Of a stretch of 64,000 bases of DNA, positions 1 to 64,000 are shown piece by piece; the stretch's first letter is position 1; the number at the start of each line of letters is the position of its first letter. The notes under the pieces were generated by a model that saw only the letters and a program-made list of their open reading frames with translations, was not told where the DNA came from and searched no databases. Where the stretch lies: contig CAIPKV010000032.1 in NCBI GenBank assembly GCA_903865745.1, positions 1-64,000 of the forward strand, given 5' to 3'. The stretch is from an uncultured Verrucomicrobia subdivision 3 bacterium (lineage in GTDB: Bacteria > Verrucomicrobiota > Verrucomicrobiia > Limisphaerales > UBA11358). Made by a program: the position numbers and the translations under genes.

Positions 1-272
1 CGAACACGCCTGCGGCTCTGAAAAACCTGCTTTGGGTGTTGAAAAATGGCTTGAAATGCCAGGGGACGAGAGGATAATCACGAACACGACCGGTAAAGCT
101 CAATTTGAATCATGAACATCAACTCAAATGGGAAATCCCGGTCTATTTGCTTGGCCTTGCACTGGCATGGAGCCTGGCGTGGCGATCTGCTTCGCGTTTC
201 CAGGGCCGGCTGATCATGCCAGCGGCACCAGGATGGGCGTGAAGGTGCTGACGGCCTATGGTATTCCTGCTA

Positions 273-421
273 CTGGTGCAGACGAACAACCTGAACAAGG
301 GTGTGAGCGAGAACTTCAGCGACTCGAGGTGGTGACGAACTCGGCCAGCATCACTGCGACGAACATCACGATCATCAAGGCTGGCGTGACAAACTCGTAT
401 TACCCCCTGGTATGTCCGTAA
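273..421 (+). pseudogene. C-terminal remnant of a secreted surface protein
   Basis: Two frames joined by a frameshift near position 325 spell the usual tail of large exported Verrucomicrobiota proteins: LVQTNNLNKGVSENFSD in the first frame, then VVTNSASITATNITI and VTNSYYPLVCP up to a TAA. Such tails close LamG or beta-helix surface proteins in this group. No body of the gene is visible upstream, so this is read as a truncated and frameshifted leftover. The family identification is from pattern memory only. Confidence 0.45.
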
Positions 422-1541
422 AGTGGAATGAATATTCGTGACGGGCTTGGATTCCCGTCAGCAAAACCGGATCATGGGTTCCCGTTTGGGTCGGGCGGTG
501 GCGCTATTGGGTTGGTGCTGCCGACCGATTTTATTCTGGCCCATCCCTTGAACCTGTAACCTGCTTCATAGAAACCTTTTATTAGTGAGGTTCGTCTGTT
601 AGTGGCATAAGTGAAAACAAGGCTAGCAGAGGCAAGCTGACTGTGGTGGAGATGGTGGCGGAATTGGCGTTGCGCCTGGGCCAGCCGCATCTGGCGGACT
701 ATGGTGGGACGACCAACCCCATTTACCGCTCCGCGCCTCCTCGGTTCAAATCCGCGCTTAGGCCGCAGATAACATATTTTCTTATGTAAACAGCCAGCGT
801 ATTAAACTATAAAATACATAATAACACTCGACCGCTTTACCGATTTTGCGCTAGGCTGCATCCCGTTAATGAGCACTGTTCTTTGACAACTGATATTGTT
901 GTAGCGGCGGGTAGGCAGACCGTCGCATTTGACTCCGGATTAGGCCATCAGGGCAGCCTTTTCCGAAAGTCCAAAACTCTCCTCCCTCTCCGGCACGGAT
1001 GGCGCGTGCGGCGCACCGGGAGGGGGGAGAGCCTTCTCTGCTTTGGTGAGAAGGTGGTTCTATGCCGGATGAGTTGCCGCGCCTCGTAGCAGCCGACGTA
1101 AGGAGGCTCATTCTCGGTTTTCGTATTTGATTCTGAATTTAGATTGGAGCCTCGACAATTTAACGATTCAACACTTCGGCCTTTGTAACTTTGTTGTTCA
1201 ACTGCGCTTTCAGGTTTAATGCCAATGGTAAATCGTAAATTTAGAAACAGGTGTGCCAAAATGTCACAAAAAACGGTAAAAAATCGAATTTAGGTAACCT
1301 TTGGTAACTTCAATTAACCTCAAGGGCTCAAAACTTCCAAATTTCCTATTAATCGCTAGGGACGTGGTGTCTTCACATCCGGGAAAACCGGGCATTGAAT
1401 CCCAAAACGCCGTCGAACCATCTCCTGCACCGGGGGAAATACGTTGGCGAAGTAAAAAAATGAGTTGCAAAACTATGGAGCAAAAATGAAAATGACTAAT
1501 ATTTCAGAAAGTGTTCACGCCAGACGCAGGCAAGCAATCCT
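422..1541. other. Stretch without a supported gene
   Basis: No convincing gene is seen over about 1.1 kb. An open frame at 631-789 on the plus strand (KLTVVEMVAELALRL near its start) has protein-like composition but no start codon or known family, and may be another fragment. Around 985-1036 a GC-rich CTCTCC/GGGAGAG imperfect palindrome resembles the dispersed hairpins at 19976 and 28685. The rest is AT-rich and featureless. Confidence 0.4.
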
Positions 1542-1754
1542 ATGGGGAATGTAATAAAAATCAAAACCATAAATAAATCCCTAAATCAGAAACTTGTCAC
1601 CCTCTTACCACTCATGACGCTTTTGACCACCGCCGCCTTCGCCGCTGACAATTTGATGGCAAAATACGAAAGGGAGAATGCTGCGCTTTCCGGCGGGTGC
1701 ATTATAAACACCACCCACCCGCAGGGAACGTTGTTTTATCGGGCGTTGCATTGA
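1542..1754 (+). pseudogene. Truncated N-terminus of an exported protein
   Basis: The 70-residue frame starts with a basic stretch followed by a hydrophobic run and an A-F-A-A cleavage-like site (LLPLMTLLTTAAFAADN), so it carries a Sec signal peptide. After about 35 further residues it stops. An exported protein this short with no conserved domain suggests the 5' remnant of a longer gene whose body has been lost. It ends 44 bases before the fucose permease. A small secreted peptide is the alternative. Confidence 0.35.
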
Positions 1755-1798
1755 TCATGCAGAACCAGCAATCCCAGCAGATAACCACCCAATAAAAT

Positions 1799-3211
1799 AT
1801 GGCCGCTATCACCAGCAATCCCACGACGCAAGCTTGCAACCACAACGGCTTGAACTATCGCGGTTCTTTCGCTATCATGACCTCGCTTTTTTTCCTGTGG
1901 GGCTTCATGACCGTATTCAACGACATCCTCATCCCGCGATTCAAAGAGGCGTTCACGTTGAGTTACTTTCAGGCGATGCTCGTGCAGTTCGCGTTCTTCG
2001 GCGCTTACTTCATCGGTTCGCTGATTTATTTTATCATCTCGATCACGACCGGGGATCCGATTGCGAAAATTGGATATAAAAACGGCGTTGTCTTCGGTCT
2101 ACTCATTGCGGCGACTGGTGCGGGAATCTTCTGGCCAGCTGCCAGCGCGGCTTCCTATCCGATGTTTCTCGCGGGCTTGTTCGTCGTCGGTCTTGGCTTT
2201 GCGATGCTTCAAATCGCCGCCAATCCCTATGTCACCATTCTGGGCCCGGAAAAAACCGCGTCGTCCCGATTGAATCTGGCGCAGGCATTTAATTCCGTCG
2301 GCACGACCATCGGACCGCTGATTGGTGGCTGGCTGATTTTTCAATACTTCGCCAAGACCAATGCCCACGGCGCGGATTCAGTGAAAGTGCCGTATCTCGC
2401 CTTCAGCATTGTGTTCGTAGTCCTAGCGGTGATTTTCTTTTTCATCCACTTGCCGCACGTCGGCGAAGGCAAAATTGAACGCGGCGCGGGCGCGTTGAAA
2501 CATCCGCACGTAGTCCTCGGCGTGTTGGCAATTTTCATGTACGTCGGCGGCGAAGTTTCCGTTGGCAGCTCCATAATCAATTTTCTCGGGCAAAAAAATG
2601 TCGCCGCTCTAGGCCCGGTGGAGGCAAGCAAATATGTCTCTCTGTTCTGGGGCGGGATGCTCATCGGACGCTTCATGGGTGCCGTTGAATTAAGCGAAAT
2701 TAAAACTCTCAACAAGCAACTTCTCCTCGGGGCCATTCCGCTGGTCGGCTTTCTGATCTTGTGGGCGACCCGCAGCTGGAATGTGGTGCAATGCTACCTG
2801 CCGTTTCTGGTGCTGTGCTGGGTGCTGTTCCAATTCGGTAAGGCTCTTGCCGGTCGCACGCTGATGATTTTTGCTCTGACCATCGTGGCGCTGCTGCTCG
2901 TGGCGATTCTCGTTGGCGGTAAGACGGCGATGTGGTGTGTCATCGGCGTTGGATTGTTCACCTCGATTGGCTGGCCGAATATTTTTTCGCTCGCGCTCGA
3001 CGGCATGGGTGTTCACAAGAGCCAGGTTTCATCGCTGCTGGTGATGGCGGTTCTCGGCGGCGCGATTCTGCCGCCGGTGCAAGGCTGGATTGCGGACGTG
3101 ACGAGGAGCCTGCAACTGTCCTTCATCGTGCCGCTCATCGCCTACGCCTACATCGCGTTCTACGGAGCGGTGGGGCATCGGATTGGTCGAAAAGTTCAAG
3201 GGGAAGAATGA
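1799..3211 (+). CDS. fucP: FucP-like L-fucose:H+ symporter (MFS)
   Basis: The 470-residue protein is an inner-membrane major facilitator with about twelve hydrophobic segments. It shows the hallmarks of the fucose-galactose-glucose:H+ symporter family: an N-terminal FFLWGFMTVFNDILIP segment containing the family's N-D pair, a helix with QIAANPYVTILGP, and SRLNLAQAFNSVGTTIGP. FucP-type carriers import L-fucose with protons. Length matches the family, usually 410-470. The start follows a short leader at 1542-1754 and has no clear Shine-Dalgarno. Two predicted fucosidases (GH29 at 7.0-8.8 kb and a GH141-like protein at 30.8-33.3 kb) nearby support fucose as the substrate. Glucose or galactose specificity cannot be excluded. 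Confidence 0.85.
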   Translation: MAAITSNPTTQACNHNGLNYRGSFAIMTSLFFLWGFMTVFNDILIPRFKEAFTLSYFQAMLVQFAFFGAYFIGSLIYFIISITTGDPIAKIGYKNGVVFGLLIAATGAGIFWPAASAASYPMFLAGLFVVGLGFAMLQIAANPYVTILGPEKTASSRLNLAQAFNSVGTTIGPLIGGWLIFQYFAKTNAHGADSVKVPYLAFSIVFVVLAVIFFFIHLPHVGEGKIERGAGALKHPHVVLGVLAIFMYVGGEVSVGSSIINFLGQKNVAALGPVEASKYVSLFWGGMLIGRFMGAVELSEIKTLNKQLLLGAIPLVGFLILWATRSWNVVQCYLPFLVLCWVLFQFGKALAGRTLMIFALTIVALLLVAILVGGKTAMWCVIGVGLFTSIGWPNIFSLALDGMGVHKSQVSSLLVMAVLGGAILPPVQGWIADVTRSLQLSFIVPLIAYAYIAFYGAVGHRIGRKVQGEE

Positions 3212-3261
3212 AAGTTGGCTGCGCACAAGCTGTCATTGAACCTAGAAATCGCAGTTGAGTT

Positions 3262-3770
3262 TCAACTGGTCGAGTTTGGTTTGCCTTGAGCTAGCCATTC
3301 GAGGGGATCATCCGTGGTCTGGCGTGAGTGCAGGCGCAGAAAGTTGCCTTGGAATTCCAACTGCGGCGCAGCTGCCGCCAACCACGTGCGCAGCCTTTCG
3401 TAAAAGCCTTTTAACACCATCCACCTGTCGGATTTTACCGCCAGTTTGAGCGTGCGTTGCCGACCGCTTTGACCACTTGCGCCGCCATGAACAAAAAGTT
3501 CCGCCGCGATTTGATGGCTTCGGTGTGATGGCCCGGATTGAGCCCCATGAGTCGCGTGAACAGACTCCACAAGTTGTAAGTCAGCAGCACCAGCCGGGCG
3601 GCCAGTTCGGTCACCACCGCTTTCCCGGAGCAATAGCCCCGGAAGCCCCACTGTTTCTTCAAATCGTCAAACACGTTACCCGTGTCCGCCGGCTGGGCGC
3701 AAAGCAAGGCCGTCTGTTCGAACGTCGCCTCGCCCCGCTCCAGATTGGCCACATACTCCCAAGCCACGCT
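3262..3770 (-). pseudogene. IS1380-type transposase, C-terminal remnant
   Basis: Two overlapping minus-strand frames together encode about the last 170 residues of an IS1380-family transposase. The first carries the conserved block NVFDDLKKQWGF with RGYCSGKAVVTELAARL and LVLLTYNLWSLFTRLMG. After a frameshift near 3440 the second continues with SDRWMVLKGFYERLRTWL and the family's C-terminal tail. The N-terminal two thirds, with the first catalytic aspartates, are missing. No terminal inverted repeats or target duplications are evident, so this is a dead fragment. Confidence 0.7.
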
Positions 3771-3867
3771 TGGTGAACCGGGACTACACTGCGAGGCGGG
3801 CAAGTTGCGGGATGTTTAGTCGGATGAGGGCCGATAATACAACCCCGCGAATATTTTTCATTTCATT

Positions 3868-3911
3868 GGCACCACGCGTGCTATTGGTTGGCGTGCAAAA
3901 GTTCATTTTTT
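3868..3911 (+). repeat. Left arm of a 43-bp inverted repeat (partner at 36454-36496)
   Basis: The segment beginning TGGCACCACGCGTGCTA and continuing TTGGTTGGCGTGCAAAAG is repeated in inverted orientation at 36454-36496 with about one substitution and one single-base indel. Similarity stops abruptly on both sides of each copy. The pair brackets almost the whole glycoside hydrolase region, but a chance pairing of two dispersed repeat copies is possible. Confidence 0.75.
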
Positions 3912-3956
3912 TTCAGGTAAAAAGGAACCTGGGGACTTAACCGGGTCATGCCACCC

Positions 3957-4421
3957 TTACTTGGCTGGTCCCACAACTTTTTCCCATTTGATAAGAAGAG
4001 GTTTGGGGTCAGAATCGTCCACCCGCAGTCCACTGACGGTGATAAAAGTGTCTGATTCCAGCTTGTAAACGGACGATTTTGAGGTCGACTGAATCCGGCC
4101 ATCGCTGCCCTCGGTCAGGTTTTTCAAGTTGGAATAGGTGAAAGCCTTGAACGAACCATGCGACTCGAGTTTGAAATCACACTCACCTTTAAAAAAGGTC
4201 TCCCCGTTTTTGTTTTCAATGATGATGGTCGATTTATTCCCTTTCACTTCTAACTTCCAAACCGAGCTGCCTTTCTCCGTGGTCACGGACGCCTGCCAGT
4301 TGCCCTGCAGCGTTGAGAGATCGTCCTTTAATTCACTCTCCGCTGCCAGCAAAGGTAGGCCGGCAATGTTGAGGACAAAAAAAAGACTCAAGAGTGAAAA
4401 GCGAGTGAACAGGTTTTTCAT
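3957..4421 (-). CDS. Exported TIGR03067-like small protein
   Basis: The 154-residue protein begins MKNLFTRFSLLSLFFVL and has a clear Sec signal peptide ending near LLAAES. The mature part starts with LSTLQGNWQAS, the usual opening of TIGR03067-like domains (LQGxWxxx), followed by beta-strand-rich sequence (WKLEVKGNKSTIIIENK). These domains are abundant in planctomycetes and verrucomicrobia and have no established function; a small beta-barrel ligand-binding fold is often assumed. An in-frame ATG 31 codons upstream exists, but the internal start directly precedes the signal peptide. An IS1595 element sits 72 bp upstream of the start and may have displaced its promoter. Confidence 0.65.
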   Translation of the reverse strand: MKNLFTRFSLLSLFFVLNIAGLPLLAAESELKDDLSTLQGNWQASVTTEKGSSVWKLEVKGNKSTIIIENKNGETFFKGECDFKLESHGSFKAFTYSNLKNLTEGSDGRIQSTSKSSVYKLESDTFITVSGLRVDDSDPKPLLIKWEKVVGPAK

Positions 4422-4548
4422 AATATACTTAGGCGATAAGCGATTTGGCTTTGGTTTATACAATCTAATCGTAGCAGGGAGTAGCGGATTGGCAATATTT
4501 ATGGGATTATGCACTTGACAAACTTATGGGGCGGTTTAGGCTAACGAC

Positions 4549-5487
4549 ATGAAAGCGAAAGCACCTGCCAAAAGCCTTACCTTGATTCAGCTTTTTGACC
4601 GTTTCGACACCGATGAGAAGGCCCGCAAGCACCTTGAATTGATTCTTTGGCCTAATGGCCCGGTCTGCCCTCATTGCAAATGCAATGACCAAGCCAAGAT
4701 TGCCGAACGTGCGGCGAATAAGGATAAGAAAATCCGCCCCGGTTTGCGGTTTTGCTCCAATTGCCAGAAGCAATTCACGGTAACAATCGGCACTATTTTC
4801 GAGGATAGCCATATCCCGCTCCGCAAATGGCTGATTGCATGGTATTTGCTTTGCAGTTCAAAGAAGGGGATTGCATCCCTCGCCCTGCAAAGGCTGTTGG
4901 AATTGGGCAGCTATCGGACAGCCCTGTTTATGACGCACCGCATCCGTTATGCCTTGCAGCAAACCACTTTTGCCGAAAAGCTGTCGGGCACCGTGGAAGT
5001 GGATGAGGCGAGCATCAAGTCACGGGCTGGTGATGGCCGGGAGTTTGGTGTCAAAGTGGCTGTAGTGGCAATGGTGCAACGGGGCGGGGCTGTCCGTAGT
5101 CAGGTGATGAAAACCGTTAGCGCAATAAACCTGAAAGAAGCGGTCATGGCGAACGTAGAGAAGCAATCACAGGTGCATACGGATAAACTGCAAGGATATG
5201 TGGGTTTGCGCTCTGACTACGACCACCGCTCAGTGAAGCATGGGGCCGGTGAATTCAGCCGTCACGAAGGGCCGGTTCATGTCACCACGGCCAATGTGGA
5301 GTCCTATTTCAGCCTCCTAAAGCGCGGGGTAGTGGGTACATTTCACCATATCAGCGAGAAGCATTTACCGCTTTATTTGGCTGAATTTGACTTTCGACAC
5401 AGCCTACGGAATGAGACAGACGGGCAGCGCACGGATATTGCCTTGACCAAGGCGGCGGGAAAGCGTCTGATTTATAAAACGGCTTAA
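4549..5487 (+). CDS. IS1595-family (ISXO2-like) transposase
   Basis: The 312-residue DDE transposase has an N-terminal zinc ribbon (CPHC near residue 42 and CSNC near residue 73), then the ISXO2-like domain. Candidate catalytic residues are the Asp in GTVEVDEASIK, the Asp in VHTDKLQGY, and the Glu/Asn area in TANVESYFSLLKRG. It is full length and uninterrupted, and starts 47 bp inside the left end of the element. It would move the element bounded by the repeats at 4502 and 6435. Confidence 0.93.
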   Translation: MKAKAPAKSLTLIQLFDRFDTDEKARKHLELILWPNGPVCPHCKCNDQAKIAERAANKDKKIRPGLRFCSNCQKQFTVTIGTIFEDSHIPLRKWLIAWYLLCSSKKGIASLALQRLLELGSYRTALFMTHRIRYALQQTTFAEKLSGTVEVDEASIKSRAGDGREFGVKVAVVAMVQRGGAVRSQVMKTVSAINLKEAVMANVEKQSQVHTDKLQGYVGLRSDYDHRSVKHGAGEFSRHEGPVHVTTANVESYFSLLKRGVVGTFHHISEKHLPLYLAEFDFRHSLRNETDGQRTDIALTKAAGKRLIYKTA

Positions 5488-5496
5488 AATTCACTC

Positions 5497-5808
5497 ATGG
5501 CCCCAAAACTAAGGTATATTACGCCTCTTTATAAACGGGATCAGTGGACGCGTTGGCAGGATTTATTCCACGGCACTAAATCTGCCATGCTCTGGACATT
5601 CGATGAGTGGCTTCAAAACCATAATGCAATGGTGAAGAAATTTAAAGCGCAAGGGGATGGGGATGTTCACGAAGTCGAAGTGGATTTTGATGCCTTCATT
5701 ATTTGGACTAAGGCTGGAAATTTGCTGATCGATGGTAATACACGGAATGCATTCGCCGGGCATATCTTGCGGGAACGGATGAAAGCTGCCGGTGATTTCA
5801 GTTACTAG
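5497..5808 (+). CDS. IS1595 passenger protein, unknown function
   Basis: The 103-residue protein starts 9 bp after the transposase stop, so the two are probably cotranscribed. It is soluble, with an aromatic N-terminal part (QWTRWQDLFHGTK) and a basic-acidic middle, and no signal peptide or membrane segment. I do not recognise a family. IS1595 elements are known to carry passenger genes, and position inside the target duplications shows that this one travels with the element. Confidence 0.6.
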   Translation: MAPKLRYITPLYKRDQWTRWQDLFHGTKSAMLWTFDEWLQNHNAMVKKFKAQGDGDVHEVEVDFDAFIIWTKAGNLLIDGNTRNAFAGHILRERMKAAGDFSY

Positions 5809-5843
5809 ACCTGACTTCATGCCAATTGATGTAAGTCAAAACT

Positions 5844-5864
5844 TGGGATTATGCATCTGACAAA
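5844..5864 (+). repeat. Internal copy of the IS1595 end sequence
   Basis: TGGGATTATGCATCTGACAAA is nearly identical to the left terminal repeat at 4502 and has the same orientation. Paired with the right end at 6435 it would define a 592-bp transposase-less unit holding the 53- and 76-residue ORFs. It lies 6 bp before the ATG at 5871. Confidence 0.75.
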
Positions 5865-5870
5865 AGCACT

Positions 5871-6032
5871 ATGAGTAAAGCCAAGGCTACCACACCGCGC
5901 CAAATGCCAGAATGGGCCAAAGACCCACTAGATTTTACCGTCCCGCCAGATGAAGCCTTAGGCCAGGGAGCCTATGCTAAACCCGCCAAAAGCTGGAAAA
6001 AGGCTTTGAAGTCGAAAAGGCGTAAAAGTTGA
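5871..6032 (+). CDS. Small basic IS1595 passenger ORF (53 aa)
   Basis: The ATG at 5871 opens a 53-residue frame (MSKAKATTPRQMPEWAK at the start, KSKRRKS at the end), rich in lysine and proline. It looks like the N-terminal antitoxin-type ORFs found before HTH or small toxin genes, but no family can be named. Just after it, the frame SFADRYAYLDGKCYRRKDN to TQKGKKA (to 6118) is protein-like but has no start. If joined by a one-base shift the product would be about 82 residues. Confidence 0.45.
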   Translation: MSKAKATTPRQMPEWAKDPLDFTVPPDEALGQGAYAKPAKSWKKALKSKRRKS

Positions 6033-6164
6033 CAGTTTTGCGGATAGGTATGCGTATTTGGATGGAAAGTGTTATCGGCGGAAAGACAACCTTGGTACTC
6101 AAAAAGGGAAGAAAGCGTAAAATTACCCTTTCCCGGTCACAGTGGCAGGGTGTTCTAGTCCTGC

Positions 6165-6395
6165 TTAAATCCCATATTCAGTCTCCAAATTGACCTCCAT
6201 ATCTGTTCTGGGTGCTTTGCCTCCGCTATTCGTCCAAGCCTTAACCGTCATTTCAAAAAAGGCATCATCAATCTCCTTATAAGCCAAGACGTGAATCAGG
6301 ATTCTATGCCCGTTAATCCTGAAAATCTCGCTTCTTTTATGGGTATGCGGTCCAGTCATATTCTTTGATTTCTTCGCCTGTTCTATCAGGTTCAA
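6165..6395 (-). CDS. IS1595 passenger protein, unknown function (76 aa)
   Basis: A minus-strand 76-residue frame with even composition (FRINGHRILIHVLAYKEID, then FFEMTVKAWTNSGG) lies between the internal end copy and the right end of the element. It faces the plus-strand passenger gene. No motif, signal peptide or membrane segment is seen. Its placement suggests cargo of the element, and a small toxin or antitoxin is one possibility, but this is not supported by sequence motifs. Confidence 0.45.
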   Translation of the reverse strand: MNLIEQAKKSKNMTGPHTHKRSEIFRINGHRILIHVLAYKEIDDAFFEMTVKAWTNSGGKAPRTDMEVNLETEYGI

Positions 6396-6512
6396 AGGCT
6401 TATATCAAATTAAGTTTGTGATGTGCATAATCCCAAATATTTAAATTAAGTGTAAACCGTCTGATTCAAATCCAGAGACGCGATTTGTCCTCGATTTTGA
6501 ACCCCGATTAAA

Positions 6513-6566
6513 GTGATTGAATATTGCTTTTCCTGCGCTTTCATTGACTTGACGCTGCGCGGGTGA
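6513..6566 (+). repeat. Cassette repeat copy 1
   Basis: First of the dispersed ~54-bp repeats. It matches the consensus (CTGATAGGAAATTGC, then TTTTCCTGCGCTTTCA, then TTTACTTGACGCTGCGC, then GGGTAA) with a few changes, such as GGGTGA at the end. The truncated reading frame at 6567-6725 begins at the very next base. Confidence 0.85.
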
Positions 6567-6725
6567 TCGAATTTTACTTACCAGTTGCAATCCACCACGA
6601 ACTTGGATGCGCCAGTCTGGCAGAGTCTCGGCAGCCCGATCACCGCCATCAGCAACTCCATCTCCACGTCCGACCTCCCCGGTGTCGGCCAGCAGCTTTT
6701 TTACCGCGTGCAATTGGTGCAGTAA
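6567..6725 (+). pseudogene. C-terminal fragment of an exported protein, cut at the repeat
   Basis: Starting at the base after repeat copy 1, the frame reads SNFTYQLQSTTNLDAPVW, QSLGSPITAISNS, and VGQQLFYRVQLVQ to a TAA. This is the typical last module of exported Verrucomicrobiota proteins (Y-x-L-Q-x-S-T-N-L ... W ... Q-x-F-Y-R-V). The other 90 percent or more of the gene is absent, so the repeat marks the truncation point. Confidence 0.6.
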
Positions 6726-6729
6726 ATCA

Positions 6730-6903
6730 GATGAGAGACTGGGTATAGAAGGCACCAAAGCGGTGGCGGTGACGTCGGTTGGAGTTGAAGCTTGTGGAAT
6801 AATAATGAATCCGCAAAAGCCTTTTGAGCTGATTGTGGACCTGCCATTTCTATTCGCCATTGTAGTCGCGCGGAGCGAGTTTGTTCGTTCTTGGGCGTGG
6901 TGA
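6730..6903 (+). pseudogene. C-terminal serpin fragment
   Basis: The frame after the exported-protein fragment reads EGTKAVAVTSVGVEA, then KPFELIVDLPFLFAIVV. This corresponds to the serpin hinge (E-E-G-T-x-A-A-x-A-T), part of the reactive loop and the F-x-A-D-H-P-F-L-F-x-I core strand. Serpins inhibit serine or cysteine proteases and are about 380 residues long; only about 58 remain here. There is no start codon. Confidence 0.6.
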
Positions 6904-7053
6904 ATGACCTGTGACCTCCGCTGCGGGAGTTGACCGCAGAATTATGAAGTCGCTATAACGGTTTTCATCAACATTGGCGTCCTGACAAAACCGCAGGGCT
7001 GACCTACCACCCCCCAATGCTCCAATGTTGTTGTGATTTCCTATGGTTAGCCT

Positions 7054-8790
7054 TCATTCCGCCGGCACCAGTTGCACGCTCCGCAAATTCATCGGGTGCC
7101 AGCCTTCGGCGACCGGTTTCATGGTCAGGGTGGCCCGGCCGGCGCCGAGATCGAGTGTGCCGGATAGGTCGATACGCGTGAAGGTGTAGTAATCCGGAGC
7201 GACCGGCGCGGTGCCGGAAACTTTCTGTTCGCCTGCCAGGATTTCAAAGTTACCTCCCGCCGGCGCCGCGATCTCCGCCGACACTTTGAATTTGCCGGGA
7301 TGTTCCACTTTCAAAGTCCAGTTCACTGTATCCTCTGGATTATACCAATAGCCGATGTTGTCCTTGCCGCCATCGGATTCGTATTGCAGGCTGCCCTGCA
7401 ATTTCGCCTCGCTGGCCGGCAACCGCACCGCGCCGTCCGCGGCCTGGAAAATGGGTGGAGAAATGGTTTCCGGCGGGCCCTTGATTTTCAAAACAATCGT
7501 CGAGGAAATGTCGTCTGGTGCCGTCACGGGGACTTTGACTGCCACGTCATCCACCGTGCGGGTGAACTTCAATTTCCTGCCCGTCGCGAGCAGGCGTGCG
7601 GACTCCACGGCATTCTTCAAGCCCGGCACCAGCAGGATGCCATTCGTTGGCCAGCTAAAGACGTGCAGGTAGAGGGTGGTGGTTTTACCGTCGGGGGCGA
7701 TTTTCTTGGTGCAACGTCCCCACGACAGCTTTACGAATGGGCTGGCGGTCGTGCCGTAAATCGCCCCGCCGTTTACTTTCATCCACGCGCCAACGGCTTT
7801 GAGCCGTTCTACTTCGGGCGGCGGGATTTCCCCCTCGCTGGTCGGGCCGACGTTGAGGAGATAGTTGCCGCCTTTGCTGGCGATGTCACACAGGTTGCGG
7901 ATGAGCGTGGCGGTGGACTTGAAATTCTGGTCGTCGCGCTTGTAGCCCCAGGTTTCGTTCATCGTCATGCACGTTTCCCAATCGCGGCCGGGATAGCCTT
8001 GCGAGGGGACGTATTGCTCCGGCGTCTCGGTGTCGCCACCGATGCCCCCGCCGAGCCGGTTGTTCATGATGATGTCGGGCTTGAGCGAAATGACCGCATC
8101 GTAAATTTTTTTCGCCCGGTCAGGGTTCATGTTTTCCGGCGTGTCCCACCACAGCACGACGGGGAACCGGCCATAGTGCGACAGGATTTCCTTCACCTGC
8201 GGCACGGCGATGTGGTCGATGTAGTCATCCATGTCGTGCTGCTGTGCCGGGTCCCACTTGCCGCCGGCAGCCGCGCCGCCATTGTTCCAGTCCTGCGCCT
8301 GCGAATAATAAAAGCCGAGCTGAATGCCTTCCTTCTGGCAGGCGGTGGCGAGTTCCTGGAGGGGGTCCCGGCCGAACGGCGAAGCGTGCGTGATGCCCCA
8401 CGGACTGACCTGCGTGTCAAACATGGCGAATCCATCGTGATGCTTGCTGGTGATGATGATGTATTTCTGGCCGGCCGCCTTCGCGAGCTTCACCCAGTCC
8501 TCGGCGTTGAATTTAACGGGATTAAAAACCTTCGCGTAGGTTTGATATTCGGCCATGGGTATTTTTCCAGAGTTCATGATCCATTCGCCGATGCCGCCCA
8601 CGGGCTGGCCGTGATAATATCCCGCCGGCACGGAATAGACTCCCCAGTGGATGAACATGCCGAATTTGGCCTCGCGCCACCACGCCATGCGGGCGTCGTG
8701 CTGGGCCTTGGTTTCCCCGGCGGCGCCAGCGGTCACGCTGATGAGCAACAGCCAGGCAACAATGCAGTGAGGAAAGCGGAAGGTTTTCAT
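7054..8790 (-). CDS. Secreted GH29 alpha-L-fucosidase
   Basis: The 578-residue enzyme has a Sec signal peptide (MKTFRFPHCIVAWLLLISV). A GH29 barrel over residues 30-430 shows KFGMFIHWGVYSVPAGYY, YIIITSKHHDGFAMFD, GFYYSQAQDW and VVLWWDTPENM, where the Asp corresponds to the family nucleophile. The last ~110 residues form a beta-sandwich carbohydrate-binding-like module. GH29 enzymes release L-fucose from glycans, here in the periplasm or outside the cell. The reading frame stays open into repeat copy 2 upstream, but the ATG before the signal peptide is the logical start. It is flanked by repeat copies 1 and 2 and is consistent with the nearby fucose permease. Confidence 0.93.
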   Translation of the reverse strand: MKTFRFPHCIVAWLLLISVTAGAAGETKAQHDARMAWWREAKFGMFIHWGVYSVPAGYYHGQPVGGIGEWIMNSGKIPMAEYQTYAKVFNPVKFNAEDWVKLAKAAGQKYIIITSKHHDGFAMFDTQVSPWGITHASPFGRDPLQELATACQKEGIQLGFYYSQAQDWNNGGAAAGGKWDPAQQHDMDDYIDHIAVPQVKEILSHYGRFPVVLWWDTPENMNPDRAKKIYDAVISLKPDIIMNNRLGGGIGGDTETPEQYVPSQGYPGRDWETCMTMNETWGYKRDDQNFKSTATLIRNLCDIASKGGNYLLNVGPTSEGEIPPPEVERLKAVGAWMKVNGGAIYGTTASPFVKLSWGRCTKKIAPDGKTTTLYLHVFSWPTNGILLVPGLKNAVESARLLATGRKLKFTRTVDDVAVKVPVTAPDDISSTIVLKIKGPPETISPPIFQAADGAVRLPASEAKLQGSLQYESDGGKDNIGYWYNPEDTVNWTLKVEHPGKFKVSAEIAAPAGGNFEILAGEQKVSGTAPVAPDYYTFTRIDLSGTLDLGAGRATLTMKPVAEGWHPMNLRSVQLVPAE

Positions 8791-8854
8791 ATTTGGTTGG
8801 ACTGCTTCTTTTACTATCCGACCGGCAGGAAATAGCAAGTCCGCCCTGAAAAAA

Positions 8855-8908
8855 TTGATCGGAAATTGCTTTTTATGCGCTTTCATTTGCTTGACGCTGC
8901 ACGGGTAA
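8855..8908 (+). repeat. Cassette repeat copy 2
   Basis: It matches the repeat consensus with changes such as TTTTTATGCGC for TTTTCCTGCGC and CTGCACGGGTAA at the end. It lies 64 bp upstream of the GH29 start, antisense to that gene. Confidence 0.85.
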
Positions 8909-8993
8909 AAGCGCTCCCGGTCTACCCGGATTACGCCGCCGTGAATGGAAATGTCAGCCAAGCCAACCTGTTGAGTGTTCTATACACGGTATA

Positions 8994-9185
8994 AACCGGG
9001 ATTTTCCAAATGCCAAGCATGTCATCGTTAACAACCCATCCGACCCGCTGTCATACGAGCGCTGCCTCTATACATTGGAATGGATCAATCCGCGACTAAA
9101 TGACGAAGTCATCAACCTCCAAGTGCGGGTGGATCCGGTAGCGGGGCCGTTGCTGGCGCTTATCGCGATTACGGCGTTGCGGTAA
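8994..9185 (+). pseudogene. Fragment of an unrecognised protein
   Basis: An open frame with protein-like composition (FPNAKHVIVNNPSDPLSYE, then RCLYTLEWINPRLNDEV, VRVDPVAGPLLALI) ends at TAA 9183-9185. It has no plausible start and is not part of any neighbouring gene. Like the fragments after copies 1 and 9, it lies shortly downstream of a repeat. The family is unknown. Confidence 0.35.
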
Positions 9186-9242
9186 TTAATTCATCGCGAA
9201 CCCGCGGGGCTTCGAGCCTGTTTGCGGTGCCAAGATTTTGAT

Positions 9243-10136
9243 TTATTTGCGGTGGCGAGCCTCGGCAAAACATTCCAAAATAATTCGCTGGTAAAGCAGC
9301 GCCTGCTGGTAGCGGTCGGTTTCCTCAACCAGTTTCCCGCGCGCATTGGGAAACAGGCGGGCGTAATCATACGTACCCGATAACAGTTCGGGCGCGAAGA
9401 TGAGAACATCGCCCGCTTTGGCGTGGGCGAGGAACCCCCGCATGGCGCGTGTCCATATCGTGCGGAAGTCGGCAAAGTAGTCCGTCACCCCGCTCGCCGC
9501 GACCGGGCGTGATGTCTCGTCGTCCACCGGCATCTGCATGTGGCCGGGGCTGGCGATGCGTCCGTGCATGAATCCGACGCGATCAAAAATCGGCGACATG
9601 AATTTCATTTTCATATCGAGACCGCCGTAAACCATTTCCTGGCCGCAATAATAGTGGCTGAAGTCGCCGTTGAAGAGCACCTCGGGGAATCGCTTGGTGA
9701 TTTGTACCGTTCGCCACATGTCTTGCGTGATTGTGGCGCGATGGGTTTCAATGAAAATTGGCAGCCGGGTCTTTGCCGAGGCGTTCAAGATGGACTCCAC
9801 CAGACGATAAACCTCGTCCTCCTCCTCGATGCCCCAGCCGGCGTGGACGGTCAAACATTGGTCGCCGCGATCCGCGTGCTGGGTGGCGATGGGCAGCGCC
9901 TCCGCCGGCGTGTTGATGCGGTCGAGACCGCAAAAAGGCATCACGCCCGCGGAGGGCGGTTCGCCGCCGGTGACTTGCACACCGTCAAAGCCGTCAGCGC
10001 GCAAGCGGGCCATGCCTTCGTTACCTTCCAGTCCCGGCCAGCGGCTGTCGGCACGCAGGTCGCTTAGGTTGTCCAAGTTGAGATATACGCGCAGCTTCGG
10101 CGCGTCGGCAGAACCGTCGTTGAGATAGTGGCGCAT
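9243..10136 (-). CDS. Sugar phosphate isomerase/epimerase-like TIM barrel protein
   Basis: The 297-residue soluble protein resembles the xylose isomerase-like/AP endonuclease 2 TIM barrel group. It has GFDGVQVTGGEPP, LTVHAGWGIEEEDEVYRLV, IFIETHRATITQDMW (metal-ligand Glu and His), FNGDFSHYYCGQEM (Asp, His), and a C-terminal metal-site region near HGRIASPGHMQ. Such enzymes isomerise or epimerise sugars or cyclitols using divalent metal. The ATG at 10136 lies 2 bp after the stop of the desaturase fusion, so the two form one transcription unit. A longer frame upstream overlaps that gene and is not used. The substrate is unknown. Confidence 0.65.
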   Translation of the reverse strand: MRHYLNDGSADAPKLRVYLNLDNLSDLRADSRWPGLEGNEGMARLRADGFDGVQVTGGEPPSAGVMPFCGLDRINTPAEALPIATQHADRGDQCLTVHAGWGIEEEDEVYRLVESILNASAKTRLPIFIETHRATITQDMWRTVQITKRFPEVLFNGDFSHYYCGQEMVYGGLDMKMKFMSPIFDRVGFMHGRIASPGHMQMPVDDETSRPVAASGVTDYFADFRTIWTRAMRGFLAHAKAGDVLIFAPELLSGTYDYARLFPNARGKLVEETDRYQQALLYQRIILECFAEARHRK

Positions 10137-10138
10137 GC

Positions 10139-12397
10139 TTAAAATTCGTCGAACGCGATTTGTGATTCGGAAACGCCCAAGGCGGCCAGCATTTTTCGGC
10201 AGGCGGCGATCATTTGCGGCGGACCGCAGAGATAAAACTCGACGGCCCGAAGGTTTGCGTGGGATTTGAGGTATTGCTCCAAGACGACTTCGTGGATAAG
10301 ACCGCGATGTCCAGTCCAATTATCCGCCGGCAGCGGGGCGGACAGCGCGAGGTGGAAACGGAAATTCGGAAATTTCGCGGCGATGCCCGCGAAGTAATCC
10401 TGATAAAAAATCTCCTGCCGGGAACGCGCTCCATACCAGAAACTCACCCGGCGTGCCGTGGCTTCGGTTTCAAACAGGTGCGACAAGTGCGCCCGCAACG
10501 GCGACATGCCTGCGCCGCCACCGATATACACCATTTCCTTTTGCGTGGGCTTGAGGTGAAAGTCACCGAATGGCCCGATGGCGCTGACGATGTCACCAGG
10601 TTTGAGGTTGAACATATAGGCCGAGCCGACGCCGGGCGGGCAATCTTGCCACGGCGGTGGCGTGGCGATGCGGACATTGAAGCGCAACGCGGACTCGGTG
10701 CGGGCGTTGCTGGCGAGTGAATAATTGTTGCGCCGTGAGTCGCCGGGATGTTTGGCAACGAGATCAAACAGGTGATGTGCACGCCACACGGTGGCATACG
10801 GCTCGGGGATGTCAAAATCACGGAAGCAAATCCTCCCGTAGGTCGGGATTTCGAATTGCAAATAGTCTCCGGGCGTGAAGGCGACAGCGTCGCCAGGCGC
10901 GATCGGTTCAAGGACCAGTTCCTTGATGAAGGTGGAGACGTTGCGATTGCTGACGACGCGAAGGTTGACCGTTCTGGTTGCGCGCGCGCCCGCGCCGCCC
11001 GGGCGATTGACATTTAGGAACAGCCGGCCGTTGCGGGTTTTCAGCGGATAGGTGCGCAAACCGCGGCAAATCGGCGTGCGCGCGGGTGAGCCATCGGCAA
11101 GGTGGAAACGTCCGTTGTGTTTCGGACACTCGATCGTACCGCCGATGATGACGCCGTCAGCCAGATGGTTGTTGCCGTGGGTGCAAATGCCGTCCGTGGC
11201 GAAGAGCGAGCCGATCTCGTCCCGGCAGAGCGCGTAGGTTTTCCGGCCATGGTCGAAGCGGATGACCTCCGACTTGCCCAGATCCGCCGCCGCGCAAATT
11301 TCAATCCAGCCCTCAGCATCCGTTGCGTTGGTCGAAGCGCGTATGCCTGCCGCCGCCCGCGCGGACGCCGCCGGCAACTGACGTTTGACGTGATAGGCGG
11401 GATCTTTGACCTGCCGGAGAACGGTGGGCAGAAGTTCCCGCCACGCGGAAAGAATCGAGGGATACGGTGCCGGACAGTCGGATTTAATGACGGCATGTAA
11501 TTTGGGCAGCGCATGATAAGGCACGAGCGGGAACATGTGATGCTCGACGTGGTAGTTCATGTTCCAATAGATGAAGCGGCTGATGGGGTTCATGTAAACC
11601 GTGCGGCAGTTGAGGCGATGGTCAAGGACGTTCTCGGCCAGACCGGCGTGTTGCGGCGTGTTGTGGATGATCATGAGCCAAGTGCCGAAAAATTGCGGCA
11701 GCACAAACAGGAAAATCGGAATCCAGCTCTGCCAGACAAGGGCGGAGGCAATGACCAACCCGTAAAGCGCGACACATAACCGCGCATTCCGATAGACCTT
11801 GGAAAATTCGCTAGCTGGAATGAACGTGCGCTCGGCCGCCGACATGCGGCCCAACGCATGGCGGAACAGACTTGGGTAATACGTGCCGTAACCGCTCACG
11901 TTGAAAAGGCTCAGGATCAGCGCGCGAAGGTCGGGCGGACGGGGAATCTGAATCTCCGGGTCGCGGCCGACGATGATGGTGTCGCTGTGATGACGGTTGT
12001 GACTCCAGCGCCAGACCACGGATTCCCGCATGACCATGAAGGAGGCAATTTCATACAACGCAGAGTTCATCCAGTCGGTCTTAAACGCGGTTCCGTGACC
12101 GCACTCATGTCATCGGGAATCGGAACTCGTGCCGTAAAGGACGGCATAAATAAGGTAGGGAATCGCCACCCACCAGGTGCCCAAGAGGGCAACCGTGGCA
12201 GAGCCGGTTGCCAACAGCAGAAGAAACAGGAGGGCCGTATCGCGGATCGCCGGCCCGTCCCGGCGTTCGAGGAGTTGGCGCAATTCCGCCTTCGGAACCG
12301 GGGTGGTGTACCACTCGGCCTCGGCCAGGCCTTTTTCCACCGCGAGTGCGGCACTCGCGCCGGTGAGGCTGTAATCGGGAGCTATCGTCTGGCTCAT
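10139..12397 (-). CDS. Fatty acid desaturase-Rieske-ferredoxin reductase fusion with in-frame TGA
   Basis: One 752-codon frame combines three modules. First comes a membrane fatty-acid desaturase with hydrophobic helices and histidine boxes HECGHG, HNRHH, and NYHVEHHMFP. Then a Rieske domain (CTHGNNH and CPKHNGRFH) and an NqrF-like FAD/NAD(P) reductase (GDYLQFEIP, NYSLASNARTES, GGGAGMSPLRA, YLCGPPQM). Such a protein could pass electrons from NAD(P)H through FAD and 2Fe-2S to the di-iron site. A TGA at 12110-12112 interrupts the frame directly before HECGHG, where desaturases carry Trp (WHECGHG), so it probably arose from TGG. The remaining 643 codons are otherwise open from 12070. It may be a recent pseudogene, a readthrough case or a sequence error. 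Confidence 0.75.
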
Positions 12398-12566
12398 AAG
12401 CTGGGATTTTTCAGGCGTTAAAAGGCGTGCTGGCGGTTAAGGATTGAAAATACAACAGGATTTTTAACCCGCAAAATATTTTTTATCAAACAGATAGACT
12501 TTGTTCCCGCCATGTGATTGACCACATAAATCTCACTCCCTTTTCTATTATTATAGTCACTATGTT

Positions 12567-12956
12567 TCAGACGACATATTCAGCTTTAAGACTTTTGAAG
12601 CTTGGCAACTCCCAAAACTTAGCAAATCGGTTCTCTCCTATAAAATTTTGAATCATTTCTGGATCACTAACACATTCCTGTCGGAATAGTGCAAGCAACC
12701 CCGAAGCATCATCATCAGATGCAAGGGCGAGACAGCTGCGATAGAGGGCCTTACCATCTTCGGGGTTGAGCGAATATGCACGCAAAAAAGCTCGCGCGGC
12801 GTCTCGGTGGCGTCCCACTTTGGCAAGACAGATACCATAATTAAATTGGCATGTAGCCATATCTGGGTTGCGTCGCACTAGCTCCTCAATTATTGGCAAG
12901 CCCTCGGCAAATCATCTCTGGCTCGCCAGAAATAAATATTGATCGATGATGTTCAT
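12567..12956 (-). pseudogene. TPR protein, possible immunity gene, with in-frame TGA
   Basis: From the ATG at 12956 the frame reads MNIIDQYLFLASQR, then TGA (12912-12914), then FAEGLPIIEELVRRNPDM, TCQFNYGICLAKVGRHRDA and ARAFLRAYSLNPED, which are tetratricopeptide helices. The start overlaps the stop of the nuclease-like fragment upstream (ATGA), the translational coupling seen in toxin-immunity pairs. A stop after 14 codons in an otherwise intact frame suggests a CGA- or TGG-to-TGA change. Restart at the TTG at 12899 would give about 110 residues. The immunity role is inferred from position only. Confidence 0.55.
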
Positions 12957-13135
12957 TCTGAACCACGATTTACAAGTGGGCCGCTTGTGGCGTTTTGCCA
13001 ATTGTTTTCGTGCGCCTCAAAGTGTTCTGCGGGTGTTAGAAACTCAATGTTATTTGGGTCACCAGCCATATCCGGGTGATCAGCCACATTATTAATATGG
13101 TGACCTTGAAAACTGGCACTTTGCCATTTTACTGG
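12953..13135 (-). pseudogene. Orphan GHH/HNH nuclease toxin tip, cut at repeat copy 3
   Basis: A 60-residue frame begins at the edge of repeat copy 3 and reads WQSASFQGHHINNVADHP, DMAGDPNNIEFLTPAEHFE, AHENNWQNATSGPLVNR. The G-H-H-x-x-x-V start, D-P-x-N-I middle and H-x-x-x-H end match GHH/HNH-type nuclease domains at the C-termini of RHS and other polymorphic toxins. All upstream parts of such a toxin, normally over 1000 residues, are missing and no start codon exists. The stop overlaps the following TPR gene. Confidence 0.6.
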
Positions 13136-13185
13136 AAGGAAATTGCTTTTCCTGCGCTTTCATTTACTTGACGCTGCGCGGGTAA
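13132..13185 (+). repeat. Cassette repeat copy 3
   Basis: A near-consensus copy (CTGGAAGG for CTGATAGG at the start). The stop codon of the GH31 gene (13160-13162, minus strand) and its last ~8 codons lie inside it, and the toxin fragment on the other side starts at its left edge. Confidence 0.9.
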
Positions 13186-15934
13186 TTCCGCCACCGTGCG
13201 CATCAATCCGCTGGCCCCGGTTATCCGGCCAGATTTCACCGGGTTGAATGGCTTGAGCCAAAGGAGGAACTTTTTCCGCCAGCAGCGCGTTCAGCAATCC
13301 GGCTGGCGCTTCCGCTTGGCCAGCGATGTGATAGCGTTGCGGTTGACCATGCTCGGGGCGGTCAACCGTGCCGTTTGGATGCACGGTGATAGTAGCCCAT
13401 TTGCCTCTTTCGTAATCAAAGGTCGCGCCGTCATCTTCAAGCAGTTTGCAAGGACGCAGGTTGTCGCCATAGGCCGCCAGATGAACTTTGAAAACAGTCT
13501 GGTCGCTGATTGTCAACAGCGGTTCAGCCAGCGGCAGCAGCGTGCCGTCCCGCACGAAAACGGGCGGGTTTTCGGCACTGGCGGTCAGCACATGCCGGCC
13601 ACCCCCGGACAAGACCGCCCCGGTCCAAAAGTCGCGCCAATTGCCGGCAGGAAAATAAATTTGACGCTGCCACGATTGACGCGAACCGCCCTGTTTTTGC
13701 TCGAACTCCACGTCCCGCAATTCAAGGCGTTTTGGCTCAGGCAATCGCAAAGTATATCCCTTACCGACCAACAAGCGATAGTGCCCGGGTTTTTCCACGT
13801 TGAACTGGTAGGCTTGCTCACTCCAGTTGGTGGCATTCATCCTGATGTTATTTTTGTATAAATCGCCGACGTCCGTCTCTTGCCCATTCTCGACCCGCCT
13901 GAGGCGCAGACTCATCTGGCCAAGGTCACCACGGGTGGAGAACCGGGCCACGCAGGGACCGGCCTTCAGGTCGAATTCCATGGAACCGCCTGGCAACCCG
14001 TCAGCAGCACTGGCTATATCCAAACTGACAACGCCGCCCTGAAATTTCATAAGGACACCAGGATCGGCTTTGAATTGAGACGCCTCGGTCAGTTCAACCC
14101 GATACATCTCGGTGAATGCGTTCTTATCCGTGATAGGTGCGATCAGGATGTCAGATCCAAGCATCCATTCATCATCCAACAAACGGGTGTTGGCATCCTC
14201 CGGCCAATCTGCCACCAGCGGATGCACTGGTGAAATTCCCTTGCGATGATAGACGCCATAGGCCTGATACAGATAAGGCATCAGCATCATGCGCAAATCA
14301 GCAAATCGGCGGGTCAATGCCGCATAAGGATTATCGGCCGGCAATAATTGGTTGCGCTCATTGGCACCCAAATCCGGTTGACGCCAAATCAAATTGGGGA
14401 ATTGCCAGCCGTCGATGACCATCATTGCGGAAAACGTGGATGATCCCAGTCGTAAGGCATAATCGCGAAAGTCGCGGGCGTCACGGACTTCCGGTTCCCA
14501 CAGAAGCCCCTGCACCCCGGCGCTAAGATTATAGCGCAGATAATCGGGAAAGTCGTATTCATCGCTGTAGAGCACCGCCGGCAGCGGGGCGGCAAACGCC
14601 TGGTTTGCCCTGACCAAGCCGAATGTGCGCCGGTTTTCCTGGCGGAACGCCTCGTCAATGGCAGAAAGGCCCAAACGGCCAAGGAGATTGTGCATCAGCT
14701 CGCCATCCGCTCCGCTGGGAAAGGTGGTGAATTCAGGGAACTGCCATTCCTGGTTCGCCCCCTGGATGTTTCCGGAGCCGTCAACCTCGTCGAGTTTGAA
14801 ACTTCTAATACCCTTGCGCAGGAAATTCTTCACCAAAAAATCACGGTAGTCGCTGCGCACCATCCGATCAGCCAGATCCGGGACAACCCCGCGCCACACT
14901 TCAAAATCACCAAAGCGGTTGCCCAGAATCGGCACGAGGGGAGAAGAGGGGTCAAGGTATAACTGGCACCACAACCCCATGTCATATCCCTTCTGCAGCA
15001 CCTGCCAGCCAAAATGGTCGTTGAATTTGTTGGTATCCCAAAGGTATGAACTGGAATAGGCATGAGTATGCCACCCCGGCTCCAAGCTCGTGGTGGTGAC
15101 GGGAATCTGATCCTGCTTGAACTGGTCGCACATTTTTAAAACCGAATCGCCATTTAGCATCGCCCCGAAGATATAACGCGGCCCGATTCCGGCCAGCGAC
15201 GGCAGGCAGCCGCCGCCGGAATAGAGGTTGTATCTGGCAATGGCATCGCCCATTGCAGGCCCGGCAAAAAGATAAATATCCACTCCCGGGGCGGCGGGGA
15301 CCCCCACATAAACCGAGGCAATGTCAAGCTTTTCCGGGCCGTAAAGAGCGGAGACATCCGTGATGATTTTACGCTCGCCGGCATTGCTTTGGAGGGAAGA
15401 CACATCCGCCAGCCGCTGTTTCTCGCCGATGGAAAAGGTCAGATAGCGGGCGCTATCCACCAGCACGCCATAGCCGGCCGTGCTGACATAGAACGGCACT
15501 GGAGCGTGACTCATTCCCTTCCCGTCATTGTCACCGCTCATTGCAAAAAGCGTGCGCCGCCAGCCGTTTTGTTCCAGGTGCTTGCATTGCAATCCCAGCC
15601 CGTAAATCACTTCGCTGTTGGCAAGCGGAAGTTCGATGCGGCACCCGCGTGCCATTCGAACTACATGGATGGCGGCAAGCGGCAGCGGAAGATCTTCCAC
15701 TTTTGGCATCGCAGCCAGGGAGTCGGTCAAGGCGGGCAGTTTCACCATCGAGGGCACAATCCTCTCAGGTTCACCGGCGCGCAGACGATAAACGCCGGGA
15801 GCGACTTCGCTGACGGACACCTTGAGTTCCTCCGCAGACGGTCCCGCCATGGCGGCACGCATAACGGTCAGCGAGACGATGACGGTAAAGCGGAATATTA
15901 CGACTCGCATGGAGACGTAGAATCGACTATTCAT
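13160..15934 (-). CDS. Secreted GH31 alpha-glycosidase (alpha-xylosidase/glucosidase type)
   Basis: The 924-residue protein has a signal peptide (VVIFRFTVIVSLTVMRAAMAG). It has a GH31 N-terminal domain (PLANSEVIYGLGLQCKHL, HAPVPFYVSTAGYGVLVDS) and a barrel with GIRSFKLDEVDG, whose first Asp is in the nucleophile position, then LPAVLYSDEYDFPDYL. The C-terminal part contains an inserted beta-sandwich (residues ~600-730) before the usual YFPAGNWRDFWTG strand motif. GH31 enzymes remove alpha-linked glucose, xylose or galactose; the exact substrate cannot be told here. The last residues (TRAASSK) are encoded by repeat copy 3, so the native C-terminus was probably replaced. Confidence 0.88.
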   Translation of the reverse strand: MNSRFYVSMRVVIFRFTVIVSLTVMRAAMAGPSAEELKVSVSEVAPGVYRLRAGEPERIVPSMVKLPALTDSLAAMPKVEDLPLPLAAIHVVRMARGCRIELPLANSEVIYGLGLQCKHLEQNGWRRTLFAMSGDNDGKGMSHAPVPFYVSTAGYGVLVDSARYLTFSIGEKQRLADVSSLQSNAGERKIITDVSALYGPEKLDIASVYVGVPAAPGVDIYLFAGPAMGDAIARYNLYSGGGCLPSLAGIGPRYIFGAMLNGDSVLKMCDQFKQDQIPVTTTSLEPGWHTHAYSSSYLWDTNKFNDHFGWQVLQKGYDMGLWCQLYLDPSSPLVPILGNRFGDFEVWRGVVPDLADRMVRSDYRDFLVKNFLRKGIRSFKLDEVDGSGNIQGANQEWQFPEFTTFPSGADGELMHNLLGRLGLSAIDEAFRQENRRTFGLVRANQAFAAPLPAVLYSDEYDFPDYLRYNLSAGVQGLLWEPEVRDARDFRDYALRLGSSTFSAMMVIDGWQFPNLIWRQPDLGANERNQLLPADNPYAALTRRFADLRMMLMPYLYQAYGVYHRKGISPVHPLVADWPEDANTRLLDDEWMLGSDILIAPITDKNAFTEMYRVELTEASQFKADPGVLMKFQGGVVSLDIASAADGLPGGSMEFDLKAGPCVARFSTRGDLGQMSLRLRRVENGQETDVGDLYKNNIRMNATNWSEQAYQFNVEKPGHYRLLVGKGYTLRLPEPKRLELRDVEFEQKQGGSRQSWQRQIYFPAGNWRDFWTGAVLSGGGRHVLTASAENPPVFVRDGTLLPLAEPLLTISDQTVFKVHLAAYGDNLRPCKLLEDDGATFDYERGKWATITVHPNGTVDRPEHGQPQRYHIAGQAEAPAGLLNALLAEKVPPLAQAIQPGEIWPDNRGQRIDAHGGGITRAASSK

Positions 15935-16033
15935 GACTTAGTTCTTTTAAAATTCCTTTAAATGTCATCAAAATTCAGGCGTTTGAAATCCATCATTTGC
16001 TTTTTCCATGCATGAAACGGCCTTGCAAGGTTA

Positions 16034-16087
16034 CTGATAGGAAATTGCTTTTCCTGCGCTTTCATTTACTCGACGCTGCGCGGGTAA
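16034..16087 (+). repeat. Cassette repeat copy 4
   Basis: Matches the consensus except for ACTCGACG instead of ACTTGACG. It lies in the 291-bp gap between GH31 (start 15934) and GH116 (stop 16226), so GH31 sits alone between copies 3 and 4. Confidence 0.9.
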
Positions 16088-16225
16088 ACCCCATGTGATC
16101 GAAAAAGATCCCGGGCAATGTGACGTCGGCGTGAGCCGGACTGCCCGGCAACAAAATCGCTCCCATTGAGCATAGAATGCGTTCTAGTTTGGTCATCGTG
16201 ATTGCTTGCATAATTTTTATCAGTT

Positions 16226-19200
16226 CTAGGTGAGGACGATTTCCAGTTTTTCTCCGGCAGAAATCTGCGCGGAATTTTCCAAAGTGATTAAAACGCGTTT
16301 CCCTTCACGTTTCAATTCCGCCGCGACGGATTTTCCGGTCTGTAAAACCTGTGCCGAATTTGCCGATTCACTCTCTAGCGCGATGGTTTTCAACTTCAAG
16401 CTGCCCCAGCGCAAAATAATTTCCACCTTCTGACGTCCACTTTTCACCTTCTGGCCAAAGCTGCCCCAGCCTTCGGCGCTGGTGAAGGCGCACTTGAAAT
16501 TGTCCGGCGTCAGTTTCGGCGCGAAACCGATGTGCTGCTTCGGACCGTGATACTCGAAGCCGCACGCCGCCAGAAAAACGCCGAAGCTGGCCATGCTGCG
16601 GGCATAATGATCGCCGCACTCGACTTCATTCCACGGATTGCGGCGCGCGGGGTTGTAGCGGTCATGCACGGCGCGTTCGATGGCGAGTCCTTCGAGCAGC
16701 ATTCCCTCCCAAATCATATGACCGGCGACCTGATGCTCGAAGCCGTTCATGCACTCATCAAAATAACCTGCCGCCCAGTCCGCGCCCTTGCCCTTGGCCT
16801 GCGCGTAATCCCAGTCGCGGCGCGGAAAGGTGCACATCAGCAGGCCGGCCTCGCCCGGCATCGCATACCAACGCCCCGGTTTATAGACTGCGCGGTACGG
16901 CCCGACATCCGGCGAAAAATTGTATCGCCAAAGGGATTTCAGCGCGGACAAAGTCTCCTTTGCCGGCAGCACGCGGCCAAGGCCCGCTTGAAATGCCCAG
17001 CTCTGCCCCATCACTTGATCTATCTCGCAGCCCGTCCCCGAATTGATTGCATCCAGATGTTTGGGGTCGGGCAGGTTGATAAAGTATTCTCCATCGAAAA
17101 GCCGGGCCACCATGTTTTTTGAACCCGCCTCGGCAATCGTGCGACATTCGGCTGCGAAGGAATCATCTCCCATGTCCGCCGCCATTTCAGCCACCGCCCG
17201 CAGACTGGCCAGATATAAGCCGCTCAACCATGCCACCGGTCCGTACCATTCCGCATCCAGCGTGTTATGTTGTGCGCCCTCCAGAATGCCATCGGCATTG
17301 TCATCCTGCTTGATCAGCCATTGCATTGCTTTTTTGATGCTGTCGTAATTGCGCTTGAGAAAAGCATTGTCCGGCGACATTTGGTGATCACGATAGGCCC
17401 GTAGCAGCGTGCCTGCCTGACCGTCAACGGCCTGGCCGGCTTGGAATTCTCCGCGATGATCAATCATGCCGTCAGGCTTGAAGGAAACGGCCGGATTAAA
17501 ATCGGCCCGTTCGCGCAGCAAGATGTCGAGCTCAGGAAACAGCCGGCCCATGGCCTGCTCATACTGCCAGACGTGTGTGCAAGTTCCGGCGCAACAGCCA
17601 ACCCCTTCCCAGCCGTAAAACCGGCCGTTCGCGAACCGGTGGCTCGTGGAGGTGGCGAGAATGGATGCATTCAAAAAAGTCCGGTCGAGAAACCAAAACG
17701 GCAGTGTGGAGTCATACCAGGTGTCCCGCCACAACTTCGTCTGGCCTTCGAGGCGCGAAAAATCTCCGGCCACATAGGCCGCCACGGCCTGCGCCGAGGT
17801 AAATTTCGTGGCGTAATACCGGCCGCAGTCCGTGAACGAATTCTTGATGGAAAGATTCGGAAAATGCCACGCGAGCACAAACGTCACCGTCTTCGACTCG
17901 CCGGCGGCGAGCGTCAATTTTTGACCGAGCGAGCCGGTGAGTCTTTCGCTAAACGCGGCGGATTTTTCCCCGCTCGTTTCATCCGCGTCGCCGATCAACG
18001 CGAGCGACATCGTGCCGAAGTCGGAAAGTTTTTCAATCGACTCGGCATTGCCGCGCGAGTCGGTGAAGGTGATTTTGCCGACGCCAACGTTGCCCCAACT
18101 GCTGGTGGCGTCGTCAATGATTTCGAGGTGCGCCGTTTTTCCGGCGTAGGCGGCGACTTCAAAGGATTGCAGCGCCATGCTGTTTTCATCCTTGCCCGAA
18201 GCGGTGAACACCGGCTTGCCATCCACCACCAGCGAAAGGCCAAGTTTGGAATCTCCTTTGGCCTTGCCGCCGCCGATCCAGGCTGCGATGAAATTTCTTT
18301 CAATGATAAATTCGTGGCTCACGAGCTTTCCCGTCGCGCCGTCCTTGGCCTCGATGGAATCGCCGGGCGCGGTGGCGTGCGAATTCACCACGCGCGCGGT
18401 GTCGCCGCCCACGTCGCCTTGATACGACGGTATCGCGCTTTTCTTGACCGGCCCGCTGCCGAACGCCGTCCCTTCCACCGTCCAGCCGTCGTAGTTCTCG
18501 TGATTCCAGTCTTCAAAAACAATGTCGGGCCGCGCCGGCTGGCTGGAATTCTCTTCCGCTTCCGCAGCGCAAACCAGCATCGTCGCGCCGCTGGATTTTA
18601 CGAAGCTATTTTTTAAAACGCCGCTGCGTTTGCGGTGATACAGGCAAACGCCGTTTTCGAGTTCACCGGTCAGGGTCGCTTCCAACGGCCCGGCGGACGT
18701 GTTGCGAAGCGTGAATTGCAGGAGGGTCGCGGGCAGGCTGGAGTCATCGGTGTTCAGCGGGATGAATGGCGAAAATGCCTCCAACTTGACTGTCACCGGC
18801 ACGTTGGCGTCGGCGTAGTTCACTACGCCAATCGGATATTCGCCGCGAAAACTCACGTCGGAAAAACCGTTGCGGTCAAGCGACACCCCTTTGTCGCCGA
18901 GCTTGAGCGAAAACTTTTGCGAGATCGGCGAACTGGGAGTCACCGGTTTGGCGTAGTGCGCTGCGCCGGTGCTGATGGATCGGTTGAAAATATCCCAATG
19001 CCAAAGCCGCCCGTCGCCGCCGAGATACAACTGGCCCGCGCCAATCCCGCCGATGGGCATGCCGACATATTTGAGTTCGCTGCCGCGCAAGACTTCCGGT
19101 GTGCCGCGCGCAAACAAAGATTTCACCCAGTCCGGCGACAGCTTTTTATCAGCGGGAACCAGATGGTCGAAATCCTCGCGCGAGAACGGTCCGGCCATGG

Positions 19201-19303
19201 CGGGCAGGCGGGAGAAGGCCAGCCCGAGGATGGTGGCCGCGGAAGTTTTCAGAAAATCACGCCGCGCCCAGTCGTTTGAAGAAAAATTGGATTCTTGTTT
19301 CAT
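16226..19303 (-). CDS. Tat-exported GH116-family glycosidase with inserted binding module
   Basis: The 1025-residue protein starts with a Tat-type leader (WARRDFLKTSAATILGLAF). The N-terminal GH116 domain (GMPIGGIGAGQLYLGGDG, LWHWDIFN) is followed at residues ~265-420 by an inserted module of the DUF4980/levanase-associated type (VFEDWNHENYDGWTVEG, YQGDVGGDTARVVNSHAT). The (alpha/alpha)6 catalytic part contains DGMIDHRGEFQAGQAVDGQ and NTLDAEWYGPVAWLSGLY. GH116 includes beta-glucosidases, beta-xylosidases and glucosylceramidase-like enzymes. It ends in a small beta-domain. It is flanked by repeat copies 4 and the degenerate copy at 19846, and by a partial duplicate of its own C-terminus. Confidence 0.87.
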   Translation of the reverse strand: MKQESNFSSNDWARRDFLKTSAATILGLAFSRLPAMAGPFSREDFDHLVPADKKLSPDWVKSLFARGTPEVLRGSELKYVGMPIGGIGAGQLYLGGDGRLWHWDIFNRSISTGAAHYAKPVTPSSPISQKFSLKLGDKGVSLDRNGFSDVSFRGEYPIGVVNYADANVPVTVKLEAFSPFIPLNTDDSSLPATLLQFTLRNTSAGPLEATLTGELENGVCLYHRKRSGVLKNSFVKSSGATMLVCAAEAEENSSQPARPDIVFEDWNHENYDGWTVEGTAFGSGPVKKSAIPSYQGDVGGDTARVVNSHATAPGDSIEAKDGATGKLVSHEFIIERNFIAAWIGGGKAKGDSKLGLSLVVDGKPVFTASGKDENSMALQSFEVAAYAGKTAHLEIIDDATSSWGNVGVGKITFTDSRGNAESIEKLSDFGTMSLALIGDADETSGEKSAAFSERLTGSLGQKLTLAAGESKTVTFVLAWHFPNLSIKNSFTDCGRYYATKFTSAQAVAAYVAGDFSRLEGQTKLWRDTWYDSTLPFWFLDRTFLNASILATSTSHRFANGRFYGWEGVGCCAGTCTHVWQYEQAMGRLFPELDILLRERADFNPAVSFKPDGMIDHRGEFQAGQAVDGQAGTLLRAYRDHQMSPDNAFLKRNYDSIKKAMQWLIKQDDNADGILEGAQHNTLDAEWYGPVAWLSGLYLASLRAVAEMAADMGDDSFAAECRTIAEAGSKNMVARLFDGEYFINLPDPKHLDAINSGTGCEIDQVMGQSWAFQAGLGRVLPAKETLSALKSLWRYNFSPDVGPYRAVYKPGRWYAMPGEAGLLMCTFPRRDWDYAQAKGKGADWAAGYFDECMNGFEHQVAGHMIWEGMLLEGLAIERAVHDRYNPARRNPWNEVECGDHYARSMASFGVFLAACGFEYHGPKQHIGFAPKLTPDNFKCAFTSAEGWGSFGQKVKSGRQKVEIILRWGSLKLKTIALESESANSAQVLQTGKSVAAELKREGKRVLITLENSAQISAGEKLEIVLT

Positions 19304-19419
19304 ATTTGATGGCTGGTGGTTTAGTCCAATAAACGAGTTGTTCCAAATTGAAACAGGCGACGGTTCCCTTGGTTTTATTCATATTTTGAAAAATGTGATT
19401 TTTATGCAAGGCTGTTTTC

Positions 19420-19845
19420 CGGTTTTTCGTCGGCAAAAATGTTCGCAAAATTTTTGAAGGTCGGCAAAACTCGATTTCCCTCTCGATTCGAGTGAACCAC
19501 CACCGGTTTTCCGGCGTGCCAAACTGTTGCCGGATGGACAGTGTCGCTCGCCAGCGCGATGGTCGGCAAATTCAATTTGCCCCAAGCAAAATAATTTCTG
19601 CCTTCTGCCTTCCTTCTTCTGCCGTTTGGCCAAAGCTGCCCCAGCCTCCCGCGTCAGCTTCGGCGCGAACCCGATATGTCTATTCGGGCCGTGATTTTCA
19701 AAACCGCATGCGGCGAGATACACGCCGTAGCTGGCCAAGCTGCGCGAATAATGGTCGCCGCATTCGATTTCATTCCATGGATTCCGGCGCGAAGCGCATA
19801 GCGATCATGTGCGGCGCGCTCAATCGCGAGACCTTCCATAACCAA
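19420..19845 (-). pseudogene. C-terminal remnant of a second GH116 gene
   Basis: Several short minus-strand frames reproduce the last ~150 codons of the neighbouring GH116 gene: [13 protein letters not shown], then after a frameshift [17 protein letters not shown] and [10 protein letters not shown], then degraded sequence. The intact gene reads EGLAIERAVHDRY, MASFGVFLAACGFEYHG and [10 protein letters not shown]. The remnant breaks off exactly where a degenerate cassette repeat begins (19846), so most of a second GH116 gene has been lost there. Confidence 0.75.
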
Positions 19846-19938
19846 CTGATAGAAAATTGGGTTCTTCGCTGTTTTCAGTGGAATTCATTAACAATCTTGT
19901 TATTTGCGGAGCCATTTACCCAACGCTGGATGGGTTAA
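19846..19938 (+). repeat. Degenerate, split cassette repeat
   Basis: CTGATAGAAAATTG at 19846 matches the repeat start. After about 50 unrelated bases, CATTTACCCAACGCTG followed by GATGGGTTAA matches its end. The two halves are separated by roughly 35 extra bases. Its left edge coincides with the break of the GH116 remnant. Confidence 0.5.
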
Positions 19939-19975
19939 CCCGTCTACAAATGACTGAGACTGTGCCAGGTGAAAT

Positions 19976-20009
19976 CCTCTCCCCGGGGGAGAGGAAACAG
20001 GTGAGGGTG
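19976..20009 (+). repeat. Dispersed CTCTCC/GGAGAG hairpin repeat
   Basis: CCTCTCCCCGGGGGAGAGG forms a perfect stem and is followed by a GGTGAGGGTG tail. The same arrangement occurs at 28685-28718. It is a common intergenic hairpin type in this group; its role is unknown. Confidence 0.55.
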
Positions 20010-20169
20010 GGCGTCAAACCATTTAGAACCATGAACGTCCGCGTCCCGAAGCAACCCGCCGCCATGTTTGGTTGTGTATTTTAGGGGAGGTATTAAAATC
20101 GGCACTCCAATGGATGATTGGCAATTCACCGTCCCACGGGTCCCATTCTATTCCACCGAAAACAGCGGG

Positions 20170-20222
20170 GAACCGAAAATTGCTTTTGATTTGTTTTCAT
20201 TTACATGACGCTGCGCGGGTAA
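20170..20222 (+). repeat. Cassette repeat copy 5
   Basis: The most divergent full-length copy in its left half (ACCGAAAATTGC, TTTTGATTTGTTTTCA) with a perfect right end (GACGCTGCGCGGGTAA). It lies 114 bp upstream of the GH106 start, here on the same strand as the gene. Confidence 0.8.
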
Positions 20223-20336
20223 ACTGATCTTTCCTGACAATCGGCATCAAGCGAGTGCTCTTTGCGCTTGCCACCATTTTTTAACCGCATAGTAGGCTTG
20301 AATTTCCCATTCGAGCAGGATTATATCCCTCCTTCC

Positions 20337-23300
20337 ATGAAAAATAAGTTATTCTTCGCGACTTTGTTGCTGATGCTGGCTGCGGTGAGTTCACCTGCGG
20401 CGCCGGTTGCAAACGATCCGCTGGTCGAAGCGTTTCAAAATCCACCCGCCGCAGCCCGGCCTAGGGTGTATTGGTGGTGGTTGGGGCGGGTGTCAAAAGA
20501 AAGCATCACCCGCGATCTGGAAGCGCTCAAGGCAAAGGGCATTGGCGGCATGGTGCTCTTTCAATGTGACGACGGCATATTGCCCGATGCGATCTTTGGA
20601 AAATCCAAACGGGTGTGGAGTCCGGAATGGACCGAAATGGTGCGTTTTGCCAGCTCTGAAGCCAGACGACTGGGGTTGGATTTCATTGTCAATTGCGCCG
20701 ACGGCTCGACAGGTTGCAGCGGCCCTTCAATCGACCTGGAGAACTCCGGACAGATTATCGCCAATTCCGGCATCCGCGTCAAAGGCGGCTCTCGCATCGA
20801 GGTCCAGCTTCCACAACCGGAAATCCGTGAGGGTTTTTATCGCGACGTGGCCGTGATTGCTTATCCAGTTCAAAGCAGCCTGGAGCAAAAGCCAAAACGG
20901 ATGATGAATGCCGCCACAGTGAAAGTCTCAAGCATGGAGGACTTTTACTATTTCGAAACGGAATACCTTTTTGATGGCGATATCAACACCATCTGGACCT
21001 CGAACGCCGGAAAACCGGGCGGAGAGTATATTGATCTGACCTTTCCTGAACCGTTCACCACGACAGGGGTGTTTATGATCCCCCGCAATGGCTGGACGCC
21101 AAGCGTGGTGGACGTGCAGGTGTCGGATGATGGAATGACCTACCGCAGCGTGGCCAAACTGGACGTGCCTCCAGACAAGCCCGTGACTCTCCCGGTCCCC
21201 GCAACCACCAGTCGCTGGTTCCGCATCGGGTTCCCCACCTCACAATCGAAGGATGGTCGCGTTGGCTTGGCGGAATTTCGCCTGCTGGCTCCCGGCGAGA
21301 ATGAGCAGGGGGCGGTGTCGCCATTCAAACATTTTGCCGAGCAGATCGGCAACTTTCCTCACAGCAAAGATGGCTTGCTGGCCATGGCCGAGGCGGGAAA
21401 TCTGCACGAAGGTGCCCCACCTGACCTTGCAGACACCGCAAAAGTACTCGATCTGACTTCCTGCATGGACGACACGGGCAAGTTGACTTGGAATGCCCCG
21501 GACGGAGAATGGGAAATCCTGCGTTTCGGCCGGACCAGTATCGGCTGGAGGTCACTAGCCGGAAACAATGGCAGCGGAAATCGTCACGCCGATTATTTGA
21601 ATTCCGAGGCCATCAGAAGGCATTTCACCAAGGATGTCGACCCGGTTCTGAAGGCCATTGGACAAGCCCATGATGTCGCCCTGACCGGCCTGCACGAGGA
21701 CAGTTTTGAAATGCCTTATAATAGGTGGACCGCCGCTTTTCCGGAGGAATTTAAAAAACGTCGCGGCTACGACTTGCTGCCCTGGCTTCCGGTGCTGACG
21801 GGACGCGTGGTGGAAAGCCAGGGTGCCAGCGAACGTTTTCTCTGGGACTACCGCCGCACCATTGCCGACCTTTATATCACGCACTGGGCAATGGCCCGGG
21901 AACTCTGTCACGAACGTGGCCTGAAATTTGAAAGCGAAGCCGCCGGGCCTTCCGCTTATTGCTTCGACGCACTGGCGCAGCTCGGACAGGTTGATGTTCC
22001 GATGGGAGAATTCTGGTCTGGCATATACCAGCCGGGCGTGCCGGTTGATGATCAGGGACGCGGCTGCTGGCCGGGAACCGTCTGTGAAACGATACGGCAA
22101 ACCGCCTCAGCCGCGCACATCTACGGCCGCCCGATTGTGGCTGCCGAGTCCTTCACCGGTTTCAGCCGGCCATTCGTGCTGGATCCATTCGACATCAAGG
22201 CGTTCGGCGACCGCGCTTACTGCGACGGGCTCAACCGCAATGTGATTCATCTGTGCATGACCCAGCCGATCGAGGAGATCAACGGCGAGCCCGTGGTCGT
22301 TCGCCTGCACGCCTTCGACTACAATCGCCGTACCACATGGTTTGAGAAATCACGGTTCTGGACCGATTATCTCGCGCGCTGTTCCGCCATGCTCCAGCAA
22401 GGCTGGCCGGTGGCGGACATCTGTTGTTTTATCGGCGAAGGCGCCCCCGCCCTCGTCCCCCAGCGTGAATTCATGGAACCCAAAATTCCCGACAACTATG
22501 ACTTTGATGCCTGCAATGCCGAGTCTCTCTTGAAAGCCAAAGTGAGGGATGGTCGCGTGTTCCTGCCGGGGGGCGGCAGCTATGCGGTGTTGACCCTGCC
22601 GCCGAGACAACGCGCCATGATACCGGCCCTGCTTCGGCATCTGCGTGATTTAGTGCGCGCCGGGGCAACTCTGTCAGGGCCAAAACCACAATACAGCCCG
22701 TCCCTGGCCGACCATGAACACGCGGATCGTGAAGTTCAAAATCTGGCCAACGAAATCTGGGGCCAGGCGGAAACGGCCTCTGGCGAGCATGCGTATGGCC
22801 GCGGCCGTGTGTTCTGGGGCAAACCCCTCGCCGAGGTGCTGACCGCCGTGTCTTGCCCGCCGGCATTTACAGCCGATGGAGCCCCCATACTGTTCATCCA
22901 GCGGCGCACGAAGGATGGCAACCTTTTCTTCCTCTCCAACCAGGCCAAAAAGGAAGTGAATTTCACCGGCAAATTTCGGGCACCCGACGGAACGGTTCCC
23001 GAATTATGGGATCCAGCCGCAGGCCACAGCACGGCCGTGGCGGTATATCGCAACCATGCTGGAGTAGTTGAAATGCCCATGCAACTGGATCCGCGGGGTT
23101 CGGTGTTCGTGGTGCTGCGCCCAGGCAAGGAGGGTATCCATCCCGTCGCCCTCCAATACCTCAGTCAAGCCGCAGACGATAAGAATATCAATAACTTGGA
23201 GATACAGAGCGCCACCTATGGCGTCCCCGGGGACGCAGCCCGGAACTGCATGGTGACCGAAAAAGTCGCCGCCGCAGTTTCCAATGGGGCGCTCAGTATC

Positions 23301-24056
23301 CGGGCATGGTTTTCTGATTTGGGCGTCGCCGACCCGGCACCCGGGATTGTAAAGACCCTGTCAGTGAAATACACGCTGGGTGGGAAAGAGCTTTCCGCCA
23401 CCGCGTCCGATGGGCAAACCATCGAAATTCAGGCCCCCTTCCCAGAATACCGGGTGGAAAAGATTGAAGAGAAAACCCGCTTGATTAGTTGGACACCGGG
23501 TGAATTCATATTTCAATACCTCTCCGGCAAGACCGAAACCGTGAAAATCCCTGCCGTGCCTGCGCCGCAGGACCTTTCCGTCGGCTGGGAGCTGACGTTC
23601 GAGAGTCTGGGGCGCAGTCTGGCCATGGAGAAACTGGTTTCCTGGACCACACTTCCCGAGGAGGAGCTCAAGTGCTACTCCGGCGCCGTGACTTATCGGA
23701 AACATTTCACTTGGAACGGCTCCGCTGCCCGGGTGGAGCTCGATCTGGGTCAATTAAAAAACATCGCGGAAGTCTCCTTGAATGGCAAACCAATCGGATT
23801 GCTTTGGATACCCCCTTTCCAGTTGGAAATTACCTCGGTATTGAAATCCGGTGACAATGAACTGGTGGTACGGATTACCAATCTGCTGGTCAACCGCATT
23901 ACCGGCGATTTCGCCCTGCCGGAGGAGAAACGCCATATTTTGGCCTTTGGCGCGATTGAATCGTACCGCGCCGGAGCGGAAAAGGACGGTTTACTGCCGT
24001 CGGGACTCTTCGGTCCGGTGACGCTGCGCACAGCCTTCGAAGCACAAATCAAATGA
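20337..24056 (+). CDS. Secreted GH106-type alpha-L-rhamnosidase
   Basis: The 1239-residue protein has a signal peptide (MKNKLFFATLLLMLAAVSS). It has the GH106 opening ARPRVYWWWLGRVSKESI, then LEALKAKGIGGMVLFQCDDG, and the catalytic region GLHEDSFEMPYNRWTAAFP with RRGYDLLPWLPVLTGR. An F5/8 type C-like sandwich (ETEYLFDGDINTIWTSN) is inserted at residues ~200-330. A C-terminal jelly-roll (VSLNGKPIGLLWIPPF) resembles GH2 sugar-binding domains, as usual in GH106. Such enzymes release L-rhamnose from pectin side chains or other polysaccharides. The ATG at 20337 fits the signal peptide; an upstream in-frame ATG is ignored. The gene stands alone between repeat copies 5 and 6. Confidence 0.85.
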   Translation: MKNKLFFATLLLMLAAVSSPAAPVANDPLVEAFQNPPAAARPRVYWWWLGRVSKESITRDLEALKAKGIGGMVLFQCDDGILPDAIFGKSKRVWSPEWTEMVRFASSEARRLGLDFIVNCADGSTGCSGPSIDLENSGQIIANSGIRVKGGSRIEVQLPQPEIREGFYRDVAVIAYPVQSSLEQKPKRMMNAATVKVSSMEDFYYFETEYLFDGDINTIWTSNAGKPGGEYIDLTFPEPFTTTGVFMIPRNGWTPSVVDVQVSDDGMTYRSVAKLDVPPDKPVTLPVPATTSRWFRIGFPTSQSKDGRVGLAEFRLLAPGENEQGAVSPFKHFAEQIGNFPHSKDGLLAMAEAGNLHEGAPPDLADTAKVLDLTSCMDDTGKLTWNAPDGEWEILRFGRTSIGWRSLAGNNGSGNRHADYLNSEAIRRHFTKDVDPVLKAIGQAHDVALTGLHEDSFEMPYNRWTAAFPEEFKKRRGYDLLPWLPVLTGRVVESQGASERFLWDYRRTIADLYITHWAMARELCHERGLKFESEAAGPSAYCFDALAQLGQVDVPMGEFWSGIYQPGVPVDDQGRGCWPGTVCETIRQTASAAHIYGRPIVAAESFTGFSRPFVLDPFDIKAFGDRAYCDGLNRNVIHLCMTQPIEEINGEPVVVRLHAFDYNRRTTWFEKSRFWTDYLARCSAMLQQGWPVADICCFIGEGAPALVPQREFMEPKIPDNYDFDACNAESLLKAKVRDGRVFLPGGGSYAVLTLPPRQRAMIPALLRHLRDLVRAGATLSGPKPQYSPSLADHEHADREVQNLANEIWGQAETASGEHAYGRGRVFWGKPLAEVLTAVSCPPAFTADGAPILFIQRRTKDGNLFFLSNQAKKEVNFTGKFRAPDGTVPELWDPAAGHSTAVAVYRNHAGVVEMPMQLDPRGSVFVVLRPGKEGIHPVALQYLSQAADDKNINNLEIQSATYGVPGDAARNCMVTEKVAAAVSNGALSIRAWFSDLGVADPAPGIVKTLSVKYTLGGKELSATASDGQTIEIQAPFPEYRVEKIEEKTRLISWTPGEFIFQYLSGKTETVKIPAVPAPQDLSVGWELTFESLGRSLAMEKLVSWTTLPEEELKCYSGAVTYRKHFTWNGSAARVELDLGQLKNIAEVSLNGKPIGLLWIPPFQLEITSVLKSGDNELVVRITNLLVNRITGDFALPEEKRHILAFGAIESYRAGAEKDGLLPSGLFGPVTLRTAFEAQIK

Positions 24057-24229
24057 TGAAAGAGGAACATGAGAAACTCCTGACCCCTCTTCCTTTTGAT
24101 TTCAATTATAAAGAAACTTATTATTGCACTATTGATCGGTGCGGGCGTGGTGCGTTTTGTGAATTGCGCCTTTTGGGGGCCATGTAACCAGGGCGCAACA
24201 ATCGCCGGACGCGGCACCACCGGCTTCAA

Positions 24230-24282
24230 CTGATAGGAAATTGCTTTCCTGCGCTTTCATTTACTTGATGCTGCGCGCGAAA
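24230..24282 (+). repeat. Cassette repeat copy 6
   Basis: Matches the consensus with a one-base deletion (GCTTTCCTGCGC) and an altered end (CTGCGCGCGAAA). It lies 174 bp after the GH106 stop. The deletion breaks any reading frame through the repeat. Confidence 0.85.
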
Positions 24283-24320
24283 GAAATAAACCGCCAGGGC
24301 GCTGAGGACGCCAAGAAACT

Positions 24321-24351
24321 AAAAAGCCCGGACACTACTCCGGGCCTTTTT
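24321..24351 (+). terminator. Bidirectional rho-independent terminator
   Basis: AAAAAGCCCGG, an 8-base loop, then CCGGGCCTTTTT form a strong stem with A and T tracts on either side. It lies 265 bp after GH106 and would end its transcript past repeat copy 6. Confidence 0.75.
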
Positions 24352-24548
24352 AACACACTTTTAAATTTTTTGGTCGGGGCAAAACTCCCAACAAAAATAC
24401 AATACCAGATGCCGGTTTTTTCGCATGTCACCAGTGCTGGGGACAGCCCGGAAACGGGCTTGTATAGTTAACAAACGCATCGGACCAATGCCCAAAGGTA
24501 ACTTCTCTGTTTGCGGTGCTGAGAATGCTGCATCATTCGCGCTTAGAG

Positions 24549-24705
24549 CATTTCCATTTTCATGGTGCGCTGTGCCGTCCACTGTCCGGCGCTTCCCTGT
24601 CTTCCGCCGGACAGCTTCTCTTCGGATTGAAATGGCGACTGGAAAGTCGCCCCAACCCGCAGGTTGGAAAGCCTGCGCTACACCATTACGGCAAATGCTC
24701 TGGCT
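24549..24705 (+). repeat. REP-like palindromic block, copy A
   Basis: Contains three hairpins: CTGTCCGGCG/CGCCGGACAG, GGCGACT/AGTCGCC and a CAACC-GCAGGTTG element. About 85 percent of the block recurs at 24787-24972 in direct orientation. It is noncoding. Confidence 0.7.
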
Positions 24706-24786
24706 TCCTCATAAAAAATCTTTGCAGAATGTGACGATGTTGGGAGATAGCACTGCAAAGAAGCCAGGACGCAAAGTGGACAGGGC

Positions 24787-24972
24787 ATTTCCATTTTTTC
24801 ATGGTGCGCTGTGCCTCCGCTGCGGTAGGGACGGTGCGCCGCGCCGTCCGCTGTCCGGCGCTTCCCCGTCTTCCGCCGGACAGCTTCTCTTCGGATTGAA
24901 ATGACGACTGGAAAGTCGTCCCCAACCCGCAGGTTGCAAAGCCTGCCCTACGTCATTACTGTAAACGCTCTA
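24787..24972 (+). repeat. REP-like palindromic block, copy B
   Basis: A second copy of the block at 24549, with an extra GC-rich insertion near 24812-24845 and a compensated stem (GACGACT/AGTCGTC instead of GGCGACT/AGTCGCC). The compensatory change supports a structured RNA or DNA hairpin. Confidence 0.7.
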
Positions 24973-25432
24973 GTCACTTCCCAAAACAGCTGCCTAATAA
25001 CCCCGCCAAAAATACTGCTTTCAACCCGATAAAAATTGGTTTTTACCAACAATCTGCGTTTGCTAAGAATACAAGCCCGGCCCGGAAAAATGAAAACCGA
25101 AGGCACAAAGTGGAAATCTGGCTTGGACTACGGATGTCCGTGTGCTGGGCACATAATGCAGGAATGAATGCGCAGCGCTGGTTTCAGCGAAACCTCCAAT
25201 GACTGGATACCGGGGCATGACCAGCGAGCGCGATCGGTATTAGCAGGAATAGTGCGCTTGCTTTTTTTTGCAGGCTAGGTAGATAAAGTGGAACATCAGC
25301 GTAACAACTTATGAAAAATGCATATTTTTCAGCCAGCAAGAATGCAAGCATCACGCTGCATTCGGCTTCATATTCCCTGTGGACTTGCCGGGCATAAGTA
25401 TTCCGTCACACTCAACCGCCTGCAATAGCTTT
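24973..25432. other. Gap upstream of GH2, nothing recognised
   Basis: AT-rich sequence holding no convincing gene. It should contain the GH2 promoter, but no clear -35/-10 pair was chosen. Confidence 0.4.
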
Positions 25433-28400
25433 ATGTTTAAATATATCATCGCAATCCTGATTGTCTGCTGCCACACGGGCATTCTTTTCGCCCAACAAGT
25501 CAAATTACCCAATGGAACTGGTTCGCCTGAATCCATCGGACTCGATCATGGCTGGCGGCTTTGGTTGGATGAAAGGGCAGAATGGAAAAACGACAAGCTT
25601 TATTTGCCGGACGAAGTTGATCTGGCAAAATTGCCCGCCAATCCGCCCACCGGCGGTTGGAAAGTATTAAGCGGTCAAGCCGGAATTCCCGTTACTTTGC
25701 CCGGCACGGTGGAAGAATACTATTGGGGCAAGCGTCCATTGCCGACCGCCAATCCTTCGAGGCCTGAAGACGTGGTAAATCTGTGTAGCCCTTACGTCGG
25801 CGTTTCATGGTGGTATCGGAATTTTATTCCGCCCGTGTTGAAGTCGGGTGAAAAGCTGATCCTTTCTTTTCCCGGCGCGCGTCTGCGCGCGGAAATTTAT
25901 GTCAATCAAAAGTTGGTTGGCTACAACCTCATTTCAGAAGTCCCCTTCACGGCGGACGTCACTGATGCCTTGATGCCGGGACAGTCAAACCAACTTGCCG
26001 TGCGCATTACCAATCCCGGTGGCACGTTCACTTGGGGCGATTTTGAATTGTATAAATGGGGAGACTACCAGTATCCGGTTTCCCACGGTTTCGGCGGCAT
26101 TGACGGCGGCGTGACGATGTCGGTTCATGCAGCGGTTGCGGTTGAAGATTTATATGTCGCCAATAATCCCGATCCGCGCACCGTCACGTTGAATGCCACG
26201 GTGGCTTCAACCGGCCGCGCCTATAAAGGCCCGCTGCTATTCACCATTTCGCGCGATGGAAAGAAAGTTTGGAGCGGCAAAATGGATGTCACTGTTTCCG
26301 CTGGAGGAGAAACCGTCGCTTCCAAGCAAGTTACCGTGCCGGACGCGGAACTTTGGGACATTGCCCAGCCGGTGTTGTATCAGGCAGGCGTCGGCATCAA
26401 ATCCATTCCGCACTCCGGTCGCGTGACGGATTTTGGTTTCCGCTGGTTCAATGCCGAAGGCATCGGAACCAATCCTCGATTGGTTTTGAATGGCCGCCGC
26501 ATTTTTGTCAGTTCCGCAATCTCCTGGGGCTATTGGGCGCCCAATGGATTGTTTCCTGACCAGGCGGCCGTCCAACGGGAGGTCGATGCCGTCCGTGCGC
26601 TGGGAATGAATTGCGTCCAGAATCACCGCCATTTTCCGAAAGCCGCCGTGCTGGATGGTTTTGATCAGGCGGGATTGCTGCGCTATTGCGAGCCGGGCGG
26701 AGGTTCCGACATTTGGGACGAATGTTCCGGCGGCGCCAATGCCAAATATCAAGGGCCGATTGTTCCGTCCGGCGTCGGCGGTGAGCCGGTCACTTTCGCC
26801 AATCGTTATGAACTGGCCAAATTATTGGCGATGATCAAGGCGTATCGTTCGCATCCGTCGGTCATTCTTTGGTCGCTCAATAATGAAACCGGCGGCGACA
26901 GCCGCAATCCAAAAATCTTTTACGCGATCCAGAAAGCCCATGAGCTTGATCCTTCGCGCATCATCGTGCTCAAATCCGGTTTCGGCCCGGAAGGAGAAAT
27001 CATGGGGCGTCCATACACCACCGAACTGGCTTATGGCGACTACGGCGATAATCCCGGTCGCCATGATTCCGGCTGGCATGATAACCATAATGAAGATGAC
27101 GCGGGAGTTTATCAGGACAGCCTTTACAAAAATCCGACCGACTATAAATGTTACTCCACAGACACCAATGGCATTGCCATGTGGGGGGAATTGGGCACCG
27201 CAAATTCTCCTGACGATGACGCCGCTACGGTAAAATGGTATCAAGACCACAACGTGCCCGGTTACAACCACACGGCGGCCGGGGCGCGTCTTGCCGCCTA
27301 TAACGCGTTTTTGGACAAGTATCAATTTCGGGCCGCCTTCCCGACGCCGGAAGCGCTCTTTCGCGCCGTGGGCGCGCGGCATTATTTTGCCGCCTCCCAC
27401 ATCATTGAAAATGCACGCATCTCGGACGCCAACGATTATATCGCGCTCACTGGCTGGGAATCCACCACCATTGATAATAATTCCGGCCTCGTTGATGCCC
27501 TGCGCCATCTGAAAGACGACCCGGCGTTGATACGTCAGGCAAATGCTCCAGAATTGCTGGTCGTTCGTCCGCGTCACTATGTGCTGGCCAAAGGCGATAC
27601 GGCCATCGTTGATACGTACGTCGTCAACGAACTGAATCTTCACGGCGCTTATGTGCTTCATTTCAGCGCTGCAATGGACGCCGCCAAAAATAAACCGTTC
27701 TACGAAACTTCATTTCCCGTCAACCTCACCGGCGGAGAAGTTTTTGGCGAATTGCTCAAAGACAACATTACTTTCGCCACACCGGCGGCGGGGCCGGTTA
27801 CGCTAAACGCTTTCCTTACAGCGTCGGGTGGTGATCAACCCGTCTTGACGCGAACCGAGCCACTCCATGTCATTGACCCGAATCCGGCGCCGCTTGCCGG
27901 TACGATTGCCTGCGTGGATACAGATGGGAAATTGATTCCAGCGCTCCAGCAGCAGTTTGGCATCACCGCCGTGCCGCTCGCCACGGCTCCCGACAAGGTT
28001 GATACGATTCTTGTTAGTTCCAGCAGCGCGCTCCGTTCCAAAGAAAATCCGCTGGATTTTAATTGGGAAAAATTTCTGCCGACCGTGCTCGACCGCGTTC
28101 GCGCAGGCAGCCGGCTGGTCCTTTTAGGCGTGGATGCCCAAGACCTGGGTTCGGCGGCGAAGGTGCTGGCGCAGCAGAATATTCTGACCTATTCGGGAAC
28201 CGCTGGCTTTGACGACACGCCCTGGATTGGCCACTGGTTTTTTGGCAGGAAGCATTGGCTGCTGGATGGCTTGCCTTCGGATTGCGTGTTCGACTGGCAA
28301 TATCAGGCAGCCGGAGGTGATGGTCTGGTCATGGACGCGCCCGGCATGGAAGCGGTTGTCGGCTATGGCAAAAATCCCGGTCCCGGTCTTGGTCTTGGTG

Positions 28401-28561
28401 CGGCGGTTGTTCCATTAGGTCAGGGACAGATTGTTTTTCTCGGCATTCCCGGCCTTAACGCCGCATTCATTGATGGCAACCCAAAGGGATTCCAACCGGT
28501 CGCGGCAAAACGAATCATTTATAACGCGCTTGATACAATCGAACCTCGCCATTCGCACTGA
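25433..28561 (+). CDS. Secreted GH2-family glycosidase
   Basis: The 1042-residue protein starts MFKYIIAILIVCCHTGILFA, a signal peptide. A sugar-binding jelly-roll (WYRNFIPPVLKSGEKLILSF, GARLRAEIYVNQKLVG) and an Ig-like domain precede a barrel with YRSHPSVILWSLNNETGG, whose Glu is the GH2 acid/base. AMWGELGTANSPDD holds the probable nucleophile region. GH2 covers beta-galactosidases, mannosidases, glucuronidases and others; the long C-terminal part (from ~residue 750) looks like additional beta-domains plus a class-I-amidotransferase-like fold seen in some large GH2 proteins. The TGA stop lies inside repeat copy 7 (28559-28561), so the repeat fixes the C-terminus (PRHSH). Confidence 0.85.
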   Translation: MFKYIIAILIVCCHTGILFAQQVKLPNGTGSPESIGLDHGWRLWLDERAEWKNDKLYLPDEVDLAKLPANPPTGGWKVLSGQAGIPVTLPGTVEEYYWGKRPLPTANPSRPEDVVNLCSPYVGVSWWYRNFIPPVLKSGEKLILSFPGARLRAEIYVNQKLVGYNLISEVPFTADVTDALMPGQSNQLAVRITNPGGTFTWGDFELYKWGDYQYPVSHGFGGIDGGVTMSVHAAVAVEDLYVANNPDPRTVTLNATVASTGRAYKGPLLFTISRDGKKVWSGKMDVTVSAGGETVASKQVTVPDAELWDIAQPVLYQAGVGIKSIPHSGRVTDFGFRWFNAEGIGTNPRLVLNGRRIFVSSAISWGYWAPNGLFPDQAAVQREVDAVRALGMNCVQNHRHFPKAAVLDGFDQAGLLRYCEPGGGSDIWDECSGGANAKYQGPIVPSGVGGEPVTFANRYELAKLLAMIKAYRSHPSVILWSLNNETGGDSRNPKIFYAIQKAHELDPSRIIVLKSGFGPEGEIMGRPYTTELAYGDYGDNPGRHDSGWHDNHNEDDAGVYQDSLYKNPTDYKCYSTDTNGIAMWGELGTANSPDDDAATVKWYQDHNVPGYNHTAAGARLAAYNAFLDKYQFRAAFPTPEALFRAVGARHYFAASHIIENARISDANDYIALTGWESTTIDNNSGLVDALRHLKDDPALIRQANAPELLVVRPRHYVLAKGDTAIVDTYVVNELNLHGAYVLHFSAAMDAAKNKPFYETSFPVNLTGGEVFGELLKDNITFATPAAGPVTLNAFLTASGGDQPVLTRTEPLHVIDPNPAPLAGTIACVDTDGKLIPALQQQFGITAVPLATAPDKVDTILVSSSSALRSKENPLDFNWEKFLPTVLDRVRAGSRLVLLGVDAQDLGSAAKVLAQQNILTYSGTAGFDDTPWIGHWFFGRKHWLLDGLPSDCVFDWQYQAAGGDGLVMDAPGMEAVVGYGKNPGPGLGLGAAVVPLGQGQIVFLGIPGLNAAFIDGNPKGFQPVAAKRIIYNALDTIEPRHSH

Positions 28562-28610
28562 TGGGAAATTGCTCTTCCTGCGCTTTCATTTCTCGACGCT
28601 GCGCGGGTAA
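28558..28610 (+). repeat. Cassette repeat copy 7
   Basis: Near-consensus (CTGATGGGAAATTGC, ATTTCTCGACGC). Its TGA provides the GH2 stop. It shares the ATTTCTCGACG two-base deletion with copy 8. Confidence 0.9.
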
Positions 28611-28684
28611 TACCTTTTCTATCATCTAACTGCACTATTCTAATTCAGCTCGCCCGTTGGTTTTTTTACGGTGGCGGAAGTTTC

Positions 28685-28718
28685 TCCCTCTCCAGGGGGA
28701 GAGGGCTGGGGTGAGGGC
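28685..28718 (+). repeat. Dispersed CTCTCC/GGAGAG hairpin repeat
   Basis: CCCTCTCC AGG GGGAGAGGG forms a stem and is followed by CTGGGGTGAGGG, as at 19976-20009. Confidence 0.55.
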
Positions 28719-28882
28719 GAGATAATCTCAATCTTCAAAATGGTGAACTTTCAAACTGCAACTGGTATAAGTTGCTTGCTGCCGCTCCGCTGGACTTCGC
28801 TTAATCCGGCATCCTGGGTCTCGATCCGCAAACCCGGCGAATGCGAGGCGAGCGGGAGGTTTTCACCTTCGATGGCGCCGCT

Positions 28883-30538
28883 CTAGTGCTCACCGGGGTT
28901 TTCGCGGATGGGTCGGGCAGCCTCAGAGGGTTGCGGTTCACGATTGTGGCGTGCGCCCGGGCGCGCATACCAGAACGTGCCCACCGCATAATCCACCTGC
29001 GTGTCGGCCCAGTTCCAGATTTCCATGTCGTGCCGCAGGGCGGTCTGAAAAGGAATGGAATCCAGCAGGCGCAGGCGGGAGGTGGTGGTGTAGCCGCGCC
29101 AGTCCTCGCGGTCATCTAAGTGGTCGCGTTTGGGCGCGGAGATGAAGGGGGAACTGAAATAATCAGGCATGCCCCAGGCGTAGCCGTAATAATCCTCCGT
29201 GCCGGTGCCAATGTGCTGCGGAAAGGTTGCCCCGTCGTAATAGATGCGCTCGTCGCCTTCGCCATACCAGGCTTTTACAGGGCTGAAAACCGTCAGCGTG
29301 TCGCCGACATAACGGCCCCGGCCTAGAACTTCGAGATAGTTCCAGTCGGACCGGGGCTGCGTCTTCAGGTCGGGTTGGCAATGCCAGTTGGCGTGGAAAT
29401 GCAGCGACCGTTCGTTCCATTTCCACGGACCGGTCGTGACGGAGAGTTTCACGGAGACGGTTTTGTCGCCGACGTTTTTTAGTGATACCCGCGCGGCATG
29501 TTGATACGGCATGACCCAGCGCGCCGTCAGCGTGCCGTCCGCGCCGACCGTCCGCCACCAGTCTTGAACGGGATTTAGCCGCGCACCGCTGCCGAAGAAT
29601 TCACCCAGCGGACACCAGATCGTCGGCTCATCGTCGAAGCCGGCCTGAAGAATTATGGAGTGCAACACCTCCGGCGCAGCCTGCGGATCAACCTTCACCT
29701 GCAGCGAGCGAACCGCGGCCGCACCGGCCGGCAAGTCCAGCGCCACTTCCTGTCCCGGCGCAAGCGTGGCTTCCTTCGACGGGCTGGCAATGGTCAAATC
29801 CGGGTCTGCCAGCAGTGCCTTGCCTACACGGGTGAGCGTCGTTTGCGCCGAATGGTAACCGGATTGGGAAAAGGTTTGCACGGGCGTGTCGGCTTCGTAT
29901 TGCCGGTAGTTGATCACATAGTAAAACGGCACCGAGTCCAGCGTGATCTTGCAACTCTTCGCAAACGGGATGGGCAGATACAAATCGCCGGACACGTGGC
30001 GCGGGGCTTTGAAATCCGGCTTCAGTTGATTCCGCAGGTCGGTCTCATTCCAGCCGACAAAGGCCAGTGGCGGTCGCACGAAGGCCGTTCCGCTGAGCAA
30101 CTCGTTGATTTTGGCGGTGATGGCCGGAGTCGCCGAGCCATCAAAGTAAAAGCGGATGGTCTGGTTGTCCTTTCCGGGGTCCAGCGGGATCCAGAATCGC
30201 GTAATGGCGCCGGGGCCGGTGTCTTCCATGATAACCCATTCCCGCCGACCTTCGTTCAACTCAGTATGCAGGAATTGCTCGTGGTCATTGTTCGAGTGCC
30301 AGGTGACGGCGTTGCCGGGATCATTCTTGCTCCGGTCGTGGCTGCTGGCTTGCTTCAACACAAACGCCGGCGCCGGCCATTGCGCCACCGCCTCCCGGTC
30401 AATCATTTCGTTCAATAATGATTCGATGGTGATTTCTGTCCGGGAAGTTCCGCCTGACTGGGCCGGCGCCGCCGGCGCAGCCAGCGCCAAGCCAACCATC
30501 AACACGGCGGCAATCATTAAATAATAAATCGATTTCAT
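28883..30538 (-). CDS. Secreted GH172 (DUF2961) glycosidase, truncated by TAG
   Basis: The 551-residue protein starts with a signal peptide (MKSIYYLMIAAVLMVGLALA). It carries the DUF2961/GH172 double jelly-roll: WHSNNDHEQFLHTELNEG, WVIMEDTGPGAITRFW, and the diagnostic IGTGTEDYYGYAWGMPDYF. GH172 enzymes act on furanosides such as difructose dianhydride and D-arabinan. After the TAG (28883-28885) the same frame continues to 28751 with SGAIEGENLPLASHSPG and LRIETQDAG, which looks like the start of the domain that normally follows. So the stop is probably a nonsense change (for example CAG to TAG), and the tail is broken soon after. The frame is open upstream through repeat copy 8, but the signal peptide fixes the start. 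Confidence 0.85.
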   Translation of the reverse strand: MKSIYYLMIAAVLMVGLALAAPAAPAQSGGTSRTEITIESLLNEMIDREAVAQWPAPAFVLKQASSHDRSKNDPGNAVTWHSNNDHEQFLHTELNEGRREWVIMEDTGPGAITRFWIPLDPGKDNQTIRFYFDGSATPAITAKINELLSGTAFVRPPLAFVGWNETDLRNQLKPDFKAPRHVSGDLYLPIPFAKSCKITLDSVPFYYVINYRQYEADTPVQTFSQSGYHSAQTTLTRVGKALLADPDLTIASPSKEATLAPGQEVALDLPAGAAAVRSLQVKVDPQAAPEVLHSIILQAGFDDEPTIWCPLGEFFGSGARLNPVQDWWRTVGADGTLTARWVMPYQHAARVSLKNVGDKTVSVKLSVTTGPWKWNERSLHFHANWHCQPDLKTQPRSDWNYLEVLGRGRYVGDTLTVFSPVKAWYGEGDERIYYDGATFPQHIGTGTEDYYGYAWGMPDYFSSPFISAPKRDHLDDREDWRGYTTTSRLRLLDSIPFQTALRHDMEIWNWADTQVDYAVGTFWYARPGARHNREPQPSEAARPIRENPGEH

Positions 30539-30551
30539 GGTTAATTGAAAA

Positions 30552-30604
30552 CTGATAGGAAATTGCTTTTCCTGCGCTTTAATTTCTCGACGCTGCGCGG
30601 GTAA
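30552..30604 (+). repeat. Cassette repeat copy 8
   Basis: CTGATAGGAAATTGC is perfect; it then has CTTTAATTTCTCGACG, sharing the two-base deletion of copy 7. It lies 13 bp upstream of the GH172 start. Confidence 0.9.
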
Positions 30605-30844
30605 GCAGCACGCCCAGCGCGCAACCAACGAGCACACAGCCGGATGCCCAGCCCTCATGAAGTCGCCCAAAAGGGAGCAGGCGGTAAGGCGTTCGATCGC
30701 GCCGGAGTTGACCCTGGGCCGAACAGCTGGCCGCCGGGGGTCGCCACGAGGCCGACAGGCAGGAGTAACGCCAGTTGGTTTGAGGGGTGGAGCGGTTCAT
30801 GGGATTCAGTTTGCAATGCCGGCCGCTGCCAACAATTCAAAAGG
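30605..30844 (-). other. Degraded coding-like sequence next to repeat copy 8
   Basis: Minus-strand frames hold hydrophobic pieces (NQLALLLPVGLVATPGGQL in one frame, GWASGCVLVGCALGVLL in another) that cannot be joined without frameshifts. This looks like a membrane-protein fragment ending at repeat copy 8, but no family can be named. Confidence 0.3.
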
Positions 30845-33274
30845 TCATGGCCTTGAGCTGACAGGCCAGACTTTGACCTCCTCGCCTTTCAAGGCGTTTT
30901 CAAACGGGCCGGGGAACGGATTTTTTTTGTCGCGCTTCTTGCCGAAATAATCGGTGTCAATGTTGACCGGCGAACCGTCGCCATTGTCGTAAACGCAATG
31001 GGAAACCTTCGTCTTGCCGAGAAGCGCCGTTGTCACAAGCTGGCGTTTTTGCCCGTCGCGCCACGCCGGAGCCTCGGTGATTTCGAGATACCAGCCGTCG
31101 GATTTTTGCGTCAGCTTCAGTCCGGGATCGAAATCTGGTTCGATCAGCGCATCAGTGTCAAACTTTGAGGGATGCGCGCCCTTGACCAAAACGTTGCCCG
31201 CGGCGAAACACGGCAGCACGCAGTTGTCGAACGCCTGAAGACTGGATGGCCCCACAACCAGGTTGTTGTAGAACCGGTCATCGCCACTCTCGCCGTCGGC
31301 AGCCGGATACATCCCGGCAAGCATCGTGGTGTGTGGCCCGTGGAAAGGCGTGACGCGCGTGTCGCCAGGACAACTGCTGAGTGTGTTGGTCATGAGATTG
31401 TGGACGAAAGCGATGCCTTGTGAGTTCACCGCAATCGGATCCCCCGACAGAAACAGATTGTTCGCGACGAGGATCGGGCCGTGCTGCATCTCCAGGAACA
31501 AGCCCCCACCATGGATCAGATTGGCGGTGATCTGACTGCCTTGGCCCATCCAGTCCAGCCAAATCGCGTCACAGGTCTTATAAATGTGATTGTGGCTGAT
31601 CGTCACGTCAATTGCGCCGTGGAACTTGATGCCGGCCATCTCCGCCCCGTCGTAGAGATTACGAACATGAATGTCGTGAATTTCGTTGCCTGTGATGGTG
31701 CTGAACGAGCAGCCGAGACTGCCCACGATGCCCGTCTGCTCGCAGTGCGCAATCGTATTGTTGCGGACAAGGTGGCTCCCAACCGTCGCTTTGTTCCAGC
31801 CATTGGTCAGCGCGCGATGGATCGTGTCGACATAGCCGTCGGCGGAATTCGCAGACTTGTTGTCCCATTCATCGCCGTATTTGCCCAGGGCAATGCCGCA
31901 GCAGGGCGAATAGCAGACATGGTTGCTCTCGATGATCCAGCCCTTGCACCAGTAGGCGGAAATGATGCCGATTTGCGCGGCGGTCGGCGGTGCCCACATT
32001 GCGGCCGCGTCGCACAGCGTGAAGCCCCGCACGGTGAGGTAATTGATGCCGGTGCGCGACGGCGTGAACACCGTCTGGCGGACGTTGATCTCGGCGTTGG
32101 CGTCATTGGGATTGATCCCCGGGAATTGCGCCCAGATGGTGGTGCAGTTGGTGCTTTCACCCTTGAATTCCACCATCACCGGGTCGTCGTGGTCCGACTC
32201 CGCCAGGGGTTCTCCAAGGCTGCCAAAGCAGACATCCTTGAATTCCACCACCACCGGTTCTCGGGGGTTCGCCCAGGTGCCAATCATCAGATTATGGATG
32301 GACTTGAACTTCGGATCAATTCGCAGGGCCACCAGCTTCCGCAAGTCCAAAACGACCTGATGCCACTGGCCGTCGTTAATCTCAACGGCTGGGTTGATGC
32401 GCCCAGTTTGTTGGTAATTTTGCGTCCCAACAATATCCACCTCAAACCAGTTATCGTTACCATCAATCTGAAACATGAGGGCAACCGCTTCTTGAGTTGT
32501 GGTTTTAAGCTGGAAGGCCATCACCGGCTGCTGATCCAGATTGATTTCATCCTTGTGGATAAACCGCGAACCCATCGGGGCGTTCGTCGTGCCGGCAAGG
32601 GCCACACGGATGGCAGGGCTGCCGTGGTCGGTGAAATGCGTCAATTCAGCTGCGCCGTCCCGCAACGGCCAGCTGTCCGGCGCCTCCAAATCTTCCTGCC
32701 GCCCTACCACTACGGGAACCGTCGTCCAATTCAGGGTCACCCGGCCAAACCAGCGTGGCGTGTTTTCCACCGGCTGCAGCACGGCGTCAAGCCCGGCCGC
32801 TTCAGTCAACCAGTCGCCGTTAAGATAGATCGCGCCGGTGTGATAACCGTGCGGATTGCTGCACCAGTCGCCGTGGATGATGTCGCTGTAGGGATTAAAC
32901 GAGCCAAAGTACGAGTTGGGCATGGTCACCTTCCAGGTGTCGTTCGTCACCCTCACCCAGCCTTTCATCGGCTCTGAACCGGTGATGACAACCATTTCGT
33001 CCGGCGCGGCCTGATAGGTGATGCGCTTTCGGTCCGAGGTTCCGCCACGCGGTGGATTGACACGTTCGCGATACACACCGGCGTGAACGGTAATCGTGTC
33101 ACCAGGCAGCGCCACGTCCGCCGCGTGTTGGATGGTGCGGAACGGAGATTCTTTTGTCCCGGGATTCGTGTTGCTGCCGTTGATGGCGACGTGGAATTCT
33201 TTTGCCTGAAGCCCGACGGCAAAGGCAAAGGCTGCCACGCAGGCCAGGGACAATGTTTTCATTTTAGTTTTCAT
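30845..33274 (-). CDS. Secreted right-handed beta-helix protein, GH141-like
   Basis: The 809-residue protein has a signal peptide (MKTLSLACVAAFAFAVGLQA) and a DUF1565-like start (FHVAINGSNTNPGTKESPF, RTIQHAADVALPGDTI). A concanavalin-like insert (PVMAFQLKTTTQEAVALMF) lies at residues ~250-370. It then has long right-handed parallel beta-helix turns (NHVCYSPCCGIALG, HLVRNNTIAHCEQTGIVG, GAIDVTISHNHIYKTCDA). The layout resembles GH141, a family with alpha-L-fucosidase and xylanase activities on RG-II and xylan. Assignment to GH141 is by overall architecture only; a plain pectate-lyase-like helix protein is the alternative. It stands between repeat copies 8 and 9. Confidence 0.7.
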   Translation of the reverse strand: MKTKMKTLSLACVAAFAFAVGLQAKEFHVAINGSNTNPGTKESPFRTIQHAADVALPGDTITVHAGVYRERVNPPRGGTSDRKRITYQAAPDEMVVITGSEPMKGWVRVTNDTWKVTMPNSYFGSFNPYSDIIHGDWCSNPHGYHTGAIYLNGDWLTEAAGLDAVLQPVENTPRWFGRVTLNWTTVPVVVGRQEDLEAPDSWPLRDGAAELTHFTDHGSPAIRVALAGTTNAPMGSRFIHKDEINLDQQPVMAFQLKTTTQEAVALMFQIDGNDNWFEVDIVGTQNYQQTGRINPAVEINDGQWHQVVLDLRKLVALRIDPKFKSIHNLMIGTWANPREPVVVEFKDVCFGSLGEPLAESDHDDPVMVEFKGESTNCTTIWAQFPGINPNDANAEINVRQTVFTPSRTGINYLTVRGFTLCDAAAMWAPPTAAQIGIISAYWCKGWIIESNHVCYSPCCGIALGKYGDEWDNKSANSADGYVDTIHRALTNGWNKATVGSHLVRNNTIAHCEQTGIVGSLGCSFSTITGNEIHDIHVRNLYDGAEMAGIKFHGAIDVTISHNHIYKTCDAIWLDWMGQGSQITANLIHGGGLFLEMQHGPILVANNLFLSGDPIAVNSQGIAFVHNLMTNTLSSCPGDTRVTPFHGPHTTMLAGMYPAADGESGDDRFYNNLVVGPSSLQAFDNCVLPCFAAGNVLVKGAHPSKFDTDALIEPDFDPGLKLTQKSDGWYLEITEAPAWRDGQKRQLVTTALLGKTKVSHCVYDNGDGSPVNIDTDYFGKKRDKKNPFPGPFENALKGEEVKVWPVSSRP

Positions 33275-33368
33275 TTTGGTTGGTTTATGAAAATTTCACC
33301 GTCTGCTATCGTTGATAGCCTTGAACCTCGCGAGGACGTTCTCGATGGGCGAATTGCCCTGCACCTTA

Positions 33369-33422
33369 CTGATAAGAAATTGCTTTTCATGCACTTTCAT
33401 CTACTTGACGCTGCGCGGTTAA
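33369..33422 (+). repeat. Cassette repeat copy 9
   Basis: Matches the consensus with several changes (CTGATAAG, TTTTCATGCAC, ATCTACTTGACG, GCGGTTAA). It lies 94 bp upstream of the beta-helix gene and 12 bp before the ATG of the 40-residue ORF. Confidence 0.85.
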
Positions 33423-33434
33423 CGCCAATTTAAA

Positions 33435-33557
33435 ATGACCCCCCCCCCCAGCGAATTAACCGTTTCAAATCAGGGAGCGTATGCCTATTTTGAGACAATT
33501 GGACCGGATGGTAAAGAGATAACTGAGAGCTCACATGGTGGAATAACTAATCCCTGA
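33435..33557 (+). CDS. Small ORF with poly-C tract after its start codon (40 aa)
   Basis: ATG at 33435 is followed by A and eleven C residues (33439-33449), then a sensible frame: SELTVSNQGAYAYFETIGP, DGKEITESSHGGITNP, TGA. The sequence past the tract looks like the C-terminal end of a larger protein, so the ATG may be fortuitous and the piece a truncated toxin or surface-protein tip. It begins just after repeat copy 9, and its stop is 2 bp before the next gene. If the ATG is used, slippage in the C tract would switch the frame. Confidence 0.4.
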   Translation: MTPPPSELTVSNQGAYAYFETIGPDGKEITESSHGGITNP

Positions 33558-33559
33558 CT

Positions 33560-33883
33560 ATGAAAGCTCGATACTCTGCTGGAGTTATTTATGCCCCGAA
33601 AGAACCGAAGACGAAACATGATCAAGGCTTACCGCCCGGGGGCATGGATTCTCGGCAACCGATGGAGTCACCAGCTTTATTGGTAATCGAACAGAAGCCA
33701 GACGGAGCGTTTCTCTTTCGTTTTATGGCAGATCGCTGTTGTGTTGGTGACACGTGGCATGAATCAGTGGACGCTGCCAGGCAGCAAGCCGTGTTTGAAT
33801 TCGACGACCGGCTTGCTACATGGATACTGGTTCCTGATGAGGTTGACGACCCCATTTCATTTGGCTTGGCAAGCCACGCGTGA
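33560..33883 (+). CDS. Hypothetical soluble protein, possibly an immunity protein (107 aa)
   Basis: The 107-residue protein has no signal peptide. Its core (PALLVIEQKPDGAFLFRF, GDTWHESVDAARQQAVFEF, DRLATWILVPDEVDD) resembles small acidic proteins found alone or next to toxin tips in several phyla; I cannot name the family. It is 2 bp downstream of the 40-residue ORF, so the pair is probably translated together. The two are the only genes between repeat copies 9 and 10. Confidence 0.55.
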   Translation: MKARYSAGVIYAPKEPKTKHDQGLPPGGMDSRQPMESPALLVIEQKPDGAFLFRFMADRCCVGDTWHESVDAARQQAVFEFDDRLATWILVPDEVDDPISFGLASHA

Positions 33884-33986
33884 AACACGGATTGTTGCCG
33901 CAGACCATGGATTATTATTCAGCACATCTAGCGGTAGGGGTATGGATTCGGTTTTGTTCCAACGAATCCAATCTCCATTCCAGAGG

Positions 33987-34040
33987 CTGATCGGAAATGG
34001 CTTTTCCTGCGCTTTCATTTACTTGACGCTGCTCGGGTAA
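33987..34040 (+). repeat. Cassette repeat copy 10
   Basis: Near-consensus (CTGATCGGAAATGGC, GACGCTGCTCGGGTAA). It lies 95 bp upstream of the GH92 start and is the last copy in the window. Confidence 0.9.
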
Positions 34041-34135
34041 TCGGATTATTCCTGAACCGCAGTCGTCGGCAACAGATTAACGGCGTGCATTTTGTTGCTC
34101 ACAATTAACCTGCTTAATGCGGCGCCAAAACATTT

Positions 34136-36319
34136 ATGAAAATGAAAACCGCCTTCCTCCTGATCATGCTTGCCGCTGTCTCGCCGTTGCGTGCGCAAGT
34201 CGAATATGTTGACCCGACCATCGGCGGCGTCGGCGTCCTGCTCGAGCCAACCCGCCCGACCGTGCATCTGCCCAACAGCATGGTGCGGGTTTATCCCGTC
34301 CGCAAAGACCAGTTGGATGACCAGATTCATTCGTTCCCGCTGACCATCATCTCGCACCGGCTCGGCGAATTGTTTTCCGTCATGCCCGGCGCAAGCGCCG
34401 CGCCGGCCGCCTGGGATCAGGAAGTCACCACGCCCTACTATTACTCCACGCGCTTTGACGAATCGCTCATCCGCACCGAATTCACGCCCGCCGCCCGCGC
34501 CGGTTATTTCCGGTTCACCTTCCCCGACGGCAAGGCGACGCTGCACTTTGGCAACCTTTATCCCGGAAATTTGCAGGCGGAAGGCGCAAACGCCGTTTCG
34601 GGTGAAGAGGACTTCAACGACATGAAGGCGTTTTTCTACGGCGAGTTCAGCGTGCCCGTGAAGGCGACCGTCTCCGGCAGCGCAAAAAAACGGCTCGTGG
34701 TGACGGCGGACGCCAAAACGCTGGAATTCCGTTACGGCATTTCGTTCATCAGCGTGGAACAGGCGAAGAAAAATCTGCAGGAGGAAATCCCCGCCTGGGA
34801 TTTTGAAAAAATCAAGGCCGCTGCCAAAGACCGCTGGAACGAGGCCCTGGGCAAAATCCAGGTCGAGGGCGGCACCGACGCGCAACGCCGCGTCTTTTAC
34901 ACCTCGCTCTACCGCTGCTATGAGCGCATGGTCAACATCTCGGAAGACGGTCGTTACTACAGCGCCTTTGACCATCAGGTGCATGAGGATGTGCGGCCGT
35001 TCTATGTGGACTGCTGGATTTGGGACATGTTCCACGCGCTCCAACCGCTGCAAGTCCTGCTCAATCCCACGATGCAGGCCGACCAGCTCCAATCCTACGT
35101 CCGCATGTATCAGCAAAGCGGCTGGATGCCGTCGTTCGCCGTGCTGTGGGGCAATTACCCGTGCATGAACGCCAACCACGCCGCCGCGTGGTTCGCCGAT
35201 GCGTGGGCCAAAGGCGTGCGTGACTTCGATGTCAACCAGGCGTTTGCCGGGCTGCGCAAAAATTCCTTGGACGCGACGCTGCTTCCATGGCGCAAAGGTC
35301 CGAAATGCGCGCTCGACGATTTTTACAACGAGCACGGCTACATGCCCGCGCTGCCGCCCGACGCACCGGAGACCGAACCGCTCGTTCACGAACGCGAGAA
35401 ACGTCAGCCCGTGGCCGTCACGCTCGGCAACAGTTTCGACGACTGGTGCATCGCTCAACTCGCGAAGGCCACAAAAAACAATGCGGACTACGACCTGTTC
35501 ATGAAGCGCGCGCTCAACTACGAAAATGTCTGGGACGCGCAGGAAGGATTCATGTGGGGCAAGGACGCCAGGGGAAAATGGATTGAACCGTTTGATCCGA
35601 AGTTTGGCGGCGGTCAGGGCGGGCGCGAAATCTATGACGAGAACAACGGCTACACTTACACTTGGGACGTGATGCACGACTACGCCGGCTTGTTCCAGTT
35701 GATGGGCGGGCGCGCCGCGGCGGAGAAAAAGCTCGACCAGCTTTTCCGCGAAGGGAACGGCCGCAGCAAATTTGAATTTTATGCGAAGTTCCCGGACTCC
35801 ACCGGGCAGGTTGGCCAGTTTGTAATGGCGAACGAACCGAGCTTCAGCATTCCCTACCTTTACAATCGCCTGGGCGCTCCGTGGAAAACGCAGAAGCGGC
35901 TGCGCACCTTGCTGGACGCATTTTACACGGACAATTATTTCGGCATCCCCGGCGATGAGGATGGCGGCGGCATGACGGCGTGGGTGGTGTTCACGATGAT
36001 GGGCTTTTATCCGGTGACCGCCGGCGTGCCGGTTTACGATCTCGGCAGCCCCGTGTTCAACCGCGTGACCATCCGGCTGGAGAACGGCAAGTCCATCAAC
36101 CTCGTCGCCAGGAACAATTCGGCAAACAATAAATACATCCAAAGCGTGAAGTTGAATGGCAAGCCGCTGAATCAAGTCTGGTTTCGCCACGCCGACATCG
36201 CCAACGGCGGCACGCTGGAACTGGAAATGGGCGATTCGCCAAACCTCTCGCTGGGCGCTTCGCCGGAATCATTCCCGCCGGATTCCGCAACAATTGATCC
36301 CAACAGTCTGCTAAACTGA
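34136..36319 (+). CDS. Secreted GH92 alpha-mannosidase
   Basis: The 727-residue protein has a signal peptide (MKMKTAFLLIMLAAVSPLRA) directly followed by VEYVDPTIGGVG, the usual GH92 opening. The (alpha/alpha)6 domain contains FYVDCWIWDMFHALQPL, GNSFDDWCIAQLAKAT and YFGIPGDEDGGGMTAWVVF, where the acidic cluster forms the calcium and catalytic site. GH92 enzymes are exo-acting, calcium-dependent alpha-mannosidases. Length agrees with the family (about 730). The N-terminal beta-domain is shorter in its middle than in classical members (after SHRLGELFSVMPGASA). A long antisense frame here is a codon-bias shadow. Confidence 0.92.
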   Translation: MKMKTAFLLIMLAAVSPLRAQVEYVDPTIGGVGVLLEPTRPTVHLPNSMVRVYPVRKDQLDDQIHSFPLTIISHRLGELFSVMPGASAAPAAWDQEVTTPYYYSTRFDESLIRTEFTPAARAGYFRFTFPDGKATLHFGNLYPGNLQAEGANAVSGEEDFNDMKAFFYGEFSVPVKATVSGSAKKRLVVTADAKTLEFRYGISFISVEQAKKNLQEEIPAWDFEKIKAAAKDRWNEALGKIQVEGGTDAQRRVFYTSLYRCYERMVNISEDGRYYSAFDHQVHEDVRPFYVDCWIWDMFHALQPLQVLLNPTMQADQLQSYVRMYQQSGWMPSFAVLWGNYPCMNANHAAAWFADAWAKGVRDFDVNQAFAGLRKNSLDATLLPWRKGPKCALDDFYNEHGYMPALPPDAPETEPLVHEREKRQPVAVTLGNSFDDWCIAQLAKATKNNADYDLFMKRALNYENVWDAQEGFMWGKDARGKWIEPFDPKFGGGQGGREIYDENNGYTYTWDVMHDYAGLFQLMGGRAAAEKKLDQLFREGNGRSKFEFYAKFPDSTGQVGQFVMANEPSFSIPYLYNRLGAPWKTQKRLRTLLDAFYTDNYFGIPGDEDGGGMTAWVVFTMMGFYPVTAGVPVYDLGSPVFNRVTIRLENGKSINLVARNNSANNKYIQSVKLNGKPLNQVWFRHADIANGGTLELEMGDSPNLSLGASPESFPPDSATIDPNSLLN

Positions 36320-36326
36320 GCTAAAA

Positions 36327-36437
36327 ATGGATGCCGACGAGGATGGTGTCGGCGGGGAAGATTGTCCGGATGCGCTGCGGTATCTGGTGGCGACGAAGGC
36401 GCGAACCATTACGCAACGGAAGTTAAGGGGGTTTTAG
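36327..36437 (+). pseudogene. Possible phage terminase large-subunit tail
   Basis: A 36-residue frame 7 bp after GH92 reads MDADEDGVGGEDCPDALRYL, followed by a basic end. The D-C-x-D-A-L-R-Y-L pattern is typical of the C-terminus of phage terminase large subunits. Too short to be functional; the identification is tentative. Confidence 0.35.
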
Positions 36438-36453
36438 GGGAAAGGTTGAAAAT

Positions 36454-36496
36454 AAAAATGAACTTTACACGCCAACCAATAGCACGCGTGGTGCCA
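36454..36496 (-). repeat. Right arm of the 43-bp inverted repeat
   Basis: The reverse complement starts TGGCACCACGCGTGCTA, then TTGGTTGGCGTGTAAAG, matching 3868-3911 apart from one substitution and one missing base. Confidence 0.75.
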
Positions 36497-37061
36497 GGGA
36501 AAATAGACGCTGGAATGGCTTCTCGGCTACGAACCAAGTGAAAGCTCGCCTACATCAAGCTGAACCGCCAAACGCCTTACCCGCCTCGGGGCGCTGTCCC
36601 GGTCAACCAAGAATGCGGTGGGAGTTTGTTTCACTCTGCGCACCCAGTTCGCCTTCGGTCATGGCGGCGACCATTCCAACTATGTCAAAACCTTGAATGA
36701 GGCAATTCCGCTTTCTTGTCAAATCTGAAATGACTGACCAACCAAGAGGAAACTGGATTATCACACGCCCCGGACAACGACTGTCCAACCGAAAATTATT
36801 CCTGCGGATTTTCGTCCTGTCCTGGCATCCGGCAGGCCAGATTTCCGCACCTTAAACGGGCACTAAAACGGGCACTAAAAGTGTTCAGATGAGTTGAAAA
36901 ATGTTGGTTTCAGCAGGGGACATTTCGCTTGATTAAAGCCCTCATGATTGATAAACTCCTTCTCAGTGCAGCACTTAAAGAAGTAACCGCTGCCGACGGT
37001 TTAGGCGGGTTTTGGAATAAGCACACCCCCTGTGCGATTCCGCACCCTCGCCTCCATATAA
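36497..37061. other. Gene-poor junction region
   Basis: No intact gene. A short plus frame at about 36630-36728 (RTQFAFGHGGDHSNYVKT) looks like another C-terminal scrap. A tandem AAACGGGCACTA pair lies near 36856-36875. The segment 37035-37061 (GTGCGATTCCGCAC, CCTCGCCTCCA) has the look of a tRNA or tmRNA 3' end next to a terminator, but cannot be folded as one. Confidence 0.35.
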
Positions 37062-37093
37062 AATGCTTGTGAATACAAGGTTTTATTAGAGTT
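37062..37093 (+). terminator. Terminator-like hairpin
   Basis: ATAAAATGCTTGT, loop GAAT, ACAAGGTTTTAT gives an imperfect stem followed by T-rich sequence. Its position after a CGCCTCCA sequence resembles the tRNA-terminator arrangement at 40643-40730. Confidence 0.4.
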
Positions 37094-37094
37094 T

Positions 37095-37694
37095 TTGGAA
37101 AATCTTCAACGAAATCTTCAACGGTTTCAGCTCCCGTTCACTATCCGTCGCGCGCCCGTCACGGGCAAGCGGGCGATCACGGCGGAAGAACACACGGCCG
37201 TCATCCAACGGGAACAGAACGCGGAGCGGCGGGATTTTTACGTGCTGCTCTGGCATACGGGCGCGGCGCAATCGGATGGCCGGACACTGGACGCCGGCTT
37301 CCGCGAATTTCTTCCCGGCTATGCCATAACTTCCTACGGATCGAAGGGCAAGACGGTGGATTTCGTTTTGTTTTCCGATTCCGCCGTGCGCGCGGCGACG
37401 GATCGCCGGCAGTGGTATGTGACCATTTCGCCCGGTCGGCGGGGCATCGGCATCTTCACACCAGACAAGGAGCAACTACGTGAAAACGTCATTCGCTCCG
37501 GCGATCAGCCACCCGCACTGGATTTAGTAGCTGGCCGTGTGCGCGAACTATTGAGCCAGTGTGCGGGCAACAAACGCTGGGGGCGCTGGTTGAAAGCTTG
37601 GAGCGCAAGAGCACAATCTTTGTTCATTCGCGCCTGGCAAACGACAAAGAAACCTCCAATCCAAGATCAAGTTTATGGACAACAAACCACCTGA
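37095..37694 (+). pseudogene. Chimeric remnant: integrase fragment joined to MobF relaxase helicase tail
   Basis: Residues ~20-60 (ITAEEHTAVIQREQNAERR, DFYVLLWHTGAAQSD) match the region between the core-binding and catalytic domains of verrucomicrobial tyrosine integrases. From residue ~70 the frame switches to YAITSYGSKGKTVDFVLF, SDSAVRAATDRRQWYVTIS, the helicase motif V/VI region of TrwC/MobF relaxases. None of the integrase catalytic residues or relaxase nuclease motifs remain. The only start is a TTG. So it is an in-frame fusion of two broken mobility genes. Confidence 0.65.
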
Positions 37695-38028
37695 ATGTTT
37701 TGCCTGTGATCCACGGGCACGCGGCGTGCGGGTTGTCATTTCGCCGCAAAAGTCAGTCGTGTTGCCCCACGAACATTTTGTCTATGCCAAGTTCGCGGCG
37801 GATGACCAGATTGATTTGCTCAAGCTGATTTTCGTGACGCACGAAGTTGTGCTCACTGGTCATCTATTGCGCCGGATTGAAAATGCGATTGTTAATCGGG
37901 ACCTGTCTTGGCTATGCGCCCGACCCGAAAAATTCCGTGTCAAAGATTCCGACCGCCCGTTCATCACGAATTTGGTGATACGCGTTTTGGAACAACCCGC
38001 TTCCGCAGCTCAAAAGCCATCTGACTAA
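37675..38028 (+). CDS. Hypothetical protein linked to the relaxase (117 aa)
   Basis: The ATG overlaps the last 20 bases of the relaxase remnant, as expected for coupled genes on conjugative DNA. The 117-residue soluble product includes ARGVRVVISPQKSVVLPHE and HLLRRIENAIVNRDLSWL. I do not recognise the family. Its last ~25 codons are duplicated at 38221-38301. It appears intact. Confidence 0.55.
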   Translation: MDNKPPECFACDPRARGVRVVISPQKSVVLPHEHFVYAKFAADDQIDLLKLIFVTHEVVLTGHLLRRIENAIVNRDLSWLCARPEKFRVKDSDRPFITNLVIRVLEQPASAAQKPSD

Positions 38029-38035
38029 AGCAGCA

Positions 38036-38218
38036 ATGAGCACAGAAGAAAGATTGAAGCGTTTATTTGAAGCTTCGCCAGACCAACTTGGCGCTATTGA
38101 TGGCATTCTCGAAGGGAAAAACCAAACGAAGGCGGCGGAAACGGTTGGCCACTTTTAATGGGAATGAAGGCAGCGGCAAAATTTCTCGGTGTCAACCGCA
38201 CAACCATGTGGCGAATGG
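38036..38218 (+). pseudogene. Frameshifted copy of the excisionase-like gene
   Basis: Begins MSTEERLKRLFEASPDQL and ILEGKNQTKAAETVGHF, then stops because of a one-base deletion compared with the intact copy at 38309. In the shifted frame it continues LMGMKAAAKFLGVNRTTMWR before being cut at codon ~60, where it joins the tail of a second 117-aa-type gene. Confidence 0.75.
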
Positions 38219-38220
38219 TT

Positions 38221-38301
38221 AGCGACCGGCCGTTTGTCACTAACTTGATGGTGCGGGTTTTAGGGGATTCAAGTTCTGCTACGGAAAAATCACCCGGCTA
38301 A
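38221..38301 (+). pseudogene. Duplicated tail of the 117-aa gene
   Basis: SDRPFVTNLMVRVLGDSSS ending in TEKSPG corresponds to the last residues of the 117-aa protein (SDRPFITNLVIRVLEQP). It precedes the intact excisionase-like gene at the same spacing as the first pair, which shows a tandem duplication of the two-gene unit with a deletion inside. Confidence 0.7.
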
Positions 38302-38308
38302 ATCTGCA

Positions 38309-38584
38309 ATGAGCACGGAAGAGAGATTGAAGCGGCTTTTCGATGCCTCGCCGGAACAACTCGCCGTTGTTTGTAAAATTCTTGAAGGAAAATTTCAAAC
38401 AACGACTGTGGAAACAGTCGGGCCGCTTTTGATGGGAATGAAGGTGGCGGCAAAATTTCTCGGTGTCAGCCGCACAACCCTATGGCGAATGGTTATTGAT
38501 GGTCGCCTCAAAAGGGTTGAGGTCTTGCCTGGCAGCTTTCGACTTCGGCGCGCTGATCTCGAAGCGATTGCCAATAATAATTAA
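38309..38584 (+). CDS. Excisionase-type helix-turn-helix DNA-binding protein
   Basis: The 91-residue protein has an N-terminal acidic-basic helix (MSTEERLKRLFDASPEQL). Its C-terminal MerR/excisionase-like winged helix reads GMKVAAKFLGVSRTTLWRMV, IDGRLKRVEVLPGSFRLR, RADLEAIA. Such proteins direct excision of integrated elements or repress nearby promoters. It may bind the direct repeats at 38618-38654, just downstream. Two degenerate copies of the gene lie at 38036 and 40352. Confidence 0.75.
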   Translation: MSTEERLKRLFDASPEQLAVVCKILEGKFQTTTVETVGPLLMGMKVAAKFLGVSRTTLWRMVIDGRLKRVEVLPGSFRLRRADLEAIANNN

Positions 38585-38617
38585 GCTCTCCAGACAGAAA
38601 ATTTAGCTTCGATTAAG

Positions 38618-38665
38618 CATAATAACAGAGTCTTTATTGACATAATAACAGAGTTGAATTATACA
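38618..38665 (+). promoter_or_regulatory. Promoter with two operator-like direct repeats before fic
   Basis: TTGACA (38637-38642), a 17-bp spacer and TATACA (38660-38665) form a near-ideal sigma-70 promoter. The 14-bp sequence CATAATAACAGAGT occurs twice, at 38618-38631 and 38641-38654, with a 23-bp period. The second copy overlaps the -35 end and spacer. This is a typical autorepressor site; the binder could be the AbiEi-like part of the Fic protein or the excisionase-like protein upstream. Confidence 0.7.
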
Positions 38666-38688
38666 GTGTTGCATAGTCGAAACCCAAT

Positions 38689-40236
38689 ATGGCCACCAAA
38701 CTACAAACCCGGCTAGCGGATGCTCTGGAGCGCGTCCGTGCGCAGGCTGCAAAAGCGGTGGTCAAGGCTGCCACCCTCAAACGGGCCGACAAGGAACTGC
38801 TGCTGAAGCTGGGGTATCTGCAGGAAATCTGCAAAGGCTGGTATCTGCTGACGCGTCCCGGCCAGAAGCCCGGCGAGAGCACGGCTTGGTATGCGTCATT
38901 CTGGGTTTTTCTGTCGGTTTATCTGGATGACCGGTTTGGACAAGACTATTGCCTATCGGCCGTTTCTTCCATGGACTTGCACGTTGGCCAGTGCCTCATT
39001 CCGCAGCAGGTGACGGTCATCGCCGCGCGGGGCGGGGCGATGGTGCTCAAGCTGCCCCACGGCACCTCCATTTTGGTTTATCAAGACCGGAAGAACCTGC
39101 CGGCAACGGTGGAAATGATGAACGGTCTGCGGGTGATGCCGCTCCCGCTGGCACTGGCCCGGATGCCGGCCAGTTTTTTCCAGAACTCGGCGACGGATGC
39201 CGAGATCGCGCTGCGTTCGGTGAAATCCGTCAGCGACCTGATCCGCGTCGTGCTGGAATTGGAATCGCCGGTGCTGGCCGGGCGGCTGTCCGGAGCCTAT
39301 GCGTTTTTGGGTGATCGGCAGAAATCGCGGGAAATTCTCAATGCCGCCCAGGCCGCTGGGCTGCTTTGTGAACCGGCGAACCCGTTTGAAAAACCAGCTC
39401 CGATATTCCGAGGGCGGGCGCGGCTGGTTTCACCGTATGCCGGTAGGATTGAATCGCTGTTTCAAACCAGCCGTGAGGCGGTGCTGAAAGTATTTGCCGA
39501 CCTGCCGCCACGGCGCGTGGCAAATCCCGCCAGCTATCTGAAGCAGGTGGAGGTGGTTTATGAACATGACGCCTACAATTCGCTTTCAATTGAAGGCTAC
39601 CGGGTGACGCCGGAACTGATCGCCCAAATCCGGCAAGGGTCATGGCATCCCGAGAACAACTTGCAGGATCAACAGCAAGTCGCGGCCATGGCGGCCAAAG
39701 GATATTTGGAGGCCTTCCGGCTTGTTAAGGAGAGCGTGAGGCAAGTGTTGCAGGGAAAGCCGGCGTCGGGCGTTGCGGCACATGACTATCAGCTTTGGTA
39801 TCGAGCATTTTTCAGCGAGTCGGTGCGCGCAGGCTTGATGGAGGCATATCATCTGGCCGGACATCGGGACGGCAATGTTTTCATTCGTATGTCCCGCCAC
39901 GTTCCCCCGCCGCCCACGGCAGTCGATGACGCCATGAAGGCGTTTTTTGACGGATTGCAGGCAGAACAGGAACCCATCGTAAGGGCCGTTCTGGGGCACT
40001 GGTTGTTCGGGTTCATCCACCCCTACCGGGACGGGAACGGACGGGTGGCCCGTTTTCTCATGAATCTGATGCTGGCATCTGGAGGCTATCGGTGGACCAT
40101 TGTGCGCAACCGTCGGCGGAAGGAATATCTCAACGCTTTGGAAGCGGCATCCACGGAACTGCGGATTGAACCCTTTGCCCGTTTCATCCGGGAGGAAATG
40201 CAGGTGGACTGGACGCAGCAACCGGCGGAAATATAG
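38689..40236 (+). CDS. Fic-domain AMP transferase with AbiEi-like N-terminus
   Basis: The 515-residue protein has an N-terminal winged-helix/AbiEi-like region (LLKLGYLQEICKGWYLLTRP, PQQVTVIAARGG). A Fic domain holds the catalytic loop HPYRDGNGR starting at His444. The inhibitory motif S-x-x-x-E-G (SLSIEG, residues 298-303) lies before the Fic core, as in class II Fic proteins, where the Glu blocks ATP gamma-phosphate binding. Fic enzymes transfer AMP to target proteins. The fusion resembles self-contained toxin-antitoxin or defence proteins. It sits on a mobile remnant, downstream of its own operator-like promoter and between broken copies of an excisionase gene. Confidence 0.9.
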   Translation: MATKLQTRLADALERVRAQAAKAVVKAATLKRADKELLLKLGYLQEICKGWYLLTRPGQKPGESTAWYASFWVFLSVYLDDRFGQDYCLSAVSSMDLHVGQCLIPQQVTVIAARGGAMVLKLPHGTSILVYQDRKNLPATVEMMNGLRVMPLPLALARMPASFFQNSATDAEIALRSVKSVSDLIRVVLELESPVLAGRLSGAYAFLGDRQKSREILNAAQAAGLLCEPANPFEKPAPIFRGRARLVSPYAGRIESLFQTSREAVLKVFADLPPRRVANPASYLKQVEVVYEHDAYNSLSIEGYRVTPELIAQIRQGSWHPENNLQDQQQVAAMAAKGYLEAFRLVKESVRQVLQGKPASGVAAHDYQLWYRAFFSESVRAGLMEAYHLAGHRDGNVFIRMSRHVPPPPTAVDDAMKAFFDGLQAEQEPIVRAVLGHWLFGFIHPYRDGNGRVARFLMNLMLASGGYRWTIVRNRRRKEYLNALEAASTELRIEPFARFIREEMQVDWTQQPAEI

Positions 40237-40351
40237 TCAGGCGAAATGACCACCCGTTTGGCGTTGATGGAGGGTTGGTGTGTCTCGTTTCTGAAAACAA
40301 AACCACTTTAGAAATCTCGGTGACACTCAAAGCAGGTTTTCTCGCACACAA

Positions 40352-40447
40352 CTCAAAAGGGTTGAAGTCTTACCCGGCAGCTTTCGACTTCGGCGTGATG
40401 ATCTTGAAGCGATTGCCAACAGAAATCAACCCCTCAAACAGCTATGA
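40352..40447 (+). pseudogene. Third copy, C-terminal fragment of the excisionase-like gene
   Basis: LKRVEVLPGSFRLRRDDLE and AIANRNQPLKQL repeat the end of the intact gene at 38309 (LKRVEVLPGSFRLRRADLE) with an extended tail. The start is missing. The Fic gene lies between this fragment and the intact copy. Confidence 0.75.
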
Positions 40448-40642
40448 ATTTTTGTGGACATTTTCGCATTTGGTGGCAAAAATCACGTCGAATCTTGTTG
40501 GTGGTTTTGTTGGTTTTTGTGCGAGAAATTGCAGGGTGTTTCAGTCGGTTCCAATTTTTGCTTGGAAGCGAAAAAAGCCAGTAAATACCCCATTAAAATC
40601 AATGTTCTGAGATAAAATTGAAATTCAGCAGGAGCGGTGAAA

Positions 40643-40692
40643 TCAGGCTCATAACCTGAAGGTCGTTGGTTCAAATCCAGCCCCCGCAACCA
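40643..40692 (+). tRNA. 3' half of an initiator-type tRNA-Met (attachment-site remnant)
   Basis: The sequence starts with the anticodon stem-loop (TCAGG CTCATAA CCTGA, anticodon CAT), has a T arm (GTTGG TTCAAAT CCAGC) and ends CCCCGCAACCA with an encoded CCA. The 3' acceptor strand matches initiator tRNAs, whose first base would mispair with A72. The upstream bases do not form an acceptor or D arm, so the 5' half is absent. This is what remains when an element integrates into, or recombines at, a tRNA gene. Confidence 0.65.
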
Positions 40693-40701
40693 TTTAATAG
40701 T

Positions 40702-40730
40702 AAAAACCCCTGTAAATACAGGGGTTTTTT
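40702..40730 (+). terminator. Rho-independent terminator after the tRNA fragment
   Basis: AAAAACCCCTGT, loop AAAT, ACAGGGGTTTTTT forms a strong stem with a T tract. It lies 9 bp after the tRNA 3' end. Confidence 0.8.
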
Positions 40731-40805
40731 ATTGCCCCAGGTTATGGCCAGATTTGTTGCGTGGCGTCTGGATGTCTGGCGCGTTGCTCGCCTGCCAGAA
40801 ACTCT

Positions 40806-41327
40806 CTACTTCTTAACGTTACCGCCGGTGAGTTCGCGGATGCGGCGCCGCAGTTCTAGTTGTGACATGATATGCCGAGCGAGAATCGTGAGAGCACTTT
40901 TCTGTTCCGGACGGAGCTGGTGCGGCTTCTGATCGAGCACGCAGAGCGTACCCAGCCCGTGGCCGGTGGAAGTCGTCAGCGGCGCGCCAGCATAGAAGCG
41001 GATTTTTGGTTTGCCGGTGACCAGCGGATTGTTTTTAAAACGTTCATCCTTCGTCGTGTCTGGCACGATGAGCAAGCCTTTATGCAGAATTGCATGAGCG
41101 CAAAAGGATATATCGCGCGAAGTCTCCTTTAGAGTTAGCCCGATTTTGGATTTGAACCATTGCCGGTCCTCGTCCACGAGCGAGATGAGAGCGATGGGCG
41201 TCTCGCAAATGCACGCGGCGAGTTCCGTCAGGTCATCAAACAGCTCCTCCGGCACCGTGTCCAGCACATCGTATTGCCAGAGCACCTGGATGCGTTTCTT
41301 TTCGTTCTTAGGAAGTGGCGCGCTCAT
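40806..41327 (-). CDS. GAF-domain sensor protein
   Basis: The 173-residue protein is almost entirely one GAF domain: FDDLTELAACICETPIALIS, LVDEDRQWFKSKIGL, ISFCAHAILHKGLLIVPDT, IRFYAGAPLTTSTGHGLGT, LCVLDQKPHQL. This subtype usually precedes diguanylate cyclase or kinase modules, but here it is free-standing. It probably binds a small ligand or interacts with a partner. No signal peptide. It is transcribed divergently from hemB. Confidence 0.85.
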   Translation of the reverse strand: MSAPLPKNEKKRIQVLWQYDVLDTVPEELFDDLTELAACICETPIALISLVDEDRQWFKSKIGLTLKETSRDISFCAHAILHKGLLIVPDTTKDERFKNNPLVTGKPKIRFYAGAPLTTSTGHGLGTLCVLDQKPHQLRPEQKSALTILARHIMSQLELRRRIRELTGGNVKK

Positions 41328-41474
41328 GGGAAATTCTCGTATGACCGTGCAACTATCCTAAGCAATCTTCCCAGTCACTCCAAACTTCTTTTTTAACTTG
41401 CCCGCGGTTGGCCGGCGATCGGCCTAACGCACTTTCCGCTTTTGCCCGCGCCGCGCAAAACCTACACTGCCACC

Positions 41475-42455
41475 ATGAATTCGCCCGGATTTCCTGTCGT
41501 TCGCCCGCGCCGCTTGCGCACGTCTCCCGCGTTGCGCCGCCTGGTCGCCGAAACCTCGCTGAATGTTTCCCAGCTCGTCCTACCGTTGTTCGCCCGCAGC
41601 GGCAAGCAGCTGCGCCGCCCCGTCAATGCCATGCCCGGCGTGTTCCAATTGTCGCCCGACGAGATCCTGCGCGAGGCCACGGCGGCGCATGCGCTCGGCA
41701 TCCCTGCCGTGTTGTTGTTCGGGATTCCTGATCAGAAGGATGCGAAGGCCAGTGGCGCCTACGCCAGGAACGGGATCGTCCAGCAAGTCACGCGGCTGTT
41801 GAAAAAAGAGCTGCCGACGCTGCTCGTCATCACCGACGTTTGCCTCTGCGAATACATGGCGCACGGCCATTGCGGCATTGTGCACGGCGGAAAGATCTTG
41901 AACGACCCCACGCTCGCGTTGCTTGCGCGCACCGCCGCCAGTCATGCCGCTGCGGGCGCGGATATCGTAGCCCCAAGCGACATGATGGACGGCCGCGTCC
42001 GCGCGATTCGCGCTGAACTAGACAATGAGGGCTTCAGCGACACGCCGATCATGAGCTACGCCGCGAAGTTTGCCTCCGCGTTTTACGGTCCCTTCCGCGA
42101 AGTCGCCGAATCCGCACCGTCCTTTGGCGACCGGCGCAGCTACCAGATGGATGCGGCCAACGGCAACGAAGCGATTCGCGAAGTCGCCTTGGATATTCAA
42201 GAAGGTGCGGATATGGTCATGGTCAAACCCGCGCTGGCGTACCTCGACATCATCCAGCGCGTGAAAAAAGAGTTTGGTCTCCCCACCGCGGCCTACGCGG
42301 TCAGCGGCGAACACGCCATGATCAAGGCCGCCGCCGCAAAGGGCTGGATTGACGAGCGCGCGGTCACGCTCGAAAGCCTTCTGGCCATGCGCCGCGCCGG
42401 TGCGGACATCCTCATCACCTACGCGGCGCCCGACGTGGCCCGCTGGTTGCAGTAA
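41475..42455 (+). CDS. hemB: Porphobilinogen synthase (delta-aminolevulinic acid dehydratase)
   Basis: The 326-residue enzyme condenses two 5-aminolevulinate molecules to porphobilinogen in heme synthesis. Visible marks are RPRRLRTSPALRRLVAET at the start, the metal-binding TDVCLCEYMAHGHCGI, the active-site lysines in YAAKFASAFYGPFR and VMVKPALAYLDI, and SGEHAMIKAAAAKGW. Length is normal. An in-frame ATG 11 codons upstream is possible, but the chosen start matches family alignments. Confidence 0.95.
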   Translation: MNSPGFPVVRPRRLRTSPALRRLVAETSLNVSQLVLPLFARSGKQLRRPVNAMPGVFQLSPDEILREATAAHALGIPAVLLFGIPDQKDAKASGAYARNGIVQQVTRLLKKELPTLLVITDVCLCEYMAHGHCGIVHGGKILNDPTLALLARTAASHAAAGADIVAPSDMMDGRVRAIRAELDNEGFSDTPIMSYAAKFASAFYGPFREVAESAPSFGDRRSYQMDAANGNEAIREVALDIQEGADMVMVKPALAYLDIIQRVKKEFGLPTAAYAVSGEHAMIKAAAAKGWIDERAVTLESLLAMRRAGADILITYAAPDVARWLQ

Positions 42456-42528
42456 TCCTGCTTCAATCCGCTTTTGCGTTTGCCTTGTCTCTGCGGGCAA
42501 GCTAGCCTTCGCGTTCACTTTTTTCACT

Positions 42529-44196
42529 ATGATCGGATCAATTCGCAAACATTCGGGCTGGCTCTGGTGGGTCATCGCCGGCCTCACCATCATTTCCTTC
42601 GTCATGTTCATGGGCTCGGCCCCGAATCGCAACGGCGCCGGGGGTTCCGCGGCCGGCAACTTCGGCACGATCTACGGACACACGCTGACCGCCGCCGATT
42701 TCCAGAAAGCCAAGGCCGAATACTTTCTCTACTTCTGGATGCGCAATCAGCAGTGGCCCGACCACACGCCGGGCGTCAGCGCCGATGAGACCGAGCAAGG
42801 CATTTACATTCGGCTGCTACTCAGTGCGAAGGCCCAGCAGCTCGGCATCCATATCGGTCAGGACTCACTGGTCACCGCCGCGAACGAGTTCCTTCGCTCC
42901 CTTGGTCGTAATGGCCAGTCGGTGCCGTTGGACAAATTTGCGGAACAAGTCCTCGCTCCGAAAGGTCTCGGCGTAGCCGATTTGGAAAATTTCCTGCGCG
43001 ATGAACTCGTGGTGCAGCAGATGATCCAGGTGCTCGGCCTCTCCGGCGCGCTGGTCACCCCCCAGGAAGCCAGTCAGCTCTACGACCGCGAACATCAGCA
43101 AGTCTCCGCGCAGGCGGTCTTCTTCGCCGCCTCGAATTACCTCGCCCAAGTCGTCGCCACGCCCGCGGCCGTCGGCCAGTTTTACACCAATTACATGGCG
43201 GCGTATCGCCAGCCGGATCGCGTGCAGGTCAACTACGTCTTCTTCAACGTCACCAACTACTTTGCGCAAGCCAAAGCCGAGCTGAACAAGACCAACGACT
43301 TCGCGGCGTACGTCAATTCCATCTATGCGCAGTACGGCGCCAGCCAGTTCCCCGACCTCAAGCCCGAGGCGGCCAAGGCCAAGATCAGCGAGCTCCTCAT
43401 CCGCGAACGCGCCCTGCGCGATGCGCATAATGCCGCCAACGACTTTGCCACGGCGGTCTTCGCCCTCGAACCGGCCAAGCCCGAAAACCTGATTACCTAC
43501 GCCAAACAAAAAGGTCTGGCCGTCCCCACCACCGCGCCGTTCTCCGCCAATTACGGTCCGGAAGAATTCAACGCCCCGGCGGCCTTCACCAAAGCCGCGT
43601 TCCAGCTCAATGCCGACCAACCGTTCGCCGGCCCCATCCCCGCGCCCGATGGCATCTACGTGCTCTCGCTCGCCGCCCAGATTCCGAGCGCCATTCCGTC
43701 GTTTGATGAGATCAGCGCCCGCGTGACGCAGGATTATTCTGAGCGGTCGGCCATCGCCCTCGCGCAGTCGGCGGGCACCAACTTCTATTACACCGCCACC
43801 ATCCAGATGGCGGTGGGCAAATCCTTTGCGAACGCTGCCGTCGCCGCCGGTCATGCGCCCGTGTTGCTCTCGCCGTTCTCCCTCAGCACGCAGGACCTCC
43901 CCGAACTTGGCGATCACACCGACCTGCGCGCCGTGAAGCAGGCCGCCTTCACCACGGCGCCCGGCCACCTCGCCAATTTCACCGCCACCCCCGACGGCGG
44001 GTTCGTCCTCTACGTCGCGAAATTGCTCCCCATTGATGCGACGCAGAAGAATGCGGATATGCCGCAATTCCTCGCCCAAGTTCGGCGCGGCCGCCAGAGC
44101 GAGGCGTTCAACCTCTGGCTCCAGGGCGAAGCCAACCGCGAACTGCGCAACACGCCCTTCTTCCAGAAGCAAGCCGCCGCCGCCGCGGCGCATTAG
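42529..44196 (+). CDS. SurA/PpiD-like membrane-anchored periplasmic chaperone
   Basis: The 555-residue protein starts MIGSIRKHSGWLWWVIAGL, a single N-terminal membrane anchor typical of PpiD-like proteins. A SurA N-terminal domain follows (EYFLYFWMRNQQWPDH, DEFLRDELVVQQMIQVLGLSG-like region), then parvulin-like repeats (FTKAAFQLNADQPFAGPIPAP). These proteins help fold outer-membrane and exported proteins. The true start is 180 bp inside a longer frame that overlaps hemB. The gene ends 3 bp before the pseudouridine synthase gene, so the two are coupled. Confidence 0.75.
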   Translation: MIGSIRKHSGWLWWVIAGLTIISFVMFMGSAPNRNGAGGSAAGNFGTIYGHTLTAADFQKAKAEYFLYFWMRNQQWPDHTPGVSADETEQGIYIRLLLSAKAQQLGIHIGQDSLVTAANEFLRSLGRNGQSVPLDKFAEQVLAPKGLGVADLENFLRDELVVQQMIQVLGLSGALVTPQEASQLYDREHQQVSAQAVFFAASNYLAQVVATPAAVGQFYTNYMAAYRQPDRVQVNYVFFNVTNYFAQAKAELNKTNDFAAYVNSIYAQYGASQFPDLKPEAAKAKISELLIRERALRDAHNAANDFATAVFALEPAKPENLITYAKQKGLAVPTTAPFSANYGPEEFNAPAAFTKAAFQLNADQPFAGPIPAPDGIYVLSLAAQIPSAIPSFDEISARVTQDYSERSAIALAQSAGTNFYYTATIQMAVGKSFANAAVAAGHAPVLLSPFSLSTQDLPELGDHTDLRAVKQAAFTTAPGHLANFTATPDGGFVLYVAKLLPIDATQKNADMPQFLAQVRRGRQSEAFNLWLQGEANRELRNTPFFQKQAAAAAAH

Positions 44197-44198
44197 CC

Positions 44199-45047
44199 GT
44201 GAGCGCGGTCATCAAGCTCTCGTCGCCCGCGACCAAGGAATTTTGGGAAATCCCCGTCCTGTTCGAGGACGAACATCTCCTCGCGCTCGACAAACCCGCT
44301 GGCCTCCTCGTCGCGCCCGACCGTCATGACGAGGCGCGGCCCAGCCTCATGAAACTGTTGCTCGACGGCTTGGCGGCGGGCAAACCCTGGGCGCGGGAAC
44401 GCAACCTTACTTATATTAGCAACGCCCACCGGCTCGATTACGAGACCAGCGGCGTCCTGCTGCTCGCCAAAACCAAGGCGGCGCTCATCACCCTCGCCGA
44501 TTTCTTCGGAGCCGAAAAGCCGCTGCGCCACTACCTCGTGCTCGCGTGGGGCCGCCCGCTCGAAGCGAACTTCGAGGTGGATGCCAAGCTCGCCCCGCAT
44601 CCCGTGAAGCCCGGCCAGATGGGCGTGAACCCGCTCGAAGGCAAAAAATCGCGCACCGAATTCACCGTGCTCGAACAATTTTCCGATTGGGCTTTGCTCC
44701 GCGCCGCGCCGTTCACCGACCGCCCGCATCAGATTCGCGTCCACCTCAAGCATGCGGGCTACCCCGTGGTGGCGGATGAACTTTACGGTGGCAAAAAGCT
44801 CTGGCTCTCGCGGATGAAACGCGATTTCCGGCTCAAACCGGGTCGCGAAGAACGCCCGCTCATCTCCCGCGCCGCCCTGCATGCCGAAGAATTGAGCCTG
44901 CCGCACCCCGTCACCGGCGAACCGCTCGTCATCCAGAGCGAATGGCCGAAAGATTTCCGCGTGGCCGTGAAATATCTCCGTCAATACGCTCTCGGCCCCA
45001 GCCGACGCGGCCTCCAGGACGACGAACCGGAGTTCACCGAGGAATAG
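44199..45047 (+). CDS. RluA-family pseudouridine synthase
   Basis: The 282-residue enzyme isomerises uridine in rRNA or tRNA. The family motif NAHRLDYETSGVLLL contains the catalytic Asp. VLFEDEHLLALDKPAGLLV and FTDRPHQIRVHLKHAGYPV are the other conserved blocks. It uses a GTG start 3 bp after the SurA-like gene. Whether it is RluA, RluC or RluD-like cannot be told; no S4 domain is seen. Confidence 0.88.
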   Translation: MSAVIKLSSPATKEFWEIPVLFEDEHLLALDKPAGLLVAPDRHDEARPSLMKLLLDGLAAGKPWARERNLTYISNAHRLDYETSGVLLLAKTKAALITLADFFGAEKPLRHYLVLAWGRPLEANFEVDAKLAPHPVKPGQMGVNPLEGKKSRTEFTVLEQFSDWALLRAAPFTDRPHQIRVHLKHAGYPVVADELYGGKKLWLSRMKRDFRLKPGREERPLISRAALHAEELSLPHPVTGEPLVIQSEWPKDFRVAVKYLRQYALGPSRRGLQDDEPEFTEE

Positions 45048-45060
45048 GCGAACCCGATTT

Positions 45061-45141
45061 ATTACCGCGAAATACGCGAAATACGCGAACGGGGACTCCG
45101 GCTTCTTCCTCGTTCGCGTATTTCGCGTAGTTCGCGGTTAA
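45061..45141 (+). repeat. FAYFAY-type hairpin repeat, complete copy H1
   Basis: Left arm TTACCGCGAAATACGCGA with AATACGCGAACG, and a right arm that is its inverse (CGTTCGCGTATTTCGCGT, AGTTCGCGGTTAA). The arms are about 30 bp with an 18-bp loop. It lies just after the pseudouridine synthase stop and can act as a terminator-like structure. Confidence 0.85.
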
Positions 45142-45306
45142 ACTTCCCGCCCCCGCCCCGCCCGACGTGAACCGACCGACTCCGGCGGGAAAGTAACGGA
45201 CTGGACAACCGCCCGCCGCCGTCCTAGCGTTGACCGATGCAACGCCAACTGCCCCAGCCCCCGCTCCAAACCCGGACGGAGGTCAGCGGGTAGGTCGCAT
45301 CGCACC

Positions 45307-45552
45307 GTGAAAACTCCAAATACACAAGATACTTATCCGAGGTTGCCCGATAAATTCGGCCCGAAGGTCGCGGCGTTGCCAGAGTGTTCGTATGGTGCGG
45401 TTCGTGTGACGCTAGTTTTGAGAGATGGCAGGCGAATTCACGATGTCATCATCGGTGCGGATGCAATTTGTAAGATTGGGCAGAGACTTATCAAGTCGGA
45501 GTCGGATTTAGGTTTTTCAGTTTCAGAAATTACAGATGTCGAGAGAGGATGA
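45307..45552 (+). CDS. Hypothetical small protein (81 aa)
   Basis: A GTG opens an 81-residue frame (LPECSYGAVRVTLVLRDGRR, IHDVIIGADAICKIGQ). The beta-hairpin-like VTLVLRDGR followed by a helix suggests a small alpha/beta fold; similar short ORFs occur near toxin tips. No family is recognised. It lies between two hairpin repeats. Confidence 0.5.
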   Translation: MKTPNTQDTYPRLPDKFGPKVAALPECSYGAVRVTLVLRDGRRIHDVIIGADAICKIGQRLIKSESDLGFSVSEITDVERG

Positions 45553-45657
45553 CGTTGCTGATACCTAACACGAGCATAGTCAGCGAAGCTCCAAATCCCC
45601 GCCGTTAATTAACGGAATCCCGCAAAACGCGTTAAAACCGATTCCGGCTGGTTCCTT

Positions 45658-45688
45658 GTTCGCGTATTTCGCGTATTTCGCGGTAATC
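45658..45688 (+). repeat. FAYFAY-type repeat, right arm only (H2)
   Basis: TTCGCGTATTTCGCGTATTT with CGCGGTAA, identical to the right arm of the hairpins at 45061 and 47643. No left arm is present. The minisatellite begins 19 bp later. Confidence 0.8.
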
Positions 45689-45706
45689 ATTCCCCGCTCC
45701 GCCCTT

Positions 45707-45958
45707 CCGAACCCATCCGGCGCGACTCCGAAGTGGCGCGGCGTGCTTCCGAAGTCGCGCGGCGCGCTTCCGAACCTCCCCGGCGTGGCCCCGAAGACGC
45801 CCGGCGTCGCTCCGAACCTTCCCGACGTGGCCCCGAACCCGCGCGGCGCGACTCGAAAGACATCCGGCGTCGCTCCGAAGGGTCACGGCGCTGCTCCGAA
45901 GGTGCGCGGCGTGACTCCGAAGACGCGCGGCGCTGCTCCGAACCCTCACGGCGTTGCC
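45707..45958 (+). repeat. 21-bp minisatellite, 12 units
   Basis: Twelve consecutive 21-bp units of the form CCGAA, 6 variable bases, CGGCGT, then a GCT/ACT/GCC-like end. No unit is missing a base, but almost every unit differs. Translation would give a 7-residue repeat (PK-x-x-GVA), but no convincing gene surrounds it. Confidence 0.85.
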
Positions 45959-46172
45959 TCGCGGAATAGTCGAAGCCCGCCGGAATACACTCGCCGTGCC
46001 ACCCGACCGACTTGGAGCGAAATATATCCGCACTATTTTATATCAATGCGACTCTGCGAGGCAGACAGTCCTTAGCGCAGGTTGCAGCCAGCCCTTTGCG
46101 GCAATGTAGATATTGCGTGAGCGGAAGACTTGACGGCCTGAACGTCAGTCAGTCTCAAAAAATTAGAAAACT

Positions 46173-47069
46173 ATGAACAAAAACATTCAATTCGTCATCG
46201 ACCGCGCCCTCGCCACCAACGCCGCGGCCGCCGCCATCCTCGTGGATTGGCAGTGGTCAGAAAAATCCGTGACCCAGATGGGTCTGGACACGCAGGCGCT
46301 CATCACGCAGGCCGGGCTTTCGGACAAGGCGGGCATCGCCATGCTCACCGCTACCAACCAGAAGAACACGGTGCTGCAGAGTTATCATGAAACGACCAGT
46401 CTGCTGCTCGGCATGTCCAAGCGGCATTATCGCAACCAGCCCGCCGCGCTCGCCACGTTGATGACCGTGCAAGCGCTGGGCAAGAGCGCGCAAAATATTT
46501 TGGACGAAGGCGCGCAGTTCGCCAAAATTTGGGCGCAACTCGACATCACCTACGTGCCGGACCTCGGCTGGACGTTGACCACGTTCGAAGCCGCCGGCGT
46601 CACGGCCACCGCCGCGTTCGGGGCGGTCACCACGACGGAAGTTGCCTGGGGCAACTCCGATGCGCAGACCTCCGCCCAAGCTGTCGGGGTGGAAGATACC
46701 AATACGACGTGGTACGCGGACGCCACGAAGAAGTACGGCCCGGATACGCCGAACGGCGCGATGATCCGGCAGAACGTCCCCACCACCACGCACGCGGTCA
46801 AGCCGCCCGCGCCGCCCGTCGTCATCGAGGCGCTGGCCATCGGTGGTGGCAAGGTGCACATCGATTTCACGCCGCCGGCGTCCGGCTGGATTCAAATCCA
46901 ACATCAAGGCCCGGGCGAGACCGTCTTCGCGGTGGTGATGGAAAAACTCACGGCGAATTTCTGGGAGCAAGGCGGATTTAAGCCCGGCGCGAATAGTTTT
47001 AAGTTCGTCGGCATCAATTCCGGCGGCCCCGGCGCCGAAAGCGCCGTCACCGTGATTCAGGTGACTTGA
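46173..47069 (+). CDS. Uncharacterised protein, four-helix N-domain plus Fn3-like C-domain (298 aa)
   Basis: Residues 1-130 are alpha-helical and alanine-rich (TQALITQAGLSDKAGIAMLT, MSKRHYRNQPAALATLMTVQ). Residues ~195-298 look like a fibronectin-III-type domain preceded by a Pro-rich linker (HAVKPPAPPVVIEALAIGGG, VHIDFTPPASGWIQIQHQG). No signal peptide. The layout recalls proteins of this phylum that follow repetitive DNA, but I know no function. It lies between half-copies H2 and H3 of the hairpin repeat. Confidence 0.6.
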   Translation: MNKNIQFVIDRALATNAAAAAILVDWQWSEKSVTQMGLDTQALITQAGLSDKAGIAMLTATNQKNTVLQSYHETTSLLLGMSKRHYRNQPAALATLMTVQALGKSAQNILDEGAQFAKIWAQLDITYVPDLGWTLTTFEAAGVTATAAFGAVTTTEVAWGNSDAQTSAQAVGVEDTNTTWYADATKKYGPDTPNGAMIRQNVPTTTHAVKPPAPPVVIEALAIGGGKVHIDFTPPASGWIQIQHQGPGETVFAVVMEKLTANFWEQGGFKPGANSFKFVGINSGGPGAESAVTVIQVT

Positions 47070-47096
47070 ACCGCCCACGGGCAGGGGCGGGGAATT

Positions 47097-47130
47097 ATTA
47101 CCGCGAAATACGCGAAATACGCGAACGGGG
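47097..47130 (+). repeat. FAYFAY-type repeat, left arm only (H3)
   Basis: TTACCGCGAAATACGCGA with AATACGCGAACGGGG, identical to the left arms at 45061 and 47643. It lies 80 bp before the GxxExxY gene. Confidence 0.8.
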
Positions 47131-47209
47131 ACAAATCTTTAAACAAGCTTTGCGGAGTTTGCGGTTTGAACGGTTGTCGCGGGTTTTTGCGGGGGAACTT
47201 TACTGATTT

Positions 47210-47626
47210 ATGACGATGGAGATTCTTTATAAGGAGGAGAGTTACCGGATTGTAGGGGCGTGCTTCGAGGTGTATCGGGAGAAGGGCTGCGGTTTTCTGG
47301 AGGCGGTCTATCAAGAGTGCCTGGAGATTGAATTGCGGTTGCAGGGTATCGCTTTTGTGCCGCAGCTTCCGCTCGCGTTGGAGTATAAGGGCTGTCCGTT
47401 GAAGCAGACTTATGTGCCGGATTTAATCTGTCTCGATAAGGTGGTGCTGGAATTGAAGGCCGTGGCCGGACTGACGGATGAACATCGGGCGCAATTGCAA
47501 AATTATCTCAAGGCAACGGGCTTGAAGCTGGGGCTGCTCGTGAACTTTGGCCATCACCCGCGAGCGCAGGTGGAACGGATCGTAGCCGAACGCGGACGCT
47601 ACCAAAAACCGCTGCAGATTTTATAA
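47210..47626 (+). CDS. GxxExxY family protein (PDDEXK-like)
   Basis: The 138-residue protein shows the name-giving pattern in GCGFLEAVYQECLEIEL, and then YVPDLICLDKVVLELKAV, which resembles a PDDEXK nuclease core (D ... E-L-K). LLVNFGHHPRAQVERIV closes the fold. TIGR04256-type proteins have no experimentally defined role. The gene is bracketed by the same repeat arm in direct orientation (47097 and 47643). Confidence 0.9.
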   Translation: MTMEILYKEESYRIVGACFEVYREKGCGFLEAVYQECLEIELRLQGIAFVPQLPLALEYKGCPLKQTYVPDLICLDKVVLELKAVAGLTDEHRAQLQNYLKATGLKLGLLVNFGHHPRAQVERIVAERGRYQKPLQIL

Positions 47627-47642
47627 CCGCTGGGCAGGAGTG

Positions 47643-47728
47643 TTTACCGCGAAATACGCGAAATACGCGAACAGGGAATCCGGCTTCTCCCCCGTTCGCG
47701 TATTTCGCGTATTTCGCGGTAATAATTC
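47643..47728 (+). repeat. FAYFAY-type hairpin repeat, complete copy H4
   Basis: A complete hairpin: left arm TTACCGCGAAATACGCGA with AATACGCGAAC, then a 21-bp loop, and the right arm GTTCGCGTATTTCGCGTA with TTTCGCGGTAA. It lies between the GxxExxY stop and the argF stop and may end both convergent transcripts. Confidence 0.85.
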
Positions 47729-47745
47729 GGGTTTGCCCCGCGGTC

Positions 47746-48642
47746 TTAACTCACGGCCCAGTTGAGGATGGCTTTTTGGACGTGGAGCCGGTTCTCGGCT
47801 TGGGTGAAGATGGTGTCGGCATGGGCTTCGAACGTTTCCGCATCAATCTCTTTACCCCGATACGCGGGGAGACAATGCATCACCAGCGCGCCGGGCTTGG
47901 CCCGCTTTACGAGCGCCGCATTAATCTGATATCCGCCCAAAACTTTAATGCGTTCGGCCGCTTCCGCCTCTTTACCCATCGAAACCCAAACGTCAGTGTA
48001 CAGCATATCCGCACCCGTCGCGGCGGCGTTGAGGTCGTCCGTGACAATGATTTTTCCGCCCGCACGTTTTAAGATGTCCGCCGAGGGCTGAAAAGCTTTC
48101 GGCGCGGCGATGCGGAGTTCGAACCCGAGCTTGGCGGCGGCAAAGATCCAGGAGATGGGGACGTTACACGCGCCGTCGCCGATGAACGTGACGACTTTGC
48201 CGGCAATCGGTCCGTGCGTTTCTTCAAACGTAAAGATGTCGGTGAGAATCTGGCACGGATGCTCGTCATCGGTCAGCGCATTGATGGTGGGAATCTTGGA
48301 AAATTCCGCAAACTCCTCGACATCGCTCTGCGCGTAAGTGCGGATGACCGCGCCATGAATCATGCGGCCGAGCACCCGCGCGGTGTCGCGGATGGGTTCG
48401 CCGCGGCCGAGCTGAATATCGTTGGCATTGAGAAACATCACGCCGGCGCCGAGCTCGCGAATGCCGGTCTCGAAGGAGACCCGCGTGCGCGTGGAGGACT
48501 TCGAGAAAATGAGCGCCCACGTCTGGCCGGCGAGCGGCTGGGCCGGATGCGCGCCGCGCTGGCGCTTGCACGTGGCGGCGTCGCGCAGGATGGTTTCAAA
48601 GTCCGCGCGCGGCAGTTTTTCCAATGACAACAGGTGTTTCAT
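47746..48642 (-). CDS. argF: Ornithine carbamoyltransferase
   Basis: The 298-residue cytosolic enzyme makes citrulline from ornithine and carbamoyl phosphate. Carbamoyl-phosphate motif SKSSTRTRVSFETGIRELG, HPCQILTDIFTFEE, and the ornithine-binding HCLPAYRGKEI (HCLP) are present; length is normal. It is last in the minus-strand series argB, argD, glycosylase, argF. Confidence 0.95.
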   Translation of the reverse strand: MKHLLSLEKLPRADFETILRDAATCKRQRGAHPAQPLAGQTWALIFSKSSTRTRVSFETGIRELGAGVMFLNANDIQLGRGEPIRDTARVLGRMIHGAVIRTYAQSDVEEFAEFSKIPTINALTDDEHPCQILTDIFTFEETHGPIAGKVVTFIGDGACNVPISWIFAAAKLGFELRIAAPKAFQPSADILKRAGGKIIVTDDLNAAATGADMLYTDVWVSMGKEAEAAERIKVLGGYQINAALVKRAKPGALVMHCLPAYRGKEIDAETFEAHADTIFTQAENRLHVQKAILNWAVS

Positions 48643-48705
48643 GGTGTTGGTGCTTCTGGGAATTTTCGTCCAAAGGAAATTGTATAACCAAATCTGAAGC
48701 CCGCG

Positions 48706-49350
48706 TCACTTCTTTTTCTTGGGGGTTTTCGCCGGCCGCCTGGCGGCGTCCGCCGCGCGCCAGAGATACCACGCCGCCGTGGTGCCATGCGGCCGCCAGC
48801 GTTTGCCGAACGCGAGCAGCGCCTTAGGCTTGGGCATTTCCCGCTTTTTGTAGGCAATCCGGAAGCCGTTGCGCACGCCAAAGTCGTCCACGGGCAACAC
48901 ATCTTTGCGCCCGAGTTGAAATATCAGCAGCATCTCGACCGTCCAGCGTCCGACGCCGCGCGCCTCGGTCAGACGCGTGATGATTTCTTCGTCGTCGAGT
49001 TGATCAATTTGCCGTGACGATGGAATCGTGCCGTCCAGAGTTTTCGCCGCGATATCGCGGATGGCCGCAATCTTGGCGAAAGAGAAACCGCAGGCGCGGA
49101 GCTGTTCATCCGTGACGGCTGCGAGGTCCGCCGGTTTGGGGAAGCGGCGTTTCGGGAATAATTTTTTGAACCGCGTGAGAATGGTGTTGGCCGCCGTGCC
49201 ATTGAGCTGCTGATGCGCGACCGCTTGGACGAGCGATTGAAACGGGGAACGCCACGGTTCAGGTTGCAACCGGCACGGCCCGAGCTCGCGGATGAGCTGC
49301 GCCATGATGGGGTCGGCAGCGGATAAGTGTTTGTGCGCGGCGGCGGTCAC
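48706..49350 (-). CDS. AlkA-like DNA-3-methyladenine glycosylase (HhH-GPD)
   Basis: The 214-residue protein is a helix-hairpin-helix DNA glycosylase. It has SLVQAVAHQQLNGTAANTI, the hairpin LTEARGVGRWTVEMLLIFQLG, and DVLPVDDFGVRNG, whose second Asp is the catalytic one. It excises alkylated bases. The GTG start overlaps the argD stop (GTGA), so it is translated from the arginine operon. The lysine-rich end (KTPKKKK) may aid DNA binding. It lacks the N-terminal domain of E. coli AlkA, as do many bacterial homologues. Confidence 0.9.
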   Translation of the reverse strand: MTAAAHKHLSAADPIMAQLIRELGPCRLQPEPWRSPFQSLVQAVAHQQLNGTAANTILTRFKKLFPKRRFPKPADLAAVTDEQLRACGFSFAKIAAIRDIAAKTLDGTIPSSRQIDQLDDEEIITRLTEARGVGRWTVEMLLIFQLGRKDVLPVDDFGVRNGFRIAYKKREMPKPKALLAFGKRWRPHGTTAAWYLWRAADAARRPAKTPKKKK

Positions 49351-50630
49351 GCGAGGGACTTCACCAGCGCCTCGATTTTGTGAATGCCTTCGGCGGCTTC
49401 ATGCGCCTTGAGATTGAGCGCCGGTAGCAGCCGGATGACTTGCGTCCCCGCCGGGATGGTCAGCACGCCGGCGGTGTGGAGTCGGTTCACAAACTGGATG
49501 GCGGCCGACTTGTCGCTGCCAGAGAATGCCGGAATATTTTCGGCGAGCTCCAGTCCGAGCATGAAGCCGAGACCGCGCGCGTTTTTGACGACGCCGGGAT
49601 AAGTGTTCACGAGCCGCTCCAATTCGTGCTTCATCCAGTCGCCGAGCTTGCGCGCCTGGTCAGCGAGCTTTTCCTTATCAATGACTTCAAGGATCTTCAG
49701 CGCGACGGCGCACGCGAGCGGCGTGCCGCCGAAGGTCGTCGCATGCGTGCCGGGCCCCAGCAAATCCTGGTACGGTTCGCGCACCCAGAAGGCGCCGATG
49801 GGAAACCCGCCGCCAAGCGACTTCGCCATCGAGAGCGCGTCCGGCAGGAAGGTTTCGCCGCCCGGCACCCCTTCGAGGATGCGCTGAAAGCTTTGGAATT
49901 TGCCCGTCCGATAATGGCCGCATTGCACGCCGTCCATGAGGAGCAGCAGTTTTTTTTCATCGCACAACGCGCGCAGACCCAGCAGATATTCGGGCGTGGC
50001 GGGCGTGACGCCGCCTTCGCCCTGCACGCCTTCAATCAAAATGGCAACGGTGGCGGGCGAAATCGCCGCGCGCGCGGCGGCGAGATCATTGTAAGGGATG
50101 TGGCGGAAGCCGGGGACGGCGGGCTCGAAACCCTTTTTGACTTTGTCCTGGCCGGTGGCGGCGATGCCCGCGAGGGTGCGGCCGTGAAAGGAATTGGTCG
50201 CCGTGATGATTTCGTAACGGCCTTCGTCGTGGCCGAACTTGCGCGCGAGTTTGTAGAGGCCTTCGTTGGCTTCGGCACCGCTGTTGCTGAAAAAAACTTT
50301 GCCCGGGCCAATGCGGCGGGCAATCTCGCCGGCGAGACGGCCCTGCGGCTCGGTGAAGTACAAATTCGAGACGTGGATGAGCCGTTTTGATTGCTCCGTG
50401 AGCGCCTCCGTGATGGCCGGGTGCGCGTGCCCCAGCGAGCAGACGGCAATCCCGCTGCCGAGGTCGAGATACCGCTTGCCGCCGACGTCAAACAGATAGC
50501 TGCCGACGCCGTGACTGAGGACAATTTCGAACCGGCCGTAGCTCGGCACCACATTTTTCGCAAACAGCTCGCGAATGGACGCGTAGTCGTTGTGAACGAT
50601 CGCGGGCGGCGCAGGAACGATATCTTTCAT
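49347..50630 (-). CDS. argD: Acetylornithine aminotransferase
   Basis: The 427-residue class-III PLP aminotransferase converts N-acetylglutamate semialdehyde to N-acetylornithine. It has GSGIAVCSLGHAHPAI, FFSNSGAEANEGLYKLAR, and the PLP-binding lysine in ALSMAKSLGGGFPIGAFWV. THATTFGGTPLACAVALKIL is the typical C-terminal motif. It lies between argB and the glycosylase on the same strand. Confidence 0.92.
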   Translation of the reverse strand: MKDIVPAPPAIVHNDYASIRELFAKNVVPSYGRFEIVLSHGVGSYLFDVGGKRYLDLGSGIAVCSLGHAHPAITEALTEQSKRLIHVSNLYFTEPQGRLAGEIARRIGPGKVFFSNSGAEANEGLYKLARKFGHDEGRYEIITATNSFHGRTLAGIAATGQDKVKKGFEPAVPGFRHIPYNDLAAARAAISPATVAILIEGVQGEGGVTPATPEYLLGLRALCDEKKLLLLMDGVQCGHYRTGKFQSFQRILEGVPGGETFLPDALSMAKSLGGGFPIGAFWVREPYQDLLGPGTHATTFGGTPLACAVALKILEVIDKEKLADQARKLGDWMKHELERLVNTYPGVVKNARGLGFMLGLELAENIPAFSGSDKSAAIQFVNRLHTAGVLTIPAGTQVIRLLPALNLKAHEAAEGIHKIEALVKSLA

Positions 50631-50666
50631 GGGTGCGGATTAAATCGCAATGGCGTCAGGACTCAA

Positions 50667-51548
50667 TCACAAAACGACTTCGGTGCCGACGCCCTGGTCG
50701 GTGAAGATTTCGAGCATGACGGAGTGCGGCGTGCGCCCGTCGACGAACGAGACTTTCTCGACGCCGGATTTAATGGCGGCGACAGCGCTATCGACTTTCG
50801 GAATCATGCCTTTGTCCACAATGCCAGCGGCCTTGAGCGCGGGGACTTCGGCGGTGTGCAGATGGGCGATGAGCGTGGCCGGATCTTTGGGGTCGCGCAT
50901 CAGCCCGGGTACGTCGGACATGAAGACGAGGCGTTTGGCGTTCAGCGCGATGGCGCACATGGCGGCAGCGACGTCGGCGTTGCAGTTATAGATTTTGCCA
51001 TCTTCACCCCGCGCGGTGGGGCTGATGACAGGCGTGTGGCCGCACCAGATGCACTCTTTGAGCGGTTGCACATTGACTTCGGTGACTTCGCCAACGTAGC
51101 CGATGTCGATTTTCTGGCCGGGGTTTTCTTTGTCGTCGAGGTAAAGCTTCTTGCACTTGAAAATGTCCGGGCCGGCGAACCCGACGGCCTGACCGCCGAG
51201 CGCATTGATGGTCTTGACGACTTCGGGGTTGATCTCGCGCGACAAAACGTCGTCGACAATTTGGGCGGTGGCTTCGTCGGTGACGCGTTGGCCCTGGATG
51301 AATTTCGCGACGAGGCCGGCTTTCTCCATGGCGCGCGTGATGGCCTTGCCGCCGCCGTGCACGACGACGGGATTGATCTCGACGGCCTCGAGAAAGACGA
51401 TGTCGCGCGCGACGCCGTTGCGAATAGAGGCGTCGGGCGAGTCCATGAAGCTGCCGCCGTATTTGACGACGAAGGTTTCGCCGCTGAATTTCTGGATGTA
51501 CGGTAGCGCTTCAAGGAGCGTAGCGGCTTTGGCAATCAGGTCTTGCAT
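50667..51548 (-). CDS. argB: Acetylglutamate kinase
   Basis: The 293-residue kinase phosphorylates N-acetylglutamate, the second step of arginine synthesis. It has FVVKYGGSFMDSPD, INPVVVHGGGKAITRAMEK, YNCNADVAAAMCAIALNAKR, and FVDGRTPHSVMLEIFTDQG at the end. The ATG at 51548 gives the family length; a longer in-frame extension up to 51761 is not conserved-looking. First gene of the argB-argD-glycosylase-argF unit. Confidence 0.95.
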   Translation of the reverse strand: MQDLIAKAATLLEALPYIQKFSGETFVVKYGGSFMDSPDASIRNGVARDIVFLEAVEINPVVVHGGGKAITRAMEKAGLVAKFIQGQRVTDEATAQIVDDVLSREINPEVVKTINALGGQAVGFAGPDIFKCKKLYLDDKENPGQKIDIGYVGEVTEVNVQPLKECIWCGHTPVISPTARGEDGKIYNCNADVAAAMCAIALNAKRLVFMSDVPGLMRDPKDPATLIAHLHTAEVPALKAAGIVDKGMIPKVDSAVAAIKSGVEKVSFVDGRTPHSVMLEIFTDQGVGTEVVL

Positions 51549-51761
51549 TGTTGGGGGAAGATTTAGCCACAGACCCGCCGCGCCGCGCAAATGTAAACGC
51601 AAAGATTCAGCGGATTTTTTAGCGGTGAACGCAAGGCGCGGGGCGACGGGGTGCGCCGGAAGGCCAGTGGGCCGCGGCGGAAGTGGTGAGTTCAGCAAAA
51701 GCCAAAGAAAGATTTGAGTCGTAACCGATTCTGGCGATAATCCGTCCAATTCCATTACCAA

Positions 51762-53396
51762 ATGAAAGCATTCAAATTCGGCGTGTTCGTGTCCCTGCTC
51801 GCAATTCTCCTAACCGCCTTCACTGCCTCGGCTGCGCCGAAGAAGATTCTGTTCTTCACCAAGTCGAGCGGCTTTGAACATTCGGTTATTTCGTGGAAGC
51901 AGGGGCGGCCGAGCTTCGCCGAGAAGATTCTGCTCGACCTCGGCGCGAAGAACGGCTGGGAGTTTACCTTCTCGAAGGACGGTTCGAAGTTCAGCCCGGA
52001 GTATCTGTCGCAGTTCGACGCGGTCTTCTTCTATACCACGGGCGATTTGTGCAGCGAGGGCACGGACAAACAGCCGCCGATGACGCCCGCGGGCAAGCAG
52101 GCGCTGTTTGATTATGTGCGCGGCGGCAAAGGTTTTATCGGGACGCACGCCGCGTCGGATACGTTCCACACCGGCAATGAATCGAAGAAAGGTCCGGACC
52201 GCTATCTGAACCACGGCACGAATGCAGACCCGTATTGTTGCTTCTTGGGCGGCGAATTTATCATTCACGGCGCGCAACAGGTGGCGACGAACCGCGTCGT
52301 GGATCCGAGCTTTCCCGGTTTTGAAAATGTGGGCGACAGTTTTGCGTTTCAGGAGGAGTGGTATTCGCTCAAGGATTTCGCCCCGGACGATCATTGCCTG
52401 ACCGTGATCGATGCGCCGCACATGAAAGGCCTGATGTATGAGCGCCCGCCGTATCCGAACACGTGGGCGCGCAGGGAAGGCAAGGGTCGCGTGTGGTACA
52501 CGGCGCTCGGCCATCGCGAGGACGTGTGGACGAACCCGACGTTCCAACAAATCCTCGTGGGCGGCATCAAATGGGCGCTCGGCGAAGTGTCCGCCGACGT
52601 GACGCCGAACATCCAGACCGCCGCGCCCGGCGCCTATACGAATCCGCTTTATCCCGAGCCCAAGTCGAAGAGCGCCGCCGCGGGGCTGAATACGTTGACC
52701 GCGCAGGAAAAGGCCGACGGCTGGAAATTGTTGTGGAACGGCAGAAATACGGATGGCTGGCGCAGCGCGAAGGCGGAGGAATTTCCGAAGGCGGGCTGGA
52801 CCATTCACGATGGGGTGCTGACCGTGGACGCCGGGTGGACCAACGGCGAGGCGGAGGCGCAGTCCGGCGGGGATATTATCACGCGCCAGCGGTATGCGAA
52901 CTTCGAATTGGTCGCTGATTTCAAGTGTAGTTATGGTTGTAACAGCGGTATCAAAATATTTGTGCAGCCGAACATCTCGCCGATTGACAAAGTCACCGGT
53001 AAACCCACCGCCAAAGGCTCGGCCATCGGCATGGAGTTTCAAATTCTTGACGACGCACATCATCCGGACGCCAAACTTGGCCGCGATGGCGACCGCACCA
53101 TCGGCTCGCTCTATGATTTATTTGCTGCGCCGAAGGACAAAAAGGTTATGCCGCTCGGCGAATGGAATCACGCGCGGATTTTGTCGCAGGGCAAGCACGT
53201 CGAGTTCTGGCTGAACGGCGAGAAGACGGTGGCGATTGAGCGCGGCTCGCCGGAGTTTCGCGCCGCGGTGGCGGCGAGTAAGTTCAAGAACATCCCTGAT
53301 TTCGGCGAATGGGCGGACGGGCACATCTTGTTGCAGGAGCACGGCAGCGAAGCTTCATTTCGTAACGTCAAAATCCGCGAGTTGCCTGCGAACTGA
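51762..53396 (+). CDS. Exported ThuA-DUF1080 protein
   Basis: The 544-residue protein has a signal peptide (FGVFVSLLAILLTAFTASA). A ThuA domain follows (KKILFFTKSSGFEHSVISW, FVRGGKGFIGTHAASDTF-like block, VWYTALGHREDVW), then a DUF1080/3-keto-disaccharide hydrolase-type concanavalin fold (WKLLWNGRNTDGWR, ELVADFKCSYGCNSGIKIF). Such fusions are typical of PVC bacteria and are placed with Gfo/Idh dehydrogenases, suggesting breakdown of sugars through 3-keto intermediates. The next gene is exactly such a dehydrogenase. Confidence 0.88.
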   Translation: MKAFKFGVFVSLLAILLTAFTASAAPKKILFFTKSSGFEHSVISWKQGRPSFAEKILLDLGAKNGWEFTFSKDGSKFSPEYLSQFDAVFFYTTGDLCSEGTDKQPPMTPAGKQALFDYVRGGKGFIGTHAASDTFHTGNESKKGPDRYLNHGTNADPYCCFLGGEFIIHGAQQVATNRVVDPSFPGFENVGDSFAFQEEWYSLKDFAPDDHCLTVIDAPHMKGLMYERPPYPNTWARREGKGRVWYTALGHREDVWTNPTFQQILVGGIKWALGEVSADVTPNIQTAAPGAYTNPLYPEPKSKSAAAGLNTLTAQEKADGWKLLWNGRNTDGWRSAKAEEFPKAGWTIHDGVLTVDAGWTNGEAEAQSGGDIITRQRYANFELVADFKCSYGCNSGIKIFVQPNISPIDKVTGKPTAKGSAIGMEFQILDDAHHPDAKLGRDGDRTIGSLYDLFAAPKDKKVMPLGEWNHARILSQGKHVEFWLNGEKTVAIERGSPEFRAAVAASKFKNIPDFGEWADGHILLQEHGSEASFRNVKIRELPAN

Positions 53397-53417
53397 ATTT
53401 TGAAACACTTTGCTGAC

Positions 53418-54860
53418 ATGAAAACAAAAAATCTACAAAAACTGGCTGGGACACCGCTGCGCCGCCGGGCCTTCCTCAAGGGCATGCTGGCGACGGGCGC
53501 CGTATCTGTTTTGACACCCCGCTCGCTGTTTGCCGCCGACGGTTCAGTTGCGGCCGCCGGCACTAACAAGGTGAACCTCGCCTGCATTGGGATTGGCAAC
53601 CGCGGTGCGGAGGACGTCATGGCATTCCACGCCACGGGCATGGTGAACTTTGTGGCCTTCTGCGACACCGACATGGGCGCGCCGCACACGCAGGCGGTGC
53701 TTAAGAAGTTCCCGAACGTGCCGCGCTTCCAGGATTTCCGGCAGATGTTCGATAAGATGGGCAAGGACATTGAGGCCGTGTGTGTGGGGATTCCTGACTT
53801 CTCGCATTTTCCAGTAGCAATGCTGGCGATGTCGCTGGGTAAGCATGTGTATTGTGAGAAGCCAATGGGACAGAGCTTTCGGCAAATCGAGCTAATGATG
53901 GCGGCGGAAAAGAAGTACAACGTCGCTGCGCAGATGGGCAACCAAGGCCATTCCGAGGGGAATTATTTCCAATTCAAGGCGTGGACTGAGGCGGGCATCA
54001 TCAAGAACGTTACTAAGATTACCGCCTATATGAACGGTCACCGGCGCTGGCACGGCATGAAGGTGTCGGACTATTTGCCGGCCCAGCCGATTCCGGCTTC
54101 GCTCGATTGGGAAACCTGGCTGACGATGGCTAAATTTCATGACTACAACAAAGGCTATGTGAACGGCGAGTGGCGTTCATGGTTTGATTTTGGCAACGGC
54201 GCGCTTGGAGATTGGGGTGCGCATATCTTTGATACGGCACATGAGTTCCTTGATCTCGGTCTGCCAACCGAGGTTGAGGCGGTGAAGCTGGACGGCTGGA
54301 GCCCATTTATTTTTCCGCAGGCTTCGACGCTGGCGTTTCGGTTTCCTGCTCGTGGTTCGCAGCCGCCGCTGGATCTCACTTGGTATGACGGCCTGCATAA
54401 CCTGCCGCCGCTCCCAGACGATTTTGGCCTACCCGTGGTCGATGAAAATATCCCGCCGCCGTCCAAGGGTTCGCTGGACACGAAGGTGAATCCGCCGGGT
54501 AAGGTTATTTTTGGCGAAGGGCTAACCTTTAAGGGAGGCTCGCATGGTTCGACGTTAAAAATCATTCCCGAAGCGAAGGCACAGGAGATGGCTTCCAAAC
54601 TTCCGTTGGTGCCCAAGAGTCCCTCCAATCATTGGAAGAACTTTCTGCTGGCCTGCCGCGGAGAAGAAAAGTGCCGGTCATCCTTTGCTATTGCCGGGCC
54701 GCTGTGCCAGACGATGTCGCTCGGCGTCGTCGCCCAGCATGTGAACGCCAAGCTGGAATTTAACCGCGACACGAAACAAATCACCAACCACAAGGTTGCC
54801 AACGAAATGCTCAACGGAGTGCCGTCGCGTCCGGATTGGGAGCAGTATTACAAGCTTTGA
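53418..54860 (+). CDS. Tat-exported Gfo/Idh/MocA-family oxidoreductase
   Basis: The 480-residue protein has a twin-arginine leader (LRRRAFLKGMLATGAVSVL). A Rossmann fold follows (VNLACIGIGNRGAEDVMAF), with HVYCEKPMGQSFRQIELM, the EKP active-site motif. AAQMGNQGHSEGNYFQF is typical of the exported PVC subgroup. It probably oxidises a sugar or its glycoside with a tightly bound NAD(P). A TTG six codons upstream is an alternative start. It is 21 bp downstream of the ThuA-DUF1080 gene and probably cotranscribed. Confidence 0.9.
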   Translation: MKTKNLQKLAGTPLRRRAFLKGMLATGAVSVLTPRSLFAADGSVAAAGTNKVNLACIGIGNRGAEDVMAFHATGMVNFVAFCDTDMGAPHTQAVLKKFPNVPRFQDFRQMFDKMGKDIEAVCVGIPDFSHFPVAMLAMSLGKHVYCEKPMGQSFRQIELMMAAEKKYNVAAQMGNQGHSEGNYFQFKAWTEAGIIKNVTKITAYMNGHRRWHGMKVSDYLPAQPIPASLDWETWLTMAKFHDYNKGYVNGEWRSWFDFGNGALGDWGAHIFDTAHEFLDLGLPTEVEAVKLDGWSPFIFPQASTLAFRFPARGSQPPLDLTWYDGLHNLPPLPDDFGLPVVDENIPPPSKGSLDTKVNPPGKVIFGEGLTFKGGSHGSTLKIIPEAKAQEMASKLPLVPKSPSNHWKNFLLACRGEEKCRSSFAIAGPLCQTMSLGVVAQHVNAKLEFNRDTKQITNHKVANEMLNGVPSRPDWEQYYKL

Positions 54861-54962
54861 GCCAGCAGCTTTTTAGCTGACGTACAAAATAGTGTACGGC
54901 TTGCCTGGCATATCGGGTGTTTTTGCAATTTACACTAGCGCTGCTTAGACTAGATTGCCGTC

Positions 54963-55367
54963 ATGCCTGAGATTGCAAAATTCGTCAACAACGGTGCCGC
55001 CGCCATCACACCCGCGCTCGCAGAAAATGTTTTACGCCATCTGCCTCAGTGGAAGTTGGAATTCACGCAGATAAACGCGCCCAAATTTCCTCACCTCGTA
55101 GATCAGCTTGAATTTCTCGCCGACGCCGTCGAAGACGCGATGGAGGGTGCCTACAAGGAACTGCCATTTGTCGCGGTCGCACAGGCGGTTTTTGCGCTAG
55201 TCTATGCCCACAAAAAAATGGGCATCATTCCTGAGAGTATTTTGGACCTTGGTCGAGCCGATGATTCTAGTGTCGTGCGCGCCGTGCTAATCCAGAACGA
55301 AAAGGCCTTCGCCATCTACGCAGGCAAACAAGGTGTGGACTGGCGCAAGATTACCAGCCAAGCTTAA
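54963..55367 (+). CDS. Conserved hypothetical protein (134 aa)
   Basis: A soluble 134-residue protein with helical composition (AITPALAENVLRHLPQWKL, YKELPFVAVAQAVFALVYA, HKKMGIIPESILDLGRADD). The last part faintly recalls YkvA/DUF1232 proteins, but their D-x-I-P core is not convincing. It is 15 bp upstream of the ACT-domain gene and probably in its operon. Confidence 0.6.
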   Translation: MPEIAKFVNNGAAAITPALAENVLRHLPQWKLEFTQINAPKFPHLVDQLEFLADAVEDAMEGAYKELPFVAVAQAVFALVYAHKKMGIIPESILDLGRADDSSVVRAVLIQNEKAFAIYAGKQGVDWRKITSQA

Positions 55368-55382
55368 TCCATCTTCTAAATC

Positions 55383-55907
55383 ATGCCGATTCCATTGGTC
55401 ATAACGCTCGTTGGTGCGGACCGCACCGGACTCGTGGAATCCGTAGCGCGAGTCGTGGCCGAGCACGGTGGCAACTGGTTGGAAAGCCGGATGTGCCGAC
55501 TCGGTGGCGAGTTCGCAGGCATTTTACGGATTGAAATACCAACGGTGAAAAAATCTGCGCTGCTCGCCGGCCTGCAAAATATTTCCGGTCTCAATGTTGT
55601 GGTGCAGCCTGGTCAGACAGTGGCAGTTTATGCCTCAGGCCGGCAGATTAGACTAGAAATTGTTGGCAGCGACCGACCGGGTATCGTCCACGAAATTACG
55701 AGTGCGCTAGCTCTAGCCAAAGTGAATGTTGAAGAATTTTCCAGCGAAGTTTCAAGTGCGCCCATGTCTGGGGAGACGTTATTCAAGGCTGGCGCACGGT
55801 TGCAATTACCCGAACACTGTGACTTGGCCGCGCTGAAAAAGAATCTTGAAAAGATCGCTGCGGATCTACTAGTCGACGTTTCGCTGGCAGAGTTTTCTGG
55901 AAGGTAG
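55383..55907 (+). CDS. Double ACT-domain regulatory protein (GcvR-like)
   Basis: The 174-residue protein consists of two ACT domains: LVITLVGADRTGLVESVARV, then RLEIVGSDRPGIVHEITSAL. It has no enzyme domain. This is the layout of GcvR, which binds glycine and antagonises the GcvA activator, but the distant resemblance does not settle the ligand. Confidence 0.8.
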   Translation: MPIPLVITLVGADRTGLVESVARVVAEHGGNWLESRMCRLGGEFAGILRIEIPTVKKSALLAGLQNISGLNVVVQPGQTVAVYASGRQIRLEIVGSDRPGIVHEITSALALAKVNVEEFSSEVSSAPMSGETLFKAGARLQLPEHCDLAALKKNLEKIAADLLVDVSLAEFSGR

Positions 55908-55991
55908 TTTTCCTCGGCCGCAAAATTAAAATGGGATTTAAGTTTTGGATTTGGGAGTGGCGTGTCTCTGTGGCAATTGTCTGACTTTTAA

Positions 55992-57152
<1,161 letters not shown>

Positions 57153-57237
57153 GAGTACCCTCGGCAGTTAAAGAATTTGCTTAAAATGCTTTCATGTGGC
57201 ATTATTTTGTCGTCGAAACAACAATTTTTGTAAAACT

Positions 57238-57564
57238 ATGAGCAAACCGAAAATCATTGCCTATTTGAAACCTACCTGCGGCTGGAGCAATGGCGTCCGG
57301 GCCATTCTCAAGAAATACGATCTGCCCTTCGAAGATCGTGACATCATCAACGACCCGGCGCAGCGCGCGGAAATGATTGAGAAGAGCGGGCAGATGTTGA
57401 GTCCCTGCGTCGAATTAAATGGCCACATGCTGCCCGACATCAGCGGCGACGAGGTTGAGGCTTGGATGCTCGCGAATCAAATAGTGACTCCGAATGACCG
57501 CGTGCCGGAAGCGCCGACCAACCAGTCGTGCAGCAAGCACACGCATCTGTTCGCACAGGCCTAA
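57238..57564 (+). CDS. Glutaredoxin-like protein
   Basis: The 108-residue protein has a thioredoxin fold with the single-cysteine-pair-like motif PTCGWSNG in place of CPYC, a cis-Pro region MLSPCVELNGHML, and GDEVEAWML. A CGWS-type site points to a monothiol-like glutaredoxin, possibly in iron-sulfur or thiol handling. The tail has an extra Cys (NQSCSKHTHLF). The ATG at 57238 is used rather than an upstream in-frame one. Confidence 0.85.
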   Translation: MSKPKIIAYLKPTCGWSNGVRAILKKYDLPFEDRDIINDPAQRAEMIEKSGQMLSPCVELNGHMLPDISGDEVEAWMLANQIVTPNDRVPEAPTNQSCSKHTHLFAQA

Positions 57565-57586
57565 AAAGTTTGGGTGGGGAATAAAC

Positions 57587-57619
57587 GCCGTGCTGGATAA
57601 AATCCAGCGCGGCTTTTTC
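57587..57619 (+). terminator. Rho-independent terminator after the glutaredoxin gene
   Basis: GCCGTGCTGGAT, a 3-base loop and ATCCAGCGCGGC form a 12-bp stem with one G-T pair, followed by TTTTTC. Confidence 0.85.
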
Positions 57620-57658
57620 TTTCGTGAAATTGTGGCGTAATTCGGTTAAACCATTTCT

Positions 57659-58522
57659 ATGCGAATAATCTCCCGCGCCCCCGCCGTGCAGGCCCTCTCC
57701 TTGCGTTGGAAACGGGCCGGCATCAAAGTTGGTTTTGTTCCGACCATGGGATATCTGCACGAGGGACATTTGAGTCTCGTCCGTACAGCACGCCGGCACA
57801 TCGGTAAAAAGGGAAAAGTAGTCGTCAGCATTTATGTCAACCCAACGCAGTTTGGGCCGACGGAAGACCTTGCCAAATACCCGCGTGATTTAAAACGCGA
57901 TTTAGAATTATGTCGCGAAACGGGTGTAGACCTAGTGTTCACACCGGGCGACTCGGACATGTATCCGGGTAAGGCGGAAAGAAATTATAGTACTTACGTC
58001 GTCGAAGAAAAATTATCGCAGACGATGGAAGGCACCGCTCGGCCGGTTCATTTTCGGGGAGTAACAACGGTTGTAGCGAAATTATTCAATTTAGTATTGC
58101 CGGATGTGGCGGTATTTGGGCAAAAAGATTTTCAGCAGGCGGCCATCATCCGGCGCATGGTGTGTGACTTAAATTTCCCGGTAAAAATCATTGTTGCGCC
58201 AACCTTGCGTGAACGCGACGGTTTGGCGATGAGTTCGCGTAATAAGTATCTCTTGGGTGATTTGCGACGGCAGGCGACCGTGCTTTGGTGTGCGCTTAAA
58301 ATTGCAAAAACTATTGTCGATAAATCGAAATCTGTTCCCGCAGCAGACTTGAAATCAGATTTGAAGAAACTAATTCAAATCGAGCCGGATGCAAAATTGG
58401 ATTACGTTGAATTTTTTGATCCGAAAACCTTGCTGCCCGTAGCGTCGGTCAAACCTGGCACGCATATGGCGCTGGCGGTTTACATTGGCCGGACTCGATT
58501 GATTGATAACGCGCGGCTTTGA
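57659..58522 (+). CDS. panC: Pantothenate synthetase
   Basis: The 287-residue enzyme joins pantoate and beta-alanine with ATP. It has [19 protein letters not shown] (nucleotide HIGH-like motif), [35 protein letters not shown], and [15 protein letters not shown]. Length is normal. It ends 1 bp before nadB, so the two are transcribed together. Confidence 0.95.
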
Positions 58523-58523
58523 A

Positions 58524-60125
58524 ATGAAACAATTTGATTATCTCGTTCTCGGCAGCGGTATCGCGGGACTGACATTCGCGCTAAAGGTCGCGCCACAGGG
58601 CCGCGTGGCCATCGTCACAAAAAAGGACCGGGCGGAGTCCAATACTAATTACGCGCAGGGTGGCATCGCGTCGGTGACCAGTCAGGAGGATTCGTTCGAG
58701 TCGCATGTGCGCGACACGCTTGCGGCTGGCGCGGGCTTGTGTAAGGAAAAGGTCGTGCGCACGATTGTGGAAGAAGGGCCGGCGTGCATTGCGGAACTAA
58801 TCGAGTTAGGCATGAAATTTTCCGAGCGCGAAATTCCGGCAACCCCGGGCGCGCTTGAGCTTGACCTCGGTAAGGAAGGTGGCCACTCCAAGCGGCGGAT
58901 TCTTCACGCGAAGGATGTGACGGGGCGCGAAATCGAACGCGCACTGCTCGATGCTGTATCGCATCAGCCGAATATCGAGATTTTTGAAAACCACATCGCG
59001 ATTGATTTGATTACGAGTCAGAAGCTTGGTTACGTTGGTGCGAACCGCTGCCTTGGGGCCTACGTTTTTGATAAAAAAAATAATTGTGTCACCACTTTTT
59101 CTGCGCCGGTGACGGTTTTGGCGACGGGCGGCTGCGGCAAGGTTTATCTCTACACGACGAATCCCGACATCGCAACGGGCGACGGCGTGGCGATGGCATA
59201 TCGCGCTGGTGCGAGCATCGCGAACATGGAGTTTGTCCAGTTTCATCCGACGTGCCTATACCATCCCAATGCGAAATCGTTTCTCATCAGCGAAGCCGTG
59301 CGCGGCGAGGGCGGTGTTTTGAAAACGCTCAATGGCCAGGAATTCATGGACGCCGTACATCCGATGAAATCGCTGGCGCCCCGCGACATCGTGGCGCGGG
59401 CGATTGACAGCGAAATGAAAAAATCCGGCGCGGACTGTGTGCATCTGGATATCACACACAAATCGGCGAAATTCATCATTGAGCGGTTTCCGAATATTTA
59501 TTCGACGTGCCTACGTTACGGCATTGATATCACCAAAGAGCCGATTCCCGTGGTGCCGGCGGCGCATTATCAATGTGGGGGCGTAGTGACGAATGTGGAC
59601 GGCGCGACGGACATCGCCGGACTGTTCGCGGTCGGCGAGGCCGCATGCACGGGTTTGCATGGCGCGAACCGACTGGCGAGCAATTCACTTTTGGAAGCCT
59701 TGGTGTGCGCGCACCGGGCGGCGGCCAACATCATGGCCAGCCCGCCGGATAAATCAGAATTAAAGATTCCACTCTGGCAATCGGGCCAGGCCACCAATGC
59801 GGATGAACTCGTCGTCGTCGCACATAATTGGGACGAGATTCGGCGATTGATGTGGGATTACGTTGGCATCGTGCGGACGAATAAAAGATTGCAGCGCGCG
59901 CAAAAGCGCATTGCCAACCTCCAGGAAGAGATTCACGAATACTATTGGAATTTCATCGTCACGGCGGACCTGCTGGAACTGCGCAACATTGCCACGGTCG
60001 CAGAACTAATTGTGCGGTGTGCGCTGGTACGGCCGGAAAGCCGCGGGCTGAATTACAACCTAGATTTTCCGAACCCCAATCCCGAATGGGCGCAGCGCGA
60101 CAGCGTGGTGCGGCGGGCGCCTTGA
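58524..60125 (+). CDS. nadB: L-aspartate oxidase
   Basis: The 533-residue flavoprotein oxidises L-aspartate to iminoaspartate for NAD synthesis. It has the FAD motif [45 protein letters not shown], the substrate-binding [11 protein letters not shown], and [18 protein letters not shown]. The ATG at 58524 follows the panC stop directly. Confidence 0.95.
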
Positions 60126-60131
60126 AGGGGC

Positions 60132-63100
60132 TTAGGGCAATTGGATCAGATAATACTTTTGTAGAGAGTCGTGCGCGACCGCATTGGTGAAATTAAAATT
60201 GCCGCTGGCATCATAAGTATTAGTCGCGATGCGCGGCCAGCTGGCAAGTGGCACTGAGATATTCGTGGAGCTAAGAATGTAGTAACTTCCATTGGGTAGG
60301 CCGCCGCTGCCGCGCATCACCAGATTTGTGCTAAAGAATGTTATCGTGGTGAATTGGGGCACGATACTGATGACCGTGGCCACGCCGGCGGAGTTTAGTG
60401 TATTCGTATTCCACGCGAGGCCAGCCGTGAGCGCCGGCAAACTGACGCCGGTAAAAGCGCTGTTATAACTTGCGGCGGTGAAGAGCTTAAATGAATCTCC
60501 AGCCGCGAGCGCAGTCAGGCTTATATTGGAAATCAGGAGCGTGCCGCCATTGGTGAGTGTGCCTAATATTTTCACGGCGGCGTTGGTGAGGGGTGCATGG
60601 CTCACGGCCATGAGTGACGTGCTGCCGTTTACAAGCGTAAGCGCGTTGCTGAACGTGAGCGTACCGAGCACCGTGCCGTCGGTAACACCTGTCCCAGGCG
60701 CAAGCATTGCGCCGCCGCCGACAATCAAATTGCCCTTGACCGCGCCGTTGCCGGACAGGGTTTGGCCGCCAGCGAGCGTGAGATTTCCTGCCGTCGTGCC
60801 GCTGACATCGAACAAGGCGCCATTCGCGACGATGATGTTGGCGGAGTTGGCAATCGCGCCACTGCCGGTCAATGCCAGCTTGCCGACGTTCACCCATGTC
60901 GAACCGGTGTAAGGCTGCGCTTGCGTGAAGGTGAAGGTGCCAGTGCCGTTCTGCGCGAAGCCGCCGCCGCCGCTAATCAGGCCAAAGCCTGCGTCGCTGA
61001 CGGAGTCGCTGCGGTTGAAGGCCAGCGTGCCGGAATCGGCCACGATATTGGTGCCGAGGTTGCCGGTGGTGCCGCCGTTGCCGATTTGCAGCGTGCCGGC
61101 ATTGATGGCAGTCACGCCGGAATAAGAATTATTGCCGGTCAGCGTGAGCGTGCCGGTGCCGACCTTGGTGAGGAGGGCTTTGGCCGTGCCGTCTTGAAAA
61201 CTTCCGGCAAAGGTGGTGTTTAAGTCGAGCGCACCGATGGTGTAGGTGGTGAAACTTCCGCTGGTGCCACCGAGCGAGGCGCCGCGCAGCACCGCCGTGG
61301 CCGTGCCGGAGAGCGCGCCGATGTTGATGATGAGGCCGCCGGAGTAAAGCACCGGGTCGGTGACCACGCCGTCGAAATAAACGCTGGCGTTGTCGAACCC
61401 GCTGAACGAGCCGCCCTGGTTGACGAAGCGTAGTCCATTGTTGCCGGTCGAGCCGATGAAGCGGAGCGTGCCGGCGAAACTGTTCCAGATGCCCCGCAGG
61501 TCGCACCGGTTTTGGGAGGAGGTGTTGGTGATGGTGAGCATGCCGCTGCCAAACAATCGGCCGCCCGGCGAGAAACGGTTGGCGGTGGTGATGGTGGCGG
61601 CCGCGCCGGCGGGAACGATTATGTCATTCGTCGGCGAAAAGGTGTTGGCCGAACTGGCGGTGGATTTCAGCAGGCCGCCGTTGAGCGTGATGGTTCCGCC
61701 GCCGAGGCCGGACAGGTCATTCACCTGCAACGTGCCCGCGTTGAGAACGGTTCCGCCGATGTAGGTGTGAGTGTTGGTGATCTGCAATGTGCCAGTTCCG
61801 CTCTTGATCAACGTGGCCGTGCCACCGATGGTTCCGCCGCCAATGACATAAGTGCGCGTGGCGTTGGTGACCAGTAGCCACGCCGGTTGGACGGTGCCGG
61901 CAATCGTGACGTTGCCGTTGGTGGCAGTGTCATTGAACGTCACCGCGTCGAAATCATAAAACTCGTCCGCGCTGGTGCCGTTCAGCCAGTTGGTCGTGGT
62001 CGCCAAATCCCAGACATTGCCATTCGTGCCGCGCCAGACGAGCGTGTTGGTGAGCGGCGCAATGCCGACATTATTGGTCACGCGCAAGAGCACGGTGCCG
62101 GGCACGGAAGTGTCGAACGTGTAATTTTGCCGCGTGCTGCCGGTGCTGCCGCCCCACGCGAAATTGGCCGCAGTGCCAATGGTTGAACTGCCGCCGGTAA
62201 TCAACGTGTAAGTGCCGGCAGCGGGCAAGCCGCCCGTCAACAGCGGCCAGACGGTGCTGGTGCCGCCGAGCGTCAGCGTGCCGCCGGCGAGTTGAACCAA
62301 GTCATTCACGCCGCCGCCGATGTTCGTGCTGCTGGCGAGGTGGAAATAAAAATTGTTGTTCGTCAGCGTAAGGTTGTTCGTGAGGGAATAATAGACCGTG
62401 ATGATGTTGTCGTTGGTATCGGTGTAATTGGTCGAGAGCAGCGTGTTCGCGATGGTGAACGTGCCGGGCAAGTTTGATTTGCCGGGCGCAAGCGTCGCGC
62501 CGGTCTGCAAGGTGACGTTCCCCGCGACCACGCCGCTGCCGCCGAGCGTGCCGCCAATCACATTGACGGGACTGGTGATGAGCCCGTTGACGAGCAACGT
62601 GCCATTGCTGACCGTCGTGTTGCCGGTGTAAGCATTGGTGTTGTTGAGCGAGAGCGCACCGGTGCCGGATTTGGCGAGCGTCATCGTTCCGTAAAGCGAA
62701 TTGTTGGTGAAGGTGTAATCCTTGTTGGCCACCACGGTCACGGACGCCGGTTGGGCGGCGGCGGTGAGATTGACGGCGGGCGACGCGGAGCCGGTGTCGT
62801 CGAAAATCACCGGGCTTAAATCGTCGTAGGACACCAGGCTGCTACCGTCAAACCAGTTCGTCGAGAGGCCGATGTCCCAAACATTCGAGGTGCCGTCGCC
62901 GCGCCATGTCAATTGCGGCAACGGTGCTTCGAGGTTGAGGTAGTCATACATGAAATTGTCGTTCCCGTGGTCAGTGTGATATTCGTGATCGAGCGTGATG
63001 ACATTCGCGCCGACGACGAGTGAAGTGGACGGAATGGGCACATGCGCGACGATGTATTTGCTGTGGATGCCTTCACGAATCATCGTGGTCGTGCCGGGCG

Positions 63101-64000
63101 TGCCATTCTGAGGAATGAAATCGGCGATGGACGAACTGTCGTTGTTAACGCGCACAATTTGATAAGAATCCGCAGTGGCGTAGGCGATGTTGAGCCAGTA
63201 GGTGCCGGCTTTGACTGACGAGAGGTTAAAATTCAAATGCCATTTCCACGGCGTGCTGGTCGTGTAATCCACGGTGTGCGCGTAATTCAATGCCGTCGCC
63301 CAGTTGTTGCTGGCGATGTAATATTCAAGCGGGCTGTTGAATTCATTGCCGAAGTTGAGCCACATCGAAGGCCGTCCATATTCGTCGCCGTGACGATATT
63401 TAGCGGCGGTACGGTCGGGATACCCGATCTCCCAAAGCATCTGGCTGCCAGGATGCGGCACTTTCCAAGTCAACGTGCCAAGGTTCGTCACCGTGCCAGG
63501 GGCAAAAGTGAATGGCCCGGTTTGAAATTCCCCGACGGAGCCGTTCGTGCCGGCGCAATAGGCATAAAGCGTGTAAGTCTGCGAACCGCCGTAAGGCGAA
63601 AATGTCGTGACCGGCGGCAAGGTGAAACTGCCGTCCGCCGCGCATTGCGTCCAAAACTGGTAACCGTCGGATTGATATTGCCAGTTGTTCGGATCATTCT
63701 CCAAACCGGCATCCGGCGCGGCCACGCCAATCCACGCGCCTGCCGCATTCGCCTGCGGGCGCAGCGGATCGCTGATGATAAGTTTGCCGCTGATGAGCGC
63801 GCGTTGATTACGCGCCTGATAAACCGAGTTAGTGAGCCACGCGTAAGGCCATACGGATTTTTCCGCGAGCGCCTGATTCTGTGAATCCGCCCAGCACGCC
63901 GCGCCGTTGGACTGGCTGTTGAAATAGAGCAGCCACGGGCCATAAATCTTCGTCCAGTTCGCATTACTGCTCACGGTTAGTCCGGTGTTGTTGTAATGCG
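60132..64000 (-). CDS. Rhamnogalacturonan lyase (PL4-type) fused to autotransporter-associated repeats, 5' end outside window
   Basis: The frame is open to the window edge (first visible residues HYNNTGLTV), so the start and most of the catalytic N-domain lie outside. Residues ~8-360 match the fibronectin-like and carbohydrate-binding domains of PL4 rhamnogalacturonan lyases: WTKIYGPWLLYFNSQSN, GTLTWKVPHPGSQMLWEIG, YPDRTAAKYRHGDEYGR. About 800 residues of autotransporter-associated beta-strand repeats follow (GTGALSLNNTNAYTGNTTV, GTGTLTLTGNNSYSGVTAI and others). The tail (LPNGSYYILSSTN, LQKYYLIQLP) is typical of the phylum. It would cleave the RG-I backbone at the cell surface. Confidence 0.85.
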   Translation of the reverse strand, partial: HYNNTGLTVSSNANWTKIYGPWLLYFNSQSNGAACWADSQNQALAEKSVWPYAWLTNSVYQARNQRALISGKLIISDPLRPQANAAGAWIGVAAPDAGLENDPNNWQYQSDGYQFWTQCAADGSFTLPPVTTFSPYGGSQTYTLYAYCAGTNGSVGEFQTGPFTFAPGTVTNLGTLTWKVPHPGSQMLWEIGYPDRTAAKYRHGDEYGRPSMWLNFGNEFNSPLEYYIASNNWATALNYAHTVDYTTSTPWKWHLNFNLSSVKAGTYWLNIAYATADSYQIVRVNNDSSSIADFIPQNGTPGTTTMIREGIHSKYIVAHVPIPSTSLVVGANVITLDHEYHTDHGNDNFMYDYLNLEAPLPQLTWRGDGTSNVWDIGLSTNWFDGSSLVSYDDLSPVIFDDTGSASPAVNLTAAAQPASVTVVANKDYTFTNNSLYGTMTLAKSGTGALSLNNTNAYTGNTTVSNGTLLVNGLITSPVNVIGGTLGGSGVVAGNVTLQTGATLAPGKSNLPGTFTIANTLLSTNYTDTNDNIITVYYSLTNNLTLTNNNFYFHLASSTNIGGGVNDLVQLAGGTLTLGGTSTVWPLLTGGLPAAGTYTLITGGSSTIGTAANFAWGGSTGSTRQNYTFDTSVPGTVLLRVTNNVGIAPLTNTLVWRGTNGNVWDLATTTNWLNGTSADEFYDFDAVTFNDTATNGNVTIAGTVQPAWLLVTNATRTYVIGGGTIGGTATLIKSGTGTLQITNTHTYIGGTVLNAGTLQVNDLSGLGGGTITLNGGLLKSTASSANTFSPTNDIIVPAGAAATITTANRFSPGGRLFGSGMLTITNTSSQNRCDLRGIWNSFAGTLRFIGSTGNNGLRFVNQGGSFSGFDNASVYFDGVVTDPVLYSGGLIINIGALSGTATAVLRGASLGGTSGSFTTYTIGALDLNTTFAGSFQDGTAKALLTKVGTGTLTLTGNNSYSGVTAINAGTLQIGNGGTTGNLGTNIVADSGTLAFNRSDSVSDAGFGLISGGGGFAQNGTGTFTFTQAQPYTGSTWVNVGKLALTGSGAIANSANIIVANGALFDVSGTTAGNLTLAGGQTLSGNGAVKGNLIVGGGAMLAPGTGVTDGTVLGTLTFSNALTLVNGSTSLMAVSHAPLTNAAVKILGTLTNGGTLLISNISLTALAAGDSFKLFTAASYNSAFTGVSLPALTAGLAWNTNTLNSAGVATVISIVPQFTTITFFSTNLVMRGSGGLPNGSYYILSSTNISVPLASWPRIATNTYDASGNFNFTNAVAHDSLQKYYLIQLP

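Follow-up and report, generated by a model that had tools for sequence, protein, structure and literature searches.

The window, by which we mean the whole 64,000-nucleotide stretch analyzed here from an uncultured Verrucomicrobia subdivision 3 bacterium, contains a Fic family gene preceded by a short tandem repeat that overlaps promoter-like hexamers. This arrangement raises the question of which protein reads the repeat, and whether the Fic protein itself could do so and thereby control its own expression. The features of the locus that bear on this question are the following:

38616..38631, + strand: predicted operator repeat 1, AGCATAATAACAGAGT
38637..38642, + strand: -35-like hexamer TTGACA, found in the same register in loci L004, L013, and L026
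38639..38654, + strand: predicted operator repeat 2, GACATAATAACAGAGT, whose GACA arm coincides with the last four bases of the -35 hexamer
38660..38665, + strand: -10-like hexamer TATACA, 4/6 to TATAAT, after a 17-bp spacer
38662..38677, + strand: predicted degenerate operator repeat 3, TACAGTGTTGCATAGT, whose TACA arm coincides with the last four bases of the -10 hexamer
38689..40236, + strand: AbiEi-like/Fic fusion gene, 515 aa
38689..38856, + strand: 5' segment of this gene, with model secondary structure and a match to AbiEi (6y8q) and Rv2827c (1zel)
38941..39228, + strand: predicted nucleotidyltransferase-like half of the AbiEi module (residues 85-180); of the protein parts compared, its divergence follows the operator core most closely
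39580..39597, + strand: class II inhibitory motif SLSIEG (residues 298-303)
40018..40044, + strand: Fic catalytic motif HPYRDGNGR (residues 444-452)

The repeat itself is as the first-pass annotation of this DNA had described it: two exact copies of CATAATAACAGAGT occupy positions 38618-38631 and 38641-38654 of the + strand, with a period of 23 bp. A third, degenerate copy at 38664-38677, which that annotation had not noted, matches CATAATAACAGAGT at 8/14 positions and keeps the 23-bp register, ending in CATAGT where repeats 1 and 2 end in CAGAGT. The three-copy score of this array has p = 0.003, the floor for the 300 dinucleotide shuffles used. Allowing up to two mismatches, only 0.10 matches to CATAATAACAGAGT are expected over the whole window. 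The 3.6-Mb genome has no exact copy besides the two in the window, and it yields no more near matches with two mismatches for CATAATAACAGAGT than for the reversed control pattern, so we regard CATAATAACAGAGT as a local site and reject it as a regulon motif.

The overlapping promoter had been called perfect. Both hexamers and the 17-bp spacing are indeed present, but the -10 hexamer lacks the final T of TATAAT, and the sigma-70 scanner did not include TTGACA-17-TATACA among its listed promoters; the -35 element is good and the -10 element weak. The 23-bp period had been equated with about two helical turns. It corresponds to 2.2 turns, so neighboring sites do not lie exactly on one face of the helix.

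The C-terminal part of the protein holds the Fic domain. Pfam Fic matches residues 390-462 (E = 3.1e-14), and the conserved HPYRDGNGR agrees with the Fic core pattern HPFx[D/E]GN[G/K]R apart from an F to Y substitution. N-terminal to this core, SLSIEG matches the inhibitory pattern [S/T]xxxE[G/N], aligns with the IEG of FICD, and is kept in at least 90% of homologs; the protein thus carries its own inhibitory glutamate motif, as had been claimed. The N-terminal domain (residues 1-274) has no match in Pfam, NCBIfam, or PHROGs. Its AlphaFold model (pLDDT 86, pTM 0.80) comprises a winged helix-turn-helix (wHTH, residues 2-54), a nucleotidyltransferase-like part (residues 85-180), and helices, which is the combination of wHTH and C-terminal AbiEi fold expected of an AbiEi antitoxin. 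The best solved matches, covering most of the module, are AbiEi 6y8q (Foldseek E = 3e-4; VIA Z = 9.2, rmsd 5.2, 176 aligned) and Rv2827c 1zel (Z = 9.9, rmsd 4.8, 220 aligned), although chance alone often gives Z values of 7 to 8 and these two stand only moderately above the next-ranked nucleotidyltransferases, which have the fold in common with the second half of the AbiEi module only. A profile-profile comparison with AbiEi is colinear but weak (E = 0.003, probability 11%), and single-sequence hhalign of the window protein against AbiEi is not significant. The AbiEi-like region proposed earlier, to which Pfam is blind, was therefore borne out by structure comparison only. In the full-length model (pLDDT 88.9), FICD is the best match for the part beyond the AbiEi module. 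On these models, the N-terminal part is an AbiEi-like module fused to a class II Fic domain.

To place this protein in a wider context, we surveyed homologs. They occur in 9 of 387 genomes of the phylum, with more in the class and order, where many of the weaker matches are Fic-only. A search of the class around a second center recovered the same genomes. No other genome among those listed for the genus of the window carries the gene, which is accordingly accessory. Homologs also occur on viral contigs and on plasmids of Alpha-, Beta-, and Gammaproteobacteria and Bacteroidota, including 74 plasmid records in which at least 80% of the query is covered. The annotated neighbors are unrelated and differ from one plasmid record to the next, suggesting that AbiEi-Fic is a single gene; no AbiEii/DUF1814 nucleotidyltransferase operon partner was found in these plasmid records, and the toxin part of the family is the fused Fic domain. 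In a Mesorhizobium huakuii plasmid copy (L128:896-2433), the gene is split into two ORFs, annotated as a hypothetical protein and a Fic family protein, with the operator array still present.

The repeats are far more widespread than their sequence. We scored three 16-mers spaced 22-25 bp apart within the 180 bp before each start codon against 300-500 dinucleotide shuffles and found arrays with p < 0.01 upstream of 38 of 41 distinct homologs, with L008, L028, and L065 below the three-copy threshold. The viral-contig loci gave p < 0.01 for all but L085 (p = 0.02), adding 6 of 7 further distinct loci (L082 and L087 duplicate others), and all eight held-out loci fetched afterwards have an array. 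In total, 52 of 56 distinct homologs from Verrucomicrobiota, Proteobacteria, Bacteroidota plasmids, and viral contigs have tandem direct repeats upstream with a 22-25 bp period, although some are near relatives and the 56 do not represent independent events. Arrays hold two to six copies, and the mean triple score is 24 at the true period versus 15-16 at control periods in the same sequences. Among Fic genes without the AbiEi part, none of 13 has an array. Standalone AbiEi_4 genes of the class, scored over a slightly wider period range (20-26 bp), have one in 2 of 30 cases, namely L106 (for example ACCGACCCCCGCCTTA and a near copy) and L107. Homologous loci without the repeat had been named as the observation that would count against the proposal: the sole clear full-length homolog with no array is L008 (upstream of position 1486), where regulation may differ or the start may be misjudged, and L028, L065, and L085 fall short of p < 0.01. 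Taken across these loci, the tandem array is a trait of the whole AbiEi-Fic family. A single fixed register between hexamers and repeats is not; it is common to a subset of loci only, and we rejected it for the family as a whole.

Conservation of the 14-mer upstream of homologous genes had also been named as a check. What is kept is the array and not the 14-mer. Once the repeats are brought into a common register, all show C-A at positions 3-4 as well as A at positions 7 and 9, and each locus joins its own 5-7 bp core to a shared arm, ACA-N-N-A-N-A. At core positions 11-15, identity is 0.86-0.99 within an array versus 0.32-0.52 between loci; the within-array values are inflated because arrays were detected by likeness, which leaves the arm-versus-core and between-locus contrasts unaffected. 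Representative cores are:

ACAGAGT: window, L004
ACACAGT: L013
AGCGAAT: L006, L011
AGCTAAT: L069
ACCTATA: L063
ACTTGT: L054, L074, L087
AACGTG: L060, L070
TTAGTG: L066, L072
CAATCGT: L086

To see whether the core varies with one part of the protein more than with another, we compared core and protein distances across 36 loci with a clear register, leaving out ten with a weak or uncertain register or a partial protein. In Mantel-type tests, from which shared ancestry is not fully removed, core distance correlates with residues 85-180 when the wHTH and Fic parts are controlled (partial r = 0.49, p = 0.0003), and the corresponding values given the other two parts are -0.05 for the wHTH and -0.13 for Fic. 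In a sliding scan along the protein, the signal is highest at residues 109-132, which lie within the nucleotidyltransferase-like half and are rich in strands. The nearest-neighbor test gave 0.35 for the nucleotidyltransferase-like part, 0.42 for the wHTH, and 0.50 for Fic, with 0.60 for all pairs. By these comparisons, core divergence does not follow the Fic part beyond relatedness, and we are fairly confident that the operator core and the AbiEi-like module diverge together. Tentatively, the data point to its second, nucleotidyltransferase-like half as the reader of the core.

The nucleotidyltransferase-like fold is not usually considered a sequence-specific DNA reader, and wHTH domains are the customary ones. 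A variant of the autorepression model in which the wHTH alone reads the operator, with the nucleotidyltransferase-like signal being residual phylogeny, is one that we place a little short of even odds. It gains from the modest gap seen in information-matched column subsets (r = 0.47 ± 0.07 for residues 85-180, 0.36 ± 0.05 for the wHTH, and 0.32 for Fic), but sits poorly with the near-zero wHTH partial correlation once the other half is accounted for, and with the near-identical recognition helices RTDRERLLRSGFL, RTHRERLLKAGFL, and RVHRERLLQHGFL, which face different cores (AGCGAAT, ACCTAAA, and ACTTGT). The most specific form of our own model, that single-gene AbiEi-Fic autorepressors with private operators span phyla, the wHTH reading the arm and the nucleotidyltransferase-like domain the core, is one that we entertain only provisionally, at somewhat below an even chance.

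A different candidate binder is the excisionase-like HTH_17 protein encoded directly upstream of the repeats (38309-38584). Direct repeats near attachment sites are frequent targets of Xis-type proteins, and the region resembles a degraded integrative element, with a tRNA-Met fragment and duplicated HTH_17 pieces. We nevertheless consider it unlikely that the repeats are operators of this or another protein: plasmid homologs from three proteobacterial classes and Bacteroidota have arrays with no HTH_17 gene annotated upstream, no such gene adjoins the homologs fetched with annotation, and the core tracks the N-terminal module of the Fic protein itself.

The surroundings of the gene hold further traces of the apparent element. 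At 40633-40689 of the window lies a 3' fragment of tRNA-Met(CAT). Contig C42 of this genome carries an intact tRNA-Met (L119:1466-1542) that shares 98% identity with the fragment over 54 nt, and the fragment looks like the attachment-site duplicate of an integrated element. Duplicated and broken copies of the HTH_17 gene flank the Fic gene at 38040-38230, 38309-38584, and 40352-40435, in blocks 86-91% identical. An HTH_17-like end also adjoins the tRNA-Met on C42, where an ORF on the minus strand beside the intact tRNA (L119:1806-2345) shares its terminal VLPGSFRLRRADLEAI with the window HTH_17 gene and seems to be a fusion of this end with other sequence.

Type III toxin-antitoxin loci carry tandem repeats, transcribed into RNA, ahead of the toxin gene. 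It is highly improbable that the present repeats, despite forming 2-6 tandem units directly before a toxin-like gene, are transcribed as such an RNA antitoxin, because they overlap promoter hexamers in the window group, six arrays fold no better than shuffles (z = -1.8 to +0.7), no Rfam match covers the arrays, and the conserved unit is short with variable filler; we therefore rejected a type III identity, and we know of no type III system whose toxin is a Fic protein.

Autorepression by the fusion protein also fits well with characterized systems. AbiEi and Rv2827c are published autorepressors that bind 23-bp sites over their own promoters (PMC3985639, PMC7319586), and the two do not bind each other's sites (PMC7319586). 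These type IV AbiE proteins (6y8q from S. agalactiae and 1zel from M. tuberculosis) have the same two-part fold as the window module. Unlike them, the window module shares a single gene with a Fic domain, no AbiEii nucleotidyltransferase partner is seen, and the window protein has no significant AbiEi profile hit. The sites differ as well: those of AbiEi are 23-bp inverted repeats, whereas those of AbiEi-Fic are tandem direct repeats with a 22-25 bp period, a distinction that leaves some room for short inverted repeats at these loci. CccR of Yersinia pseudotuberculosis is likewise a Fic protein with its own DNA-binding domain that represses its own promoter near the -35/-10 region, with a C-terminal HTH acting on palindromic sites (PMC9755527), in contrast to the N-terminal module and direct repeats of AbiEi-Fic. 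CbFic2 of Coxiella burnetii (PMC10628234) and SoFic also combine a class II Fic domain and a wHTH in one chain, but this wHTH is of another type, and no tandem operator array is described in PMC10628234. FICD/HYPE, to which the Fic part is closest in sequence and fold among solved structures, inhibitory motif included, is eukaryotic and has a TPR domain and no DNA-binding module. On our reading, AbiEi-Fic works like AbiEi and CccR and is a member of neither as defined, being one gene with direct repeats and an N-terminal module. The open-access literature on Fic and AbiEi that we consulted, which was not exhaustive, describes no AbiEi-Fic fusion and no direct-repeat Fic operators.

Because AbiEi, Rv2827c, and CccR repress their own promoters, the AbiEi-Fic protein should bind its repeats and block its promoter. 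We therefore propose, with a probability of roughly 0.8, that the gene is a single-gene, toxin-antitoxin-like autorepressor with private tandem operators. In this model, one chain would carry a predicted AbiEi-type repressor module (wHTH plus nucleotidyltransferase-like domain) followed by a predicted class II AMPylating Fic domain. The module would bind the tandem repeats over the -35/-10 region, perhaps cooperatively, and shut its own promoter, keeping the protein level low; two things would restrain the Fic domain, its low expression and the inhibitory glutamate helix that it carries. The operator core would have changed together with the AbiEi-like part while the arm stayed shared, and such private operators should stop cross-repression between co-resident copies. 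Two earlier suggestions emerge as the best-supported readings: autorepression, since arrays are kept in unrelated contexts and absent at Fic genes without the AbiEi part, and the union of toxin, inhibitor, and regulator in one chain, given the clear AbiEi fold match and the presence of SLSIEG.

If this is correct, a plasmid and chromosomal family annotated only as "Fic family protein" would consist of toxin-like units that bring their own regulation and have predicted operators. The co-diverging operator-protein pairs would be ready for use in studying how an AbiEi-type module selects its DNA, and would suggest why such genes can coexist without cross-talk. The private-operator reading, if true, would make the family a natural set of orthogonal repressor-operator pairs.
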